Source: Hoyosella subflava DQS3-9A1 (lineage in GTDB: Bacteria; Actinomycetota; Actinomycetes; Mycobacteriales; Mycobacteriaceae). Taken from it: 64,000 nt of DNA. The stretch covers positions 4,216,001 through 4,280,000 of the forward strand of contig NC_015564.1 in NCBI RefSeq assembly GCF_000214175.1. The letters are read 5' to 3'. The notes under the pieces were generated by a model, which saw nothing but the letters and a program-made list of their open reading frames with translations, had not been told where the DNA came from and ran no database searches. Position 1 is the stretch's first letter; each line of letters begins with the position of its first letter. This document shows positions 1-64,000 of this stretch, piece after piece. Made by a program: the position numbers and the translations under genes.

Positions 1-763
1 GTTTTTGCCGGTGACGATCCTGGTACCCATTTTGAGCGTCGCAATCATGTCCCGCATCGGCACGACAAAACTGACCGAGATCGCTCCCCGGCAAATCCGC
101 CGCGGCCAGTTGTTGCGCGATTTCCGCAAGTCTTTCGCTCCAGCCCTGCTAGCAGCCCTGGTTCCGGCGCTCCTGCCGCTGATCGTGATGGTCACTCTCG
201 GAAGAGAGCAGGCGGGGTACTACATCGTGACGTTTTCATTGGTGATGATGTTGGCGGTTCTCATGTCGGCGACGGTTGGCCCGTTCGTCACAGCAGCAGG
301 TGATTACGCAACGGACCTGGCGGGCCTCACCTACCGGTTCGGCTTCGTCCTGGTGCTGGCCACCTTGGCCAGCACAATGTTTCTCGCGATTATTGCGCCG
401 ACCGGATTGGGCATCATCGGTGAGGACTATCGCACATACGGTGGGCCCCTATTGGCCCTGGCCGCGGCAGCCATCCCGTTTCTTGCGCTGCAAGCGTTCT
501 ACGGGGCGTTCTCCCAGCTCCGCAGGGACTACCGGAAAGTGATCGCAAGCCAGTTCTTGAGCACCGCAACGTTGCTGCTCGGGGCGACCATTTTCGCTGG
601 TCAATACGGCCTTGTCGCCGTCGGCTGGTCCTTCCTCCTCGCTGAGGCACTGGTTGCGGCAGTGGTCTTCGTTCCCACCGTTCGAGCGATTCGCGCAGCT
701 ACCCGCATGCGTGAGCCTGGACGGGCCTATCGGGGCGCTGCGGGAAGCACAGTCGCTACCTGA
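1..763 (+). CDS. Polysaccharide flippase-type membrane protein, 3' part
   Basis: The reading frame is already open at the window edge, so only the C-terminal part (about 252 residues) is visible. It has at least six hydrophobic segments separated by short basic loops, in the style of the MOP/Wzx oligosaccharide flippase superfamily that moves lipid-linked sugars across the membrane. It resembles in general character the flippase-like protein at 25502-26722. The first visible TTG (position 5) is probably internal, not the start. The gene ends 140 bp before fadE5, and that gap carries a candidate operator. The family call rests on topology only. Confidence 0.6.
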   Translation, partial: FLPVTILVPILSVAIMSRIGTTKLTEIAPRQIRRGQLLRDFRKSFAPALLAALVPALLPLIVMVTLGREQAGYYIVTFSLVMMLAVLMSATVGPFVTAAGDYATDLAGLTYRFGFVLVLATLASTMFLAIIAPTGLGIIGEDYRTYGGPLLALAAAAIPFLALQAFYGAFSQLRRDYRKVIASQFLSTATLLLGATIFAGQYGLVAVGWSFLLAEALVAAVVFVPTVRAIRAATRMREPGRAYRGAAGSTVAT

Positions 764-826
764 TTGTGAACCACTTCGCAAGATGGCGTATTGGCAGCAG
801 CGGATCTACCACGTAAACTGAGCTAA

Positions 827-842
827 GTTACTGGCGAGTAGT
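827..842. promoter_or_regulatory. Candidate TetR-type operator before fadE5 (weak copy)
   Basis: The 16 bases GTTAC-TGGCGA-GTAGT match the CTTAC-N6-GTAAG palindrome seen before tetR (13269-13284) and between fadA2 and fabG4 (10132-10147), with the same 6-bp spacer but an imperfect right half. It lies 61 bp upstream of the fadE5 start. Co-regulation with fadA2/fabG4/htdX is an inference from the shared sequence. Confidence 0.4.
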
Positions 843-903
843 TACAGAATGACTAGCCAAGCCGGTATAGCGACCGCATCAATCTCAACGGAGAGAGCTA
901 AGA

Positions 904-2739
904 ATGGGCCACTACAAGAGCAACGTCCGTGACCTGGAGTTCAACCTTTTCGAGTTCCTGCAGCTGGACGATGTCCTCAAGTCGGGAGAGTTCGGTGACC
1001 TCGATACCGACACTGTCCGTGACATGCTGACCGAGGTTGCGCGACTGGCTGAGGGTCCTCTTGCTGAGGCCTACGCCGACGCAGACCGTAACCCGCCGGT
1101 ATTCGACCCCGAAACCCACGAGGTCACACTGCCCGAGTCGTTCAAGAAGTCCTTCAAGGCTCTCTGGGATGGCGAGTGGTACCGCATGGGGCTTGCCGAA
1201 GAAATCGGCGGTATCCCCGCTCCGCGCACCGTTGTGTGGGCGATCGCTGAGATGCTCCTCGGGTCGCAGCCTGCAGCGTTCATGTACCAGGCGGGACCGT
1301 CGTTCGCGAACGTCCTGTACCACCTCGGCACCGAAGAGCAGAAGAAGTGGGCCGAGCACGTCGTCGAGAGCGGCTGGGGCGCCACCATGGTGCTTACTGA
1401 GCCCGACGCTGGTTCCGACGTGGGCGCCGGACGCACGAAGGCTGTGCAGCAGGAAGACGGCACCTGGCACATCGAGGGCGTCAAGCGATTCATCACCTCC
1501 GCGACCTCCGATGACCTCTTCCCCAACATCATGCACCTCGTCCTCGCCCGCCCTGAAGGTTCAGGCCCAGGCACCAAGGGACTGAGCCTGTTCTTCGTGC
1601 CTAAGTACCACGTTGACTGGGAGACCGGCGAATACGGCGAGCACAACGGCGTTTTCGTGACCGGCGTCGAGCACAAGATGGGCCTGAAGGCTTCGTCGAC
1701 GTGTGAGCTGACATTCGGCCAGCACGGTAAACCAGCGGTGGGCTGGCTCGTCGGTGAGGTTCACGACGGCATTGCCCAGATGTTCGAGGTGATCGAGCAT
1801 GCTCGCATGATGGTCGGCACCAAGGCGATCTCGACCCTCTCAACCGGTTACCTGAACGCTCTCGAGTACGCGAAGGAGCGCGTGCAGGGTGCGGACATGA
1901 CGCAGATGACCGACAAGACGGCCCCGCGCGTACCGATCACCCGGCACCCTGACGTTCGCCGCAGCCTGATGACGCAGAAGGCGTATTCCGAGGGCCTTCG
2001 CGCTGTTTACCTCTTCACCGCTGCACATCAGGACCTTGAAGCCGCCAAGATCGTCTCCGGCGCCGACAAGGATCTCGCGTTCCGCATCAATGATCTGCTG
2101 CTCCCGATTGTTAAGGGTGTCGGCTCCGAGCGTGCTTACCAGTACCTCACCGAGTCGCTGCAGACACTCGGCGGGTCCGGCTTCCTCCAGGACTACCCGA
2201 TCGAGCAGTACATTCGTGATGCGAAGATCGACTCGCTTTACGAAGGCACGACAGCCATCCAGGCGCTCGACTTCTTCTTCCGGAAAATCGCGCGCGACAA
2301 GGGCGTCGCCCTGACGCATGTCGCTGGCGAGATCAAGCAGTTCATCGATAACCCGAACGGTGACGACCGCCTGAAGAACGAGCGGGAATTCCTCGGTGCC
2401 GCGCTCGAGGACGTTCAGGCGGTGCTGGGCACCTTCTTCGAGCACCTTATGGGCGCCGCTGAAGACACCAAGGAGCTGTACAAGATCGGTCTTGGCTCGG
2501 TCCGGCTGCTCATGTCGGTCGGTGACCTCCTTATCGGGTGGCTGCTGCTCCGCCAGGCGGAAGTGGCGCTTGCTGCGCTCGACAAGGGCGCCAGCGACAA
2601 GGACAAGGCCTTCTATGAGGGCAAGGTTGCCGTGGCGTCGTTCTTCGCCAAGAACGTCCTTCCGGAGATCAACGCGATCCGTACGGTTCTGGCGAACATC
2701 GATCTCGACATCATGGAACTCGACGAGGCAGCGTTCTGA
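904..2739 (+). CDS. fadE5: Acyl-CoA dehydrogenase FadE5
   Basis: Flavin-dependent dehydrogenation of acyl-CoA to enoyl-CoA in beta-oxidation. The 611-residue length equals what I recall for mycobacterial FadE5, longer than ordinary acyl-CoA dehydrogenases because of N- and C-terminal extensions. The N-terminal helical domain, the central beta-domain ([11 protein letters not shown] near residue 165) and the C-terminal helical domain are all present. The catalytic base is Glu447 in LYEGTTAIQ, the position I recall for mycobacterial FadE5. The ATG at 904 follows a GGAGAG ribosome site. The gene is monocistronic: a candidate operator lies upstream and a very strong hairpin follows. In M. tuberculosis the homologue (Rv0244c) neighbours fadA2-fabG4-htdX as here, although here about 6 kb separates them. 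Confidence 0.95.
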
Positions 2740-2768
2740 TCGCTTCCGGCTAGAGTTTTCTCTCCACT

Positions 2769-2816
2769 GAGCGGGGTGTTGCTGCGCGCTAGCGCAGCAA
2801 CACCCCGCTCGTTCTT
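2769..2816 (+). terminator. Strong hairpin terminator after fadE5
   Basis: A perfect 19-bp stem (2769-2787 pairing with 2792-2810) with a GCTA loop, followed by GTTCTT. It begins 30 bp after the fadE5 stop and separates it from the next operon. Confidence 0.85.
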
Positions 2817-2874
2817 AGTCCGAGGATGAGGACTACGCTGCCGAGCAGTGCTCAACGTGGAAAGATCACCAAAC

Positions 2875-3603
2875 ATGACTGACGCGGACGATTCCCAGCA
2901 CGATGATGCGGGCGGAAGTGAGCCTCCAGTCGTGTCCGCACGAGGGATTGAGCTGAAAGGTGCGCGGGGGCGAGTCTACGGGCCGTGCACTTTCGATGTT
3001 CCTGACGGAGAATTAACGGTCATTCAGGGCCCACCTGGCTCAGGGCGGACGTCCCTGCTACTGACCATCACTGGCCGCATGCGCCAAGCCACCGGAGACC
3101 TGACGATCCTGGGCCTGCCCTATCCGAAGAAGGGACGCCGTATTCGGTCGTACACGGCGATCGCGGGGTTCGCCGAAATCGACGATCTCGACGAGGCGGT
3201 GACCGTCGGTGAAGCGATCCGGGAGCGCCGTACGTGGGCTGCACCCTGGTATCGCCCGGTGCGGAAGGTGAAGGACGCTGCCGTAGCTGACGTGTGCGAA
3301 CTGGTGTTCGGCGACCGGGCAATCCCCTCCGCAAACACGGTCATCTGGGAGCTAGGCCAACTCGACCGTCTGCTATTGCAGGTTTCCCTCGCGCTGATTC
3401 GAGACCCCTACCTGCTCGCCGTTGACGATTTCGAACAGATTGAAAGCAACGCAGACAGGGTCTACTTCACGGAACGGCTCAGGGCCATAGCGTCAACATG
3501 CGCAGTCGTCACTACGGCGGCGGACAGCATCGGTGACCCTCAGACGATCTGTCACCTCGACCCCGGCACCGAGACTCGCCGCACGCCGCAGGCTGCCCGC
3601 TAA
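2875..3603 (+). CDS. Degenerate ABC-type ATP-binding protein, partner of YhgE/Pip
   Basis: About 242 residues with the ABC ATPase layout, but all key motifs are altered. Walker A reads GPPGSGRTS with Arg replacing the conserved Lys. The signature region reads WELGQLDRLLLQ in place of LSGGQ. Walker B reads LLAVDDFEQ with Asp where the catalytic Glu is expected. It may bind nucleotide weakly or act as a structural subunit. The ATG at 2875 is preceded by GGAAAG at 10 bp; a GTG at 2848 is a poorer alternative. The stop lies 20 bp before the YhgE-type membrane gene, implying one operon and probably one complex. Confidence 0.75.
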   Translation: MTDADDSQHDDAGGSEPPVVSARGIELKGARGRVYGPCTFDVPDGELTVIQGPPGSGRTSLLLTITGRMRQATGDLTILGLPYPKKGRRIRSYTAIAGFAEIDDLDEAVTVGEAIRERRTWAAPWYRPVRKVKDAAVADVCELVFGDRAIPSANTVIWELGQLDRLLLQVSLALIRDPYLLAVDDFEQIESNADRVYFTERLRAIASTCAVVTTAADSIGDPQTICHLDPGTETRRTPQAAR

Positions 3604-3623
3604 GGCTATTCGGAGACTTTGAC

Positions 3624-5636
3624 ATGGTTGCTGCATTCTCATTCGGCTCCGAGCTCCGGAGGTTCAGCCGGGAACGCCTGCCACGCCTGGCCCTAGTCGC
3701 GATCATCTTCCTGCCCCTGCTGTACGGGGCGATGTACCTCTGGGCGTACTGGAATCCGCTCGACAACGTCGACCGGATGCCTGTGGCGATAGTCAATAGC
3801 GACTACGGCGCGCTAGTCGACGGGGTGACCGTACGCGTTGGTGAGCAAGTCACACGAGAACTGGTCCGGCGCGGAGATCTCGGCTGGGAACGCGTATCCC
3901 TCGCGGAAGCGCAGGCCGGAGTGGAAGACGGACGATACTACTTTGCGGTTGAATTCCCCACAGATTTCAGTGAAGCAGTGACATCACCGTCAGGTGAGAA
4001 TCCACGCCGCGCGGTGATCAACGTAACCTACAACGACGCAACAAGCGCGATCGGCACGACAATCGCAGAAACAGCGATGTCCAGGATCCTCAACGTCCTC
4101 TCCGAGCAAATCGGTGCTCAGGCAGTCGATCAGGTCTTGTTCGGTCTGCAAACCGTGCGGGGCGGCCTAGTCGAGGCGGCGGACGGAGGCCGACAGCTCG
4201 CAGGTGGCACTGGGGAACTCCGTGCTGGCGTTGCGGAACTCGATGATGGCGCGAACCTCCTCGCGACGAACCTGCGAACCGCGAGCGAAGGAGCGTCAGC
4301 ACTTGCTGACGGCACCGGCCAGCTCAGCAGCGGGGTCGATCAGCTCGCTGAGGGTGTACTGCCCCTAGCTGGGGGGCTGCGAGAACTCGAGGATGGCGCG
4401 CGGCAACTCGGAGATGGCGCTATTCAGCTGAGTCAGGCAGTGAGCCTGCTCGTTGACCAGCTAGATGTCCTCGGCGCACGGCAAGCCGAAATAACTGGAC
4501 TCATCCAACTCAAGGCGGACCACCTGTACGCGGTCCCCCACCCTGCAGTGCACGACGCCGCTAGGGAGCTCGAGAACCTGCGGGCACAGATCGACCGCGA
4601 AGGTCTGGGACCAAACGAGTTGAGCGATCTTCGCAGGTTGCGCGACGGAGCGGCGCAACTCGCATTCCAGCTCGGAGATCCCACTAGCCCCTTCCGCACC
4701 GGGCTAGCGCTCGCTGCTGACGGCGGGGGCGAACTGACCGACGCGATCATCCAGTTGAGGGACGGAGCCAATGAGCTCAACGCAGGCGCAGGCGAACTTA
4801 GCGCTGGTCTTCAGCTGCTCGCCACAGGCGGCGACGCGCTGGTGGACGGGGTCGGGCAACTCGGTGCCGGTACGGCGCAGCTTGATGATGGTGCGAACGC
4901 GCTCGCCACGGGCCTCGCGCAAGGAGCTCAGCAGATCCCCGAATGGGACCAGCGGGAGCGGGCCGGGCGCGCAGAGGTTATCGGTGGGCCTTTGGTACTC
5001 GACCAGCGTAACCTGGCTTCCGCTGCGAACTTCGGTACCGGCGTAGCACCATTCTTTATCTCGCTCGCACTGTTCATCGGCGGGTTCATTATCTGGATGG
5101 TGATGAGGCCCATTCAGACTCGTGCGCTCGCGGCCGGCCTGGGCGGGCTTCGGACGGTGCTGGCGTCGTACTGGCCAGCGGCGGTGATCAGCGTCGCGCA
5201 GGGGGTCGTGATGTACGCCGTGATCCGCTATCTTATCGGTCTCGAACCCAGCAACGGCCCTGGGATGCTCGGATTCCTCGTGCTCACAGGCCTTTCTTTC
5301 CTGGCGTTCACTCAGGCAGTGTTTGTGGTGCTTGGCTCGTCCACAGCGCGCGTCGCTGTTCTGGCACTCCTGATGATCCAGCTGGTATCCGCGGGTGGCC
5401 TTTACCCGACGGAAACGACGGGCCGACTGTTCGAGGTGATACACCCGTACATACCAATGAGCTACTCGGTCAGTGGACTGCGGCAGCTGATCATCGGCGG
5501 CGCAGACGGCCGACTCTGGACTTCCGTCGCTGTACTGGTGGGGCTGCTCGTCGCGTCGATCGCGGTTGCGGCAATCTCTGCGCGGCGACAACAAGAGTGG
5601 ACGATGAAGAGGCTGCACCCAGCCCTCAAGGTCTAA
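3624..5636 (+). CDS. YhgE/Pip family membrane protein (ABC-2-like)
   Basis: A 670-residue protein with one N-terminal membrane segment (about residues 21-45) and a large extracytoplasmic region. Between about residues 180 and 460 there is a run of imperfect repeats of the type G-x-x-x-L-x-x-G-A/T-x-x-L, as in YhgE/Pip/EsaA-like proteins, where they form long helical rods. Five or six membrane segments (about residues 475-660) resemble ABC-2 permeases. Family members include phage infection protein and type VII secretion accessory proteins, so export across or reach through the envelope is plausible; the substrate is unknown. It follows the degenerate ATP-binding gene in the same operon. Confidence 0.85.
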   Translation: MVAAFSFGSELRRFSRERLPRLALVAIIFLPLLYGAMYLWAYWNPLDNVDRMPVAIVNSDYGALVDGVTVRVGEQVTRELVRRGDLGWERVSLAEAQAGVEDGRYYFAVEFPTDFSEAVTSPSGENPRRAVINVTYNDATSAIGTTIAETAMSRILNVLSEQIGAQAVDQVLFGLQTVRGGLVEAADGGRQLAGGTGELRAGVAELDDGANLLATNLRTASEGASALADGTGQLSSGVDQLAEGVLPLAGGLRELEDGARQLGDGAIQLSQAVSLLVDQLDVLGARQAEITGLIQLKADHLYAVPHPAVHDAARELENLRAQIDREGLGPNELSDLRRLRDGAAQLAFQLGDPTSPFRTGLALAADGGGELTDAIIQLRDGANELNAGAGELSAGLQLLATGGDALVDGVGQLGAGTAQLDDGANALATGLAQGAQQIPEWDQRERAGRAEVIGGPLVLDQRNLASAANFGTGVAPFFISLALFIGGFIIWMVMRPIQTRALAAGLGGLRTVLASYWPAAVISVAQGVVMYAVIRYLIGLEPSNGPGMLGFLVLTGLSFLAFTQAVFVVLGSSTARVAVLALLMIQLVSAGGLYPTETTGRLFEVIHPYIPMSYSVSGLRQLIIGGADGRLWTSVAVLVGLLVASIAVAAISARRQQEWTMKRLHPALKV

Positions 5637-5642
5637 AGAGGA

Positions 5643-6650
5643 TCAGAATCCACCCTGGATCTGCACCACGGTCCGACCCGTCACCCCACCTTTCTTGATG
5701 GTGGCGAGGACGTCACTAACGTCGCGCGCGGCAACCTCGTTCGTGACGAGTTGAAGGTGCTTCGGGCGAAGGTCCGTCTGCAGCCGCGCCCACACCTCAC
5801 GCCGACGTTCGATACCCAGTTGCACCGAATCGATACCGACTAAGCGAACTCCTCGAAGTATGAACGGCAACACTGTCGTGTTGAGCCCGGGGCCACCGGT
5901 GAGGCCGCTTGCCGCGACGACACCGTCGTACCTCATCGTGCTCAGCACGTATGCGAGTGTCGCCCCTCCCACGCAATCGACTGCGGCAGCCCATTCCGAC
6001 CGGCCGAGGGGTCGCGGCTTGGCGTCAGGATCTTCCGGAAGCCGACCGATTACCCGAGCTGCACCGAGTTCACGCAACAGGCTATGGGCATCGGACTTAC
6101 CAGTTGACGCAACAACTTCGAACCCCAGTCCAGCAAGCAGGTCCACACTGACGCTGCCCACGCCTCCAGTCGCGCCGGTAACCAGCACCGGGCCCGACTC
6201 TGGTGTCACGCCATTGTCCAGCAGCGCAGCAACGCTCAACGCGGCGGTGAAACCGGCGGTGCCAATTGTCGCGGCCTCCCTAGGTGACAAGGCGGTGAGT
6301 TTCACTGCCCAATCAGCCGGTACGCGCGTGAATTCCGCGAATCCACCGTCGCGGCTGACCCCGATCTCATACCCGTGGGCGAGCACCAGGTCACCAGCGA
6401 CAAAGCCGGGGTGTTCTGACGCAACTACTTCGCCTGCTAGATCGATGCCCGGGACAATGGGGTATTCCCGGACTACCCCTCCGCGCGGGCTCACCGCGAG
6501 CGCATCCTTGAAGTTAACGCTCGAATAATGAACCGCGATGGTGAGTTCGCCTGCCGGCAAATCAGATTCGTTGCGCTCCTCCGCGGCTAAGACCACACCA
6601 TCGCCACTCTCACGAGCGACGAGCGCTGAGTACGTTTCGGCCACTGTCAT
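5643..6650 (-). CDS. YhdH/YhfP-type NADPH-dependent quinone/acryloyl-CoA reductase
   Basis: A 335-residue medium-chain dehydrogenase/reductase without structural zinc. The N-terminal half has the family hallmark SVNFKDALAVSPRGGV and VPGIDLAGEV; the nucleotide site is VTGATGGVGSVSVDLL. Relatives (YhdH, AcuI) reduce activated double bonds such as acryloyl-CoA or quinones with NADPH. The frame stays open for 56 codons upstream, but MTVAETYSALVARESG at 6650 is the family start; the upstream stretch is low-complexity Thr/Arg. It lies 7 bp downstream of the VanW gene on the same strand, so they are probably cotranscribed. No functional link between the two is evident. Confidence 0.9.
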   Translation of the reverse strand: MTVAETYSALVARESGDGVVLAAEERNESDLPAGELTIAVHYSSVNFKDALAVSPRGGVVREYPIVPGIDLAGEVVASEHPGFVAGDLVLAHGYEIGVSRDGGFAEFTRVPADWAVKLTALSPREAATIGTAGFTAALSVAALLDNGVTPESGPVLVTGATGGVGSVSVDLLAGLGFEVVASTGKSDAHSLLRELGAARVIGRLPEDPDAKPRPLGRSEWAAAVDCVGGATLAYVLSTMRYDGVVAASGLTGGPGLNTTVLPFILRGVRLVGIDSVQLGIERRREVWARLQTDLRPKHLQLVTNEVAARDVSDVLATIKKGGVTGRTVVQIQGGF

Positions 6651-6657
6651 TCGGTCC

Positions 6658-8502
6658 TCACTCACCTTCGGGCTCAGCTGGCGGTTCATCACCGTTTCCG
6701 GCGGGAGGCGGCTCGGGTGCCGGGTCGTCCCGAGGGGCACTCGGGGCACCGTTGTCGTCGTCGTCATCGTCGCTGTCGCGCTCCCGCGCGGGCGGCGGAG
6801 TCGGCTGTTCACACACAACGACGGGCTGCGCCTCGTACGTCACTGTTCGTGTCTCGCGTGAGATCTCTTCGTTGGTGTTCGCGTCGGTGATCACACGCGT
6901 ATCGCTTGTCGTGAAGCCCTGCCCGCCACTACTGGGCTGGCAGTTCGGCCCAGCCGGGAGCACGATCCGCCGCGGTTGCGTATAGTCCCAGCGTCCGCCG
7001 TTAATGGACTCCACGTTTACCGTCTTGGTGCCCCACACCCGGACAGTCACCGAGGACATGTCTCCGTACGCTTCGAGGAGGACGCCGGTGTCGTACGGGT
7101 TCTGGAACTGCAGGTCGATCGAGCCCTCGAACACTGTTGCTTCCCGGCCGGCGGGATAGCGAGAAATGTAATAGCTGTGCTCGGTGTGCTCGATATCGTC
7201 GAGACCCGCGAAGTATCCCGCGTTGTATAGGGTCGTCGCGAACTGGCTGACGCCACCGCCGACCGCTGTTGACGGACGCCCGCTGTAAATGATGCCGGAG
7301 TCAATGTAACCCTGCGCGTAGCCGCGCGGACCAGTGTGATCATTGAGTGAGAAGGTCTCCCCCGGCTTGATCACGGCTCCGTTGACTTGCTCTGCCGCGC
7401 GCCGGATGTTGACACCAGAATTTGGAGTGAATCCACCCGTCGTGAACTCCGCGATGACTTCGTTGATACCCAGTTCTTCAGCTTCTTCAGTCGTGAACTG
7501 AGCGTCAGTGGTCCTGTACGTGGCGGTCACGGTCCGGTTCGACGTCTCACGCATCAAATTGTCGATATCGGTGAATGTCTCGTCCCAATCCACGCCGCGC
7601 CCGTCCTGGTGCGGCACAACGACCGGACCTTCCGAGCCGACCCGCACTGTCGCATCCACCGCTGGAGATTCGGTGTCCGCGAGCTGCGGCGAAAGTATCG
7701 TGGATGCCGCATTGACGTCATAGAGAGGTTCGAGGCCACCATCCTGATCGGGCTGGAAACTGAGGAAGTCCCCAACTTCCTCGGGCTCGAGCACAGCTTC
7801 CGTGTCATCTTCGCCGATGACGACGAGGGATGTCGCGACAGCGGGCTCCGCGATCTCACGCATCGCGCTTTCGACCCCTTCCGGGGTGACCGTGACCTCG
7901 TCCACCTCAACAGGCAATTCGACCGGTTCGCGAGCCAGCCAGTTCTCGATGATCACCTCGCGCGCTCGTTCTGGCTCTACGACAAGCCCATCGAGTGGTT
8001 CAACCGCGACTGGTGTTGCACCGTCGAATTCGATGTCCCCTTCCACGGCTTCGCGGTCGATCTCTTCGCGCACATCATCAAGTGCAGCATCGAGTTGGGG
8101 GTCGTTCACCGCGCTGACATATCCGATTTCGCGCTCACGGAATAGCGCCATCAATCGAGTCAGCGGATTGATCGGCTGACTGCCCGCCCTATCCACAGTC
8201 GCGTCCCAGTCCAGGTTGAGCCCTGATTCGGACGGCAGGAGGTCCACTTGCACGTCCCCGCCTACCACCGTGAACGGCTCGTCGATGCGCGGCTCGATCT
8301 CGCGTCGCAGCCGGGCTTCAGCTTGCTCAGGCGTCAGACCCCCAATTGAAACGGCGGCAACCGTAACGCCCCTCGGGATTTTGCCGCTCGAGGTTACCCA
8401 ATCGAGGATGTACGCGACGGCGGCAATGACGATCAGCCCAGCGAGGGTGACGACGATCGTGCGGAAACCTCGTTTTGATCCACCTTGATCATTGCCTGCC
8501 AC
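6658..8502 (-). CDS. VanW family protein with putative peptidoglycan-binding domains
   Basis: A 614-residue envelope protein. A basic N-terminus is followed by one membrane segment (about residues 13-35), then repeated domains of the putative peptidoglycan-binding type that usually precede VanW. The VanW domain proper spans about residues 350-490 (FTPNSGVNIRRAAEQVNG, GGGVSQFATTLYNAGYFAG). The C-terminal 60 residues are Pro/Asp/Glu-rich (PPPARERDSDDDDDDNG). It is predicted to be membrane-anchored and to face the cell wall. VanW was named for its place in a vancomycin-resistance cluster, but no van genes are present here, so a housekeeping wall role is more likely. Confidence 0.9.
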   Translation of the reverse strand: MAGNDQGGSKRGFRTIVVTLAGLIVIAAVAYILDWVTSSGKIPRGVTVAAVSIGGLTPEQAEARLRREIEPRIDEPFTVVGGDVQVDLLPSESGLNLDWDATVDRAGSQPINPLTRLMALFREREIGYVSAVNDPQLDAALDDVREEIDREAVEGDIEFDGATPVAVEPLDGLVVEPERAREVIIENWLAREPVELPVEVDEVTVTPEGVESAMREIAEPAVATSLVVIGEDDTEAVLEPEEVGDFLSFQPDQDGGLEPLYDVNAASTILSPQLADTESPAVDATVRVGSEGPVVVPHQDGRGVDWDETFTDIDNLMRETSNRTVTATYRTTDAQFTTEEAEELGINEVIAEFTTGGFTPNSGVNIRRAAEQVNGAVIKPGETFSLNDHTGPRGYAQGYIDSGIIYSGRPSTAVGGGVSQFATTLYNAGYFAGLDDIEHTEHSYYISRYPAGREATVFEGSIDLQFQNPYDTGVLLEAYGDMSSVTVRVWGTKTVNVESINGGRWDYTQPRRIVLPAGPNCQPSSGGQGFTTSDTRVITDANTNEEISRETRTVTYEAQPVVVCEQPTPPPARERDSDDDDDDNGAPSAPRDDPAPEPPPAGNGDEPPAEPEGE

Positions 8503-8720
8503 TGTGCCTACCCCTGCCTCCCCATACGGGTGTCGCTGAAGAACACGCGCTTTGTCCCAGTTCCGCTCTAGCGTAAGCGCTGCCCGGAGAAGCCGGCGAA
8601 TCGGCTCCCGGTGTCACACAACGAAGAATCCCGCGCTTCCACCGGGTCGGGGGTCGGATGTCAGCGCGGGACTACTTGCGTATCGCACAGCACCGCGGTC
8701 GTGTTACCTACAGAAAAATC

Positions 8721-8759
8721 GTGAAAAACTTTCCCTCCGCACGAGGGAAAGTCCTTCAC
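8721..8759 (-). terminator. Terminator of fadA2 (minus strand)
   Basis: A perfect 10-bp stem (ACTTTCCCTC at 8728-8737 with its complement at 8743-8752), extended by GTGAA/TTCAC outside. Read on the minus strand it is followed by TTTTTCACGATTTTT, a proper T-tract. It starts 18 bp after the fadA2 stop. The rest of the 8503-8776 gap holds only the promoter side of the VanW gene and nothing else recognisable. Confidence 0.85.
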
Positions 8760-8776
8760 GATTCAGGGCGAAACTC

Positions 8777-10087
8777 TTACCGTTCGATGATGGCGACTGC
8801 ACCCTGCCCACCTGCAGCGCAGACGGAAACCAGTGCGCGGCCAGAGCCCTTCTCAGCGAGCATTTTGGAAACGGACGCGACGATGCGGCCACCAGTAGCT
8901 GCGAACGGGTGTCCCGCAGCAAGCGACGACCCGTTGACGTTCAGCTTGCTCCGGTCGATTTTGCCGAGAGCACTATCGAGGCCGAGGCGCTCCTTGCAGT
9001 ACTCATCGGACTCCCACGCCTGGAGGGTGCAGAGCACGACAGACGCGAACGCCTCATGGATCTCGTAGAAGTCGAAATCCTGAAGTGTGAGGCCGTTGCG
9101 CGCAAGCATGCGGGGCACCGCATAGGTTGGCGCCATGAGCAGGCCATCGGGGCCATGGACGAAGTCAACCGCAGCTGTTTCGTAGTCGCGGAGGTACGCG
9201 AGTACCGGCAGGTTGCGTTCCGCGGCCCACTCGTCGTTCGACAGCAGCACCGTTGACGCACCATCCGTCAGTGGTGTCGAGTTTCCTGCGGTCATCGTCG
9301 CGTCGCCGAGCGAGACACCGAAGACCGGCTTCAGTTTCGCGAGCCGCTCCACGGATGAGTCTCCACGCATGTTGTCATCGCGAGCTAAACCGAGGTAAGG
9401 CGTGACGAGGTCGTCGAAGAAACCCTTGTCCCACGCCGACGCCATGTTCTGGTGCGAAGCGACCGCCAGCTCATCCTGCGCCTCACGGCTGACGCCGAAC
9501 TCCTTGGCAGTGATCGCCGCGTGCTCACCCATGGATAGGCCAGTGCGGGGCTCACCGTTCTCGGGGATTGACGGCACAATCTGGCTCGGACGCAGGTTGC
9601 CGAGCAGCTTCAGTCGCTGGCCGGCGGTCTTCGCGCGGTTGAGGTCCAGGAGAACGCCGCGGAGTTCCTCGTTGAGCGCAATGGGCGCGTCGGAGGTTGT
9701 GTCGCTGCCACCGCCGACTCCAGCGTCAATGCGGCCGAGCGCGATCTGGTCGGCGACGATGCTCAGTGCGGTGAGACCGGTGCCACATGCCTGCTGAACG
9801 TCGACCGCAGGCGTGTAAGGCGACAGCGCGGAACCAAGCACCGATTCGCGCATCAGGTTGAAGTCGCGGCTGTGCTTGAGAACAGCACCGCCCGCGACAA
9901 GTCCCAGACGCTCACCTTGCAGGCTGAACCGGCTGACAAGACCGTCCAGTGCTGCGGTGAACATGTCCTGGTTCGAAGCCTTGGCGTACGTCTTGTTGCT
10001 CCGAGCGAACGGAATACGATTGCCGCCGATAATCGCGACGGGCTTGGTCTGACGCCCTTCGGGAGCGTTAGCCTTCGAGGTTGCCAC
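8777..10087 (-). CDS. fadA2: Acetyl-CoA acyltransferase (thiolase) FadA2
   Basis: A 436-residue degradative thiolase cleaving 3-ketoacyl-CoA in the last beta-oxidation step. The acyl-enzyme Cys101 lies in [12 protein letters not shown], the HEAFA motif supplies the catalytic His, and the second cysteine is in [14 protein letters not shown] near the C-terminus. [19 protein letters not shown] is the typical thiolase signature. It is divergent from fabG4-htdX, with a 223-bp shared regulatory region containing a good TetR-type palindrome. The order fadA2 / fabG4 / htdX matches Rv0243, Rv0242c and Rv0241c. A hairpin with T-tract terminates it. Confidence 0.95.
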
Positions 10088-10131
10088 TTTGCGTCTCCAT
10101 ACAATTCGGGAGTGTTGGACTACCGCGTATT

Positions 10132-10147
10132 CTTACTCACCGGTAAG
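10132..10147. promoter_or_regulatory. TetR-type operator in the fadA2/fabG4 divergent region
   Basis: CTTAC-TCACCG-GTAAG has perfect 5-bp inverted half-sites and the same 6-bp spacing as the palindrome before tetR. It lies 45 bp upstream of the fadA2 start and 163 bp upstream of fabG4, so a bound repressor would sit closest to the fadA2 promoter. The remainder of 10088-10310 has no other clear structure apart from the GAGAGGTGG ribosome site of fabG4. Confidence 0.65.
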
Positions 10148-10310
10148 TTGGTTGTCGATACCGCGTATTCCGCCGTACATTCGTGCAGGATACAACGCGT
10201 CGGGGGGTAACCGGCGAACGCCATGCACAACGGCGTTTACGGCGGCAATCCACGCGGTAGTGAAACTGCAAAGATGGCAACAGAGTGACATCACTCACGA
10301 GAGGTGGCCC

Positions 10311-11651
10311 GTGTCTAAAAAGGGAAGCTCCGATCTGTACTCAACACTGATTTCGTCCGCTCCGGGGGCATTCCTCGCGAGCAAGGTCGGTTTGCCGCAG
10401 CCTGAAACGCTGCGCCGCTACAAGGAGGGCGAGCCGCCTCTCCCCGGCCCGCTCCTGGTGGGTGGTTCAGGGCGTCTCGTCGAACCGATCCGCGATCTGC
10501 TTTCTGACTACGAGCTGGCCGGTGACGACACCGAAAAGTTCGGCGGAATCGTCTTCGATGCGACAGGCATCACAACGATCGAGGAACTGAAGCAGCTCTA
10601 CACCTTCTTCCAGCCGCTGATGCGTAAAACCGCACCGTCGGCGCGCGTCCTGGTTGTCGGTACGACGCCCGAGCTGGTTCGCAAGACCGATGAGCGGATT
10701 GCTCAGCGCGCCCTCGAAGGGTTCACCCGGTCGGTGGCGAAGGAACTCCGGCGGGGCGCCACCTGCAACCTGATCTACGTTTCACCGAAGGCGAAGACAG
10801 ATTTCTCGGGCCTCGCGGCGCCGCTTCGCTTCGTGCTCTCCGCGAAGTCCGCGTACGTGGACGCTCAGGTCATCCGAGTCAACGAGAAGTCGGCCACTGC
10901 TCCAGCGAACTGGGACAAACCACTCGACGGGAAGGTTGCGCTTGTCACCGGCGCCGCCCGCGGCATTGGTGCGACCATCGCTGAGGTGCTTTCCCGTGAT
11001 GGCGCCAAGGTGATCGTGGCTGACATTCCGCCAGCCGGTGACGCACTGTCTGAGGTAGCGAACAAGATCGGCGGCGTAGCACTCGCTCTCGATGTCACAG
11101 CTGCCGATGCCGCAGAGAAGATCGCAGAGGCCGCTGAGCGGTTCGGCGGGCTCGATGTCGTCGTGCACAACGCCGGTATTACTCGCGACAAGACGCTTGC
11201 GAACATGGACGATGCACGCTGGGATTCGGTCATCGGCGTCAACTTGCTCGCGCCGAAGCGCATCACCGAAGCCCTTGCCGCGAACGGTGGCCTCAAGGAA
11301 GGCGGCCGGGTCGTCGACGTCTCGTCGATCGCAGGCATTGCCGGTAACCGCGGGCAAACCAACTATGCAGCCTCGAAGGCCGGTGTCATTGGCATGGTCG
11401 ACGCTGAGGCAAGCGACCTTGCCAAGAAAGAAATCACAATCAACGCGGTAGCGCCCGGTTTCATCGAGACGCAGATGACCGCCGCAATTCCGCTTGCGAC
11501 GCGGGAGGTCGGACGCCGCCTCAACTCGCTCCTCCAGGGCGGTCAGACGGTGGACGTCGCAGAAACGATCGCGTTCTTTGCCAGCCCCGCTTCGAGTGCA
11601 ACCACCGGCAACACGGTACGCGTCTGCGGCCAGAGCCTCCTGGGTGCATGA
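10311..11651 (+). CDS. fabG4: High-molecular-weight 3-oxoacyl-ACP/CoA reductase FabG4
   Basis: A 446-residue two-domain short-chain dehydrogenase. The N-terminal half (about 1-200) is the flavodoxin-like non-catalytic domain typical of HMwFabG. The C-terminal half has the Rossmann motif [23 protein letters not shown] and the triad Ser339-Tyr352-Lys356 ([14 protein letters not shown]). FabG4 reduces 3-ketoacyl-CoA/ACP, reportedly NADH-preferring in mycobacteria. The GTG at 10311 is chosen because GAGAGGTGG precedes it and the protein aligns from [10 protein letters not shown]; upstream codons are noise. Its stop overlaps the htdX start (ATGA), so translation is coupled. Confidence 0.95.
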
Positions 11652-12529
11652 TGGCGGAAAAGAACATTCAGATCCTCGACCAGCAGGGCATGCTGCAGAA
11701 CTATGCCAAGGCAGTTCTTGGCATGCTGCCGCTCCCCGGTGCGAAGGCAGAAGGGCTCCCAGATCGGACTCTTCGCATCGCTGACGTGAAGATCGACGCG
11801 AACAATCTCGCCGAATACGTGAAGGTGTGCAGTCTGCGCTTGCGCGACACCCTGCCGATCACTTACCCGTTCGTGCTGAGCTTTCCGGCTGTGATGAATC
11901 TGCTCGTCTCGAAGGACTTTCCACTGCCCGCCATGGGCATGGTCCACATGTCCAACAAGATCGAGCAGATCCGCCCGATTTCCGTGAGCGAAACCCTCAC
12001 CATTGATGTGCACGCCGAGAACATGCGTGAACATCGAAACGGCCTGCTCGTTGATCTGGTCACCGAGATCACGATCGAGGGCGAACTCGCGTGGCGCCAG
12101 GTCAGCACGTTCCTGCGTAAGCAGCGGACCAGCCTGAGTGATCAGCCCCGGCCCGAGAAGATCGACGAGGCTCCCGGCGCTGCTGGCGAACTGCCCACCA
12201 CCACCATCAAGGTGACTGGCAAGCAGATTGCGAAGTACGCAGACGTATCGGGGGATCGCAACCCGATCCATGTGTCGAAGATCGGTGCGAAAGCGTTCGG
12301 TTTCCCCACCGTGATCGCACACGGAATGTGGACTTGCGCAGCGGCACTTGGAATCCTGGAAGGCCGCGTTCCCGATGCAACGACGTACACCGTCGACTTC
12401 GGTAAGCCGGTGCTGCTTCCCGCCAAGGTCGCCGTCTTCACGAGAAAGACCGACAGCGGGTGGGAACTCGCGCTGCGCCACCCGAAGAAGGAACATGCTC
12501 ATCTGACCGCGAAGATCGAGGCGCGGTAG
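11648..12529 (+). CDS. htdX: 3-hydroxyacyl-thioester dehydratase HtdX (MaoC family)
   Basis: A 293-residue double hot-dog hydratase/dehydratase. The C-terminal hot-dog carries the hydratase-2 motif with catalytic Asp203 and His208 ([14 protein letters not shown]) followed by [10 protein letters not shown]. The N-terminal half is the substrate-binding hot-dog. It interconverts trans-2-enoyl and 3-hydroxyacyl thioesters and forms a reductase/dehydratase pair with FabG4. The start overlaps the fabG4 stop by 4 bp; ATG occurs twice in a row (11648 and 11651). A GC-rich hairpin lies just downstream. Confidence 0.94.
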
Positions 12530-12549
12530 TTTCTACGGCGTATTTGGAG

Positions 12550-12584
12550 CGCCCCGGCACCCCTCGTGGGGGCCGGGGCGTTCT
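12550..12584 (+). terminator. Terminator after htdX
   Basis: Stem CGCCCCGGC (12550-12558) pairs with GCCGGGGCG (12572-12580), with further ACCCC/GGGG pairing inside, then TTCT. It starts 20 bp after the htdX stop. Confidence 0.8.
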
Positions 12585-12607
12585 GCGCTTTCCGGCACAT
12601 ATCACCT

Positions 12608-12648
12608 GATGTAGCCAAATCCACCTCCACGGTGGGTACGGCTACATC
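12608..12648 (-). terminator. Hairpin at the 3' end of tetR
   Basis: GATGTAGCC (12608-12616) pairs with GGCTACATC (12640-12648), with an inner CCACC/GGTGG stem. It runs into the tetR stop codon (12647-12649). It probably separates the convergent htdX and tetR transcripts. There is no obvious T-tract. Confidence 0.55.
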
Positions 12649-13243
12649 ACTGCGGCTTCTTCCCCGCGAGACCACGCCAGCCGAGGTTGACGAGAAGATC
12701 TACGGCAGCTTCTTTGTCAATTGACCCATCGGCGATGCGATCCGCTACCGCTTCGCCCGCACCGATAAGCGCCGATGCCATCAGCCGGAACTGCTCGTTG
12801 CTGTGCGGCTCCCGACTGCTGGACCGCAGGATCAAGGCGGTGAGTTCGATCGCGCGCTCGCGGCTGCCCGTGACGAGATCAGCAAAGCTCTTCTGGTACA
12901 TCGCCTGGCGGTACATGACGTGCCACGACTGACGGTTCTCGTGCACAAAGCCTAGGAAGGCCCTGATTCCGTGTGTCAGTTGTTCTCTCGGCGACAGGCT
13001 CGGGTCGGCTGCACCGGTGAGCGCATCGAGGAATCGCGTGCTCTCGCGCCGGATGCACGACGCGAAGAGTTCATCCTTTGATCCGTAATACAAATACAGC
13101 ATCGGTTTGGATATCTCCGCGCGCGCAGCGATCGCGTTCATCGAGGCCGCGTGGTAACCATGCTCCGCGAAGACATCGATCGCTGCGTCAAGCATCTGTT
13201 GCTCACGGATCGCTCGCGGCAATCGCTTCGGCCGTCCAGTCAT
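12647..13243 (-). CDS. TetR family transcriptional regulator
   Basis: About 198 residues. The N-terminal helix-turn-helix reads AAIDVFAEHGYHAASMNAIAARAEISKPMLYLYYGSKDELF, given here only as a family landmark spanning residues 20-60. The C-terminal ligand domain includes HENRQSWHVMYRQAMYQ. The ATG at 13243 has GGGTGG 7 bp upstream; a GTG at 13258 would add five residues. A perfect 20-bp palindrome sits just upstream, so autoregulation is likely. The same half-sites occur before fadA2/fabG4 and, weakly, before fadE5. The M. tuberculosis counterpart by position is Rv0238. The ligand is unknown; an acyl-CoA is a reasonable guess. Confidence 0.92.
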   Translation of the reverse strand: MTGRPKRLPRAIREQQMLDAAIDVFAEHGYHAASMNAIAARAEISKPMLYLYYGSKDELFASCIRRESTRFLDALTGAADPSLSPREQLTHGIRAFLGFVHENRQSWHVMYRQAMYQKSFADLVTGSRERAIELTALILRSSSREPHSNEQFRLMASALIGAGEAVADRIADGSIDKEAAVDLLVNLGWRGLAGKKPQ

Positions 13244-13266
13244 CGATGTGCCACCCACACTTCCCT

Positions 13267-13286
13267 AACTTACCCGGGGGTAAGTT
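13267..13286. promoter_or_regulatory. TetR autoregulatory operator (perfect 20-bp palindrome)
   Basis: AACTTACCC, two G, then the exact complement GGGTAAGTT. It lies 24 bp upstream of the preferred tetR start. Its core CTTAC-N6-GTAAG recurs at 10132-10147. Confidence 0.8.
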
Positions 13287-13331
13287 TACGGGGTGGAGCG
13301 GATCACGGCAGCGGACGTGCCCAATCAAACT

Positions 13332-14549
13332 TCAGCAGTCTACGAGGCCCTTCGCAACACCGACGCGTACCGCTGACTGTTCAACCTGGTCAAGCGGCAG
13401 CTCGCCGCTTTCGACAGCATCCTCCAGGCGGTCGAGAACGTCGGTCACCGCGTCAGTCGAGATCCAGAGGGCAACATCTGCTCCGGCCTGCAATGAACGA
13501 AGTACCGACTCGGTGATGTCGAAGTGGTCCGTGACCGCGCGCATGCTTCCCAGGTCGTCAGTAAAGATCAAACCATCGAAAGGCTCAGCGCCATAGCCTT
13601 CGCCGTCGCGGAGCAGCGACATCGTCGCCGGGCTGAGACTCGACGGCAGACCCTCTTCGGTCAGTCCGGGCACAGTGAGGTGGCCGACCATGACGGCCGC
13701 ACCCACGTCAATGAGGTTGCGGTACGGCACGAGGTCCCACTCGATGAGGTCATCGAGCGGTGGGGTGGTCACACCTTCATAGTGCGAGTCGCCCGTCCCA
13801 CTCCCGTGCCCGGGGAAATGTTTGAGGACTGGAAGGACGCCCGCGTCGCGCAGGCCACGGGCATATGCTCCGGCGTATTCCGTGACGGCTTCGGGGGTGG
13901 CGCCAAATGCGCGGTCCCCAATCACCTCACTGTCAGCCTGGACGGTCACATCCACGACAGGGGCGAAGTCGGCAGTGACTCCTAGCTCGCGCAGCGCACC
14001 ACCGCGTTCCCTCGCCAGCTCGTAAGTCTCATCAACCGTCAGTGTCTGCGCCACCTGACGGGCCGAGGGCGCCTGACCGATTACGTGGGAAGCGCGGCTT
14101 ACACGCCCGCCTTCCTCATCGATCGTCACCATGAGCGGCACTGCTGATTCCGCCGCCACGTCGCGGACTTCACCGCTGGCGAGGAAGTTCGGGTCGGCCC
14201 AGCTCGTGACGAAGATTCCGCCGATGTTCTCGCCGTTTACCACGCTCAGCGCGTCAGCCTTCCCGGTGACACCGACGTTCAGCAGCTGTGCCAGCTTCTG
14301 GCGTGTGGTGAGTTGCGCAAGGAACTCGTCCCTGGATGAACATGCCGCTACCGCAGGCGGTTCCGACGTCGGCGCCGGTGACGCATTGCCTGTCGTCAGT
14401 GCTGCGGGCGAGGTATCTGTAGCCGGTGCGCCACCCTCTTCGGTGTCCGATGCTGTGCACGCCAGCGTCGACGCAGCCAGGGCCGATGCAATCGCAGCAG
14501 CGGCGACGGGTCGTGCGAGCGCTCGCGTTGCCCGGCTGTACAGCTTCAT
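13332..14549 (-). CDS. lpqI: Beta-N-acetylglucosaminidase lipoprotein LpqI (NagZ type, GH3)
   Basis: A 405-residue GH3 hydrolase that releases GlcNAc from peptidoglycan fragments during wall recycling. The signal peptide ends in a lipobox, STLAC, with lipidated Cys31, followed by an Ala/Thr/Pro-rich linker (32-70). The family motif KHFPGHGSGTGDSH holds the general-acid His of the NagZ loop; the nucleophile Asp is in IFTDDLGSMRA. The start at 14549 (MKLYSRAT) has GGAGAACGG in front, although the frame stays open far upstream. The position next to tetR and aftD matches M. tuberculosis lpqI (Rv0237). Confidence 0.93.
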   Translation of the reverse strand: MKLYSRATRALARPVAAAAIASALAASTLACTASDTEEGGAPATDTSPAALTTGNASPAPTSEPPAVAACSSRDEFLAQLTTRQKLAQLLNVGVTGKADALSVVNGENIGGIFVTSWADPNFLASGEVRDVAAESAVPLMVTIDEEGGRVSRASHVIGQAPSARQVAQTLTVDETYELARERGGALRELGVTADFAPVVDVTVQADSEVIGDRAFGATPEAVTEYAGAYARGLRDAGVLPVLKHFPGHGSGTGDSHYEGVTTPPLDDLIEWDLVPYRNLIDVGAAVMVGHLTVPGLTEEGLPSSLSPATMSLLRDGEGYGAEPFDGLIFTDDLGSMRAVTDHFDITESVLRSLQAGADVALWISTDAVTDVLDRLEDAVESGELPLDQVEQSAVRVGVAKGLVDC

Positions 14550-14697
14550 CCGTTCTCCCTTTCGGCCGACTGCACCGAATCCTACCGGCGCGGGCTGAGG
14601 TTGCTGCCGAACGACGGCTGCGCAGGGTAGGCTCGACTGCATCGCCGGATTCGTCCGATAGCTGCCCGCGAGGCACCATGTTGTTGGGAGGGAAGCG

Positions 14698-15180
14698 ATG
14701 GCGCCCAGCTCAGCTGATCTGATCCTTGTCGCATACGACGGCTCCGAGAACGCACAACGCGCGATTCGATATGCCGGGCACTTTCTCAGCGCGGGACGCG
14801 CGCTTGTCGTGACCGCTTGGGAACCGTTGGCGCGGCAGGCTGCGCGCATCTCTGGTCTCAGCGGCGTGATGCAGCCAGGTTGGGTTCCCGACATCCAGCA
14901 AGAAGACGCTGCCCTCACCGACGCCAAGGCCGTTAACGCCGAGGGCGTGCGGCTCGCGGAAGAGGCCGGCCTGCAGGCCGACGGCCGCTGTGTCGAAACG
15001 GAAACCACCGTGTGGGCGGCGATCGTCGATGCCGCTGACGAATTGGACGCAGCAATCATCGTCACGGGCACGCGCGGTGCCACGGGTGTTCGGGCACTGC
15101 TGCACAGCAGCGTTGCTGACCAGGTACTCAAGCACTGTCACCGCCCGGTTCTGATCGTTCCGCCCAACGAAGAACGCTGA
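14698..15180 (+). CDS. Universal stress protein (UspA domain)
   Basis: A single 160-residue UspA domain. The strand-1 motif ILVAYDGSENAQRAIRYA is present, as is the nucleotide-binding stretch GTRGATGVRALLHSSVADQVLKH, with the G-x2-G-x9 spacing kept but a Ser in place of the last Gly. It may bind ATP. The start has GGGAGGGA 5 bp upstream. It is divergent from lpqI, with a 148-bp shared promoter region. The family acts in stress and dormancy responses; its specific role here is unknown. Confidence 0.92.
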   Translation: MAPSSADLILVAYDGSENAQRAIRYAGHFLSAGRALVVTAWEPLARQAARISGLSGVMQPGWVPDIQQEDAALTDAKAVNAEGVRLAEEAGLQADGRCVETETTVWAAIVDAADELDAAIIVTGTRGATGVRALLHSSVADQVLKHCHRPVLIVPPNEER

Positions 15181-15233
15181 CCTCACCAGACCCGGCGCCC
15201 ACGCCGCCGAGCGGTCACGCGATACTCACCAAT

Positions 15234-16343
15234 GTGGATCACGCCGGATTTGTGCTGTCGCGGCCGCACCGAACCCTGGTCGCGTCGGGGGTGCGCGCCA
15301 CCTATGGGGATATCACCGCAGCCCGGTCTGCGCTGCGAACCGGATCAGCCCCGATTGTCGTCGGTGCGATCCCCTTCCGCGCAGAAGATCGCTGCGCTCT
15401 TCTCAGCCCCGAACGGCACGAGTTTCACAGCGGCCCGTGGCAGGCTCCGCCTGGTCTGCCACCACTTCCACACGGGCGCATCGTTGCCGAAAGCCCCACT
15501 CCTAGTGAGCACATCCGAGTCGTTGAAAACCTTCTGGCGATGGTTGACGCGCGAGTGCTGGAGAAAGTTGTGGCCGCGCGATCTGTACTCGTGAGTTGTG
15601 GTGCCGACATTCCGCCGTTGTCGCTACTCGCACGTCTTGTCGAACTCGACCACGTGGGGAACGGATTCTGCGCAGACCTCTCGCCGGCGGGTGCGTCATA
15701 CACCAACAGCTACCTGGTCGGAGCTAGCCCCGAAACCCTCATTCGCCGCGAAGGCACCACCGTTTCGTGCTGGCCGCTCGCAGGGACGGCGGCGCGTTCT
15801 ACAGATCCGGCCGTCGATGAAGCCCGCGCCGCAGATCTGCTCTCCTCAGTGAAGAATCAGCACGAACACGCTTTCGTCGTCGACTGGATGCGCGCCCGGC
15901 TCACGCCCCTGTGCAGGAAACTCGCGATTGCGGATACGCCTGCGCTCTTCGCCACTCCGGACGTCTGGCATCTCGGCACCCCGATCACTGGTGAGCTGCG
16001 CGACAGTGGAACCACAGCGCTGGACCTTGCGCTGGCGGTTCACCCCACCCCAGCGGTGTGCGGCACCCCGCACGATGCCGCGATGCGCGCGATTAATGAG
16101 CACGAAGCCAGCCGGGGCTTCTACGCTGGGGCGGTCGGGTGGTGTGACGCGGCCGGTGACGGCGAGTGGATGGTGGCCATCCGCTGTGCGGAACTTCGGG
16201 GCAACACCGCCCGCGCTTTCGCTGGTGGGGGGATTGTCCGAGGTTCGAGACCGCACGACGAACTCGCCGAAACAACGGTGAAACTGCGCACACTACTCAG
16301 CGCTTTCAGCGCCGAGGGTGAAAAGATGCTAAAAACTACCTAA
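15234..16343 (+). CDS. Isochorismate synthase
   Basis: A 369-residue chorismate-binding enzyme converting chorismate to isochorismate for menaquinone or a siderophore/salicylate. The family core is recognisable: VLEKVVAARSV, a GASPETLIRREG block, PLAGTAARS, KNQHEHAFVVDWMRARL, HLGTPITGEL, HPTPAVCGTPHDAAM, GFYAGAVGWCDAAGDGEW and the C-terminal GGGIVRGSRPHDELAET. These fit EntC/DhbC/MenF rather than anthranilate synthase. The GTG at 15234 lies 53 bp after the universal stress gene and lacks a clear ribosome site. No other siderophore or menaquinone genes are in the window. Confidence 0.88.
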   Translation: MDHAGFVLSRPHRTLVASGVRATYGDITAARSALRTGSAPIVVGAIPFRAEDRCALLSPERHEFHSGPWQAPPGLPPLPHGRIVAESPTPSEHIRVVENLLAMVDARVLEKVVAARSVLVSCGADIPPLSLLARLVELDHVGNGFCADLSPAGASYTNSYLVGASPETLIRREGTTVSCWPLAGTAARSTDPAVDEARAADLLSSVKNQHEHAFVVDWMRARLTPLCRKLAIADTPALFATPDVWHLGTPITGELRDSGTTALDLALAVHPTPAVCGTPHDAAMRAINEHEASRGFYAGAVGWCDAAGDGEWMVAIRCAELRGNTARAFAGGGIVRGSRPHDELAETTVKLRTLLSAFSAEGEKMLKTT

Positions 16344-16448
16344 GGACACGCTCGACACGTCTATGGGTTACATCACAGCAATGCTGGGCCATGCTAGCCG
16401 GAGGCACTACTCTGGATCTGGTCAGGCAGAGCAACGAGGAGAGTTCAT

Positions 16449-16619
16449 ATGAGGTTTTTGATCCCCGGGGCAATTAGTGCCTTCGCGGGCACGACTCTCG
16501 CGTTCGCTCTGGTGATCACGGGCACGACGTTTGCCGAGCAGAGCGCACGCCCCGACATCGACCGTGTGGTGCAGGAACAGGACAGTCTGCTGAACCAGCC
16601 CGAATACGGAACGCGCTAG
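16449..16619 (+). CDS. Small secreted or anchored peptide, DUF2613 type
   Basis: A 56-residue ORF with one hydrophobic segment (GAISAFAGTTLAFALVITGT, residues 7-26) and a short polar tail ending QPEYGTR. The start has GAGGAG 8 bp upstream. It lies 25 bp before aftD, the same place as the small gene Rv0236A before aftD in M. tuberculosis, which is the main reason to accept it. It is probably cotranscribed with aftD. The function is unknown; a role as an accessory to the arabinosyltransferase is a guess. Confidence 0.82.
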   Translation: MRFLIPGAISAFAGTTLAFALVITGTTFAEQSARPDIDRVVQEQDSLLNQPEYGTR

Positions 16620-16643
16620 CAGCGACCGGGGCATCCAGGGGTT

Positions 16644-19600
16644 TTGACACCCGAGCTTTCCCGCCAATCATGCAGTCCATTGCCGCGGCGTGGGCTGTTT
16701 CTTGCGTTCGGCGTTGCTCTGCTTCTCAGTTTCGCGCAGTCGCCTGGCCTGATTGTTGCAGACACCAAGCTTGACCTTTCGGTCGATCCACAGGGCTTTC
16801 TCGGTCGCGCGGCACACTTGTGGAGCAGTCTGTCACCCTTCGGCCAGGTACAGAATCAGGCTTACGGCTATTTCTTCCCCCACGGTGCATTCTTTGTTGT
16901 GCTCGATTCCGTGGGCATCCCCGCCTGGGTGGCACAGCGACTGTGGTGGGCGCTCCTCCTTACGGCGGGATTCTGGGGGATCATCCGTGTTGCGGAAGCT
17001 CTAGGGATCGGCAGCCGCCCCTCGCGTGTCATCGCCGCGACAGCGTTTGCGCTGTCACCCCGTGTGCTGACGACCATCGGAGCGATCTCGTCGGAGACCA
17101 CACCAATGATGCTCGCTCCGTGGGCGCTGCTCCCCGTGATACTCGCTCTTGGCGGGACATCACGTCGTCCGCTGTGGCAGCTCGCAGCTGGGTCCGCTCT
17201 CGCGGTGGCATGCATGGGCGCGATCAATGCGGTCGCGACGGCGGGCGGCGCCGCGCTCGCTCTGCTCTGGTGGATTGCCCATCGCCCGAATCGGCGCTGG
17301 CTCACATTCACCGCATGGTGGGTTCCGTTTGGCCTGATGGCGACCCTGTGGTGGGTGATCCCGCTCTTCCTCATGGGGGCGGTAAGTCCACCGTTCCTGG
17401 ACTATATCGAGTCAGCGGGGACGACGACGCGCTGGACATCGCTGGTCGAGGTGCTGCGCGGAACCGACAGCTGGGCACCGTTCGTGTCACCCGACCGGGT
17501 CGCTGGAGCAGCCCTTGTGACGCAACCGGTGACCGTGCTGGCAACCGGCGCTGTCGCGGCAGCTGGGCTAGCTGGCTTGTGTATGCGAGGTATGCCAGCG
17601 AAAGGGCGGCTCGTCTTCATCTTGGTTGTCGGCCTCGCCGGCATTGGGGCGGGTTACGCCGGGGATCTCGGCTCCCCCATTGCGGATCAGGTCCGCGCGT
17701 TCCTCGATGGCAGCGGTGCGCCGCTGCGAAACGTTCACAAGATCGAGCCGCTGATCAGGTTACCGATCGTGCTTGGAATTGCGCACTTGCTCGGACGCGT
17801 GCCGCTCCCGGGTGCGGTCCGGAGCGACGAGTGGCGGACTGCCTTCGCCCGCCCGGAGCGTCACCCCCTCGTCGCGGTCGGCACGTTGACAATCATTGCT
17901 CTCGTCGTGGCCACTTCTGTGGCGTGGACAGGGAAGCTCGCGCCGCGGGGCGCATACAGCGAGATTCCTGACCATTGGGAGCAGGCGGCCGTCTGGCTCG
18001 CTGACAACTCAGGAGACGGTGCTACAGCAGACCGCGCACTGGTCGTTCCCGCGTCACCGTTCGGGTCGCAGACTTGGGGCCTGACGCGCGATGAACCACT
18101 CCAGCCGCTCACTCAGACCCCATGGGGAGTGCGGGATGTGATCCCGCTGATTCCGCCCGGTGGCATCAGGTCGCTCGACGCCATGCAGCGGGTTCTGGCC
18201 GACGGCCGGTCGTCCCCTGGGCTTGCACCGGCACTGCTCGCTCAAGGGTATCGCTACCTTGTCGTTAGAAATGATCTTGATCCCGAAACGTCGCGCACGG
18301 TTCCCCCCCTTCTGGTTAGGCAGTCGCTACAGACTTCTCCGGGGTTCGAGAAGGTCGCCGAATTCGGTGACTCTGGCGACGCTGCGGCGCGCAACACGGC
18401 GGTGCGTGGCGCGGGGTTGCGTGTTCCGCTCCCCGCGGTGGAGATCTACCGCGTCACGGTGGGGAGCGAATGGCCATCAGGGCCGTACCTGGTTGACAGT
18501 GATGCCGTCCCGATCGTTCAAGGTGGCCCAGAGAGCCTCGTCCGGATTAACGAAAGACCGGAAACGGACGGCGCGCCGGTGCCCATTCTGATCAGCAGCG
18601 ACGCTGAACGTGCCGAGCTTCCGATCGGCGGGGTGACCGTCACCGACACCCCGCGAGCCCGCGAGACCGACTTCGGCAGGGTAGACCACCAGCGCTCAGC
18701 GGTGCTCGCGCCTGAGGACCCGCGCCGTACCCAGAACCGGGTCCCCGACTATGCCGCGAGTGCCCCGCTCATCGTCGCCGAGTCCGAAGGCGCGAGTGTC
18801 ACCGTTTCCTCCTCAGCGGGCGACGCCGCCCAGCTTGGTGCCGTGCAGCCCGGGCGTGGGCCGGCGTCTGCGGTGGACGGAAATCCCGACACATCGTGGC
18901 TGAGCAGCACTTTTCAGGCTGCGGTGGGACAGTGGCTGCGCCTGGATTTCCCCGAACCGCTGGAGCGGGTCCTGTTACGAGTTACGACGAGCCCGGAGGC
19001 GATTGGCCCGACCGTACGGGTACTCGACGTGACTACGCCAAACGGGTCGACAACCGCAATCGTCGAGTCCCCGGGAGAACCGGTCACTGTCGCAGTCCCC
19101 GCGGGTCCTACTGACTGGGTTCGCATTACTGCGCGAAGCACCGACACTGGAACGCGGGGGGATCAGTTCGGCATCGCGAACGTCGCAGTAGAAGCCAACG
19201 GTCGTGAGGTCCCCGTTCGCCGTATCCAGACACTGCCCCCACTAACCACCCAGGCTCCAGTCACCGCCTGGGAATTGGGTCAGGAGTTTCCGGGCAGGCG
19301 TGCCTGCGTTGACGGACCAGACCAGGTCCTGTGCGCGCCGGACTTAGCCCTCGCCCCCGAAGAAGCAGGCGAATTGAACCGCCGTATCGTTGTCGAAGAG
19401 CCGGTCGAAGTGACCCCAGAGATGACGGTCCGCGCTGTCCCCGGCGATGGGCTCGATGAGCTTCTCACGGACGAGAGCGCCCTTTCCGTCGAAGGCGCCA
19501 GCAGCATCGACGATCCTCGCGGGAACGCGTTCGCTGCGGCAGACGGTGACCCGACTACGGTGTGGTACGCCCCCCTGGGGTCAACTCCCGCCGATGACGC

Positions 19601-20843
19601 GCGGCCCAGCCTTACGCTGCGACTCCCTGAGCCTGAGATGGTGCGGGCCGTCCGGATCACGCCCGCTGCCGGTCCGGCCCCCGCACGACCGACAGAAGTC
19701 CGGGTCAGTAACGGAAATAGCGCTGTCACGGCAAGTTTGCGCGCGGGCGAAGACTCGGTCATCGAGATGGAACCACGCGTCACGAGCAGTGTCACTGTGA
19801 CGCTGACCGACTGGGAACAGGTCCGAACACCGGATCTGTTCGGCTGGTCTCCTGTCATGCCACCGGGTCTCGCTGAGCTAGCGGTTCTCGGTGAAGACGA
19901 TGAAATCCCTGTCCAGCGAGCTGATGAAGACCGAATCATCGAAATCGGTTGTGAGAACGGCCCCCAAGTAACGTCAGGCACTGCGAGTGTCCCGATGTCA
20001 ATTTCGGCTAGGGCTTCCCAGCTTCGAGCCGGAGCCCCTGTACCCGCCGAACTGTGCGGGGAAGAGACACTTTCCCTGCCCGCAGGCCAGGTAGAAGTCA
20101 CGGCAGACCCCGGCTCGCCTTTCATCGTCGACACTCTGACGCTCGCTGCCGAACCTACGGCACCAGGCGCAGTCACGGCCGTCGCACCTGCCGTTGTGAA
20201 CTGGGAAGAAACGCAACGTACCGTGGCGATCCCGGCTGCCGACACAGACCGGATCCTCGGTGTGCCGGAAAGCTACAACGAGGCGTGGATAGCCACGGAT
20301 TCCAATGGGACGGTCCTGACCCCGGTGCCGGTCAACGGGTGGCAGCAGGGCTGGATCGTGCCGTCCGGGGTTTCCGGCGAGGTCACGCTGACCTTCGGCT
20401 ACGACCAGATATACCGCACGGCACTATTTGGTGGCCTCCTCCTCCTTGTGCCGCTCATCTTCCTGACTGTGATACCCACACGTCCCGCTCGTCCCAGGGA
20501 AGCGGCTACGCCGTGGAGGCCGCACCTCATCGCCCCGTTCGGCGCACTCATCGCTGTCTACGTCATCGCGGGCCCGGTCGGGACAGCCATCGCCGCGCTT
20601 CTGGCGGCCGCCGCCGTCGCCGTGACGAAGCGTTGGGGACCCGCTACCGCTTCTCGCCTCCTCACGGGGATTTCCGCGCTGGCAATGGGCTCCGCAGCAG
20701 CGGCACTCTCCACCGGCCCGTGGCGTGCCCCGTCGGGCTACCTGGGCCATTCGGGGTGGCTTCAGTTGCTGGCCTTTCTAGCCGTCACCGCTGTCGTGAT
20801 CGCAGCCTTGCCGCCCTGGCGGCGAGGCTCCGGCAGCACGTGA
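16644..20843 (+). CDS. aftD: Alpha-(1->3)-arabinofuranosyltransferase AftD
   Basis: A 1399-residue GT-C glycosyltransferase that adds branching arabinofuranose residues from decaprenyl-phosphoarabinose to arabinogalactan/lipoarabinomannan. About ten membrane segments fill residues 15-430. A long extracytoplasmic part follows with two F5/8-type (discoidin/CBM-like) modules, roughly residues 730-855 (ASAVDGNPDTSWLSS) and 945-1072 (AAADGDPTTVWYA). A final set of membrane helices occupies 1255-1398. The family length in mycobacteria is about 1400. The start is TTG at 16644, 25 bp after the DUF2613 gene. Its last 82 bp overlap the convergent acyltransferase gene. Confidence 0.94.
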   Translation: MTPELSRQSCSPLPRRGLFLAFGVALLLSFAQSPGLIVADTKLDLSVDPQGFLGRAAHLWSSLSPFGQVQNQAYGYFFPHGAFFVVLDSVGIPAWVAQRLWWALLLTAGFWGIIRVAEALGIGSRPSRVIAATAFALSPRVLTTIGAISSETTPMMLAPWALLPVILALGGTSRRPLWQLAAGSALAVACMGAINAVATAGGAALALLWWIAHRPNRRWLTFTAWWVPFGLMATLWWVIPLFLMGAVSPPFLDYIESAGTTTRWTSLVEVLRGTDSWAPFVSPDRVAGAALVTQPVTVLATGAVAAAGLAGLCMRGMPAKGRLVFILVVGLAGIGAGYAGDLGSPIADQVRAFLDGSGAPLRNVHKIEPLIRLPIVLGIAHLLGRVPLPGAVRSDEWRTAFARPERHPLVAVGTLTIIALVVATSVAWTGKLAPRGAYSEIPDHWEQAAVWLADNSGDGATADRALVVPASPFGSQTWGLTRDEPLQPLTQTPWGVRDVIPLIPPGGIRSLDAMQRVLADGRSSPGLAPALLAQGYRYLVVRNDLDPETSRTVPPLLVRQSLQTSPGFEKVAEFGDSGDAAARNTAVRGAGLRVPLPAVEIYRVTVGSEWPSGPYLVDSDAVPIVQGGPESLVRINERPETDGAPVPILISSDAERAELPIGGVTVTDTPRARETDFGRVDHQRSAVLAPEDPRRTQNRVPDYAASAPLIVAESEGASVTVSSSAGDAAQLGAVQPGRGPASAVDGNPDTSWLSSTFQAAVGQWLRLDFPEPLERVLLRVTTSPEAIGPTVRVLDVTTPNGSTTAIVESPGEPVTVAVPAGPTDWVRITARSTDTGTRGDQFGIANVAVEANGREVPVRRIQTLPPLTTQAPVTAWELGQEFPGRRACVDGPDQVLCAPDLALAPEEAGELNRRIVVEEPVEVTPEMTVRAVPGDGLDELLTDESALSVEGASSIDDPRGNAFAAADGDPTTVWYAPLGSTPADDARPSLTLRLPEPEMVRAVRITPAAGPAPARPTEVRVSNGNSAVTASLRAGEDSVIEMEPRVTSSVTVTLTDWEQVRTPDLFGWSPVMPPGLAELAVLGEDDEIPVQRADEDRIIEIGCENGPQVTSGTASVPMSISARASQLRAGAPVPAELCGEETLSLPAGQVEVTADPGSPFIVDTLTLAAEPTAPGAVTAVAPAVVNWEETQRTVAIPAADTDRILGVPESYNEAWIATDSNGTVLTPVPVNGWQQGWIVPSGVSGEVTLTFGYDQIYRTALFGGLLLLVPLIFLTVIPTRPARPREAATPWRPHLIAPFGALIAVYVIAGPVGTAIAALLAAAAVAVTKRWGPATASRLLTGISALAMGSAAAALSTGPWRAPSGYLGHSGWLQLLAFLAVTAVVIAALPPWRRGSGST

Positions 20844-22030
20844 CCCGCGCGTACGACCGAGGACCGCTCGCTGCGTTCCTTTTTTCGTGCTTCCCATCCG
20901 CGCAGCGCGCGGCGTGACGGTTCTTCGACCAGCGCGTAGCTCACCGACGCGACCGCCAGAGACAGCGCCACCGTCACTGCGAGCACGGGAATCATGTAAC
21001 CGGAGAACGCTGGGACGCCCAGAATCGGGAACGCCACCATCAGAATCGCGACGTGCCAGAGGAAGATCCCGTAGGACCACCGCCCTACCATGAGCCCGGC
21101 GGGGCTCGCGAGAATGCGATGCCTGTGGCCAGGTTCCGCAAGAGCGATCGGTGCAAGCAGCGCGAAACCGAGCATTGCTCCGCAGAAGATCTTCACCGCG
21201 TACTCGCGGGGGTGCAGCTCCACCAGGCCTGGTGGACCTGCAAGTGGCGAGACCGCGACCGCGAACGCGGTAAGCGCAGCTAGCGGCATCACAAACCGCG
21301 CGCGAACGATCCTGACAATCGCGGGTGCGGGCGCCACGGCCAGTTCAGCCAGGACCATCCCCGCAGCGAACCACGACAGATAACCCGGGAGCCAATTGTC
21401 GTGGTGCACCCCGGCGGCTGTTTCGATCGGCACATACTTCCAGGAGAGGCTGACGGCGGCCGTGAGAAGAATCACGGGTATTCGCCAACCCGCGTACCGT
21501 CCGCGCAGCCGTGTAAGCAGGACAGCGATGAGGGGCAGCGCGAGATAAAACGCCATCTCCACCGACAGGCTCCACATCTGCGTGAGGCCCTCGACGAGAG
21601 TGAAAGGCGTGTACACCTGCGTGAGCGTCAGGTTGGCGAACCACACCTGCATGTTCGACGTACGCGCCTCGGGGAGCAGCACCAGGACAAGAATGACCAC
21701 CACGAGATAGGCCGGCATGATGCGAACCAGCCGATGGCGGACATATCGGGCAATTCGTGGCGGATCCGAAAAGCCCCGCGCCGCACGCGAATGCGGCCGC
21801 CACAGCAGGTACCCGGAAAGCGCGAAGAACAGGGCGACCGAAAGATCGAATCTCCCCCACACTCGGCCCAGGACCGTATCGGTAACTTCACCGGTCTGGA
21901 ATGCAACGTGGGTGAGCAGCACGCCGAGCGCAGCGGCGCCGCGCATCCCTTCGAAAGCGGGCAAGAAACCCGCTGACCCCGCGACCGCAGGCCGTAAATC
22001 GGGGCTGCGCTCCTGCTGCTTGACCTTCAT
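20762..22030 (-). CDS. Acyltransferase family 3 membrane protein
   Basis: A 422-residue integral membrane O-acyltransferase with ten or so helices. The N-terminal signature FLPAFEGMRGAAALGVLLTHVAF contains the conserved catalytic-type His, followed by RFDLSVALFFALSGYLLWRP and the basic RIARYVRHRLVRIMPAYL loop. Such enzymes acylate envelope carbohydrates. Its place beside aftD matches M. tuberculosis Rv0228. The last 27 codons, a basic low-complexity tail, run into the antisense of aftD. The start (22030) is 175 bp from the divergent DUF3068 gene. Confidence 0.9.
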   Translation of the reverse strand: MKVKQQERSPDLRPAVAGSAGFLPAFEGMRGAAALGVLLTHVAFQTGEVTDTVLGRVWGRFDLSVALFFALSGYLLWRPHSRAARGFSDPPRIARYVRHRLVRIMPAYLVVVILVLVLLPEARTSNMQVWFANLTLTQVYTPFTLVEGLTQMWSLSVEMAFYLALPLIAVLLTRLRGRYAGWRIPVILLTAAVSLSWKYVPIETAAGVHHDNWLPGYLSWFAAGMVLAELAVAPAPAIVRIVRARFVMPLAALTAFAVAVSPLAGPPGLVELHPREYAVKIFCGAMLGFALLAPIALAEPGHRHRILASPAGLMVGRWSYGIFLWHVAILMVAFPILGVPAFSGYMIPVLAVTVALSLAVASVSYALVEEPSRRALRGWEARKKERSERSSVVRAGHVLPEPRRQGGKAAITTAVTARKASN

Positions 22031-22205
22031 TTCCCATCCAGTGTGCCGGGGAACAGCAGATCATACACATATCCGGTCAGCGATAGGTATCGAATTGAGT
22101 CCAACATGCAGCCCTGATGTGCTTTCGTCTCGACGTTTCCTGCTGGGAACCTGTTAGGGTCGGGGCGCGCTCGACTGCGCTGAACGATTTCAGAGGAGAA
22201 ACCGA

Positions 22206-23417
22206 ATGACATCACGCCTTGGGGGCTCGCAGCGTTTGATCGCGTCCGTGCTCGTGGGCCTCGGCGTTTTCCTCCTTGTCAGCGCTGTACTGCTTCCGCT
22301 CTACACGATCCCGAAACTCAAGAAGCTGCCCCTCGACTACGAAGCAGTTCAGGTGTCAGAGGGGACCGGGGAATTCCTCGATGCGGCGGCGTTGCTGTCG
22401 GGTGACGGGGAGGACGCAGTCGACGCGGACATCCCACTTCGTCAGCAGTTGTACGTCACAGTCGAAGATCCAGCGGACAGTGATGTCGCGACGCTGCAGG
22501 GCGGCCTGACCCTCTTGCGCGCAGACACGACGCCCGGGCGAGGTCTTCTTAGCGCGAGCATCGACCGGGTCACTGTCGATCGCTCTACTGCGCTGCCGAC
22601 TAATGACCCTGCGGGGTCGCTCCAGACAGACCGGGAGCGACCCGCTGAGGCACTTCCACGTGACGGCCTGCAGTACAAGTTCCCTTACGGCGCGGGAAAG
22701 CGGAGCTACCCATTCTTTGATGTGATGTCGCGGTCAACCACAGAAATCGACTTTGTCGACGAAACATCGATCGACGGTGTGACCGTGTATCACTATCAGC
22801 AGGAACTTGAGCCGGTAGATCTCTTCCGGGCAACAAGAGACCAGACGAACCGAGTCGGCCTTACCCGCGATGTCTGGGGTGTCAGCGAAGAGGGCGACGC
22901 TGATGGCGGTGAAATCCTGTTCATGAATCGGTTCTCAACGACCACGCGCGATCTGTGGGTTGAACCGGCGAGCGGTGTCATTGTCGATTCGCGCGAGCAG
23001 GTCACTCAGTTCTTCGGCACCGGCCCGGACGATGTCGCGGTACCGGTCATCTCTTACGACACCCGATACACCGACAGCACAGTGAGCAGCATGCTCTCGA
23101 TTGCGCAGAAAGAACGTGACCGGGTGGGGCTCGTGTGGAGTGTCGGTCCCGTCTCCGTTGCCGCTCCCTGGCTTGTTGGATTCTTCGGGCTGCTGACGGC
23201 TGGCTTCGGAATACTCATGGGCATCTCCGCGTCACGCCGCGACGAGTCTGCCGCAGAGCCCGGGGAGACTGAGGGTGAAACAGCAGTCGAAGATGAAGCC
23301 GCCGCAGACGACGATCCTGCTGTTTCGCTGTACATGCCGCATGAGGACACACAGCATCGCGAAATCGACGACATCGACACCACTGAGTTCGAGTCTTCAA
23401 GGCATGAGACCCCCTGA
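22206..23417 (+). CDS. DUF3068 (PorA-type) membrane-anchored protein
   Basis: A 403-residue protein with one N-terminal helix (residues 12-35), a large extracytoplasmic beta-rich domain (about 40-310), a second helix (about 318-340) and an acidic cytoplasmic tail (EPGETEGETAVEDEAAADDD). This is the layout of the DUF3068 family, some members of which are labelled PorA porin in databases; the two-helix topology seen here does not look like a porin. It corresponds by order to Rv0227c. A strong GAGGAGA ribosome site precedes the ATG. The surrounding genes suggest work on envelope glycans or lipids. Confidence 0.85.
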   Translation: MTSRLGGSQRLIASVLVGLGVFLLVSAVLLPLYTIPKLKKLPLDYEAVQVSEGTGEFLDAAALLSGDGEDAVDADIPLRQQLYVTVEDPADSDVATLQGGLTLLRADTTPGRGLLSASIDRVTVDRSTALPTNDPAGSLQTDRERPAEALPRDGLQYKFPYGAGKRSYPFFDVMSRSTTEIDFVDETSIDGVTVYHYQQELEPVDLFRATRDQTNRVGLTRDVWGVSEEGDADGGEILFMNRFSTTTRDLWVEPASGVIVDSREQVTQFFGTGPDDVAVPVISYDTRYTDSTVSSMLSIAQKERDRVGLVWSVGPVSVAAPWLVGFFGLLTAGFGILMGISASRRDESAAEPGETEGETAVEDEAAADDDPAVSLYMPHEDTQHREIDDIDTTEFESSRHETP

Positions 23418-23422
23418 ATTCC

Positions 23423-24667
23423 CTACTGCGGTAGCATCCCGCGGTCTTTCAGGACCGCAGTCGCCGCGCGGCGGCCCGAGACTAACGCTCCCTGGATCGA
23501 ACTAGTATCGCGGTGATCGCCGCAGACGTATCGGCCCGGCCGCACCCGAACGGACTGCCGCAAGCTCTGGTTCGGATTCGAGACGGGTAATGCGCGCGGA
23601 ATCGGATAGGTGGCGAGCAATTCCCACCCGCGGGTGGAGCCGTATAGCTCGCCCAGCCGCTGACGCACGGCCGACTCGAGCGACTCATCTGCGTGCCCCG
23701 GTACCGACGCGACCACCAGCGCCTCCCCCGGCGGGGCGTACTCCGGGGCAGCATCGCTGAGCACAACTGTGTTAAGCAGAAGCTCGCTTCGACCGTCGAC
23801 CAGCAGGGTCGGCGAATCGAAGACGGTGTTCGGCGCGCGGTAGTAGAAAGTGGTGACCGCATGCCATTGCGGAGCAGCAACCTCCGGCAAGAGACGAGCG
23901 GCGGTGCTGCCGTCGGTCGCGACAATGACAGTGGCTGCGGAAACGTCCTCCCCGCTTCGCAGACGGACACCAGATTCGGTGATTTCGTCCACCTCGGCGC
24001 CAGTGATCACTGAGCCTTCCGTGAGATCGGCAGCCAATTGCCGTGGGAGCGCCTGCATGCCATCGGCGGGGACAGAGCCGCCGCCGCGCATGAAGCATCG
24101 CCAGATCAGGTGGAACTGCCGCGCTGGAGTCTCGAGCGCCGGATCGAGGAATACTCCGGCCAGAAAAGGCCGCATGACTTCCTCGATGGCGCCTCGGGAT
24201 ACTCCCCATCGCCGCAGCTCCTCGCCCGTGCTGCGAGGGATCGGGCGACGCAGCCAGGATGCTGGAGCGACCGCGTCCCGCGCCGCCAGGGCCGAAAGCG
24301 CTACGGCAGCCGCTGGGTAGCGAAGGGCAAATGAGACACTGCCTTTGAGCGCCGACCGCCCGTGCCACGGTCCAGCTAGCCAGCGTAGACCGTCTTCTGT
24401 GGCGGCTGCGGCTCCCTGCGTGAAGGCACGCAATTTCAGATCGGTGAGGCTTGCCTGCCGGCGTAGTTCAGGATATGCCGGCAACAAAACCTGAAACCCG
24501 CGATCGAGCTGGAACCCGTCAACGATATCGGTGCGGATCCGGCCGCCCACCTCATCACTCGCCTCGTACACCACAGCCGACAGCCCTGCACGCTGCAATT
24601 GTCTCGCCGCCACGAGACCCGAAATGCCGGCCCCGACGACAACCACGCGGTCCTCTACAGTCACCAC
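23423..24667 (-). CDS. NAD(P)/FAD-dependent oxidoreductase (amine oxidase/phytoene desaturase type)
   Basis: A 414-residue flavoprotein. The N-terminal dinucleotide site VVVVGAGISGLVAARQL is followed by YEASDEVGGRIRTD, and the C-terminal FAD motif is GRYVCGDHRDTSSIQGALVSGRRAA. The fold class covers protoporphyrinogen oxidases, phytoene desaturases and amine oxidases; the substrate cannot be read from the sequence. It is the last gene of a minus-strand trio (flippase, TspO-like, this), 19 bp after the TspO-like gene. The start is GTG at 24667, or GTG at 24664. The stop lies 5 bp from the convergent DUF3068 gene. Confidence 0.85.
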   Translation of the reverse strand: MVTVEDRVVVVGAGISGLVAARQLQRAGLSAVVYEASDEVGGRIRTDIVDGFQLDRGFQVLLPAYPELRRQASLTDLKLRAFTQGAAAATEDGLRWLAGPWHGRSALKGSVSFALRYPAAAVALSALAARDAVAPASWLRRPIPRSTGEELRRWGVSRGAIEEVMRPFLAGVFLDPALETPARQFHLIWRCFMRGGGSVPADGMQALPRQLAADLTEGSVITGAEVDEITESGVRLRSGEDVSAATVIVATDGSTAARLLPEVAAPQWHAVTTFYYRAPNTVFDSPTLLVDGRSELLLNTVVLSDAAPEYAPPGEALVVASVPGHADESLESAVRQRLGELYGSTRGWELLATYPIPRALPVSNPNQSLRQSVRVRPGRYVCGDHRDTSSIQGALVSGRRAATAVLKDRGMLPQ

Positions 24668-24686
24668 TCCTCCTCCACCACCTGGA

Positions 24687-25484
24687 CTATCCGCTCTCGC
24701 CGGTCTTTATACGTGTGGCTCGAGCAAAGACAGTGGTAAGAGCCACCACCAGCGCCGCGGCTACTGCGGTGCCCGCCACCGCGGTCGATTCGGGAGCACC
24801 AGCGATTCGCGCGAAGGCGATCCAAGCTAGCCCCCAGACGATCGGGATGGCCACCGCGATCCGCCCACCACTGAACAGAGCCAGGGCTGCACCAACGCCA
24901 GCGGCAACGACCAGCACGATGACTGCCCACGGTTGTCCGCCTAGCACGAAGTCCCCTACGCCTCCCGCTTTCGCTGCGGCGGCGATGTTGGCGATAGTCG
25001 CGACAACAACCCACCCTAGAAACAGTCCCATCACACCATCCAGCAGGACCGCTTCGAGCCAGCCGTTCGGCCGTGAGCGCAGGCACCGACCGAAAACTAC
25101 GGCCAGTGTTGCGAGGAGTCCGAGGATCACAGCGACGCTTGCGTTGAGCCAGCCGAACTGCACCGACAGAGGCCAAAAGCCGTTCAGAAGCAACGCCAAC
25201 GCGATGAGCCAGCCCGTTTGCCGAAGCCTCGGGTTTACGCGTTGGTTTGGGAAAAGTTGCCAAACTGCCAGTGCAGCGAACCCCGCATACAGCACCGACC
25301 AAATGGCGAACGCTGGCCCTCCGGGAGCTACGAAGGTAGCGTCGGCAGCTAGCGCGCCCTCGGCGGCTTCTGAGATCGGAGTGCCGCCAAGTCCCCCGGA
25401 ACCCACGGCAGCACCTGCTACCGCGACCACCGCTGAGACTGCAATCGTCCACTGGCGCGCAAGATCACTGAGTGATGCCGTCAT
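24687..25484 (-). CDS. TspO/MBR-like membrane protein
   Basis: A 265-residue protein with about eight hydrophobic segments. PGGPAFAIWSVLYAGFAAL and LLLNGFWPLSVQFGWLNAS resemble the TspO/tryptophan-rich sensory protein motifs (PxxWxxxWxxLY and LNxxWxPxFF). It is longer than the 5-helix TspO of about 160 residues, as in the extended actinobacterial branch. MTASLSDL at 25484 is the start; upstream codons are not family-like. It lies between the flippase-like gene (17 bp) and the FAD oxidoreductase (19 bp). TspO binds tetrapyrroles and lipids, so a link with the protoporphyrinogen-oxidase-like neighbour is conceivable. Confidence 0.72.
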   Translation of the reverse strand: MTASLSDLARQWTIAVSAVVAVAGAAVGSGGLGGTPISEAAEGALAADATFVAPGGPAFAIWSVLYAGFAALAVWQLFPNQRVNPRLRQTGWLIALALLLNGFWPLSVQFGWLNASVAVILGLLATLAVVFGRCLRSRPNGWLEAVLLDGVMGLFLGWVVVATIANIAAAAKAGGVGDFVLGGQPWAVIVLVVAAGVGAALALFSGGRIAVAIPIVWGLAWIAFARIAGAPESTAVAGTAVAAALVVALTTVFARATRIKTGESG

Positions 25485-25501
25485 GGCTCCAGCATGCCCT
25501 G

Positions 25502-26722
25502 TCACCGCCGGAGTGAGGCGATCACCGTCGCCAGCGCAACGCCAGTTGTCCCCGTAGCGCAGCAAATCGCGACGATCAAGAACGAGGTGATCGTGAGGGG
25601 CAGTGTCAGCAGCAGGACCGCCTCGACACCAAGGCCGGCCCACACAACGAAGGACACTGCTGTGCGGTCACGGGCGATAGCCGACAGGAGAATCCCCTGC
25701 AGGATCGCCAGGATCGCGCCCTGAGCCGCGAACAGCCACAGCAGACCGACTATCGGCCGATAGTCCTCCCCCACAAGGAACGGGACGATCGGAGCCAGCA
25801 GTGCCGCCCCGGCAACCATCGCAACTCCGAGCCCCGCGAGGACGACGACGATGAAGCGCACAGCTGATTTGGTGAGCGCAGGGTTCGCCATCCGCGGGAA
25901 AATCACTATGCCCACCGCGTGGGGTAACCAGAAGGCCACTTTGGCTGCAACCGCCCCCAGCGCGTACTGGCCCGCAACGGTGTCTTCGAAAACCACTCTG
26001 GCGATCACGAGGTCCAGCGAAGTGAAAACGACGATTGCCAGCTGGATGTGCGACGCGCGCAGCACTGTCATTACGCTGAGGCGGCGCATGTCGCTGTCTC
26101 GAACCAGTCCGTCCCCCTCGACGGCGGTCCCCCTCCGGACCAGCATATTCGCGCATGCAGCCGCAACGGCGGCCCCCAGCGCTGCAGCGGCAAGCGCGAC
26201 CGCTGGCCCGCCCCCTAGAGCGAGCGCCACTACAGCCGGTGCAACCCGAGCTACACCCGCGCCTGCCAGCACCACCGCGAGTTCACCGAACCGCTGCTGG
26301 CCTTGCAGGAGTCCCTGCTCGGTTGCCAGCAGCACCAGGACCGGTGCCGCAAGCAGAGCCGCAGCGGCGGCGACAAGCGATGTATTGAGCACAGCGGCGG
26401 TCACTGGAACCAGCAGAACCGCGATTGTCGCCACAAGTACGGCATTCGCATATCCGAGCTGCCGCAGCTGAGGAGTGCGGTCCCGGCCAGCGAGTCTCGA
26501 GGTGACGACCTCACGAGCGATGACCATTTGAAGGGCCAGGGCCGGCACGGCGATAATGAGCTGCGCCGCCAGTAGGCTCGCGAACTCGCTGTATCCCGCC
26601 GGGCCGAGCCATCTGCTCGCAGGCAGATGCAGTAGGTAGGCGGCAGCATTCGCCGTCATCGAGCCGGCCGCGACAACGGACACCCCAGCGACTACCGCAC
26701 TTCGCTGGGAGGCCACATTCAT
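25502..26722 (-). CDS. Oligosaccharide flippase-like (MOP superfamily) membrane protein
   Basis: A 406-residue protein with about twelve membrane segments and small loops. The N-terminal GYSEFASLLAAQLIIAVPAL and the internal KVAFWLPHAVGIVIFPRMAN are typical of polysaccharide-biosynthesis (Wzx/MurJ-like) transporters. It is predicted to flip lipid-linked envelope sugars. It is the first gene of the minus-strand trio and is divergent from the membrane glycan gene at 26781, only 58 bp away. The truncated protein at the left window edge is of the same general type. Confidence 0.82.
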   Translation of the reverse strand: MNVASQRSAVVAGVSVVAAGSMTANAAAYLLHLPASRWLGPAGYSEFASLLAAQLIIAVPALALQMVIAREVVTSRLAGRDRTPQLRQLGYANAVLVATIAVLLVPVTAAVLNTSLVAAAAALLAAPVLVLLATEQGLLQGQQRFGELAVVLAGAGVARVAPAVVALALGGGPAVALAAAALGAAVAAACANMLVRRGTAVEGDGLVRDSDMRRLSVMTVLRASHIQLAIVVFTSLDLVIARVVFEDTVAGQYALGAVAAKVAFWLPHAVGIVIFPRMANPALTKSAVRFIVVVLAGLGVAMVAGAALLAPIVPFLVGEDYRPIVGLLWLFAAQGAILAILQGILLSAIARDRTAVSFVVWAGLGVEAVLLLTLPLTITSFLIVAICCATGTTGVALATVIASLRR

Positions 26723-26780
26723 CCCACCATCATGGCGTGTTGTCGAATGAACTACGACATTTGCGGTTTATGGTGCCGCC

Positions 26781-28538
26781 ATGCGGGTAGCGAGGAGTCA
26801 CCAACTGATCGCACCCGTGTACAGTGCGTTCCTCTCTATTCTCATCCTCGCTCCGCTCCTACAGCCCGGCTACCTGCTGTTTCGCGACGCCGTCAGCACG
26901 CCACGGTCGTATCTGACCGACTCTGCACTCGGTCTCGGCGACGCCGCGCCGCGGGCAGTCCCGCAAGACTGGCTCCTGAGTACGCTTTCACGGTTCATCG
27001 ACGGTGGCCTGATAGTCGTGGCGATACTGTTCCTCGCGCTCATGCTCGGTGGCTGGGGCGCTGCCGCACTGGTTCGCGCGGTGCTGACTCGTCCGGATTA
27101 TGGGCTCGGGGCGGGGCCTGGCGCAGAATGCGCCGCGGTCACGGTGGCCATCTGGAATCCCTACGTCGCTGAACGGCTTCTTCAAGGACACTGGAGTCTG
27201 CTGGTGGGCTACGCGGCCCTCCCGTGGGTTGCGGTGGCAGCCCTCCGCATCTCGCGCGGCGACAACGCTGCGTGGCTGCTGCTCGCTCTCAGCATCGGTT
27301 GCGCGGCACTGACCCCGACGGGTGCAATCCTCGCGCTCGTGCTCGCCTTGAGCCTCACCGTGGGCAGCCTTCGGACCCACCCAGTGCGCGTCGTGGGCGT
27401 GCTCGGGATGGCTGCTATCGCCGCGACACCCTGGCTCACCGCCGCGCTCGTTAGCGGGACACCCGGTGTTTCTGGTCAAGCAGGGGCAGAAGCATTCGCT
27501 GCGCGTGCGGAACCGGGTCTCGCCACTCTCGGCAGTCTTGCCGGGCTTGGAGGTATCTGGAATGCGGAATCCGTGCCGCTCAGCCGCACCACCCCAGTCG
27601 CCCTGCTAGCAACCGCGTGGTTACTGGGACTCGTCGCCCTCGGCGCCTGGCAACTGTGGAAGGCCCGGGCGGCGGAGGCACGACCCTTGGGCATCGTCGC
27701 CGGGCTCGCGGTTGTTCTGCCCGCGCTAGCGGCCACTCCGGCGGGCATTTCCGCGCTCGCGGCAGTGACGGCTGGATTCCCTGGCGGTGGCCTGCTGCGT
27801 GACACACAGAAGTTCGTCGCGCTTGCGATGCCGTTCTACGCGCTGTGCGTTGCGGCGACCGTCATCTTCCTGGCCCGCGCTGCGAGCACCGGCCTTGCCG
27901 TCGCTGTTCCAGCCCTCGTTAGCGGGATGCTCATTGCTGTGCTGCCAGACTTAGCCTGGGGAGCGGGCGGCCACCTCCGCCCAGTCCACTACCCGGCCGG
28001 CTGGGCAGCCGTCGCACAACACGTCAGCACTGGGCCGCCGCACGGGGCAGTCGCGGTTCTGCCCGCCGGGATGTTCCGCGTCTTTCCCTTCTCTGGCGAC
28101 GTGGTGGTGCTCGATCCCGCACCACGCCTGCTGCCGCGCGACGTTCTCAGCGCTGGCGACCTCATCGTCGGCGGCGAAATCGTCCGTGGTGAAGGTGAGC
28201 GTGGCCAGCGTGCGCAGACCGCACTCCTGGAAGGAGAGGGCCCAGGCAGGCTCCTCAGTCTCGGCGCCGCGTGGGTGCTCGTCGAGCACAACACCCCCGG
28301 ACTGCACGGCGATGCCAGCGACACGCTGGCGCAACTCGAACACGTGTACTCCGACAATGACTTGACGCTGTACCGCGTGCCTGGTGAACCGGCAGACCTT
28401 TCGGCGCCCACCGCCCACCGGAACACCGTGATCGCCGCGCACTACGCGTGGCTGGGGCTCATAGTCTTCAGTGGCCTGATCCTGCTAGCGCAGCGGCGCC
28501 GAAAGTCACGCGGAGCGGGCAGCGTCAGCCAGCTCTGA
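26781..28538 (+). CDS. Polytopic membrane protein, Rv0226c-like (GT-C-like)
   Basis: A 585-residue protein with roughly twelve hydrophobic helices and a soluble C-terminal part (about 405-550) before a final helix. The first loop, GYLLFRDAVSTPRSYLTDSALG, resembles the first extracellular loop of GT-C glycosyltransferases, where an acidic residue is catalytic. By order it matches M. tuberculosis Rv0226c, next to a GT4 enzyme and a methyltransferase. A glycosyltransferase role in envelope glycan synthesis is inference. Its last 33 bp overlap the convergent GT4 gene. Confidence 0.75.
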   Translation: MRVARSHQLIAPVYSAFLSILILAPLLQPGYLLFRDAVSTPRSYLTDSALGLGDAAPRAVPQDWLLSTLSRFIDGGLIVVAILFLALMLGGWGAAALVRAVLTRPDYGLGAGPGAECAAVTVAIWNPYVAERLLQGHWSLLVGYAALPWVAVAALRISRGDNAAWLLLALSIGCAALTPTGAILALVLALSLTVGSLRTHPVRVVGVLGMAAIAATPWLTAALVSGTPGVSGQAGAEAFAARAEPGLATLGSLAGLGGIWNAESVPLSRTTPVALLATAWLLGLVALGAWQLWKARAAEARPLGIVAGLAVVLPALAATPAGISALAAVTAGFPGGGLLRDTQKFVALAMPFYALCVAATVIFLARAASTGLAVAVPALVSGMLIAVLPDLAWGAGGHLRPVHYPAGWAAVAQHVSTGPPHGAVAVLPAGMFRVFPFSGDVVVLDPAPRLLPRDVLSAGDLIVGGEIVRGEGERGQRAQTALLEGEGPGRLLSLGAAWVLVEHNTPGLHGDASDTLAQLEHVYSDNDLTLYRVPGEPADLSAPTAHRNTVIAAHYAWLGLIVFSGLILLAQRRRKSRGAGSVSQL

Positions 28539-29702
28539 GGGAGCGGTGTTGACAATGCCCGCGATAGGCTTGCCGGCAGCCGCCGACTCAAGCACTGTCA
28601 GCACGCCGTCTGCGCACAGATCCCAGGAGAACTCCGAGGCCCGGATCCTCGCTTTTTCACCCATGAACAGGCGCCGCGGAGCGTCGACGAACAGGCTTTC
28701 GATGGCCTCGGTCAGCTCCGCCGGTGTCGCCACTAGATGACCAGTCACCCCGTCGATCACCGAGTCTGTGAGGCCTTTCGACGTCGCGTACCCCACTGTC
28801 GGCACGCCGTGCTGTGCGGCTTCGATTACAGCAAGCCCCCAGCCCTCCTTGCGGGATGGCATCACGTGTACCCAGCTCCGCGACAGCAGCTCATGCTTAC
28901 GTGCCTCGCTGACGTGCCCGTGGAAGGTAACTGACGATTCGATTCCGAGTTCGCGCACTGAATCGCGCAGCGGCTGCATCCACCATCCGTCCCCGATCAC
29001 ATCGAGCTGAACGTCGGGATGTGTTGTCCGCAAACGGGCCACCGCATGCAGCGCGTCCTCGATCTGCTTGTGCGGCACCAGCCTGGACAGGACGCACAGC
29101 CGCGGTTCAGCTGAGCGTGTCCGCACGGAACCTATCTGGACACTGGGGGGAATCGCATCCGCACCTGCGCGAACGACGGCGATCCGGTCAGGACTGACCC
29201 CGAGGCCGCCGAGTTCCTCTGCCGAGGGGAGCGAAACAGTAAGGTACTGGCTTGCCTGATGCACTCGCGGCGAGAGCCACGATTCAATCCACCACCCCAG
29301 TTTGCCCAGTAATTTGCCCGCCACGGGCCATTGCTCGCGGTGGCAGTGGTGCACAAGCAGGATCACCGGAACTGCGGCGATGAGGCGCGCAAAGAACGGG
29401 ACACCGTTCTGCGTGTCGATCACAACATCCGGTCGGACCGTCTTGAGTGGTCCAAAGCCGAGGCGTCCCGCAAGGATCGCGAGCAACGCGCGCGGGTAAA
29501 CAGTCAGGCGGCCACCGCCACGGCTGATGAACATGCCGTCGCGGATCTCAGAACGAGCGGAACCTCGATACCGTGACGTGCGCAACGTCACGCGGACACC
29601 TCGCGCGGCGAGAGCGGCGCCGACTTCTTCGAGGTAGCGTTCGCTCCCCCCACCCAGCGGGTGGCGAGTGTCTCGCCAGCACAACAGCAGTACTTCCCGC
29701 AA
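28506..29702 (-). CDS. Glycosyltransferase family 4
   Basis: A 398-residue GT-B enzyme. The N-terminal domain starts LLLCWRDTRHPLGGGSERYLEEV with the Gly-rich acceptor loop. The C-terminal donor domain has LCVLSRLVPHKQIEDAL, VIGDGWW and the EX7E-type motif SRKEGWGLAVIEAAQHGVPTVGY. It is a retaining enzyme using a nucleotide-sugar on the cytoplasmic face. It corresponds by order to Rv0225. It is divergent from the methyltransferase at 29869, and the 166-bp gap between them has no obvious structure. Confidence 0.92.
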   Translation of the reverse strand: MREVLLLCWRDTRHPLGGGSERYLEEVGAALAARGVRVTLRTSRYRGSARSEIRDGMFISRGGGRLTVYPRALLAILAGRLGFGPLKTVRPDVVIDTQNGVPFFARLIAAVPVILLVHHCHREQWPVAGKLLGKLGWWIESWLSPRVHQASQYLTVSLPSAEELGGLGVSPDRIAVVRAGADAIPPSVQIGSVRTRSAEPRLCVLSRLVPHKQIEDALHAVARLRTTHPDVQLDVIGDGWWMQPLRDSVRELGIESSVTFHGHVSEARKHELLSRSWVHVMPSRKEGWGLAVIEAAQHGVPTVGYATSKGLTDSVIDGVTGHLVATPAELTEAIESLFVDAPRRLFMGEKARIRASEFSWDLCADGVLTVLESAAAGKPIAGIVNTAPSELADAARSA

Positions 29703-29868
29703 TCGTCGCTCCCAACATCACGACCGCCTGCTCCCTTACCACGGCGCCTCATCAGGCGCGGCGAAATGTGCAGGGCGGTTCTGCCACACAATAGACCCGC
29801 AGACCTCGCTCACGCGACGGCTTGTGACCGGGTGTCCCAATCCGTAACAGTCCGTAGGCTGTATCGAT

Positions 29869-30663
29869 GTGCGCAAGCTAGTCGTTACCAGTCCCGCTGC
29901 CCGCCAGTTCGCCCGCCGCGCTACCTTGCGCCGCTCAGTCGGATTGCTCAGCGACTTCAAATACGAGCAAACCAGGCCCGACATTTTCTACGGGGCTATC
30001 GCCCGCGACTCAGCGGACATGCTGAGCGACCTATATCAGCAGGTCAGCCGCAAGGGAATCGCGGGAACGGTCGTACTCGACGTCGGCGGCGGCCCGGGAT
30101 ACTTCGCCGACGTCTTCGCCGAGCGCGGTGCCCATTACCTCTCGGTCGAACCGGATCCGAGCGAAATGCACGCCGCAGGAATTCAGTTCTCAGGTTCGGC
30201 CCGGGGTTCGGGCATGGCCTTGCCCATCCGGACATCGAGCATCGACATCTGTTTCTCTTCCAACGTCGCCGAGCATGTGGCGACGCCCTGGGACCTGGCC
30301 AGCGAAATGTTGCGGGTCACGCGTCCCGGAGGGCTGATGGTCCTGTCGTACACGCTGTGGTGGGGGCCGTTCGGCGGTCACGAGACAGGCCGCTGGCACT
30401 ATCTTGGCGGCGAATTCGCGGCACGCCGGTACCGCCGCCAGCACGGCAGGGAACCGAAGAACCGGTTCGGGGTCTCCCTTTTCCCGATCACTGCCACCGC
30501 AGGTCTGCGGTGGGCACGGTCAGTGTCCTCGGCTGACGGACAAGCCGACCTTCTCGCCGCGTTTCCCCGCTACAATCCGCGGTGGAGTTGGTGGACGACT
30601 TCGGTTCCGGGTCTGCGCGAGCTACTCGTCAGCAACTTGGTCCTGGTTTTGCGTAAACGCTAG
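29869..30663 (+). CDS. Class I SAM-dependent methyltransferase (Rv0224c-like)
   Basis: A 264-residue methyltransferase. Motif I is VLDVGGGPGYFADVF, followed by the acidic SVEPDPSEM, then SSNVAEHVATPWDLASEMLRV and the post-III block RPGGLMVLSYTLWWGPFGGHE. It uses S-adenosylmethionine; the acceptor is unknown. The envelope-glycan neighbours suggest a sugar or lipid. The start is GTG at 29869; an ATG two bases upstream is out of frame. The stop overlaps the convergent dodecin stop by 4 bp. Confidence 0.88.
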   Translation: MRKLVVTSPAARQFARRATLRRSVGLLSDFKYEQTRPDIFYGAIARDSADMLSDLYQQVSRKGIAGTVVLDVGGGPGYFADVFAERGAHYLSVEPDPSEMHAAGIQFSGSARGSGMALPIRTSSIDICFSSNVAEHVATPWDLASEMLRVTRPGGLMVLSYTLWWGPFGGHETGRWHYLGGEFAARRYRRQHGREPKNRFGVSLFPITATAGLRWARSVSSADGQADLLAAFPRYNPRWSWWTTSVPGLRELLVSNLVLVLRKR

Positions 30664-30875
30664 CTCTCATTCTCGAGCCGAAAACCCACTTTGAGGCCAA
30701 CCTGAACATGGCCAACTTGGCCGTCGGAGATGTGGCCTCGGATCTCAGTCACCTCGAACCAGTCCAGCCCCCGCAATGTCCGCGAAGCCCGTTTGATCGC
30801 CCCCTTGATCGCGTCGTCGATGCTATCGGGCGATGAACCTACGATCTCCGTGACGCGATACGTGTGGTCGGACAT
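30660..30875 (-). CDS. Dodecin (flavin-binding)
   Basis: A 71-residue dodecin. The family profile is intact: HTYRVTEIVGSSPDSIDDAI, RTLRGLDWFEVTEIRG (Trp for flavin stacking) and VGHVQVGLKVGFRLE. Dodecamers store or buffer flavin (FMN or CoA-containing in actinobacteria). The start at 30875 has GGAGGATTC in front; an upstream GTG-led extension is not family-like. Confidence 0.95.
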   Translation of the reverse strand: MSDHTYRVTEIVGSSPDSIDDAIKGAIKRASRTLRGLDWFEVTEIRGHISDGQVGHVQVGLKVGFRLENES

Positions 30876-30957
30876 GAATCCTCCTCCGTGCCGGGCGATT
30901 GCCTGTCCCATTCTTTCGTTGTCTGCACACTTCTGTCCCGGTTTCAGCGCACCTGGG

Positions 30958-31023
30958 CAGATTCACAGGAAACGGGACAGGCTCAAGGGAAATAACTTGT
31001 GCGCCTGTCCTCTTTCTGATGAG
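30958..31023. repeat. 66-bp hairpin repeat, left copy
   Basis: It shares its first 28 bases exactly with 32065-32092 and ends similarly (TGATGAG against TTATGAG). It forms a hairpin through GGACAGGC (30975-30982) and GCCTGTCC (31003-31010). A third arm, TGTCCCGGTTTC (30934-30945), upstream can also pair with GAAACGGGACA (30969-30979). It lies in the region between dodecin and the AbiEi-like gene, so it is not a simple terminator. Confidence 0.85.
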
Positions 31024-31045
31024 CCTACGACCAGCGTATATCGCG

Positions 31046-31067
31046 GTTATCCACAGCTGTGGATAAC
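31046..31067. promoter_or_regulatory. 22-bp perfect palindrome made of two inverted DnaA-box sequences
   Basis: GTTATCCACAG is followed directly by its exact complement CTGTGGATAAC. Each half contains TTATCCACA, the consensus DnaA box (31047-31055 and, inverted, 31058-31066). It lies 39 bp upstream of the AbiEi-like gene start. Whether DnaA binds, or the palindrome is an operator for the gene itself, is unknown. Confidence 0.6.
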
Positions 31068-31105
31068 TTCAGCGGTGCTCGCTCGACCTCGTGCAGAATC
31101 TCGGC

Positions 31106-32056
31106 ATGCATTCGCTCACCACTGCCCACAAACACCTGCTAGTCCGTGATCTCTCCGCCAATGAGAGGCGTCAGAACACGCGGACCGGAGAGCTTCTCCG
31201 CGTGCGCCGCGGGACCTATGTACCAAACGATGTGTGGAAAACGCTGAACCATGAGGAGCAGCACCTTCTGCGAGCGATCGTGGTTGCTGCAGATCAGCGG
31301 CGCAGCGATTGTGTCCTCAGCCATGTTTCTGCCGCACTGCTGCACGGACTCCCTGCCTGGAATGTCCCGCTGAAGCAGATTCACCTCACACGGGCGTCCC
31401 GAACCGGTGGCGGAGTGAAAAACAGGCTGGTGGTGCATTCCGCTTCCCTCGATTCCGGGGACTTCGAGGTGGTCGATGGCATACCTGTCACGCGTACCGC
31501 ACGCACTGTCGTGGACGTCGCCAGAACCGTGCCTTTCGAGCAGGCCGTCGTGATTGGCGACGCAGCGCTGCACCGTGAAATCGTCACCAAGGATGAACTT
31601 GCTCTTTCGCTAGAGCGTGCACGCAATTTGAAGGGCATAGCCGCAGCCCGCAGAGCAGTCGCGTTCATGGACCGCCGCAGTGAAAGCGTCGGCGAGTCAC
31701 GCAGCAGGGTGCTCTTTCATGCACAGGGCGTAGCGAGCCCCCAGTTGCAGGCCGAAGTCTACGACGCGGAGCACACGCTGATCGGACGGGCGGACTTCCT
31801 GTTCGACGAGGGGTTAATTGGTGAGTTCGACGGTCAAGTCAAGTACGGGCGATATCTGCGGCCTGGCGAAACGATCGCCGACGCCGTCTTGCGCGAGAAG
31901 CGACGGGAGGACGCGCTACGCGAACTCGGCTGGCTCGTGATCCGGTGGATGTGGGCTGACCTGAGCCGCCCGACGCACCTAGCGCGCAGAATACTCGAGG
32001 CACTGTCGCGCGCCCGGTCAAGCCGCCGCCCATCGGGCATCTGGATCCCGGCGTGA
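31106..32056 (+). CDS. AbiEi-like/DUF559-type protein with endonuclease-like C-terminus
   Basis: A 316-residue protein (start ATG 31106; five more codons to a GTG at 31091 are possible). The N-terminal part, ELLRVRRGTYVPNDVWKTL with VLSHVSAALLHGLPAW, resembles the AbiEi-type antitoxin winged-helix domain. The C-terminal part, LIGRADFLFDEGLIGEFDGQVKYGR with EKRREDALRELGWLVIRW, fits a Vsr/DUF559-like PD-(D/E)XK nuclease fold (Asp in RADF, Glu-x-Asp in GEFDGQVKY). No AbiEii toxin gene is adjacent. The gene is flanked by 66-bp hairpin repeats and preceded by the DnaA-box palindrome. Its role is unknown; defence or mobile origin is inference. Confidence 0.75.
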   Translation: MHSLTTAHKHLLVRDLSANERRQNTRTGELLRVRRGTYVPNDVWKTLNHEEQHLLRAIVVAADQRRSDCVLSHVSAALLHGLPAWNVPLKQIHLTRASRTGGGVKNRLVVHSASLDSGDFEVVDGIPVTRTARTVVDVARTVPFEQAVVIGDAALHREIVTKDELALSLERARNLKGIAAARRAVAFMDRRSESVGESRSRVLFHAQGVASPQLQAEVYDAEHTLIGRADFLFDEGLIGEFDGQVKYGRYLRPGETIADAVLREKRREDALRELGWLVIRWMWADLSRPTHLARRILEALSRARSSRRPSGIWIPA

Positions 32057-32064
32057 ACGCATGC

Positions 32065-32130
32065 CAGATTCACAGGAAACGGGACAGGCTCACAGGTTGT
32101 TTGCCTGGAGTCTGTCCCGCTTCTTATGAG
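32065..32130. repeat. 66-bp hairpin repeat, right copy (probable bidirectional terminator)
   Basis: Its first 28 bases are identical to the left copy. GAAACGGGACAG (32076-32087) pairs with CTGTCCCGCTTC (32112-32123) with one mismatch. It sits 9 bp after the AbiEi-like gene and 33 bp from the convergent pckG stop, so it may terminate both transcripts. Confidence 0.85.
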
Positions 32131-32162
32131 GTTGTGCTCGGCGGCCGAGGTGCCCTGAGCGC

Positions 32163-33995
32163 TCAGCTGTCTAGACGGTTCTTCAGCGCCTCGAACTCGT
32201 CGCGGATGCCGCTCGGCAACTTGTCGCCGACGAACTCCAGCCACTCCTCGATCAGCGGAATCTCGGCCTGCCAGTCCTTGCTGTTGACCGCGAGCGCTTC
32301 ATCAACGTCATTGGGGTCAACATCGAGCCCGTCGAGGTCGAGATCACTGGCTGACGGGACGTAGCCAATCGGGGTCGATTGCGCGTCGGCCGTCCCCTCA
32401 ATCCGCTCGACGATCCATTTCAGGACCCGGCTGTTCTCGCCGAAACCTGGCCACAAGAACCGCTTGTCGTCACCGCGTCGGAACCAGTTCACGTAGAAGA
32501 TCTTCGGCAGCTTCGCCTCGTCGGCGTTCTTTCCCACGTCGATCCAGTGCTGCAGGTAGTCGCCCACGTTGTAGCCGAGGAATGGAATCATCGCCATCGG
32601 GTCGCGGCGAACGGAACCAACCTTGCCTTCTGCCGCAGCGGTCTGCTCGCTCGACATCGTGGCGCCCATGAAGGTGCCATGCTGCCAATTGAAGGCCTGG
32701 TTCACCAGCGGCACCGTCGACTTGCGGCGGCCACCGAAGAGGATTGCAGAGATCGGAACACCCTGTGGGTCATCCCACTCTGGCGCGAGAGTCGGGCACT
32801 GCGACATCGGCGTGCAATACCGGGAGTTCGGGTGTGCCGCTTTCCTGCCCGAATCCGGTGTCCATGGCTGGCCAAGCCAGTCCGTGAGGTGATCGGGCTG
32901 GTTTTCCAGGGCTTCCCACCACACATCGCCGTCGTCAGTCAGCGCGACATTGGTGAAGACGGTGTTGCCTGCCTCGATGGTCCTCATCGCGGTAGGGTTC
33001 GAGCTCCAGTTCGTGCCCGGTGCTACCCCGAAGAATCCGAACTCAGGATTGACGGCGTACAGGCGGCCATCCTCACCGAACCGCATCCACGCGATGTCAT
33101 CACCGAGAGTCTCAGCGCGCCAGCCTGGAACTGTGGGATGGATCATCGCGAGGTTTGTCTTGCCGCACGCGCTCGGGAATGCCGCCGCGATGTAGTAGAC
33201 CTTGTCTTCCGGAGAGATCAGCTTCAGGATGAGCATGTGCTCGGCCAGCCAGCCCTCGTCGTGGGCCATCGCCGAGGCGATACGCAGCGAGTAGCACTTC
33301 TTACCCAGGAGCGCATTGCCGCCATAACCTGAGCCGAAGCTCCAGATCTCACGGGTCTCCGGGAAATGCGTGATGTACTTCGTGTCGTTGCACGGCCACG
33401 GCACATCGTTCTGACCAGGCTCGAGCGGGGCACCTACCGAGTGGAGGGCTTTGACGAAGGGCATGTCGGTGCCCATCTTGTCGAGGGCTGCCTGCCCCAT
33501 GCGGGTCATGACGCGCATGGACACCACAACGTACTCCGAGTCGGTGATCTCGACGCCAAGCTTTGGCTGTTCAGCACCAAGCGGACCCATGCAGAACGGC
33601 ACCACATACATGGTGCGCCCACGCATGCAGCCGCGATAGAGCTCGTTCATGAGCGAGCGCATCTTGTCAGGCGCCATCCAGTTGTTGGTGGGGCCTGCGT
33701 CTTCTTCACGCTCACTGCATATGAACGTCCGAGACTCCACACGAGCAACGTCGGAGGGGTCCGACTGCGCAAGGAACGAGTGCGGTTTCTTCTCCTCGTT
33801 CAGGCGAATGAACGTGCCAGCCTCAACAAGCTGGTTCGACAGGCGCTCGAACTCAGCGTCGGATCCGTCGGCAAACACGACACGGTCTGGCTGGGTGAGT
33901 TCAGCGACTTCCTGCACCCAAGCGAGAAGTTCTGCATGCTTCGTGGGGACCGTGTCGTCCGTTCCGTTCAGCCCTGGAATGGTCGCTGCTGTCAT
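32163..33995 (-). CDS. pckG: Phosphoenolpyruvate carboxykinase (GTP)
   Basis: A 610-residue cytoplasmic enzyme converting oxaloacetate + GTP to phosphoenolpyruvate + CO2 for gluconeogenesis. The GTP-type P-loop with active-site Cys is [15 protein letters not shown]. Other landmarks are [39 protein letters not shown] and [12 protein letters not shown]. Length and motifs match mycobacterial Pck (Rv0211), as does its position near trmB-mmpL3. The ATG at 33995 has AGGAGAGG in front. It is expected to be expressed on fatty acids or other gluconeogenic carbon, which fits the beta-oxidation genes in the window. Confidence 0.97.
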
Positions 33996-34316
33996 CAGCC
34001 TCTCCTGGTATGGGAACCGGCCGCGTGCTCGCCTTCTCGGGCGAACAGAAAGCGAACCTGACCGGATCCACTCAATTGGTGCTCACGCTGTGCTCGTTCC
34101 CAAACCCTAACCGAATTCGGGGCAACGAAAACACAAGCACCAGGTGTCCTGAATAAGAGATTAGCGCTAACGCGTGGGGTCATGCGGCGCCGGCCTTGTT
34201 GGATACCGCACAGGACCGATTCAGAACGTGCCCGGGTAGGGGCCGCCCGACGGTACCTGCGCACCGCAGCCCCACCCGGAGTCCGGATGATCGACGCGGA
34301 CCGCTGTATCACACTC
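33996..34316. other. Non-coding gap upstream of pckG
   Basis: No convincing gene in 321 bp. It must hold the pckG promoter. The only structure noted is a 10-bp palindrome TTAGCGCTAA at 34161-34170, about 170 bp upstream of the pckG start, which could be an operator but is short. The right end is the 3' side of the small gene at 34317. Confidence 0.5.
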
Positions 34317-34625
34317 CTAGGCTAGCAGCCCGCCGTCGTCGAGCCGCCACTGCGCACTACCGCTAGCTGCGGATTCTGATACCTGCCACACTTCGTAGGT
34401 GCCATCTGGCCCGATTCGGGTCACTGTGTCTGCAAACCCGTCACCGGTGCGGTCTGTCGCGAGGAATACAGTATCGCTTTCCACCATGCGGCCACTATCG
34501 AAAACGCCGTCACCGGTCATGTCGATCGTGGGATTCAGCAGCTCCGACCTGCAAAGCTCCAGGGAAGTTCCGTCTACGAGCGCACCCAGGCACTCCGCGC
34601 CGCCCAGTTCATCCGGTGTCCACAT
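34317..34625 (-). CDS. Small protein with EF-hand-like repeats
   Basis: A 102-residue protein starting MWTPDELGGAECLGAL (ATG 34625, GGAG 7 bp upstream). It contains two Asp-rich loops, DMTGDGVFDSG and DRTGDGFADTV, spaced about 25 residues apart, as in dockerin- or EF-hand-like calcium loops of FG-GAP-type actinobacterial proteins. There is no signal peptide in the chosen frame. It has two cysteines (in ECLG and LCRSE). The function is unknown; calcium binding is inferred from the loops only. Confidence 0.7.
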   Translation of the reverse strand: MWTPDELGGAECLGALVDGTSLELCRSELLNPTIDMTGDGVFDSGRMVESDTVFLATDRTGDGFADTVTRIGPDGTYEVWQVSESAASGSAQWRLDDGGLLA

Positions 34626-34738
34626 CACTACACTCCTGCCCTGATCACCGCTTGTTGCGCGGCACACCTACCGAGGTATGACGCGTTCCGTGCCGCACCG
34701 GTTCCAGTGGCGGCGGAATCAGCCGGAGTCAGGCGGAA

Positions 34739-36355
34739 TCAGTCAGCCGCAGGGCGCGCGTCTTCAAGAAAGCGCAAACCACGATCCATCGCCTCAGAAA
34801 TATGACTCGCCTCAGTAGCGAGTGTGGCGAGTTCACGATCCCTGTGATTCGTGAGCTCCCGCAGCTCCACTTCGATCTGACGGACGTCGCTGTCCGTCGC
34901 CGCTACTTTCTCATCGAAGCGCCCCCCAATCGCGGCGGCAAGCTGCTGTTCCGCATTGACGATGCGCGTGCCTACCGAGCGCTCCATCTTTCCTCGCGCG
35001 TCGAGAAGCTGCTCGGTAGTCCATTCGCGGAGGCGCGTTCGCGCTGCGATCTGCCTCCTTATCCGCATCATCCACACAGCGACTGCACCGCCAAGTAGCA
35101 GAGTCAGCGGGATCGTCAAGATTTCGAGAACAGGGACGAGAGACAGCGGCGACACCACAAGCCTGCCGAGCCCCACTCCGACGGAGGCACCGATCAGCAC
35201 CATGACGTAGTCTTCCGCACCTCTGCGCGGCGCTGCGGGCAGCGCAGCGCCGGAACTGGCAACCCTGGAACTGGCGGCGTCCGATGTATCGGACTCCTCC
35301 GCAGCGGGCTCCGCTGCGGGCTGCGAGATAGACCGGGCCGACCAGAGCGCATCGATACGGTCGCCGACCCGCTGATCATTCTCGGAAAGACCGGCCCTGA
35401 CCAGCGAACGGACACGCGCAGGGTAGCTCTCAATCGCGCTTCCTCCGAGCGCGTCGATTTCCGCTCGCGTCGCGGCCGAGGTGGCGCGCGCCCACTCGGC
35501 GACATCGTGTCCGAGTTCAACGCGAGCGAGTTGCACATCCGACCGGAGGCTCCCAAGTTCCTCACTCCGGCCAGCGCCCCGGTTTCGGAGTAGTTCGGCG
35601 CGCACCCGGTGCAGGCGGTTGATCTCAGGATTGTTCTGCACTTCACGGCTGAGCCGCTGCCGGTGCGCGCGAGCTTCCTGCAGGGCGCCCGTCACCGACC
35701 AGAGCAGGTTCCGTGCGACGTAGTCGGCGCCAGGGGCGGGGAGCTCCGCTCGGATCGCCTCGTACAAGGCTTCGATTCCCGCCGACTCGGCCAGGGCACG
35801 CGCTGCATCTGGGTCCGTGTCGCGGCGATCGTTGGAAGCCTGGACGAGCGGGGTCGCGATGGGGTGGATCTCCACCGCCGTAAAGCGCGGTGTGTGAATA
35901 GCCAGCAACTGAGCGTCGCGGTCGCGCACTTGCCGCCAGTTCTGATGCATGTCGGTCTTCGTGATCGCGAAAACCACTCTGTCGACGTTCGCGTTGAGTC
36001 GGCGCAGTTCAGCCAACTCCGTGCTGCCCATCGATCCAGCGGCATCAAAAACCATGACGACGACTGGGAGCTGAACCCCATCGCCGTCTTCTTCTGTCCA
36101 TTCACGAAAGGACATTGGCCCCCGTGGGGCTACCGCATTGAGCGCGTCGACGAGCGCACTCTTTCCGGCATTCTCACGTCCGGTGATAACGACGTCTATC
36201 ACGTCCTGGCCGCGGGGCGTTCGGACCTTACTCCGTCCCGACAAGCGGGCCGCAGCCGCAGGCTCGTGCCGCTCTAGGGTGCGCAGCATGTCATCACACA
36301 GGATCCGTGCGGCATGCCGACTCTGGACCGCGCGCGCAGTGTCATGCGGGCTCAC
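34739..36355 (-). CDS. Dynamin-like GTPase
   Basis: A 538-residue membrane-associated GTPase. The P-loop GRENAGKSALVDAL (about residues 55-70) is intact, the switch region includes MSFREWTEED, VFDAAG stands for the DxxG motif and ITKTD for N/TKxD. Long helices follow. Two adjacent membrane segments (YVMVLIGASVGVGLG and LEILTIPLTLLLGGAVAVWMM) precede a charged coiled-coil C-terminus. This is the bacterial dynamin-like plan. The start is GTG at 36355, overlapping the upstream gene's stop (GTGA); residues read upstream of it belong to that gene in another frame. By position it matches Rv0210/Rv0209-type genes near pckA. Membrane remodelling is inferred. Confidence 0.8.
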   Translation of the reverse strand: MSPHDTARAVQSRHAARILCDDMLRTLERHEPAAAARLSGRSKVRTPRGQDVIDVVITGRENAGKSALVDALNAVAPRGPMSFREWTEEDGDGVQLPVVVMVFDAAGSMGSTELAELRRLNANVDRVVFAITKTDMHQNWRQVRDRDAQLLAIHTPRFTAVEIHPIATPLVQASNDRRDTDPDAARALAESAGIEALYEAIRAELPAPGADYVARNLLWSVTGALQEARAHRQRLSREVQNNPEINRLHRVRAELLRNRGAGRSEELGSLRSDVQLARVELGHDVAEWARATSAATRAEIDALGGSAIESYPARVRSLVRAGLSENDQRVGDRIDALWSARSISQPAAEPAAEESDTSDAASSRVASSGAALPAAPRRGAEDYVMVLIGASVGVGLGRLVVSPLSLVPVLEILTIPLTLLLGGAVAVWMMRIRRQIAARTRLREWTTEQLLDARGKMERSVGTRIVNAEQQLAAAIGGRFDEKVAATDSDVRQIEVELRELTNHRDRELATLATEASHISEAMDRGLRFLEDARPAAD

Positions 36356-37380
36356 GCTGCATCTCCATCGGTCATGATGTTCTCCGCTACCGCCAAGAGA
36401 TGCCGGTAGCGTGCCAGCGCCGCGTGCGCCTGATGTGATGTCCGGGCGCTTGCCGCCTCCCGGCGCGCAACAGCCGCCCACTCGAGAACGCTGCTACGGG
36501 TTATCGCACCAGCGGCCACTCGTTCCGCGGCCCAGGGCACGCCAAGCAGTGCAGAACGGCGCAACATCCGGATTCCGGCGGCAGCCCGACCGCGTCCAGC
36601 TGCTAATTCCTGCACGATGCGTCGTTCTAGCGAAATTCGGGCACCACCAGCTCGCGCGGCAGCCGCGTCCCAAAGCGAATCGCGCACCCAGGTATCGATC
36701 ACGGCGATACCGCTAGTTTCGCGCATCAGCTCCCCCATCTCGTCGAGCGTCATCTCGGGGCTGTCCCGCAGTGCACTCACCGCCAGACCGATTCCTGGCA
36801 GATCCAGCAGCCCTAGCAGCCGTTCACGCTGGCTGCGCTCGATCGAAACCGCCCGCTCCGTGAAAAGTCCAGCGGAGTACCACCAGACCTCACCCAGCCG
36901 CGCGCGGCCCTGATCAGCTCGCGAGCTAGCCATGCGGCGCAGCGACTCCATGTCGGACATGGTGAGCGACCGCGACGCCCGCGCTAGCAATGCACTCACG
37001 GGAACCACCCCTATTGTGAGAGCAAGCCCGGCCAAATCGGCGTGAGGACGCGCCGCCGCAGCGGAAACTGCCTGCGGACTTCCTGGGGTCCACTCAAGTA
37101 GGTCCGCGCGAGCGAGCACACCCAGCAACCTGGGTTTTGCTCGGCCGTCACGTCCTCCTTCGCGGAGACCGGAAACCGCGCGGCGGTCTTCCTCGCGCGG
37201 ATACGCTGTGGATACGTAGACGATCGCATCCGCCTGCACAGGCGCGCAGGGCGTCCCAATGCCGATCGTGACTTCCCGGATCTCAACCCCGGTGAGCGTC
37301 TCGCCGAGGTAATTCGCCAGGGTGGAGACCCCAGATCCAGCGCAGCCCGCTATGACCACGCGATACGTGTCTTCGCCCAC
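36352..37380 (-). CDS. P-loop-degenerate GTPase-like partner of the dynamin-like protein
   Basis: About 342 residues. The N-terminus VIAGCAGSGVSTLANYLGE has the shape of a Walker A loop, but Val replaces the invariant Lys. PVQADAIVYVSTAYPREEDR and VLARADLLEW resemble the later G-domain strands, with ARAD at the N/TKxD place. The C-terminal half is helical (DSLWDAAAARAGGARISLERR). It may be a non-hydrolysing partner of the dynamin-like GTPase, to which it is coupled by a 4-bp stop/start overlap. The start is GTG at 37380 with GGGGAGGGGAG upstream; more distal starts are low-complexity. Confidence 0.7.
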   Translation of the reverse strand: MGEDTYRVVIAGCAGSGVSTLANYLGETLTGVEIREVTIGIGTPCAPVQADAIVYVSTAYPREEDRRAVSGLREGGRDGRAKPRLLGVLARADLLEWTPGSPQAVSAAAARPHADLAGLALTIGVVPVSALLARASRSLTMSDMESLRRMASSRADQGRARLGEVWWYSAGLFTERAVSIERSQRERLLGLLDLPGIGLAVSALRDSPEMTLDEMGELMRETSGIAVIDTWVRDSLWDAAAARAGGARISLERRIVQELAAGRGRAAAGIRMLRRSALLGVPWAAERVAAGAITRSSVLEWAAVARREAASARTSHQAHAALARYRHLLAVAENIMTDGDAA

Positions 37381-37493
37381 GTGAGAAACTCCCCTCCCCG
37401 CCTCGCCCCGCCGGAATTGTCGCACTTCAACGCTGTTCTGCGCACATCGCGAGCGGCGTCGGGCCACCTCAACTATGACGACGAGGAAGAATC

Positions 37494-38252
37494 GTGGACC
37501 ATAGACAGGTGCTGAGCGACCCTGAACGTGACACCGGACCCGACGATGCCGACGAAGTTAACGGCGGACGGGAGGCCTCCCGGCTGTTTCCCCGTGTGAC
37601 GAGCTACCGCACTCGCACGGGTGTGCTCAAGCCGTCCCGCCAGGACGCATGGGACCGTATGTGGGACACATTCGGCCGGAATGCCGGTGACGAACCGATC
37701 GATGTCGACGCCTGGTTCGGCCGCGAGGCGCCCACCGTCGTGGAGATCGGTTGCGGGATGGGCACCGCGACAGCCGAGATGGCGCTGGCCGAACCTGACG
37801 TCAACCTCATCGCGATCGACGTTTACAAACCTGGGCTGGCGAAGCTGCTTCAGTTAATCGAGGAGAACGGGATCACCAACATTCGCGTGGTGCGGGGTGA
37901 CGCGGTGGAGATCTTTGAGAAGATGATCGCGCCCACTTCACTGACGGGTGTGCGTGTCTACTTTCCCGATCCCTGGCCCAAGAAACGCCACCATAAGCGG
38001 CGTCTCCTCAAACCTGAGATGTTTCATCTCATCGCTACACGTTTAGCACCTCAGGGGATTCTGCATGTTGCAACCGATCATGCCGAGTACGCTGAGTTCA
38101 TCGAAGAATCCGGGAATTCGGAACCGATGCTGGGCCCGGTCACGTGGCCGTGGCCCATCAGCCGCAATCGTCCCGAAACTAAGTTTGAGGGCCGGGCCGC
38201 GCGCGTCGGTAGCGCGATTACTGACCTCGCATGGGGGAGAATCACGGGATGA
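37494..38252 (+). CDS. trmB: tRNA (guanine-N7-)-methyltransferase TrmB
   Basis: A 252-residue enzyme making m7G46 in tRNA. Motifs: RTGVLKPSRQDAWD, SAM-binding VVEIGCGMGTATAEMA, IDVYKPG, VRGDAVE and the diagnostic VYFPDPWPKKRHHKRRL, with FEGRAARVG near the C-terminus. The start is GTG at 37494 with GAGGAAG upstream. The stop overlaps the NYN gene start. The trmB-NYN-mmpL3 order is the same as Rv0208c-Rv0207c-Rv0206c. Confidence 0.96.
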   Translation: MDHRQVLSDPERDTGPDDADEVNGGREASRLFPRVTSYRTRTGVLKPSRQDAWDRMWDTFGRNAGDEPIDVDAWFGREAPTVVEIGCGMGTATAEMALAEPDVNLIAIDVYKPGLAKLLQLIEENGITNIRVVRGDAVEIFEKMIAPTSLTGVRVYFPDPWPKKRHHKRRLLKPEMFHLIATRLAPQGILHVATDHAEYAEFIEESGNSEPMLGPVTWPWPISRNRPETKFEGRAARVGSAITDLAWGRITG

Positions 38253-38947
38253 GCGTCAGCCAGGAAATACCTGAGACAACGGATCGGGACGCATTCGATG
38301 TCCCCAGCATCAGCGGCCGACGGTCGCGGGTGCTCCTCGTGTGGGATGCCCCGAATCTCGATATGGGTCTCGGCGCTATTCTTGGCGGCCGCCCAACTGC
38401 TGCCTACCGCCCCCGCTTCGATGCGCTGGGCCGGTGGTTGTTACAGCGCACGGCGGAGATCGAGCAGACGCGAGGACTTGCGCCTGGCAGCCTCGAGCCT
38501 GAAGCCACCGTCTTCACCAACATCGCGCCCGGCAGTGCCGACGTTGTTCGCCCGTGGGTCGAGGCACTGCGGAACGTCGGTTTCGCTGTTTTCGCCAAGC
38601 CCAAGATCGACGAAGACAGTGATGTCGACTCCGACATGCTCAGCCACATCGAGCACCGTCACACCGGGGATGGCCTCGCTGGGGTAATGGTTGCCTCCGC
38701 GGATGGCCAGGCGTTCCGTGAACCACTCGAGGAACTCGCGGCGGCCCAGGTGCCGGTCCAGGTGATCGGGTTCAGGGAGCACGCCAGCTGGGCAGTCTCG
38801 TCAACGACCCTCGATTTCGTCGACCTTGAAGAGATCCCTGGCGTCTTCCGGGAGCCACTGCCGCGAGTCAGCCTCGACTCGCTGCCTGAGGAAGGCGCAT
38901 GGCTGCAGCCGTTCCGTCCGCTTGCGGCGTTGCTCACCCTGCGCTGA
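38249..38947 (+). CDS. NYN domain protein (LabA/DUF88-like, Rv0207c type)
   Basis: A 232-residue PIN-like/NYN ribonuclease-fold protein. Acidic residues line the expected active site: LVWDAPNLDMGLG, DEDSDVDSDMLSH and VMVASADGQAF. NYN proteins are often RNases acting on tRNA or rRNA, and the coupling to trmB (ATGA overlap at 38249) fits an RNA role. The start at 38249 is chosen for this overlap; an in-frame ATG at 38231 is possible. The substrate is unknown. Confidence 0.88.
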   Translation: MSVSQEIPETTDRDAFDVPSISGRRSRVLLVWDAPNLDMGLGAILGGRPTAAYRPRFDALGRWLLQRTAEIEQTRGLAPGSLEPEATVFTNIAPGSADVVRPWVEALRNVGFAVFAKPKIDEDSDVDSDMLSHIEHRHTGDGLAGVMVASADGQAFREPLEELAAAQVPVQVIGFREHASWAVSSTTLDFVDLEEIPGVFREPLPRVSLDSLPEEGAWLQPFRPLAALLTLR

Positions 38948-39029
38948 CACGGTCCCAACTTTCTGCCACTGTTGATTGCGGTGCGCGCACCGCCGGTCTA
39001 GTCGTGCGCTGATACGTGAGGAGAACAGA

Positions 39030-41252
39030 TTGTTCGCGACGTTGGGACGCTTCGTCTATCGAGCGCGTTTCACCGTGCTTGCTCTCTTGGTCGCTATCCT
39101 GGCCGCCGCGGGTGCTTTCGGTCTCGGACTCGGTGACCGTCTCAGCCAGAGCGGGTGGGACGACCCGGGCAGCGAATCGGTTGCCGCTGAACGCATCGTC
39201 AAAGATGCGTTCGGACGGGATAATGCCGGGGACGTCGTCGTACTCTTTACCGCGCCTGACGGGTTCACGGTCGACGACCCCGAATTCGCGTCGGAAGCGC
39301 GTCAGCTTCTCACGCAGATCCGCGACGACAACCCCAGCGAAGTCGACTTCGTGCGCAGCTACTGGGATTCAGATGCCCTGCACATGCTGGCAACGCCTGA
39401 TCGCCAGCATGCGATCGCAAGCATAGGACTGCTCGGCGAGAACGATACCGAGGTGCTCGCCAACTTCCAGACCATCAAGTCGCAGTTCGACGCGAACGAC
39501 AGTAGCTTGCAGCTCGCGGGGCTACAGCCGGTTGCGAACGCGCTCAGTCAGGGGATGGAAGACGACATCAAGCGAATGGAACTGATCGCGCTTCCAGCGG
39601 TGGCGGTCCTTCTGTTCTTCATTTTCCGCGGTGTCGTGGCCGCCGCCCTCCCGGTGATCATCGGCGTTCTTACGGTAGGCGGCGCGTGGGGGGTCACTCG
39701 GCTGCTCACGGGCGTCGTCGAAGTGAACGTATTCGCGCAGTCGGTGATCTCCCTCATCGGCCTCGGGCTGGCGATAGATTATGGCCTTTTCGTCGTCAGC
39801 AGATTCCGGGAGGAACTCGCCGAGGGCTACGATGTGCCCGACGCGGTGCGAAGAACTGTCGCGACCGCGGGACGCACCGTTGTATTCTCAGCAACGATCA
39901 TCGCGATCAGCCTTGGTGGTCTGCTGGTGTTCCCGCAAGGCTTCCTGAAGTCGGTGGCATACGGCGCGATCGCCGCCGTATCGATCGCGGCGCTTCTCGC
40001 GGTGACGGTCCTCCCCGCACTCCTGAGCATTCTTGGCCGCAAGGTCGACGCGCTGGGCTTCGCGAAACTTCGGCCGACCAAGCCCGCCGCCGAGATGCAG
40101 CACACCTTCTGGGGGCGTATCGCGGGCTGGTCGATCAAGCGGCCACTCCGGGTTGCCGTCCCTGTCACCATCGGTCTGCTGCTTCTGGTGATCCCATTCG
40201 GCAACATTCAGTTCGGCGGCATGTCCGAGAACTACCTGCCCCCGGATAACGAGACGCGCATCGCGCAGCAGCAATTCGATGAGCTGTTTCCCACGTTCCG
40301 CACGAAGCCAATCAAGGTCGTGATCACCGGGGACATCTCCGCAACTGGTGACGTACTCCGCCAGGCGAATGAGGTTCCTGGCTTCACCGGAGCATTTGAG
40401 CTCGAGAGCCGGGCTCAGAATGTCGTCGTGCTTTCCGCGGGCCTGGTTGACGAGGCGACGGCGGGGGACGCGATCGGCGGTCTGAGAGCGATCGACGTGC
40501 CAGACGGTACTGAGGTGCTGGTAGGCGGCGGTCCCGCTATCGAGCGTGACAGTATCGATGCGATGGTCACGATGATGCCGCTGATGGCTGTCGTGGTTGT
40601 CCTGATCACGACACTGCTGATGTTCCTTGCCTTCGGCTCGCTCACACTGCCCATCAAGGCCGTCGTCATGACCGCTCTCAGCCTTGGTTCCACGCTCGGC
40701 ATCCTGACGTGGATTTTTATCGACGGCCACGGAGCGTCACTGCTGAACTTCACACCTGGACCGCTCATGGCTGCAGTAGTCGTCCTGATCGTGGCGATCA
40801 TCTACGGCTTGTCGACTGACTACGAGATCTTCCTCGTCTCACGCATGGTCGAGGCGCGCGCCAAGGGTGCGAGCACAAGCGAGGCCATCAGAATGGGCAC
40901 CGCGCAAACAGGTCACATCATCACTGCCGCAGCGCTCATCCTGATTGTGGTAACTGGAGCGTTCGGCTTTTCTGAGATCGCAATGATGAAGTACATCGCG
41001 TTCGGCATGATCGCAGCGCTCATCATCGACGCCACGGTCATCCGGATGCTTCTCGTGCCGTCCGTCATGCGCCTGCTGGGTGAGGACTGCTGGTGGGCGC
41101 CAGAATGGATGAAACGGATACAGCGCAAGATCGGCCTGCAAGAACACGAACTCGAGGACGAACTGCGGCCGGGCAGCACCGGCGCGCCACGCTTGACGTC
41201 GGAAACTTTGGCGGCCGGTGGTTCCCGCGAAGAGCTGGCGCAACGGCCGTAA
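39030..41252 (+). CDS. mmpL3: MmpL3-type mycolate (trehalose monomycolate) transporter
   Basis: A 740-residue RND-superfamily transporter with twelve membrane helices in two repeats and two periplasmic porter loops. The proton-relay Asp-Tyr pairs are present: Asp250-Tyr251 in GLAIDYGLFVVSRF and Asp597-Tyr598 in YGLSTDYEIFLVSRM, equivalent to the pairs essential in M. tuberculosis MmpL3. The trmB-NYN-mmpL3 order supports orthology. It exports trehalose monomycolate across the inner membrane. The cytoplasmic C-terminal tail is only about 50 residues, much shorter than the roughly 200 in mycobacteria. The TTG at 39030 has GAGGAG 6 bp upstream. Confidence 0.9.
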   Translation: MFATLGRFVYRARFTVLALLVAILAAAGAFGLGLGDRLSQSGWDDPGSESVAAERIVKDAFGRDNAGDVVVLFTAPDGFTVDDPEFASEARQLLTQIRDDNPSEVDFVRSYWDSDALHMLATPDRQHAIASIGLLGENDTEVLANFQTIKSQFDANDSSLQLAGLQPVANALSQGMEDDIKRMELIALPAVAVLLFFIFRGVVAAALPVIIGVLTVGGAWGVTRLLTGVVEVNVFAQSVISLIGLGLAIDYGLFVVSRFREELAEGYDVPDAVRRTVATAGRTVVFSATIIAISLGGLLVFPQGFLKSVAYGAIAAVSIAALLAVTVLPALLSILGRKVDALGFAKLRPTKPAAEMQHTFWGRIAGWSIKRPLRVAVPVTIGLLLLVIPFGNIQFGGMSENYLPPDNETRIAQQQFDELFPTFRTKPIKVVITGDISATGDVLRQANEVPGFTGAFELESRAQNVVVLSAGLVDEATAGDAIGGLRAIDVPDGTEVLVGGGPAIERDSIDAMVTMMPLMAVVVVLITTLLMFLAFGSLTLPIKAVVMTALSLGSTLGILTWIFIDGHGASLLNFTPGPLMAAVVVLIVAIIYGLSTDYEIFLVSRMVEARAKGASTSEAIRMGTAQTGHIITAAALILIVVTGAFGFSEIAMMKYIAFGMIAALIIDATVIRMLLVPSVMRLLGEDCWWAPEWMKRIQRKIGLQEHELEDELRPGSTGAPRLTSETLAAGGSREELAQRP

Positions 41253-41253
41253 C

Positions 41254-41673
41254 ATGCCCCGACACCCCCGTCGTGCATCCATGTTTCGTGGGCAGTGGGA
41301 TGTCCTCGGGATCGTGGCACTCGGCGGTGCGCTCGGAGCTTTCGCGCGGTACGCGCTCACGCTGGCCTGGCCCGCAGCGCCCGGCGCAATCCCCTGGCAC
41401 ACATTTATCGCGAATGCGACAGGATCCGCATTGATCGGCGTCACCATTGTGCTTGTCAGTGAAGTGAGGACAGCGCACCGGCTGATGCGGCCTTTCCTGG
41501 GCACCGGCGTGTTAGGTGGTTTCACCACGTTTTCGATCTATACCGCCGAGATAGTGGAACTCGTGGAGCACGGCCGCCGCATCGCCGCCGCGGGATACTT
41601 ATCACTGACACTCGTAGCAGCTCTGGCTGGAGTGTGGGCGGCCATGCGCATCACGCGAGCACTGGCGTCATAA
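41254..41673 (+). CDS. crcB: Fluoride channel subunit Fluc/CrcB (first copy)
   Basis: A 139-residue protein with four membrane helices. Motifs: GGALGAFARYAL, FIANATGSALIGV (channel Asn) and GTGVLGGFTTFSIYT (TTFS motif with the pore Phe). Fluc proteins export toxic fluoride as antiparallel dimers. It starts 1 bp after the mmpL3 stop (ATG 41254; MFRGQWDV at 41281 is an alternative). A DUF190 protein and a second crcB follow, so this is probably one half of a two-gene heterodimer. Confidence 0.9.
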   Translation: MPRHPRRASMFRGQWDVLGIVALGGALGAFARYALTLAWPAAPGAIPWHTFIANATGSALIGVTIVLVSEVRTAHRLMRPFLGTGVLGGFTTFSIYTAEIVELVEHGRRIAAAGYLSLTLVAALAGVWAAMRITRALAS

Positions 41674-41697
41674 GGCTCACGACCGAGGGGATAGCAA

Positions 41698-42042
41698 ATG
41701 ACAAGTAACCCCGCTTCCGCACTTCGGGTCATGGTGCTCCTCGCGGAGGATGACACCTGGCATCACAAGCCGCTCTACTCCGAGGTAGTCCACCGGGCTC
41801 GCGCTGCGGGTCTTGCCGGTGCGAGCGTTTTCCGCGGGATTGAAGGGTTCGGCGCGTCGGCCCTCGTTCATACGTCGCGGATACTTTCGCTCAGTGAAGA
41901 TCTGCCGATCGTCGTTGTGATCGTCGACAGCGAAAGCAAGGTCCGTGCCTTTCTTCCTGCGCTCGATGAGATTCTCAGCGACGCCGTCGTCCTTGTTGAT
42001 CCCGTTGAGTTCATCCGGTACCAGACGGAGCCTCACCAGTGA
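41698..42042 (+). CDS. DUF190 family protein
   Basis: A 114-residue soluble alpha/beta protein: [31 protein letters not shown] is the DUF190 signature region (residues 22-52), followed by [19 protein letters not shown]. This family resembles PII-like signalling proteins and commonly sits next to crcB genes, as here. It overlaps the second crcB (GTGA), so the three genes form one unit. Confidence 0.92.
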
Positions 42043-42422
42043 CGTGGCTGCTCATAGCCGCGGGCGCTGCCGTCGGAGCGCCCCTGCGCTATCTCACTGA
42101 TCGCTGGATTGCCACACGTCACGATTCGGTCTTTCCGTGGGGCACCTTCGCCGTCAACGTGGCTGGCAGCGCACTTCTTGGCGTCCTTGTCGGCGCTATC
42201 ACCGCAGGCTTGCTGCCGTATGAACTACAGCTTCTCTTAATCACTGGTTTCTGCGGTGCTCTCACCACCTATTCAACATTCTCGTACGAGACGATTCGCC
42301 TCGCGGAAGATGGAGCTGCCGCAGTGGCGATTGCGAACGTCGTGGCCACCATCGTCGTCGGCCTGCTCGCATTTGCTGGGGGTGCTGCCCTAGCGGGAGT
42401 GGTCTGGCAGGTCAGCGCATGA
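42039..42422 (+). CDS. crcB: Fluoride channel subunit Fluc/CrcB (second copy)
   Basis: A 127-residue protein with four helices. Motifs: [31 protein letters not shown] and [16 protein letters not shown] (TTYSTFS). The GTG start at 42039 overlaps the DUF190 stop. It probably pairs with the 41254-41673 protein. No fluoride riboswitch was recognised upstream of the unit. Confidence 0.92.
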
Positions 42423-42546
42423 GCACGCTTGCGGCTTGGTGCTCGGCACCGGTCGAGCAAGGAAGCGCGGTCAATATCCGCTTTTGGAGTCCCGCGGATT
42501 GTTCAAGGTGTGAAATCCCGAGCGTCGTGCCAGTACCGTATTAGCG

Positions 42547-44124
42547 GTGAGACTCATTCCGGGTTCGCTCTCGCGCACACTCAGCACGCGGTGGGTGTTC
42601 TACGTAGTCTCAATGCTGGCCGCTAACGGCGTCGGCGCGCTGTTCGTCCTGACCTTCATCCGGTATGGCTTGCCGGTGTCGCCAGGGCCAGGGCTGATCG
42701 TGCGTGATCCGGTCAGCGAATTGGTCTTTGCGATTTACCTCGGTTTCGCCAGCGTCGCGATAATCGGTTCAGCAATCGTGATGCTGCGCTTCGCTATCCG
42801 CTGGTATGTGCGCGGAGGTCCACCAACACGGCGAGAACAGATAATGGCGGTGCGCGGGCCGCTTATTCAGTCATTCGTGTATCTCGCTTTGTGGCTGATT
42901 GGTGGCACGCTCTTCGTGATTCTCATCGGACGTGAGATGCCGGAACTCATGTCCACCACGGCGTTGACCGCAGCCCTCTCAGGGGTCGTTACCTTCGGTT
43001 TCACTTATCTACTCGGCGAGCGGATCATGCGGCCCGTCGCTGCGCGCGCGCTGTCTGACGGTAACGTCGACCCACGTATCGCACCCAGTGTGCGGCTCCG
43101 GATGGCGGTCGGTCTCGTCTCGGGAACGCTTGTACCGGCTATCGGCATCACTCTTCTGAGCTTCACACAGCTGTCGACCCACGCTTACGCTCCCCGTTCG
43201 TTCGCATGGTCGGTCCTGCTTGTCGCCATCGCGATGATCCTGGCTGCTCTCGTGACAACTGTTCTTCTTGCAGGCCAGGTATCGACACCCCTGCGGCAGT
43301 TGACCCGCGCCGTAACGGAAGCTCAGCGCGGAGACGACGCGCAAGTGGAGGTCTATGACGGCAGCGAGGTCGGCCTTCTGCAGGTCGGGTTCAACCAGAT
43401 GATGGCTGACTCTGCGGAACGGCGCGTGCTACGGCAACTATTCGGTCAGCACGTTGGTGAAGACGTCGCCCGGCAGGCATTACAGTTTGGTACCGAACTC
43501 GGTGGTGAAACACGCTTTGTGGCAGTGCTGTTCGTCGACATGGTCGGGTCCACCGCGGTCGTTTCGACAAAGCGTCCCGCCGATGTCGTCGCAATGTTGA
43601 ATCAGTTCTTCAATATTGTTATCGGAGTGGTGAAACGTCACGGCGGCTTCGTCAACAAGTTCGTCGGCGATGAGGCCCTCGCGATTTTCGGCGCTCCCCT
43701 GTACCGGGCCGACGCCCCCACCGCTGCGCTCTCGGCTGCCCGCGAACTTCGCGCGGAACTCGAAGCCATGCCAGAGATTTCCGTGGGTATCGGCGTTTCA
43801 TCCGGGACAGTTGTCGCGGGCAACATCGGATCCGAGGAGAGATTCGAATACACAGTCATCGGCGACCCAGTCAATGAAGCAGCGCGTCTTACCGAGCTTG
43901 CGAAGTCACGGCCCGGCAGTATCCTCGCGTCGAGTTACACGGTCTACTTCGCGGGAGAGGAAGAGCAGGAACACTGGGAGCTTGGAGAACTGGTGGCGCT
44001 GAGGGGCCGGACCAAGCTGACGCAACTAGCATGGCCACGGCACCCGCAACACGACGGGGATTCATCCGGCCACGATGAGCATCAGGAGTCGAACGAATCC
44101 GGCATCGATGCGGAGATGCGATAA
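42547..44124 (+). CDS. Membrane adenylate cyclase, class III with HAMP (intact)
   Basis: A 525-residue protein with six membrane helices (residues 15-255), a HAMP linker (about 250-300, QVSTPLRQLTRAV to EVGLLQVGFNQMM) and a class III cyclase domain (about 320-490). All catalytic positions are present: metal Asp331 and Asp375, adenine-specifying Lys371 and Asp440, transition-state Asn443 and Arg447. It should make cAMP as a homodimer. The architecture matches M. tuberculosis Rv1318c-Rv1320c/Rv3645. The start is GTG at 42547. The C-terminal tail is His/Asp/Glu-rich. Two paralogues follow at 45430 and 46959. Confidence 0.92.
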   Translation: MRLIPGSLSRTLSTRWVFYVVSMLAANGVGALFVLTFIRYGLPVSPGPGLIVRDPVSELVFAIYLGFASVAIIGSAIVMLRFAIRWYVRGGPPTRREQIMAVRGPLIQSFVYLALWLIGGTLFVILIGREMPELMSTTALTAALSGVVTFGFTYLLGERIMRPVAARALSDGNVDPRIAPSVRLRMAVGLVSGTLVPAIGITLLSFTQLSTHAYAPRSFAWSVLLVAIAMILAALVTTVLLAGQVSTPLRQLTRAVTEAQRGDDAQVEVYDGSEVGLLQVGFNQMMADSAERRVLRQLFGQHVGEDVARQALQFGTELGGETRFVAVLFVDMVGSTAVVSTKRPADVVAMLNQFFNIVIGVVKRHGGFVNKFVGDEALAIFGAPLYRADAPTAALSAARELRAELEAMPEISVGIGVSSGTVVAGNIGSEERFEYTVIGDPVNEAARLTELAKSRPGSILASSYTVYFAGEEEQEHWELGELVALRGRTKLTQLAWPRHPQHDGDSSGHDEHQESNESGIDAEMR

Positions 44125-44175
44125 CAAACGACCTACGCTGCACCACGAGATCGGCCCAATGGTTACTCTGGCGAC

Positions 44176-45408
44176 GTGACACCGTCCGCGCCGAAGCAGC
44201 CCCGGGCAATGCCTGGTGACCAAAATTCTGCTGCTAACGGCGCAGAACGGAGCGATTCGGGCGAGACTAAAGGGACGAAGAAGCAGAAGCGGCTGCGCTG
44301 GCTGAAGATCGTCGGCGGGGTTATCGTCATTGGCCTGTTGATCTTTCAGGGGGTCATTCTCTGGCCCACATTCGCTGACTCCTTCCGCGCTCTCCGTGAG
44401 CTCCACATCGGGTGGTTCATCGCCTCGCTCTCGGCGATGGCGCTGTCGATGACAGGCTTCGGCTGGGTCCAGAAAACCCTGCTGCACTCTGGCGGCGTCG
44501 AGGTTACCCAGCGAAGATCTGTTGCGGTCGTCTACGCCGCGACCTCAATGACGCTGACGCTGCCAGCTGGCCCGGTTTTCTCGGCGGCGTTCACGTATCG
44601 GCAAACGAGGCGCTGGGGTGCGAATCACGTAGTCGCCTCATGGCAGTTGGCCATGGCGGGGGTTACCGCCACCACGACGCTCGCCGTGGTCGCAGCGATC
44701 GGCGCGCTCGTCGTCGGAACGACGGTGAGCCCCGTGATGCTCATCGGGTCTTTCGCGGGGCTCATCGCGCTCGCTGTCGCCGGTCGCTATGTGTCAAAGA
44801 ACCCCGAAACGCTGGAAAAGTTCGGCCGCTGGGTACTTCGATTTGTCAACCGGATCCGGCGCCGCCCGCTGCAGGAGGGGCTCCATCGCGTCGATACCGT
44901 CCTTCAGCAGATCGAAGCGGTTCAGATGAATCGCTGGGATGCATTGAAGACCTTCTGGTGGTCCGCCGTGCACCGGAGCTCGGATGTGGCGTGCCTCGGT
45001 CTTGCTGCCTATGCGGTCGGCGCGGAGCCGCGCATCTCGGGAATCCTAATCGCTTTCGCTGCGAGCAAAGCTGTCGCGTCGTTCCCATTAGCGCCGGGCG
45101 GCTTGGGCACCGTCGACGCGACGCTGATGCTTACTCTCACCATCTCGGCGGGCCTGCCTGCTTCACAAGCGCTTGCGACGGTATTCGTTTACCGACTTGT
45201 CAGCCTTGTCCTGGTTAATATCGTAGGCTGGATCGTATTCTTCTTCTTGTTCCGCGCAAGACAGGCGGATGACGCTGAACTCGACCGTGAATTCGCTGAG
45301 GGCGACATTTTCCATGCAGAAGACACGCAGGATGATCGCGAGCAGCACGATCAGCCACCGCCAGGCGACGACCAGCAATCTCCACCGGGCCCGGATGCCC
45401 GTCAGTAG
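44176..45408 (+). CDS. YbhN/LPG-synthase-TM family membrane protein (Rv0204c-like)
   Basis: A 410-residue protein. The charged N-terminal cytoplasmic part (1-40, TKGTKKQKRLRWLK) is followed by about eight helices. The conserved core includes SMTLTLPAGPVFSAAFTYRQTR and FAASKAVASFPLAPGGLGTVD, the latter with the PGGLG-type motif of the lysylphosphatidylglycerol-synthase transmembrane/UPF0104 family. The acidic C-terminal tail is QHDQPPPGDDQQSPPG. Membership suggests lipid flipping or transport. In M. tuberculosis a protein of this size (Rv0204c) lies near mmpL3. The start is GTG at 44176; a later ATG at 44209 is possible. Confidence 0.8.
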   Translation: MTPSAPKQPRAMPGDQNSAANGAERSDSGETKGTKKQKRLRWLKIVGGVIVIGLLIFQGVILWPTFADSFRALRELHIGWFIASLSAMALSMTGFGWVQKTLLHSGGVEVTQRRSVAVVYAATSMTLTLPAGPVFSAAFTYRQTRRWGANHVVASWQLAMAGVTATTTLAVVAAIGALVVGTTVSPVMLIGSFAGLIALAVAGRYVSKNPETLEKFGRWVLRFVNRIRRRPLQEGLHRVDTVLQQIEAVQMNRWDALKTFWWSAVHRSSDVACLGLAAYAVGAEPRISGILIAFAASKAVASFPLAPGGLGTVDATLMLTLTISAGLPASQALATVFVYRLVSLVLVNIVGWIVFFFLFRARQADDAELDREFAEGDIFHAEDTQDDREQHDQPPPGDDQQSPPGPDARQ

Positions 45409-45429
45409 ATCCAGAAGAGCGACGCCACG

Positions 45430-46962
45430 ATGAATCCATGGGATGTGCTTCGGCAATTAGCGCACCCTATCGTGCTGACCTACATTCTCAGCATCCTGAT
45501 GATCAACCTGATCGCTGCGATGACGGCCCTGATTCTCATCGGTGCCGTTATTCCCATACCCGTACTCGAGGATCCCGAGGGTGTGTGGGAACGCAATGTC
45601 GGCTGGTTCCTGATCGCGGTCCCGGTTTCCGCCGCGTGCTTCGCGGGCCTCCATTTGCGATATTCATGGCCGAACCTCGAATGGCTAGCGCGCGGCGGCA
45701 CACCCCGCTCGTACGAGGCACACGTCGCGCTCGGACAGACGAAGCGGCAGGTCCTCATCGAAGCGGGCGCCTGGATCGTGGCGACCTTCGGTTTCGTAAT
45801 CGTCAACCTCGCCGCGCAGTCAACCGAACTCCTGGTACTTATCGTCATCACCACCGCGATGGTGGGAGCGGTATCTGTCACCCTCGGCTACATCATCGGC
45901 GAGCGCATGTTACGGCCGCTCACCGCCGTGGCCATGTCTGTGCGCTTCCCCGCACAGCAGATCGCACCTGGTGTGGGTATTCGTGTTCTGCTGATTTGGG
46001 GGCTGACAACCGCGGTACCGGCCTTGGGCGTGGTTCTCATCTCTCTCTCCCAGATCACGGATCATGCAGGACCTGCGGCGACCGAAATGGACACCGCCGT
46101 CCTCGTCCTCTCCGTTCTGGCCATGCTCATCGGGTTCGTCGGCATTGTTATCGTCGCTCGTTCCATCTCAGACCCGCTGCAGCAGGTTAGCGACGCCATG
46201 CGCGGAGTCGAGGGTGGCGACCTTAGCGCGCGTGTCTCTGTCTACGATGGCTCCGAAATCGGCCAGCTACAGGCAGGCTTCAACAGCATGGTGAAGGGGC
46301 TCGCCGAGCGGGAACGCCTATCTGACCTGTTCAGCAAACATGTTGGGGAGGAGGTAGCGCGCGCTGCCATTGAACAGGGGAACGTCCGCGGCGGAGCATT
46401 GCGGAAGGTGTCGGTCCTGTTCATCGACCTTACCGGCTCGACCACCCTCGCGGCGGAACAGCCACCCGAGGTCGTTGTTGCGGCTCTCAACGAGTTTTTC
46501 GAACTCGTGGTTGACGCAGTGTCCGCGCACCAGGGGTTCGTCAGCAAATTCGAGGGCGACGCCGCGATAGCCGTCTTCGGGGCACCTTTGGATGTTCCCG
46601 AGGCGATCAGCCACGCGCTGAGCTGTGCGCGGCACATGCGGGAGACCCTCCGCGGACGAATTGCGCTCGATTTTGGCATCGGCGTCGCTTCCGGAAGCGC
46701 ACTCGCCGGAAACATCGGCGCCGCCGAACGTTTCGAGTACACCGTGCTCGGAACGCCGGTCATTAAAGCGACGGAACTCAGCGACTACGCGAAGACCCGC
46801 CCCAGCAGGGTCCTCACGACTGCGGAAGCGGTGAGCGCCGCGCTTCCTGAGGAAGCCCAGCACTGGCAAATTGTCTCGGTCGGTGAGCGAAGGCTGGCTG
46901 AACCAGCGCTTTCCGCCCCCTTGAACTTTTCGAGGCAGGTTTCAGGAGGTGAACAGTCATGA
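45430..46962 (+). CDS. Membrane class III cyclase homologue lacking substrate and transition-state residues
   Basis: A 510-residue paralogue of the cyclases at 42547 and 46959: six helices, HAMP (about 240-300) and cyclase domain (about 320-480). The metal Asp333 and Asp377 and Lys373 are kept, but the motif that reads GDPVNEAAR in the paralogues reads GTPVIKATE: Thr442 for the adenine-specifying Asp, Ile445 for the transition-state Asn, Glu449 for the Arg. The frame is otherwise clean, so this is not a sequencing slip. It is not expected to cyclise ATP as a homodimer. It overlaps the intact third cyclase by 4 bp (ATGA), suggesting a heterodimer. Confidence 0.9.
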   Translation: MNPWDVLRQLAHPIVLTYILSILMINLIAAMTALILIGAVIPIPVLEDPEGVWERNVGWFLIAVPVSAACFAGLHLRYSWPNLEWLARGGTPRSYEAHVALGQTKRQVLIEAGAWIVATFGFVIVNLAAQSTELLVLIVITTAMVGAVSVTLGYIIGERMLRPLTAVAMSVRFPAQQIAPGVGIRVLLIWGLTTAVPALGVVLISLSQITDHAGPAATEMDTAVLVLSVLAMLIGFVGIVIVARSISDPLQQVSDAMRGVEGGDLSARVSVYDGSEIGQLQAGFNSMVKGLAERERLSDLFSKHVGEEVARAAIEQGNVRGGALRKVSVLFIDLTGSTTLAAEQPPEVVVAALNEFFELVVDAVSAHQGFVSKFEGDAAIAVFGAPLDVPEAISHALSCARHMRETLRGRIALDFGIGVASGSALAGNIGAAERFEYTVLGTPVIKATELSDYAKTRPSRVLTTAEAVSAALPEEAQHWQIVSVGERRLAEPALSAPLNFSRQVSGGEQS

Positions 46963-48497
46963 CGCGCCCGATTCGCCTGCCCGAACTGCCCGAGTCGGTA
47001 GTCCCGATTTTCAATCAGCTCACCAAGCCGTTCACGCTGGCTTATTGCGCGTCGCTGATTTTCACGAACGGCCTCGGGGTTCTCCTGAGTTTCGCTCTAC
47101 TCCGCTACGTTCTGCCGCATCCAGCGAATGCCGTGATCACTCCTGATATTCGCAGCTCGAACACTGTGCTGATTTCCACGCTACTGCCACTTGCCCTTGC
47201 AGTCGGCGTCGCGGTGTCTGCCTGGGCGGGACGGCCAATCTTCCGGTGGATGGAACAGGGCGGAATGCCTAATCCGCGTCAGCACGCTCTCATCGTGAGC
47301 GCTCCGGCGCGTGAGACAGCTCTGATCGCCTCACTGTGGATCGCCGTCACCGTGGCGTTTGCCATCAGCGTCACGCGTATCAACAGCCCCCAGCTGACAC
47401 TGATGGTGATCCTGACTTTTCTGTCGGTGGGGCTCACATGCTGCGCGATCAGCTACTTCATCGCCGAACGAATTCTGCGGCGACTGATCTCGGATGCGAT
47501 GCATGGTGTCAGCATCGACGCCCGGTCGGCTACCTCGGTCACGATGCGACTTCTGACCATGTGGATTGTCACGGCAGCACTGCCACTCTTCTGGATTGTG
47601 CTGGTCGTGAGCTTCCGGTTCTTGTCGTCGATCTTTCCTGACACCGACCAGACAGCGACCGCGGTCGCGATACTCGGCATTCTCACCATAGTGGTCGGGT
47701 TCCTGGGTATGGCGGTGGTGGCGCGGTCGATCTCGGATCCGGTTAAGCAGGTCAGCGCGGCGATGGAGGCTGTAAAAAGCGGCCGATACGACATCTCGGT
47801 GCCAATCTACGATGGGTCGGAGATCGGTCGCCTCCAGTATGGATTCAACCAGATGGTTCATGGCCTCGCGGAACGCGAGAAGCTATCGGACATGTTTGGG
47901 CGTCGTGTCGGTACTGATGTTGTCCGGGAGGTTCTGGACCGCGGCGGGTCGCTTGGCGGCGAGTCGCGGGAGGTGGCTGTGATGTTTGTGGACCTCGTGG
48001 GTTCGAGCAAACGCATCGACGCGCTGCCACCCTACCGAGTGGTCGCGATGCTGAATGAGTTCTTTGAGGTCATCGTTGATACCGTGCATGCCCACGGCGG
48101 AATGGTGAACAAGTTCACAGGCGACGCCGCGCTCGCCGTTTTTGGTGCGCCCGTCGCCCTCCCCAACGTTGCGAGTGCCGCGCTGGCTACCGCGCGAGAG
48201 CTGCGGCCCCGCATACACGCCACCACGACGCTCAACTTCGGAATAGGCGTATCAGCTGGACGTGTGGTCGCCGGCAACGTGGGGGCGCGTAACCGACTCG
48301 AATACACGGTGATCGGAGATCCAGTCAACGAGGCCGCACGCCTCAAAGAGCTGGCGAAGACATGGCCTGGGCGGGTTCTAGCGTCATTCGAGGTGTTGCA
48401 GAAGGCCGACGCGTATGAATCATCGCGCTGGCTTCCCACAACGTCGGTCACACTGCGCGGCCGACTCACTCCGACCAGGCTTGCCGTACCGCGGTAG
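46959..48497 (+). CDS. Membrane adenylate cyclase, class III with HAMP (intact)
   Basis: A 512-residue protein with the same plan: six helices (25-250), HAMP (about 245-310) and cyclase domain (335-500). The full set of catalytic residues is present: Asp345, Asp389 (metal), Lys385, Asp454 (adenine specificity), Asn457, Arg461 (transition state). It is translationally coupled to the degenerate cyclase upstream and has an AGGAGGTG ribosome site inside that gene. It could act alone or supply the substrate-side half of a mixed dimer. Confidence 0.92.
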   Translation: MTRPIRLPELPESVVPIFNQLTKPFTLAYCASLIFTNGLGVLLSFALLRYVLPHPANAVITPDIRSSNTVLISTLLPLALAVGVAVSAWAGRPIFRWMEQGGMPNPRQHALIVSAPARETALIASLWIAVTVAFAISVTRINSPQLTLMVILTFLSVGLTCCAISYFIAERILRRLISDAMHGVSIDARSATSVTMRLLTMWIVTAALPLFWIVLVVSFRFLSSIFPDTDQTATAVAILGILTIVVGFLGMAVVARSISDPVKQVSAAMEAVKSGRYDISVPIYDGSEIGRLQYGFNQMVHGLAEREKLSDMFGRRVGTDVVREVLDRGGSLGGESREVAVMFVDLVGSSKRIDALPPYRVVAMLNEFFEVIVDTVHAHGGMVNKFTGDAALAVFGAPVALPNVASAALATARELRPRIHATTTLNFGIGVSAGRVVAGNVGARNRLEYTVIGDPVNEAARLKELAKTWPGRVLASFEVLQKADAYESSRWLPTTSVTLRGRLTPTRLAVPR

Positions 48498-48537
48498 TTT
48501 CGCTCGACTGGGCAGCAGCAGCTGCTGGGATTACGCT

Positions 48538-48963
48538 GTGGTCGTGCAAAGCAAAAGCCCTGCCCGCGTAGTTACCCTCGCCGTCATCGTTGATGTCATC
48601 GCTGTCGTCGCGTTTGCGACCGCCGGACGTCTCCATCATGAAGAGGCAGCGAACATGGCCGGCGTCGTGAGTACCTCGCTGCCTTTCCTCGTGGGACTTG
48701 CGGCTGGCTGGATCACTGTTCTGAAAGCGCTAGAAAATGCGCACCCACTCGCGGTCTTCCCGACGGGCATCGCTCTGTGGGCTTGGACGATGGTCGGCGG
48801 GGTCATCATTCGCCTGCTATCGGGTGAGGGCGCCGCACTCGCGTTCGTACTCACCGCCGCGTTGGTGACGGGAGCATTGCTCATCGGCTGGCGCGGAATC
48901 GCGCAGCTGGTGCTCTACTTTCGGCGCAGAGCAAGCGCATCAGCTAGTTCTGAAGCGGTCTGA
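48538..48963 (+). CDS. DUF3054 family membrane protein
   Basis: A 141-residue protein with four helices: LAVIVDVIAVVAFATAGRLHHE, TSLPFLVGLAAGWITV, GIALWAWTMVGGVIIRLL and AFVLTAALVTGALLIGW. The pattern WxWTxxxGxxxR is typical of DUF3054, a small actinobacterial integral membrane family of unknown function. The start is GTG at 48538 (GTG 48544 possible). It is the last gene of the cyclase run; its 3' end overlaps the convergent PBP-like gene by 20 bp. Confidence 0.82.
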   Translation: MVVQSKSPARVVTLAVIVDVIAVVAFATAGRLHHEEAANMAGVVSTSLPFLVGLAAGWITVLKALENAHPLAVFPTGIALWAWTMVGGVIIRLLSGEGAALAFVLTAALVTGALLIGWRGIAQLVLYFRRRASASASSEAV

Positions 48964-50866
48964 GAAAACGGCCAGCTGAGTCGACAGCCGCGTGTGCGGT
49001 TCCTGCCTCGCCGACGAATACCGCGAAAGCGAGGTCACCGTCGATTCCAATAAACCAGCCGTGCATTTCGTCGCTCTTGTCGCCTTCGGCGGTTCCCACG
49101 GCGCCGATGAGCCCCGGCAAGTCCCCCAATTCAGCCGCACTCCCCTCGGTGACCACCTCACGCATCATGCGTTTCAGCGCGTTGGTCAGCGCGAGATCAA
49201 GCGGCAGGAGTTCTTCCACGCCCTCCGCGCCCTCCGCGGCCTCAGTCGTCGCTGACGGACTTGAGACATCGCGTGCTGCTCCGTTGGTGGGCGCGACAAG
49301 CACTGGTTCGGGGACGGAGCCGCGAGCAATTGAGGCCGCGACGAGCGCCATTCCGAATGGACTCGTCAGGACATCGCCCTGTCCGATCGACGCTTCAACG
49401 CGTTCCGTCCCCGATTCTGAGAATGGGACGCTGCCCGTGAGCGTAGTGAGACCCGGCGTTTCGAGGTCGAGACCGATTCCAAGACGCAGCGCCATATCAT
49501 GCAGCGCTTCGTTGGATAATCCGAGCGCAATCTGCGCCAGCGTTGTATTGCACGACCGTGCAAATGCGCTTGAGAAGGGCACCTCACCAGGTGTTTCTTC
49601 GCCAGGGTTGGCGACCCGACGTTCCTCGTAGATTCCTTCCTCTGGGCAAAGGACAGTCTCGTCGGGCATTATGAGCCCCTCGGTCATCGCCGCCAGCGCG
49701 GTGATGGCGGTGAAGGCTGCGCCGGGAGGGAACAACCCGGTGAGCGCAATCGGGCCGAACTCGTTCGCGGCCTCGTTCTGTGCCACCGCGAGGACCGCTC
49801 CCGAACTCGGTTTAAGCGCGACGATGACAGCCGGTTCCGCCACATCAACGATTGCGTCCTGCGCTGCCATCTGGACTTCGAGGTCGAGTTCGGTCTTGAC
49901 ATCGCTCAGTGGGATCCCCGGTTCTGACGCGAGGACTGTCGCGGATCCGCCGACATCAACCAGTTCAACAGTCCAGCCTGCAGACTCCTCCTGTCGCTCC
50001 TCCCACGAGTCCCGAAGAACACCAAAAACGGGAGAGCTAAGCGCGCGAGTCGCAGTCAGCAATCGAGCCTGATCCGACACTGTCACGCCGGGGATAGCGG
50101 CAAGTTGACCCTGAATACCGGCATAGTCGTCAGCGCGCAACGCGGTAACAGCGACGGGATTGCCCCGCCCGCTCGAGAGCGTGTCGAGAATCTTCGCCCG
50201 GGTGAGTCTCGCATCGAACGGCCGCAGCAAAGGCTCGAGCGCATCGGCCGCAGCGCCGGGGCTGGTGACGTGCGCGGGGTCCACGGTGATCATCTTCACT
50301 GTCTGCTGTGCCATCACTGTCTGGCCAGCCCTGTCACGGATCTCGGGCGGGTCGGGCGGTTGCGGCCGGAAGCGAACTTGTTCGCCCTCCTGCAGCCCTG
50401 GCACAAGAATGTCCGGGCGCCACGCTATTTGCCAGTTCTGCCCCTCACGCACAGCGGTGCCGTTGGTGGAGAACACCCATTCGCGGGGCCCGTACGCGCT
50501 CCCACCGAGATTCCAGACGGCTCCGAGGGTGAAGTCCGCGCCGTTGCGCCCCGCCGAACCTCCGACGGTGAGGGCCTGCACCACGAACTCCGCCCCGTCC
50601 CGGTTAAGCGCGGTGAAAACCCGGTCGATGTCGTCCCGCGCCCGCTCGGGACTGTCCGTGTAACCCGCGGCGAGCGCGGCGTCGCCCTCGGAAAGCGCAT
50701 CGGTGAAAGCCCGCAGCGTATCCAGCGCATCTGGCCGCGCCGGGGGCGCCTCACACCCGATCAGCGCCGTCGCGCCGAGCACGGCGGCAAGCAGCAACGC
50801 GACCGCCGACGAGCGGTTACGCGCGACTGAGACGCGGCGCGGCGGACGGGCTGACGGAGGGCACAC
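48944..50866 (-). CDS. Penicillin-binding-protein-like lipoprotein with lost catalytic residues
   Basis: A 640-residue lipoprotein. The lipobox ALIGC ends the signal, followed by an NTF2-like MecA-N-type domain (about 45-160), a PBP dimerisation-type domain (160-330) and a transpeptidase fold (335-640). The active-site SxxK is absent: PGAAFTAIT has Ala383 for Ser and Thr386 for Lys. The SxN motif is kept (RSCNT). The KTG motif reads AVGTAEG (589-595). It cannot therefore acylate as a normal PBP and may be a scaffold, regulator or beta-lactam-insensitive decoy. The start is GTG at 50866. A recent pseudogene is unlikely because the frame is intact. Confidence 0.85.
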   Translation of the reverse strand: MCPPSARPPRRVSVARNRSSAVALLLAAVLGATALIGCEAPPARPDALDTLRAFTDALSEGDAALAAGYTDSPERARDDIDRVFTALNRDGAEFVVQALTVGGSAGRNGADFTLGAVWNLGGSAYGPREWVFSTNGTAVREGQNWQIAWRPDILVPGLQEGEQVRFRPQPPDPPEIRDRAGQTVMAQQTVKMITVDPAHVTSPGAAADALEPLLRPFDARLTRAKILDTLSSGRGNPVAVTALRADDYAGIQGQLAAIPGVTVSDQARLLTATRALSSPVFGVLRDSWEERQEESAGWTVELVDVGGSATVLASEPGIPLSDVKTELDLEVQMAAQDAIVDVAEPAVIVALKPSSGAVLAVAQNEAANEFGPIALTGLFPPGAAFTAITALAAMTEGLIMPDETVLCPEEGIYEERRVANPGEETPGEVPFSSAFARSCNTTLAQIALGLSNEALHDMALRLGIGLDLETPGLTTLTGSVPFSESGTERVEASIGQGDVLTSPFGMALVAASIARGSVPEPVLVAPTNGAARDVSSPSATTEAAEGAEGVEELLPLDLALTNALKRMMREVVTEGSAAELGDLPGLIGAVGTAEGDKSDEMHGWFIGIDGDLAFAVFVGEAGTAHAAVDSAGRFLRPLQN

Positions 50867-50970
50867 AGCCCCGATTGTGCCCGCAGATTGGCAGCCTCCG
50901 CAGCGAGGGCCCTGATTCTCAGCGGAATCCCAGCAAGACGTACGGCCGTGACGCTTCTATCCTGACAAGC

Positions 50971-52008
50971 GTGAACCCCGCAGAATCAGGACCAACCGGA
51001 TCCAGCGAACAGGCTAAGCTCCTCGACGCGCTCACGAAATATGTGATGACTGAACTATCAGACGACAGTTTCGTCGCTCTCGTGGAGCGCGAGGTTGACT
51101 ATGGACTGGAGTCGGCGCGGCGACTCACCCTCGGTGATGTCGTCACGCAGGAGCAGGTCGTGGCGGTGGCGTTAAAGTACGCGAGCGACTGGCGCATCGC
51201 TGGGGCGATCCCCGAACTCGCGGGTGAAATCGCGCATCGTGTCCATATCCGGACGCTCAGGCAAGTGGGCGAGGAGCTCAGTGACGTGGTGCCAGAGGAC
51301 AGCGTCGCGGAACTCTCCGAGAAGATCGCCACGATGCCTGCTTTCCACCGCGTGGTCGACCGGGTTTATCACAGCCCAGTCAGCGCCCAGCTGGCAGCAT
51401 GGTTTGTCTACCACGTGGCTGTCGACTCGCTGCGCCGGAACAGAGCTCTCGCGGACACTATCCCCGGCGTCGGGACGCTGCTTCGTCTGACCGGGTCACT
51501 CAGCAGCCGACTCGCGCCTTCGCTGCCTCACATCGTCGACGTGCGTTTTCGGGAAGTGACGGAGCGGATCACTCACTACCTCGTCGCGCACAGTCATAGC
51601 CTCAGCGATGAGGAGACACCTGAATCTATCGTTGCGGCGGCGATGGAACTCTGGGACGAGCACGCTCACAGTTCACTGAGTTCGCTGGGCTCTGCCATCA
51701 CCTCGGAAGATATCGAAGACTTCCTAATTCTCGCGTTCGAATTCTGGCGCGATTTCCGCAAGACGTCCTACTTCAAAGCGATCGTGAGCGAAGGTATCGG
51801 ATTCTTCTTCGAAAAGTACTCCGACCAAACTCTCGCGGACATCCTCGAGGAAGTCGGGGTCAGCCGCCAGGACATGATCGAGGAAGCGCTCCGGTTCGCT
51901 CCCCCGATCATCAGCCTCATATCGGAAAACGGCATGCTTGAGAGGTTCGTCCGGCGTCAGTTCGAACCGTTTGTGAATTCCGACGAGGTGCGCGAACTGT
52001 TCACGTAG
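50971..52008 (+). CDS. Conserved-looking hypothetical protein, helical
   Basis: A 345-residue soluble protein I do not recognise. It is rich in amphipathic helices with Glu/Asp/Arg, without a signal peptide or clear membrane segment. Candidate conserved patches are VEREVDYGLESARRLTLGDV, ELAGEIAHRVHIRTL, PVSAQLAAWFVYHVAVDSLRRN and SYFKAIVSEGIGFFFEKYSDQTL. The GTG at 50971 starts the protein-like composition; the preceding codons overlap the PBP promoter. It is divergent from the PBP-like gene and ends 4 bp from the convergent lipase. Confidence 0.75.
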   Translation: MNPAESGPTGSSEQAKLLDALTKYVMTELSDDSFVALVEREVDYGLESARRLTLGDVVTQEQVVAVALKYASDWRIAGAIPELAGEIAHRVHIRTLRQVGEELSDVVPEDSVAELSEKIATMPAFHRVVDRVYHSPVSAQLAAWFVYHVAVDSLRRNRALADTIPGVGTLLRLTGSLSSRLAPSLPHIVDVRFREVTERITHYLVAHSHSLSDEETPESIVAAAMELWDEHAHSSLSSLGSAITSEDIEDFLILAFEFWRDFRKTSYFKAIVSEGIGFFFEKYSDQTLADILEEVGVSRQDMIEEALRFAPPIISLISENGMLERFVRRQFEPFVNSDEVRELFT

Positions 52009-52012
52009 TTTT

Positions 52013-52867
52013 TCAGCTCGGCGTTTGCGCCCGTGAAAGCCGCGGTTCCAGCCACTCGATGACATCATCGAGCACCTGCTTCTTTTCAGGCTCGTTGAAC
52101 AATTCGTGGTAAAGGCCGCTGTACACGTGCAGGGTGCAGTCGGTTTCCGAAATCAAGTCCGGCACCGATCGGCTGCCTGCCACAGCCGTCAGCTTGTCCT
52201 CGCTGCCGTGCAATACCAGCAGCGGCACGCGGAGTCGACTGAGGCGCAGTGGCAGTGCTTCCATCGTGAGGACGAGGTGGCGAGCAAGTCCCGCGGGCAC
52301 AAAGCTGTGGTGAACAAGAGGATCGTTCTTGTACTGCTCGACGACAACGGGATCGCGGGAAACATCGTCCGCTGAGATCTTCTCGACAGGCACGAACGGA
52401 AGGTAGCGTCCGAGAGTCTTGCCGAGGGTGACGATGAGCTTTGGCGTACCGGTCGCGAGCTGGATCGCCGGTGCGGACAGAATGACGGCGGAAAGGCCCT
52501 CTGGATGGTCCAGCGCATAAGTCAGCGCGATGGTGCCGCCCATGCTGTGCCCCAGTAGCACTGCAGGCACACCGGTGTGGTGCCGCCGAGCAATCGCGAA
52601 CATCGTGTGGAGGTCGGCGGTGTAGTCCCGCCACGTCCTCAGCCCCAGGCGGCGGCCACCCGAGCGCCCATGCCCGCGGTGATCAGGCGCATACACGACC
52701 AGGCCGAGTCGGTTAAACTCTTCAGCTACATGCGCGTAGCGCTCGGCGTGCTCGCCGAGCCCGTGCGAAATGACAACAATGCCGACCGGTTCCCGATCCG
52801 GCTTCCACACGCTGTAGTTAATCCGAGTGCCGTATACGCCGCGAAAGAACGATTCCGAGTGCTCCAC
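52013..52867 (-). CDS. Monoacylglycerol lipase (alpha/beta hydrolase, Rv0183-like)
   Basis: A 284-residue serine hydrolase. SHGLGEHAERYAHVAEEFNRLGL is followed by YAPDHRGHGRSGG, the nucleophile elbow GHSMGG, the acid in LHGSEDKLTA and the catalytic His in YSGLYHELFNEPE. The RDPVVVEQYKNDPLVHH block is typical of monoacylglycerol lipases and closely resembles Rv0183, an exported or membrane-associated enzyme in M. tuberculosis. It releases fatty acid from monoacylglycerol, in keeping with the lipid-degrading genes in the window. The start is GTG at 52867. Confidence 0.93.
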   Translation of the reverse strand: MEHSESFFRGVYGTRINYSVWKPDREPVGIVVISHGLGEHAERYAHVAEEFNRLGLVVYAPDHRGHGRSGGRRLGLRTWRDYTADLHTMFAIARRHHTGVPAVLLGHSMGGTIALTYALDHPEGLSAVILSAPAIQLATGTPKLIVTLGKTLGRYLPFVPVEKISADDVSRDPVVVEQYKNDPLVHHSFVPAGLARHLVLTMEALPLRLSRLRVPLLVLHGSEDKLTAVAGSRSVPDLISETDCTLHVYSGLYHELFNEPEKKQVLDDVIEWLEPRLSRAQTPS

Positions 52868-53034
52868 GCCGCCGATTCTAAGCCCTCCCGCGCTATATAC
52901 CGCTCACGACGACGACTCCGCACGTTGCCCCCGTCACAGCACACGATTATTCGCGAGCGTGAACCGGACATTGCCAGTAACATGCAGTTAACTTTGACTC
53001 CGGCGGTATCAGCAGGGGCAGGAGGTGACGGTTC

Positions 53035-53802
53035 GTGCACATCTTGAATCCCCCACGGGCGGAGGTCGTCCCGTCGAGCGCCAGACCCCGCACGCACGTC
53101 TCATGGCTCGAATCCCGCCACTCCTTCTCATTCGGTCCGCACTACAACCCCGAGAACACGCATCACGGCGTACTGCTGGTCAACAACGAAGAACTCGTGA
53201 CCGCCGGTTCCGGTTTCGACACCCACCCGCACCAGAACATGGAAATCTTGACCTGGGTACTCGAGGGCTCGCTCTTGCACCAAGACTCCATGGGCCACGC
53301 CGGAGTCCTCTACCCCGGCCTCGCGCAGCGCATGAGCAGCGGCACTGGAATCACGCACTCCGAACGCAACGACTCGTGGCGTCTCGCCGGCCCCCGGCAC
53401 GACAACCCCGTCCACTTCATTCAGATGTGGGTCCTCCCTGACGAGACCGGCGATCCGCCCGATTACGACCAAACCGAAATCGACACCGACCTCGCAGGCG
53501 GGAGCCTGGTCCCGGTGGCGTCCGGCATGCCAAAATATCGCCACGGCTCCGCACTGCGGATACGCAACCGAAACGCCGCACTACACATCTCCAGGCTGCA
53601 GCCGGGATACCCGGTCGTTGTGCCTGACGCGCCGTACGTCCACGTGCACGTCGCGAGGGGCAGCGCCAATATGGAAAGTATCGGCGATCTGGGCCCCGGC
53701 GATTCAGTGCGGCTGACCGGCACCGGAGGTCATCGGATCAGCACCACCAGCGACGCTGAAGTGTTGATTTGGGAAATGCACACCAGCCTCACCGGCCGCT
53801 AA
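53035..53802 (+). CDS. Pirin family bicupin protein
   Basis: A 255-residue double cupin. The N-terminal metal site is FDTHPHQNMEILTWVLEGSLLHQDSMG (two His of HPH, a His and a Glu within this stretch and following), then QRMSSGTGITHSE. Pirins are iron-binding and variously act as quercetinases or regulators. The GTG start at 53035 has a strong AGGAGGTGA. The 167-bp gap to the divergent lipase has no clear structure. The stop is 5 bp from the convergent methyltransferase. Confidence 0.93.
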   Translation: MHILNPPRAEVVPSSARPRTHVSWLESRHSFSFGPHYNPENTHHGVLLVNNEELVTAGSGFDTHPHQNMEILTWVLEGSLLHQDSMGHAGVLYPGLAQRMSSGTGITHSERNDSWRLAGPRHDNPVHFIQMWVLPDETGDPPDYDQTEIDTDLAGGSLVPVASGMPKYRHGSALRIRNRNAALHISRLQPGYPVVVPDAPYVHVHVARGSANMESIGDLGPGDSVRLTGTGGHRISTTSDAEVLIWEMHTSLTGR

Positions 53803-53807
53803 CCAGC

Positions 53808-54458
53808 CTAATCGACTGTGCCCGCGCGGACTTGAATGTGCCCGCCCCGGAAACTTGCCGCTTCCACATCAACGCATCGTTCCTCCACGAGCGTCCAAGG
53901 CCGCGCTGTGATGTCCGCGCCACCGAGGTAGCACGCGAGGCGAGCGATCGGGGCAAAGACCCTCGCGAGCCCATTGGGAAGCTGCATATCAGCAACAGCG
54001 ATCCGGGCACCGGACCGTGATGCGGCTACCGCGACTTCGAATCCCGCACGCGGTTCGCGCATCAGTGACAGCGCGTAGGTGGCGATCACGGCGTCAAAGG
54101 CTGTGCCATCGATAGCGTGAGTGAGCTCATCTGACCTCACTTCCGTTGCATCAGCCTCCAGCAGCGAGACATTGCGGAGCTCCTGCCGCGAGGCTTTGCG
54201 CTGCGCCTCTTCCAGCATCTCGGGGCTCCTGTCGAGCCCGACGTAAACGCCATGTGGACCAATCTTTCGGATGACTAGGGGGAGATTCAGTCCGGTTCCG
54301 CAGCCGATATCAAGAACCTTCATCCCTGGCTGGAGCCGAAGCATCTCGACCGCAGCTATCCTGCCTGCCCGATAGACTGGCCACTCCGCCGAGATTGCGT
54401 CGTAGACCCGTGCCGACATCGTGTATTTCGTCTGGCCCAAGAATTTGTCTGGCGCCAT
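53808..54458 (-). CDS. Class I SAM-dependent methyltransferase (UbiE/COQ5-like)
   Basis: A 216-residue methyltransferase: MKVLDIGCGTGLNLPLVI (motif I), VGLDRSPEMLEEAQRKA, VSLLEADATE, FDAVIATYALSLM and RSGARIAVADMQLP. Start MAPDKFLGQTKY at 54458 with GAGGAGAACG in front. The substrate is unknown. It faces away from the IS607 element, whose left end lies just upstream (54459-54638), so its promoter may be affected by that insertion. Confidence 0.88.
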   Translation of the reverse strand: MAPDKFLGQTKYTMSARVYDAISAEWPVYRAGRIAAVEMLRLQPGMKVLDIGCGTGLNLPLVIRKIGPHGVYVGLDRSPEMLEEAQRKASRQELRNVSLLEADATEVRSDELTHAIDGTAFDAVIATYALSLMREPRAGFEVAVAASRSGARIAVADMQLPNGLARVFAPIARLACYLGGADITARPWTLVEERCVDVEAASFRGGHIQVRAGTVD

Positions 54459-54638
54459 CGTTCTCCTCGAGTCGGGAAGCACTCACAGCACCTACCGGGT
54501 TCCGGTCTGTGCCCGAACGTTAGCCGAGTCCACGCTCCCGGGGGTTGCTAACTGTTGCGGGTTGAGTGGTCGTTAGTGGTCTCAATCGCGCTTGAGCTAT
54601 CGAAACACTTGTCAGTGGTGTCCGGTAGAACCGAAGGT

Positions 54639-55226
54639 ATGAACCTCGCGACGTGGGCACAGCGCAACGGTGTCGCGCGTGTGACCGCGTATCGCTGGTT
54701 CCGTTCCGGCCTGCTGCCGGTCCCTGCACGCAAGGTTGGGCGGCTAATCCTGGTCGATGATCCCGCCGCCGAGATGCAATCGAGTGGTTGTACGGCGGTG
54801 TATGCGCGGGTGTCGTCAGCGGATCAGAAAGCCGATTTGCATCGCCAGGTCGCGCGGGTAACCGCGTGGGCGACCGATCGGCGCATACCGGTCGACAAGG
54901 TCGTGACCGAGGTCGGGTCGGCGTTGAACGGTCACCGCCGCAAGTTCCTCGCCCTGCTGCGGGACCCGTCGATCGCGCGGATCGTTGTTGAGCATCGGGA
55001 CCGGTTCTGCCGATTCGGGTCCGAGTACGTCCAAGCCGCGCTCGCGGCTCACGGTCGCGAGCTTGTGGTGATCGATTCGTCCGAGGTTGACGACGATTTG
55101 GTGCGGGACATGACCGAGATCCTCACCAGCATGTGCGCCCGGTTGTACAGCAAACGGGCCGCGGCGAACAAGGCCAATCGCGCGATCACCGCCACCACGG
55201 ACGGCCCGGATCGGCGGGTGGCGTGA
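54639..55226 (+). CDS. tnpA: IS607 family serine recombinase (transposase TnpA)
   Basis: A 195-residue protein. The N-terminal MerR-like helix-turn-helix is NLATWAQRNGVARVTAYRWFRSGLL with a VGRLILVDD wing. The resolvase catalytic domain has the nucleophile Ser59 in YARVSSADQ, with Arg57 beside it, then VVEHRDRFCRFGSEY near residue 112. It catalyses excision and integration of the element. The ATG at 54639 is chosen because the helix-turn-helix begins there; the stop overlaps the tnpB start (TGATG). Confidence 0.95.
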   Translation: MNLATWAQRNGVARVTAYRWFRSGLLPVPARKVGRLILVDDPAAEMQSSGCTAVYARVSSADQKADLHRQVARVTAWATDRRIPVDKVVTEVGSALNGHRRKFLALLRDPSIARIVVEHRDRFCRFGSEYVQAALAAHGRELVVIDSSEVDDDLVRDMTEILTSMCARLYSKRAAANKANRAITATTDGPDRRVA

Positions 55227-56653
55227 TGGCCGGAAAGTTCACCGTTCCTGACGGCTGGGTGTTGCAGGCGTACCAGTACGCGCTCGACCCCACCCAAGCG
55301 CAGACGGCTGTGTTGGAGTCGCACGCGGGCGGCGCAAGGTTCGCGTACAACACAATGCTGCGCGCGGTGAAAGCCAACCTCGCCCAGCGCGACGCGGAAC
55401 GCTCGTACGGGATCGCCGACGCTGATCTCACCCCGACACTGTCCTGGTCGTTCCAGGCGCTGCGTAGCGACTTCAACAAGCGAAAGCACACGGTTGCAGT
55501 ACGGGACGACGGAACACCGTGGTGGGGTGAGAACTCGAAAGAGGCGTACGCCAACGCCGTCAAGAACCTCTCACTCGCGTTGAAGAACTGGTCCGACTCG
55601 CGCAAAGGCGTGCGTAAGGGCCCTCGTATGGGTTTCCCGTCGTTTAAGTCCAAGCGATCGACCAGGGCGTTCGCGTTCACCACAGGCGCGATCCGCATCG
55701 AATCGGACCGACACCACGTAACGCTGCCCAGGGTCGGCACTCTGCGGGTGCATGAGTCCACTCGCAAACTGGCCCGCCGCCTGGAAGCGGGTTCTGCGCG
55801 GGTGTTGAAGGCAACGGTGCGGTTCGAGCGAGGCCACTGGCTGGTGAGTTTCACCTGCGTGGTTGAGCGGGCAGCGAAGCGACCCGCCCACATCAAACGC
55901 GTCGCCTCCGTAGTCGGTGTTGATCTCGGCGCCAAAGACCTGCTGGTGGCAGCCACACCCGACGGCCGGGAGATCCTGCGGGTCCGCGCACCTAAAGAAC
56001 TCAAGTCCACGTCCCGGAAGCTGAGGGCGTTGCAGCGCAAAGCCGCGCGCCAGCACGGTTCGTGGGACGCGGTAGTCGAGACCAGGAGGGAACCGTCGAA
56101 CGCGTGGCTGCGGACCCAACAGACCATCAGCGCACAGCACACGCGGGTGTCGAACCTGCGCCGCGACCGCCTCCACAAACTCACCACACAGCTCACGCAG
56201 AGCTTCGAGGTGATCGGCACCGAGACCCTCGCAGTGAAGAACATGATGGCCAAGGGCGGTTCCCGCAAACGCGGGCTGAACCGTTCGATCGCTGACGCCG
56301 GCTTGGGCGAGTTCTCCCGCCAGCTCGACTACAAAACCGCCTGGTACAGCTCGCAACGCGTGCAAGCCGACAGGTGGTATCCCAGCTCAAAGACGTGTTC
56401 TGGCTGCGGTGCGGTGAAAGCCAAGCTGCCCCTGTCAGTACGCCTCTATGTCTGCGAGCACGAGAACTGCGGGTTGGTGATCGACCGCGATCTCAACGCC
56501 GCGGTCAACCTCGCGCGCATGGCGCGAGCGGAGCAGAGTGCCTGCTTCGACAATGGTGGAGCCGACCGTAAGACGACCGCTTCGGCGGCGCTGGTGGCTG
56601 TGAAACCTGAATCCAGTGATGGAAGCGCCTCACCGCAAGGCGAGGCTGCATAA
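55226..56653 (+). CDS. tnpB: TnpB RNA-guided nuclease (IS607-associated)
   Basis: A 475-residue TnpB. The N-terminal helical part is YQYALDPTQAQTAVLESHAGGARFAYN. The RuvC catalytic residues are Asp233 (VVGVDLGAKDLLVAA), Glu333 (EVIGTETLAVKNM) and Asp422 (DRDLNAAVNLARMA). The zinc ribbon is CSGCG with CEHENC. All are intact, so an active RNA-guided DNA nuclease is expected. The guide RNA (omega/reRNA) of this family comes from the tnpB 3' end and the right end of the element; the GC-rich hairpin region GCCTCACCGCAAGGCGAGGC around 56626-56645 is the likely scaffold end. Confidence 0.95.
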   Translation: MAGKFTVPDGWVLQAYQYALDPTQAQTAVLESHAGGARFAYNTMLRAVKANLAQRDAERSYGIADADLTPTLSWSFQALRSDFNKRKHTVAVRDDGTPWWGENSKEAYANAVKNLSLALKNWSDSRKGVRKGPRMGFPSFKSKRSTRAFAFTTGAIRIESDRHHVTLPRVGTLRVHESTRKLARRLEAGSARVLKATVRFERGHWLVSFTCVVERAAKRPAHIKRVASVVGVDLGAKDLLVAATPDGREILRVRAPKELKSTSRKLRALQRKAARQHGSWDAVVETRREPSNAWLRTQQTISAQHTRVSNLRRDRLHKLTTQLTQSFEVIGTETLAVKNMMAKGGSRKRGLNRSIADAGLGEFSRQLDYKTAWYSSQRVQADRWYPSSKTCSGCGAVKAKLPLSVRLYVCEHENCGLVIDRDLNAAVNLARMARAEQSACFDNGGADRKTTASAALVAVKPESSDGSASPQGEAA

Positions 56654-56747
56654 CGCGTGATCACTAAAGATCACTCACATGCAACGGAAGATTCCTTATA
56701 GCGCATGCACAAACCGCTCACCCGCTTGACACTAGGAGACTTCGGTA

Positions 56748-58175
56748 GTGAAGAACGTGGAAACCAAGGTGTGGGACCTACTCGTTGTCGGCGGCGGATC
56801 AGCAGGGATCGTGGCAGCGAAGACCGCCGTCAAGCTTGGCGCATCCGTGCTGCTAGCCGAACAGCAGCGCCCCGGCGGCGACTGCTTGTGGACCGGTTGT
56901 GTCCCCTCAAAATCGCTGCTCGCCGCAGCTCATCACCGTGCTGGTATCCGAAAATCGGCCGCGCTGGGCGTGCACGCCCAGGGCGTGACGGTTGATTTCG
57001 CCGCGGTTAGACAACACGTCAACACGGCAATCCGCACTATCGAGCCAGTCGATGCCCCAGAAACGCTGCAGGCGGGAGGGATTCACGTTGTGAAGGGCAC
57101 CGTGACGTTCATCGGAGACGGAAAAGCTGCGATAGGCGGTGACCGTGTAGCGTACCGCCAGGCGGTCATCGCTACAGGCGCCTCACCCATCGTGCCCCGC
57201 ATTCCCGGTCTGCGTGACTTCTTGACCAGTGAAACGATCTGGGGACTCACCGAACTCCCGCCCCGACTCCTCGTCCTCGGCGGCGGAAGTGTGGGCTGCG
57301 AGCTCAGCCAGGCTTTCGCCCGACTGGGTTCTTCGGTGACACTGGTCGAAGCCACTGACCAGATTCTCCCAGCGGAATCTCCTGATGCCGCGGCAATCAT
57401 CGCTGATTCACTGAGACAAGACGGTGTGAACATACTTACTGGACGTGCGCTCACAGAGGTGACTGAACACACTGCCGTCCTCGCCGACCGCACCCGCGTC
57501 GAGTTCGATCAGCTCCTTATCGCTGTAGGTCGCCGCGCCCGAACAGCCAAGCTTGGCCTCGAGCACCTCGGCGTGGCTGCCGATGAGCAGGGGCGCATTG
57601 TGGTCGATCGTTCGATGCGAACCTCGAATCCGCGAATCTGGGCTGCCGGTGATGTCACGCCGCTGCCGCAATTCACGCACACCGCCGGGGCGTTTGCGAG
57701 CATCGCCGCGAGCAATGCGATCCTCGGATTACGTCGTAAAGCAACGACTTCGGCGATCCCGCGAGTGACCTTCACTGCCCCCGAAGTTGCCTCCGTGGGC
57801 CATACCAGAGCAGCTCACGGAACACGGCAGCAGACGATCACACATGATCACCTTGACCGCGCGGTCACCGACGACGAACGCCGCGGCTTTTCGCGGCTTC
57901 ATTTCGATCGAAAAGGTCGCATAGTCGGGGCCACGGTGGTCAGCCCACGTGCCGGGGAGACCATCGGAGAGCTGACATTAGCGATCCGGCTTGGCCTGCG
58001 TGGCCGTGACCTCGCCGGGACGATCCATCCCTACCCCACGTTCTCCGACGGCGCATGGAACGCGGCGATCGCGGATACCCGCGATCAACTCGATGCACGG
58101 TCAGCGCGGCGCGTGATCCGGGGACTCGCGCGCGCAAGAAGTATGTGGCTGCGCCTGCGGCCGCGCCGGCATTAG
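56748..58175 (+). CDS. MerA-like pyridine nucleotide-disulfide oxidoreductase
   Basis: A 475-residue flavoprotein of the lipoamide dehydrogenase/mercuric reductase class. FAD site LLVVGGGSAGIVAAKTAVK, redox disulfide GGDCLWTGCVPSKSL (CxxxxC), NAD(P) site LLVLGGGSVGCELSQAF, second FAD motif NPRIWAAGDVTP and C-terminal HPYPTFSDGAWNAA. The Tyr in PYPT instead of the usual His-Pro-Thr is a feature of the MerA-like branch. There is no HMA domain or merR nearby, so mercury reduction is not implied. GTG start with AGGAGACTT upstream. It lies about 60 bp beyond the right end of the IS607 element. Confidence 0.88.
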   Translation: MKNVETKVWDLLVVGGGSAGIVAAKTAVKLGASVLLAEQQRPGGDCLWTGCVPSKSLLAAAHHRAGIRKSAALGVHAQGVTVDFAAVRQHVNTAIRTIEPVDAPETLQAGGIHVVKGTVTFIGDGKAAIGGDRVAYRQAVIATGASPIVPRIPGLRDFLTSETIWGLTELPPRLLVLGGGSVGCELSQAFARLGSSVTLVEATDQILPAESPDAAAIIADSLRQDGVNILTGRALTEVTEHTAVLADRTRVEFDQLLIAVGRRARTAKLGLEHLGVAADEQGRIVVDRSMRTSNPRIWAAGDVTPLPQFTHTAGAFASIAASNAILGLRRKATTSAIPRVTFTAPEVASVGHTRAAHGTRQQTITHDHLDRAVTDDERRGFSRLHFDRKGRIVGATVVSPRAGETIGELTLAIRLGLRGRDLAGTIHPYPTFSDGAWNAAIADTRDQLDARSARRVIRGLARARSMWLRLRPRRH

Positions 58176-58277
58176 GGAGAGATAGCCCTCAGCGCGAGCG
58201 CAGCTAATGCTTCAGGTCACGCAGTCCAAACCTCGAACTGGGCCCGTTGTGGGATGGCCGGTGACAGCTGCACCCCG

Positions 58278-58583
58278 TCAGTCGGCGGATATGTCCCGCG
58301 CCGCGCGCACCGCGTCAAAGAAGTGGTGAACCGATGCCTTCTCACCAGCCGTGACGTGAATCTCAGCGTAGCCACCTGTGCCGCTGATCTTCCCGCCCTC
58401 GGTTCGCAATCCGATCCGAACCAGCAGTCCCTGCGCCTCAGGCTGTGCCTCAACTCCCACGTGACTCACGTGCCAACGCTGCGGAGAACTCCGATCGGAC
58501 TGTCTATCGAAGACCTCGAGCGTTCGATGGTCGAGGACCAGGATGTAACGGTTCCCAATCGAACACTCGCGATAGCTGCGCAT
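58278..58583 (-). CDS. Small hypothetical protein, PH-like
   Basis: A 101-residue ORF with balanced composition and codon use like its neighbours. Alternating strands (NRYILVLDHRTLEVFD, RWHVSHVGVEAQ, GLLVRIGLRTEGG, YAEIHVTAGEKA) followed by a C-terminal helix (SVHHFFDAVRAAR) suggest a small beta-sandwich plus helix, as in bacterial PH domains. No confident family. It is convergent with the MerA-like gene. The overlapping plus-strand frame is less protein-like. Confidence 0.6.
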   Translation of the reverse strand: MRSYRECSIGNRYILVLDHRTLEVFDRQSDRSSPQRWHVSHVGVEAQPEAQGLLVRIGLRTEGGKISGTGGYAEIHVTAGEKASVHHFFDAVRAARDISAD

Positions 58584-58647
58584 CTCAGCAGAGTAGCGAC
58601 CTGCAGACGCTACGACATCGCGCCCTCGTGATGCGGCGCGCTTCAGG

Positions 58648-59259
58648 CTAGCTCAGCGCCCGATATCCCCCCACGATCCTCTGCGCCGCACTCACCCCGA
58701 CAACAACCGACCACACCAGCGCAATCTGCCATCCGAACATCGGAAACAGCAGCCAAAGACTATGCACAAGAACGGTTTCCGCACCTTCTGCTAGCCCGCC
58801 CAGAAAGGACAATGACCTGCCATCATCAAGCGTCCGGCCAGTCTTCTCGGCGATCGACGAGAACGCGAGAAACGCTGCCCCGTTGATGTAATAAGCGAGC
58901 AAGACGAACAGAAATGGCCACTGAGGCGCGCCGAACGCAGCGGAGACGCCAACGGCAACGCCAACGACGGTGCTTCCGTACACGATGAAATCAGCAGTGA
59001 TGTCGTAGAAGCCACCGGCACCGGACTGCGTCTGGCGGTGACGCGCCAGGGGCCCATCCAGGCCATCGGCACACCTGGACAGTAGCCACAGCACCAATGC
59101 GATGTACCACCACTGCAGACCGGCAGTCACCGCGCTGCCCAGCCCGAGGACCAGTCCGGATGTCGTCAGCCGATCCGGCGTGACCCAGCGTTTGTCGATC
59201 GTCGCAGCAATGCGCGCGAGTGGGGCTTCGAGAACCCGGCGCAGTGGCGCGTCAAACAC
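58648..59259 (-). CDS. CDP-alcohol phosphatidyltransferase family protein
   Basis: A 203-residue membrane enzyme with the diagnostic motif DGLDGPLARHRQTQSGAGGFYDITAD (D-x2-DG-x2-AR-x-G-x3-D-x3-D) around residues 65-90. About six helices. It transfers a phospho-alcohol from CDP-diacylglycerol or a related donor. Its 5' end overlaps the TVP38-like gene by 8 bp, so they form an operon for membrane lipid work. The specific alcohol is unknown; the size suggests a PgsA/PIS-like relative. Confidence 0.9.
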   Translation of the reverse strand: MFDAPLRRVLEAPLARIAATIDKRWVTPDRLTTSGLVLGLGSAVTAGLQWWYIALVLWLLSRCADGLDGPLARHRQTQSGAGGFYDITADFIVYGSTVVGVAVGVSAAFGAPQWPFLFVLLAYYINGAAFLAFSSIAEKTGRTLDDGRSLSFLGGLAEGAETVLVHSLWLLFPMFGWQIALVWSVVVGVSAAQRIVGGYRALS

Positions 59260-59962
59260 GATCAGCGAGCTCCGGCTCAGCTTTTTTCATGCGTCGAGCG
59301 TAATAGGCACCCCCCGCGGTTAAGAGGACAAACGCCGCGATAGCGGCCGCGAACGGCCATGAGAGCGGCTGGGTTCCGAACGCGCCAAGAGCGACGTAGC
59401 TCAGCACGCCCGGAACAATGCCCAGCGCAGTGCCCAGGAAATAGTCGCGCGCCTTGATTCCGCTGATTCCGCCGGCATAGTTGACGAGCCAGAACGGAAA
59501 CAGCGGAACGAGACGCACGAGCAAGACAGCCACAAATCCGCGTCTGCGCAAAAAATGGACAACACGCCTGGTTCTGGCACCGCCGTAACGGACTACAGCT
59601 TCCGCACCCAGATGTTTGCCGAGCAGGTAGGAAACGGTCGCGGCGATCATTGCGCCCACCAACACGACGGCGGCTCCCCCTGCGAACCCGAACAGCACAC
59701 CGCTGGCGATGCTCAAGACACTCGCCGGTGACGGGATCGAACTTAGCGCCGCGTAAACAAGGACAAATACCAGCGCACCCACCAGACCTGCGCTGGCGAC
59801 CTGGGAACGGACTTCCGCGACAGTCGGGACGTCGATAATGATCGCGGCTAATGCTCCCGCGATGATGATGCACGCAAGTACCGCGAGCTTCAGCAAGGGA
59901 GTGAAGAAACTCCGGCCGGTCTCGTCCTGGTGCACAGCGCCTCCATCAGAACCTAGGGTCAC
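59252..59962 (-). CDS. TVP38/TMEM64 (DedA superfamily) membrane protein
   Basis: A 236-residue SNARE-associated/DedA-like protein. Helices include LAVLACIIIAGALAAIIIDV and ASVLSIASGVLFGFAGGAAVVL; the family core is FVAVLLVRLVPLFPFWLVNYAGGISGIKARDYFLGTALGIVPG, containing the conserved R-x3-PxxP-like and NYxxG motifs. Relatives move lipid carriers across the membrane. The GTG start at 59962 and coupling to the phosphatidyltransferase downstream suggest a joint lipid function. Confidence 0.9.
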   Translation of the reverse strand: MTLGSDGGAVHQDETGRSFFTPLLKLAVLACIIIAGALAAIIIDVPTVAEVRSQVASAGLVGALVFVLVYAALSSIPSPASVLSIASGVLFGFAGGAAVVLVGAMIAATVSYLLGKHLGAEAVVRYGGARTRRVVHFLRRRGFVAVLLVRLVPLFPFWLVNYAGGISGIKARDYFLGTALGIVPGVLSYVALGAFGTQPLSWPFAAAIAAFVLLTAGGAYYARRMKKAEPELADRV

Positions 59963-60079
59963 AAAGCGGTCACGTCAGGAAGGCTTTGAGTCACCACCAG
60001 TGTTCCCGCTGCAGTCTGGTACCGCCACGAACCGGCCAGAAACTGTGCGAAACTTCGAACGCTGGACGAGGGAGATGTG

Positions 60080-61312
60080 ATGGCAGCGAAACAAATCGGG
60101 CGCACACTGGCTACCGTGGCTGTGGCCGCTGTGATGACTCTCGCAGGGTGTTCAGCACCCTCCCCGGATGCCCCAGAACCTGCTGAAACAACCTGGACGG
60201 AGGTCGAAGAAGCAGCAGTCGGCCAGACAGTCTCACTGTGGATGTGGGGCGGGGACGAGCAAGGTAACCGCTACGTCGATTCTGTTCTGGCCCCCGCAGC
60301 GGCAGAAGCGGGAGTGACTCTGCGGCGCGTCCCAGTCGCCGACACCGGTGAGGCCGTCAACCGGATTCTCGCTGAACGTCAAGCAGGCATCACCGACGGC
60401 GACGTCGACCTCGTGTGGGTGAATGGCGATAACTTCGCAACCGGGAAACAGGCTGGCGCGTGGTTATGCAATTGGACTGATCAGCTGCCGAATATGCAGT
60501 ACACCGATCCGGACGATCCGCTGTTGCTGTCCGACTTCGGTACACCAGTGGATGGTTGTGAAGCGCCGTGGCACAAGGCTCAGTTCACGCTCGTTTACGA
60601 CGAAGCCTCGATCCCCGAACCCCCCGCCACATTGGAAGGCGTCCTCCAATGGGCGAAGGACAACCCTGGCCGGTTCACCTACCCGGCGCCGCCGGACTTC
60701 ACGGGGTCGGTTTTCATCCGGGAAGTCCTCACCCGTGTCGCGGACGACGTGCCGCTCGAGTACAGCGATGAGGCGTACGAGCAGCACAGCGCGCCCTTGT
60801 TTGACACACTCAATGACCTCGCGCCGTCTCTGTGGCGCGCCGGGCGGACCTACCCGCAGACCGTCGAGGAGCTGAACCAGCTCTTTGCGGATGGCCAGGT
60901 CGACATGATGATGACGTATGGTCCGGCGACCCTCACAGATCTAGTGGGGCGCGGAACATTCCCAGACACAACGCGGGTACTGCTTCTCGACGAAGGTACC
61001 GTCGGCAACGCCAGCTTCCTCGCCGTGCCGTCGACCTCCGGTAACTCGGCCGGGGCCCGTGTCGTCGCGAACATCGCCTTGTCGCCGCAGCAACAACTCG
61101 AGAAGGCGAAACCGGATGTGTGGGGACAGTTCACCGTCCTCGACTCAGACCGGTTGAACGACGAAGACCGCGCCTCTTTCGATGCGCTGCCAGAGTCACC
61201 GGTTGTTCCCACCTACGAAGAGCTTTCTCGTAACGCTCGCCCGGAACTCGCCACTGCTTGGGTGCCCGCACTCGACGAAGGCTGGCGGCGCACAGTCCTC
61301 GCGGGACGCTGA
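60080..61312 (+). CDS. YnjB-type ABC transporter substrate-binding lipoprotein
   Basis: A 410-residue lipoprotein; signal and lipobox MTLAGC (Cys about residue 24). The region VADTGEAVNRILAERQAG, then DVDLVWVNGDNFATGKQAG, is strongly YnjB-like. The fold is a periplasmic-binding type II domain. E. coli YnjBCD has no firmly proven substrate; thiamine-like compounds are often predicted. The ATG at 60080 has GGAG in front (GTG 60077 possible). It is followed by the two permeases and ATPase with overlaps of 1, 10 and 4 bp, one operon. Confidence 0.9.
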   Translation: MAAKQIGRTLATVAVAAVMTLAGCSAPSPDAPEPAETTWTEVEEAAVGQTVSLWMWGGDEQGNRYVDSVLAPAAAEAGVTLRRVPVADTGEAVNRILAERQAGITDGDVDLVWVNGDNFATGKQAGAWLCNWTDQLPNMQYTDPDDPLLLSDFGTPVDGCEAPWHKAQFTLVYDEASIPEPPATLEGVLQWAKDNPGRFTYPAPPDFTGSVFIREVLTRVADDVPLEYSDEAYEQHSAPLFDTLNDLAPSLWRAGRTYPQTVEELNQLFADGQVDMMMTYGPATLTDLVGRGTFPDTTRVLLLDEGTVGNASFLAVPSTSGNSAGARVVANIALSPQQQLEKAKPDVWGQFTVLDSDRLNDEDRASFDALPESPVVPTYEELSRNARPELATAWVPALDEGWRRTVLAGR

Positions 61313-62151
61313 TGTCAGGGCGGACGGCACGGTTACGAGCGACAGCGCTGCTCCTCCCTGCACTCGTCCCAACTGCAATCGTGCTTGTCGCGGGGCTTGG
61401 CACCGTTGCCCTCCAGGCATTCGGATTGATGCCTCTTGTTGGTGAACCGGCGTTCAGTACCGAGACGTTCACGGCACAGAGCGATGACCTGATCACGGCG
61501 ACTCTGCTGTCACTGGCGATCGCTGCGTCGTCGACAATTCTGGCGGCCTTTATAGGGCTTGCCGCTGCCCTGGCGATCGTCGCGAATGGCAGGGTCGTCG
61601 CGGCGCTCGCGACGTTGACCATTCCCATACCGCACCTGATCGGCGCTGCCGCGATCGGTCTGCTCCTTTCCGACGCCGGACTCCTTGCCCGCGTATTCAG
61701 GATGGACTCTGCAACGTGGCCACAGCTGGTCGGCGGGCGCTGGTGGATCGCTGTGATCGCGGAGTTCACGTGGAAGGAATCCGCGTTCATTGCGCTCGTT
61801 GTTGCTGCAGCGCTCGCGACGCGCGTGACTGGCTATTCGGAGGCAGCCGCGGTGCTCGGCGCTGGTCGATGGCAACGATTCCGGCTAGTCACATTGCCCC
61901 TCGCGACACCCGCGCTTGCCGCCGCAGCCATGATCACTTTTGTCTACTCGTTCGGCTCATTCGAGGTAGCACGTCTGCTCGGCCGTCCGCACCCTGAACC
62001 GCTGCCGGTGATGGCGGTGCGGCTCTTCTCCGCTATCGATCTGGCCGCGCGACCCAATGCTGCTGCGGCCGCCAGCGTTTCAGTCGCACTCTGTCTGGTG
62101 ACGCTCGCCGCCGCGCTGTTCGTCCTCAGGAGGTCGTCGCTGTGGCGGTAG
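61312..62151 (+). CDS. ABC transporter permease (first half of YnjC)
   Basis: A 279-residue permease with six helices. The EAA-type cytoplasmic loop reads EAAAVLGAGRWQRFRLVTLPLATPALAAA (residues 181-209). It corresponds to the N-terminal half of E. coli YnjC, a fused protein; here it is a separate gene. ATG at 61312 overlaps the upstream stop by one base (TGATG), and the 3' end overlaps the next permease by 10 bp. Confidence 0.9.
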   Translation: MSGRTARLRATALLLPALVPTAIVLVAGLGTVALQAFGLMPLVGEPAFSTETFTAQSDDLITATLLSLAIAASSTILAAFIGLAAALAIVANGRVVAALATLTIPIPHLIGAAAIGLLLSDAGLLARVFRMDSATWPQLVGGRWWIAVIAEFTWKESAFIALVVAAALATRVTGYSEAAAVLGAGRWQRFRLVTLPLATPALAAAAMITFVYSFGSFEVARLLGRPHPEPLPVMAVRLFSAIDLAARPNAAAAASVSVALCLVTLAAALFVLRRSSLWR

Positions 62152-62918
62152 GCACCGTGGCAAGGGCCGGACGAGTGCTGCTCGTGGTGTGGTTCTTGCT
62201 GCCGCTCGTCCCGATTCTTCTGTGGTCAGTGGCGAACCAGTGGCGATTTCCCGCGCTGTCTCCTTCGGAATGGGGACTCACGGGACTCCGGAGCGCCCTG
62301 TCAGCAGGTGCCGTCGACGCCTTCGCGACCTCGGCGATACTTGGCGTGAGCGTTGCCGGACTGGCAACCCCGGCGGGTGCGCTGGCGGCCAGGGGGCTCG
62401 TTCTGCACAGGGTTCATTTTCGCGGTCCTGCCGCTGCGCTGCTGCTCGCCCCCCTGGCGTTCCCGCCATTCGCCGTCGCGATGGGGCTGGACGTTCTGAT
62501 CCTGCGCGCGGGTATCCCCAATCTGATCGGGGCAGTGCTGATTCTGACGGTGGTGGCCATCCCCTATACGACCTACATCATGCGCGTGGGGTTCGGTGCT
62601 TACGACATCCGGTATGAGGAGGAGGCCCGCACATTGGGCGCGTCGCACTGGGTGGTGTTCTGGCAGGTTCAGATACCCCTTCTTGCGCCTGCTATCGCCA
62701 CCGCTGGCTTCCTGGCATTTCTCGTCGGATGGACTGACTACATCGTGACGCTCCTTGTCGGGGGAGGCCGACTGGTTTCCGTTCCCGTTCTTGTAGGTGC
62801 GTTCGCATCTGGCTCAGGCAATCAGCCGGTGGTAGCGGCGCTCTCTGTCGCTGCTATCGCACCGCCACTCGTATTGTTGCTGCTGTTATGGCGCCTGCGA
62901 GGAAGGAGAGCCCCATGA
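62142..62918 (+). CDS. ABC transporter permease (second half of YnjC)
   Basis: A 258-residue permease with six helices and an EAA-type loop EEEARTLGASHWVVFWQVQIPLLAPAIATAG (residues 159-189). GTG at 62142 has AGGAGG 8 bp upstream, inside the first permease. It equals the C-terminal half of YnjC. The stop overlaps the ATPase start (ATGA). Confidence 0.9.
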   Translation: MAVGTVARAGRVLLVVWFLLPLVPILLWSVANQWRFPALSPSEWGLTGLRSALSAGAVDAFATSAILGVSVAGLATPAGALAARGLVLHRVHFRGPAAALLLAPLAFPPFAVAMGLDVLILRAGIPNLIGAVLILTVVAIPYTTYIMRVGFGAYDIRYEEEARTLGASHWVVFWQVQIPLLAPAIATAGFLAFLVGWTDYIVTLLVGGGRLVSVPVLVGAFASGSGNQPVVAALSVAAIAPPLVLLLLLWRLRGRRAP

Positions 62919-63982
62919 GTGCGCTCTCGCTTCGCTCACTCACGAAAGCATTCAATGAAGGTGCCGTGATCCGGGACATCGACCTCGACGTCGCCGCCGG
63001 TGACTGTGTCGCCGTCCTCGGACCTTCCGGTGCTGGTAAGAGCACGATCCTACGCCTCATCGCGGGACTGGAGCCAGCGTCTTCAGGCACGGTTGCACTC
63101 GGTGACCGCAATATCGATGGAGTTCCCGCAGAACGACGCGGTGTCGCCCTGATGTTCCAGCGGCCGTTGCTCTTTCCTCACCTCAACGCTCTGGACAATG
63201 TCGCGTTTTCGGCCCGCTCGTCCGGAAAGTCGAAACGTTCCTCCCGACTGCATGCGCAGTCCTACCTTGAACTAGTACAGCTTGGCGATTACGCGTACCG
63301 TCGCGCCACGGAACTCTCCGGTGGTCAGGCCCAGCGGGTAGCGCTCGCGCGTGCACTCGCCGCCGAACCTCGCGTTCTTCTGCTGGACGAGCCGTTCAGT
63401 GCACTGGACCCACAGTTGCGAGGCGAAATGCACAGCCTCTTGCGCCAGATTCGCCGCGAGCTTTCGCCGACCATTCTCCTCGTCACCCACGATCAGCATG
63501 AAGCCGCAGTTCTCGCCGACCGGATGGCGATTCTGCTCGACGGCACCATCGCGCAGATCGATACCCCGCACCACATTTACACCCGTCCCCGGTCTCTCGC
63601 CGTGCACCGGATGATGGGCGGTATCAACGAGATCTTCGGTGACGTCCGGGACGGTAAGCACCACTCGACGGCCGGTGTCTTGACCGTCAGCAACAGCTCG
63701 GGAGCCGGCACACTCGTGTTCCGCCATGAAGCTGTGGGCGTGAGCGGCGCGTCAGAGCCTGGGGACCTCGCCGGGGTCGTCGCCGGGATGGAAGTCATCG
63801 GCGCACGGCAGCGCCTCCACATCAACATAAACGGCGGGAACGTGACTGTCTGCGCGGAAGCACCTCCAACGCTGCATCTGCCACCAGGCTCACGCGTTTC
63901 CCTTCACATCCCGCAGGCGGCACGACACGTGATTCCAGACAAAGCCCCGGCAATGGTGTCGAGAATCCTGAAAAAGGGCTAG
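62915..63982 (+). CDS. ABC transporter ATP-binding protein (YnjD-type with C-terminal domain)
   Basis: A 355-residue ATPase. Walker A GPSGAGKST, Q-loop FQRPLLFP, signature LSGGQAQRVALARAL, Walker B VLLLDEPFSALD, switch His VTHDQHEA. The C-terminal 110 residues (from about 245) form a TOBE-like MOP domain (NGGNVTVCAEAPPTLHLPPGSRVSL), longer than E. coli YnjD. It powers the importer made by the three genes upstream. The ATG at 62915 has AAGGAGAG upstream and overlaps the permease stop. Confidence 0.92.
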   Translation: MSALSLRSLTKAFNEGAVIRDIDLDVAAGDCVAVLGPSGAGKSTILRLIAGLEPASSGTVALGDRNIDGVPAERRGVALMFQRPLLFPHLNALDNVAFSARSSGKSKRSSRLHAQSYLELVQLGDYAYRRATELSGGQAQRVALARALAAEPRVLLLDEPFSALDPQLRGEMHSLLRQIRRELSPTILLVTHDQHEAAVLADRMAILLDGTIAQIDTPHHIYTRPRSLAVHRMMGGINEIFGDVRDGKHHSTAGVLTVSNSSGAGTLVFRHEAVGVSGASEPGDLAGVVAGMEVIGARQRLHININGGNVTVCAEAPPTLHLPPGSRVSLHIPQAARHVIPDKAPAMVSRILKKG

Positions 63983-64000
63983 CCCAAAAGCCGCATTTTG

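Follow-up and report, generated by a model that had tools for sequence, protein, structure and literature searches.

The locus and its genes

The window analysed here is a stretch of 64,000 nucleotides from Hoyosella subflava DQS3-9A1. Its cyclase locus contains, on the plus strand and in this order, AC1, a flippase-like protein, AC2 and AC3 (Table 1). In AC1, AC2 and AC3 a HAMP domain (PF00672) is followed by a Guanylate_cyc domain (PF00211), both above the Pfam cut-offs; the NCBIfam matches of the three proteins are all below cut-off and are mostly to histidine-kinase models. The class III fold is found in the predicted structure models. Long helices span residues 13-40, 52-88, 94-125, 132-160, 182-209 and 215-261 in the predicted model of AC2, and the N-terminus is modelled as a six-helix membrane domain. 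The original prediction, made from the DNA letters, had described a pair of reading frames overlapping by four bases and an intact third paralogue upstream, and both are confirmed.

There are 11 Guanylate_cyc matches in the genome, among which only AC2 is without the transition-state Arg. Another cyclase of the same genome (G000:C3:4594003-4594494) has Ala for the transition-state Asn and keeps the Arg, like Ma1120. The neighbours of the locus at 38976-42422 and 48944-50866 presumably resemble an MmpL transporter, two CrcB (fluoride exporter) genes flanking a small ORF, and a penicillin-binding protein (PBP). Scans of the window for Rfam families (gathering threshold) and for tRNA genes found nothing.

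Table 1. Positions of genes, domains and key residues in the window
Feature	Position	Strand	Remark
AC1, intact paralogue; groups with a gene widespread in the family	42547..44124	+	
Flippase-like / LPG_synthase_TM protein, between AC1 and AC2	44176..45408	+	
AC2, membrane/HAMP class III cyclase homologue, proposed C1-type subunit	45430..46962	+	ORF 510 aa
AC2 HAMP domain, residues 242-291	46153..46302	+	Pfam
AC2 Asp333, metal ligand 1	46426..46428	+	kept 7/7
AC2 Lys373	46546..46548	+	kept 7/7
AC2 Asp377, metal ligand 2	46558..46560	+	kept 7/7
AC2 Thr438, base-specifying position	46741..46743	+	kept 7/7
AC2 TPVIKATE (442-449), replaces DPVNEAAR	46753..46776	+	Asn, Arg lost 7/7
AC2 C-terminal hairpin (479-492) without LRGR segment	46864..46905	+	7-column gap, 7/7
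AC2/AC3 stop/start overlap ATGA	46959..46962	+	ATGA ends AC2 in 7/7 genomes
AC3, intact class IIIb membrane/HAMP cyclase, proposed C2-type partner	46959..48497	+	ORF 512 aa
AC3 DPVNEAAR (454-461), intact	48318..48341	+	
AC3 LRGR (499-502), intact	48453..48464	+	

Active-site residues

AC2 has D333, K373 and D377, and carries T442, I445 and E449 where AC1 and AC3 have Asp, Asn and Arg. These residues, and with them the loss of Asn and Arg, are as the original prediction gave them, but its label of the first lost residue as the adenine-specifying Asp is not correct. For Rv1625c, Asp365 is described as binding the substrate and Asn372 as orienting the ribose, while Arg376 is a predicted phosphate contact (PMC4174876). 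Since this spacing puts I445 at +7 and E449 at +11, the base-specifying position of AC2 is Thr438, which is kept; position 442 is the Asp position of the GDPVN motif and not the adenine specifier. Thr at this base position is known in some adenylyl and guanylyl cyclases (PMC4215837). The base-position Thr is common to AC1, AC2 and AC3, and together with the Lys located four residues before the second metal Asp it forms the pair T438/K373 in AC2 and T450/K385 in AC3. A Thr at the base position defines class IIIb.

A further loss is found near the C-terminus, where the LRGR segment is absent from AC2 through a 7-column alignment gap in all seven orthologues. The segment is present in AC1, AC3 and all other rows of the homologue alignment that extend to it. 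According to PMC3591389, Lys593 of the beta subunit of soluble guanylyl cyclase (sGC) is expected to stabilise the gamma-phosphate; by motif and position, we read LRGR as the putative counterpart of this residue and of mammalian Lys1065. Three of the five C2-face positions are thus gone in AC2 (Asn, Arg and the LRGR loop) and two stay (Lys and Thr), while D333, D377, G336, S337 and G376 on the metal face are invariant in 7/7. Judged from these residues, the catalytic losses of AC2 are located on the "C2" face and the metal-binding "C1" face is intact. Residues found only in AC2, namely A420, L425 and L440 (7/7) and I/L445, may form the wall of a hydrophobic pocket in the dead site (46687-46764, residues 420-445).

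AC3 has the Lys, the base residue, Asn, Arg and the basic residues of the phosphate loop in 7/7 genomes, in agreement with the claim that it has all residues. Unlike mammalian C2, which is described as being without the metal-binding residues (PMC4174876), AC3 also retains the metal ligands D345 and D389 in 7/7.

Conservation among relatives

Orthologues of AC2 were collected from seven genomes, which are all three genomes of Hoyosella in the comparison set and all four in that set of its sister genus, probably Lolliginicoccus. The closest relatives are those of H. altamirensis (94% identity) and Hoyosella sp. YIM 151337 (80%). The order AC1-flippase-AC2-AC3 is retained in all seven genomes. 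ATGA ends all seven AC2 genes with the ATG of AC3 in frame; in genome G079 the computed AC3 start is an ATG six bases downstream, and the ATGA start is likewise in frame. Both metal Asps, Lys373 and Thr438, the first three of which the original prediction had listed as kept, do not vary. The relatives were searched for a normal motif in the AC2 gene, which by the original prediction would have spoken for recent decay and refuted it, and none was found: Asn and Arg are lost in 7/7 genomes of two genera, with Ile or Leu at position 445, Thr, Met, Ala or Gly at 442 and Glu, Gln, Ser or Ala at 449. The control sets, which overlap in part, keep both residues in AC1 (7/7), AC3 (7/7), 23 of the 23 non-AC2 loci among the 30 from the family search, and 44/44 non-AC2 rows with filled motif columns in an alignment of 49 rows (four others are AC2 and one ends before the motif). 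As far as sequences can tell, the loss in AC2 is old and fixed; chance or an assembly artefact is disfavoured as its cause, because it recurs in 7/7 independent genomes.

The pairwise dN/dS of AC2 is 0.063 between the source genome and one other Hoyosella (G000-G001), 0.075 for the other (G000-G002), and 0.109, 0.127 and 0.132 for sister-genus pairs; this range of 0.06-0.13 covers the five pairs with finite dS, since the G000-G079 value is undefined with saturated dS. For the same pairs in order, the values are 0.021, 0.031, 0.070, 0.070 and 0.085 for AC3, and 0.039, 0.044, 0.191, 0.127 and 0.074 for AC1, whose start codons are uncertain in the sister genus. AC2 lies above AC3 in all five pairs and above AC1 in three. 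These values point to purifying selection on AC2 that is about 1.5 to 3 times looser than on AC3.

The sites invariant in all 14 AC1 and AC3 proteins were counted where AC2 also keeps them in 7/7. AC2 keeps 21 of 28 such sites within residues 325-385, the metal half, 4 of 8 within the middle region 386-412 and 21 of 42 from residue 413 on; the difference between the metal half and the part from 413 is marginal (Fisher p 0.048, weak), and the catalytic residues show the asymmetry more clearly. Within region 386-412, the G000 and G079 proteins are 37% identical in AC2 and 67% in AC3.

The two genes occur together. In searches of genome samples that scored a limited set of candidates from each genome, AC2 (P0001) was found in the seven genomes at 652-1085 bits with the next gene at 445, and the AC3 profile found the same seven at 1031-1074 bits with the next at 492 (151 family genomes in both). 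Among 348 genomes sampled from the order, the AC2 profile scored 993 bits in the source genome and about 411 for the next match, and no further member of the two genera was among the matches listed. A plasmid location of the pair was also considered and rejected: seven plasmid records matched P0001, all below 60% identity, and the five listed were at 36-40%.

Similarity to heterodimeric cyclases

The AC2 profile scores above the AC3 profile for the isolated C1-like chains sGC alpha-1 6jt0_A (27.7 versus 18.3 bits), 6pas_A (25.8 versus 20.0), 4ni2_A (23.3 versus 15.1) and 1cjk_A (24.5 versus 22.3). However, it is also higher for the homodimeric guanylyl cyclase Cya2 (86.3 versus 79.4), the phytochrome chimera 6fht (91.0 versus 88.2) and sAC (53.1 versus 51.4), and the AC3 profile is the higher one for full-length AC5 (31.1 versus 23.8), AC8 (43.0 versus 36.4) and AC9 (26.4 versus 23.2). 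Among the matches listed for the structure models, with one chain per entry listed and Z gaps under 1 counted as ties, the best sGC chain is A (alpha) for AC2 in 3/3 sGC entries and B for AC3 in 6/6 heterodimeric sGC entries. Preference for mammalian C1 or C2 chains does not separate the two, as both models favour the C1 chain in 1cjk and 1azs. With these exceptions, there is a hint that AC2 leans to sGC-alpha (C1-like) and the fold of AC3 to sGC-beta.

Origin of the gene pair

In the tree AC1 groups with a gene that is widespread in the family. AC1 and its kin are separated, at a branch support of 100/99, from AC2 and AC3, from the single cyclases of the genera g14 and g25 and from two genes of g19; four more rows join the AC2/AC3 side in a wider tree, with support 92. 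A sister relation of AC2 and AC3 is neither supported nor rejected by the trees: forcing it costs 0.23 log units (p-AU 0.45), and long branches meet in both trees.

A single intact cyclase is located upstream of a homologue of the 48415 gene in six genomes (G042, G076, G060, G015 and G092 of g14; G026 of g25), where these homologues have 39-46% identity over about 100 residues. The distance to the 48415-like gene is direct or within about 1 kb in five genomes and about 5 kb in G026, and a PBP-like gene (30-32%) follows some kb beyond it in all six. In G042, AC1 and the flippase are likewise upstream, about 11 kb from the single cyclase (L079). At three further loci (L080, L084, L085) the 48415-like and PBP-like genes come after the flippase and no cyclase intervenes, and the order of single cyclase and 48415-like gene is absent from the compared rows of G062, G119, G019 and G013. 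Genomes with a single cyclase beside the same neighbour gene indicate that the AC2/AC3 pair probably stands where one gene stood. It probably goes back to one homodimeric cyclase that was duplicated and then specialised, and the duplication would have occurred in place.

Two other arrangements were observed. In G026 (L077:6934-11935) three membrane/HAMP cyclases follow one another directly; all are intact and none is degenerate. AC1 and the flippase-like gene (42547-45408) adjoin in other genera too (L079, L080, L083, L084, L085, L087), a hint from gene order that AC1 may be linked to the lipid-flippase-like protein.

Proposed mechanism and alternatives

The reading that we prefer, with a probability of about 0.56, is that AC2 and AC3 are unequal subunits of a membrane adenylyl cyclase of the C1/C2-like kind. 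The two proteins would be made together from the overlapping gene pair, and the overlap favours such joint synthesis; they would then associate via contacts of the membrane, HAMP and catalytic domains. At the working site the two metal Asps would come from AC2, while Lys, Thr, Asn, Arg and the LRGR loop would come from AC3. The mirror site would receive its metal Asps from AC3 and would be dead, because AC2 does not provide Asn, Arg and the LRGR loop. As the Lys/Thr base contacts and the hydrophobic I/L445 are kept, this site may nevertheless bind a nucleotide or some other ligand. From sequence we infer both the heterodimerisation with one-site catalysis and any ligand at the dead pocket. With its two distinct membrane domains, such an enzyme would be able to respond to two inputs.

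Because the subunits split the catalytic residues, the number of complete sites expected from the residues is zero for an AC2 homodimer, two for an AC3 homodimer and one for AC2:AC3. The claim of exactly one working site therefore does not hold as it was stated: AC3 has every residue, so it is true only if the pair heterodimerises, and active two-site AC3 homodimers are possible on the sequence. The C1/C2-type reading itself gains from the loss of LRGR on the same face and is weakened by the metal Asps of AC3. Also against a C1 role, AC2 keeps Lys373 and Thr438, which are needless for a pure C1. Both the Lys and the base Asp are likewise present in mammalian C1. Loss of the Asn alone would prove nothing, because Ma1120 is reported as active with Ala in this position (PMC4215837).

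The same report gives some support to AC2 being still an active homodimeric cyclase, with other residues replacing Asn, Arg and the LRGR loop. This is very improbable, as Arg and LRGR are gone too and positions 442 and 449 vary, unlike a replacement catalytic set. A dead AC2 homodimer serving as a nucleotide- or metal-binding sensor is improbable: Lys373, Thr438 and both Asps are kept and may bind metal-nucleotide, but the overlap and the co-occurrence with AC3 in 7/7 genomes argue against it. That AC2 is a decaying gene is hardly credible. Its faster change, compared with AC3 in 5/5 pairs and with AC1 in 3/5, would agree with decay, but the frame is open, dN/dS is low, and the metal site and overlap are kept across two genera.

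It is also necessary to consider that AC2 binds AC3 (or AC1) mainly as a regulatory pseudo-enzyme, gating or lowering activity through its own membrane/HAMP domain, with its metal Asps adding little to turnover. AC3 is complete on paper and needs no help, AC2 evolves faster than AC3 in every finite-dS pair (for example 0.063 versus 0.021 for G000-G001), and it is the less conserved of the two in region 386-412. We regard this as rather unlikely, since the metal Asps, G336, S337 and G376 of AC2, invariant in 7/7, would be hard to explain if unused. Beyond the preferred C1/C2-like assembly, we propose tentatively that bacteria independently evolved a C1/C2-type membrane cyclase, by duplication before Hoyosella and its sister genus diverged, loss of the C2 face only in one copy, and conversion of the dead pocket into a conserved hydrophobic regulatory site.

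Relation to known cyclases

Membrane domain, HAMP domain, class III catalytic domain and Thr at the base position are traits of the actinobacterial class IIIb cyclases Rv1318c, Rv1319c, Rv1320c and Rv3645, as they are of AC1-AC3. The catalytic domains of all four were reportedly active in work by Linder in 2004. AC2, likened to this type by description, differs by being without Asn, Arg and LRGR. PMC3961136 describes Rv1319c and Rv1320c as forming an operon.

In mammalian adenylyl cyclase, as described in PMC4174876, one domain supplies the metal Asps and the other the base and transition-state residues, giving one working site and one pseudo-site. AC2 resembles the C1 domain as a proposed C1-type subunit, in keeping the metal Asps without Asn and Arg; however, AC2 and AC3 are two bacterial, HAMP-containing genes and AC3 keeps its metal Asps. 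The account of sGC in PMC3591389 gives alpha D486 and D530 as the metal donor, N548, R552 and K593 in beta, a pseudo-site without key residues, separate genes, and homodimers neither of which is active. The separate genes for metal donor and partner are as in AC2/AC3, but sGC is a nitric oxide receptor making cGMP. Chytrid RGC/NeoR is presented in PMC8815786 as a natural membrane heterodimer from separate genes, as proposed for AC2/AC3. The same source describes RGC1 and RGC2 as keeping all cyclisation residues, with the cause of obligate heterodimerisation sought elsewhere. In contrast, the residues of AC2 are incomplete; RGC/NeoR is also fungal and light-driven. A natural bacterial heterodimer of the C1/C2 type was not found in a limited literature search, which speaks weakly for there being none.

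Unequal class III cyclases are thus known from animals (adenylyl cyclase C1/C2 and sGC) and chytrids (RGC/NeoR), and AC2/AC3 is a new bacterial candidate. It bears on the question of how and why a two-site bacterial homodimer became the one-site, regulator-binding heterodimer of animals. The apparent single-gene state and the duplicated, one-sided state are both present in related actinobacteria, making this step testable with small soluble domains. The pair also raises the question of whether loss of one face buys asymmetry, sensing by two membrane domains, or a ligand pocket. If the proposal is true, these bacteria would provide a living parallel of how the animal adenylyl cyclases may have begun.
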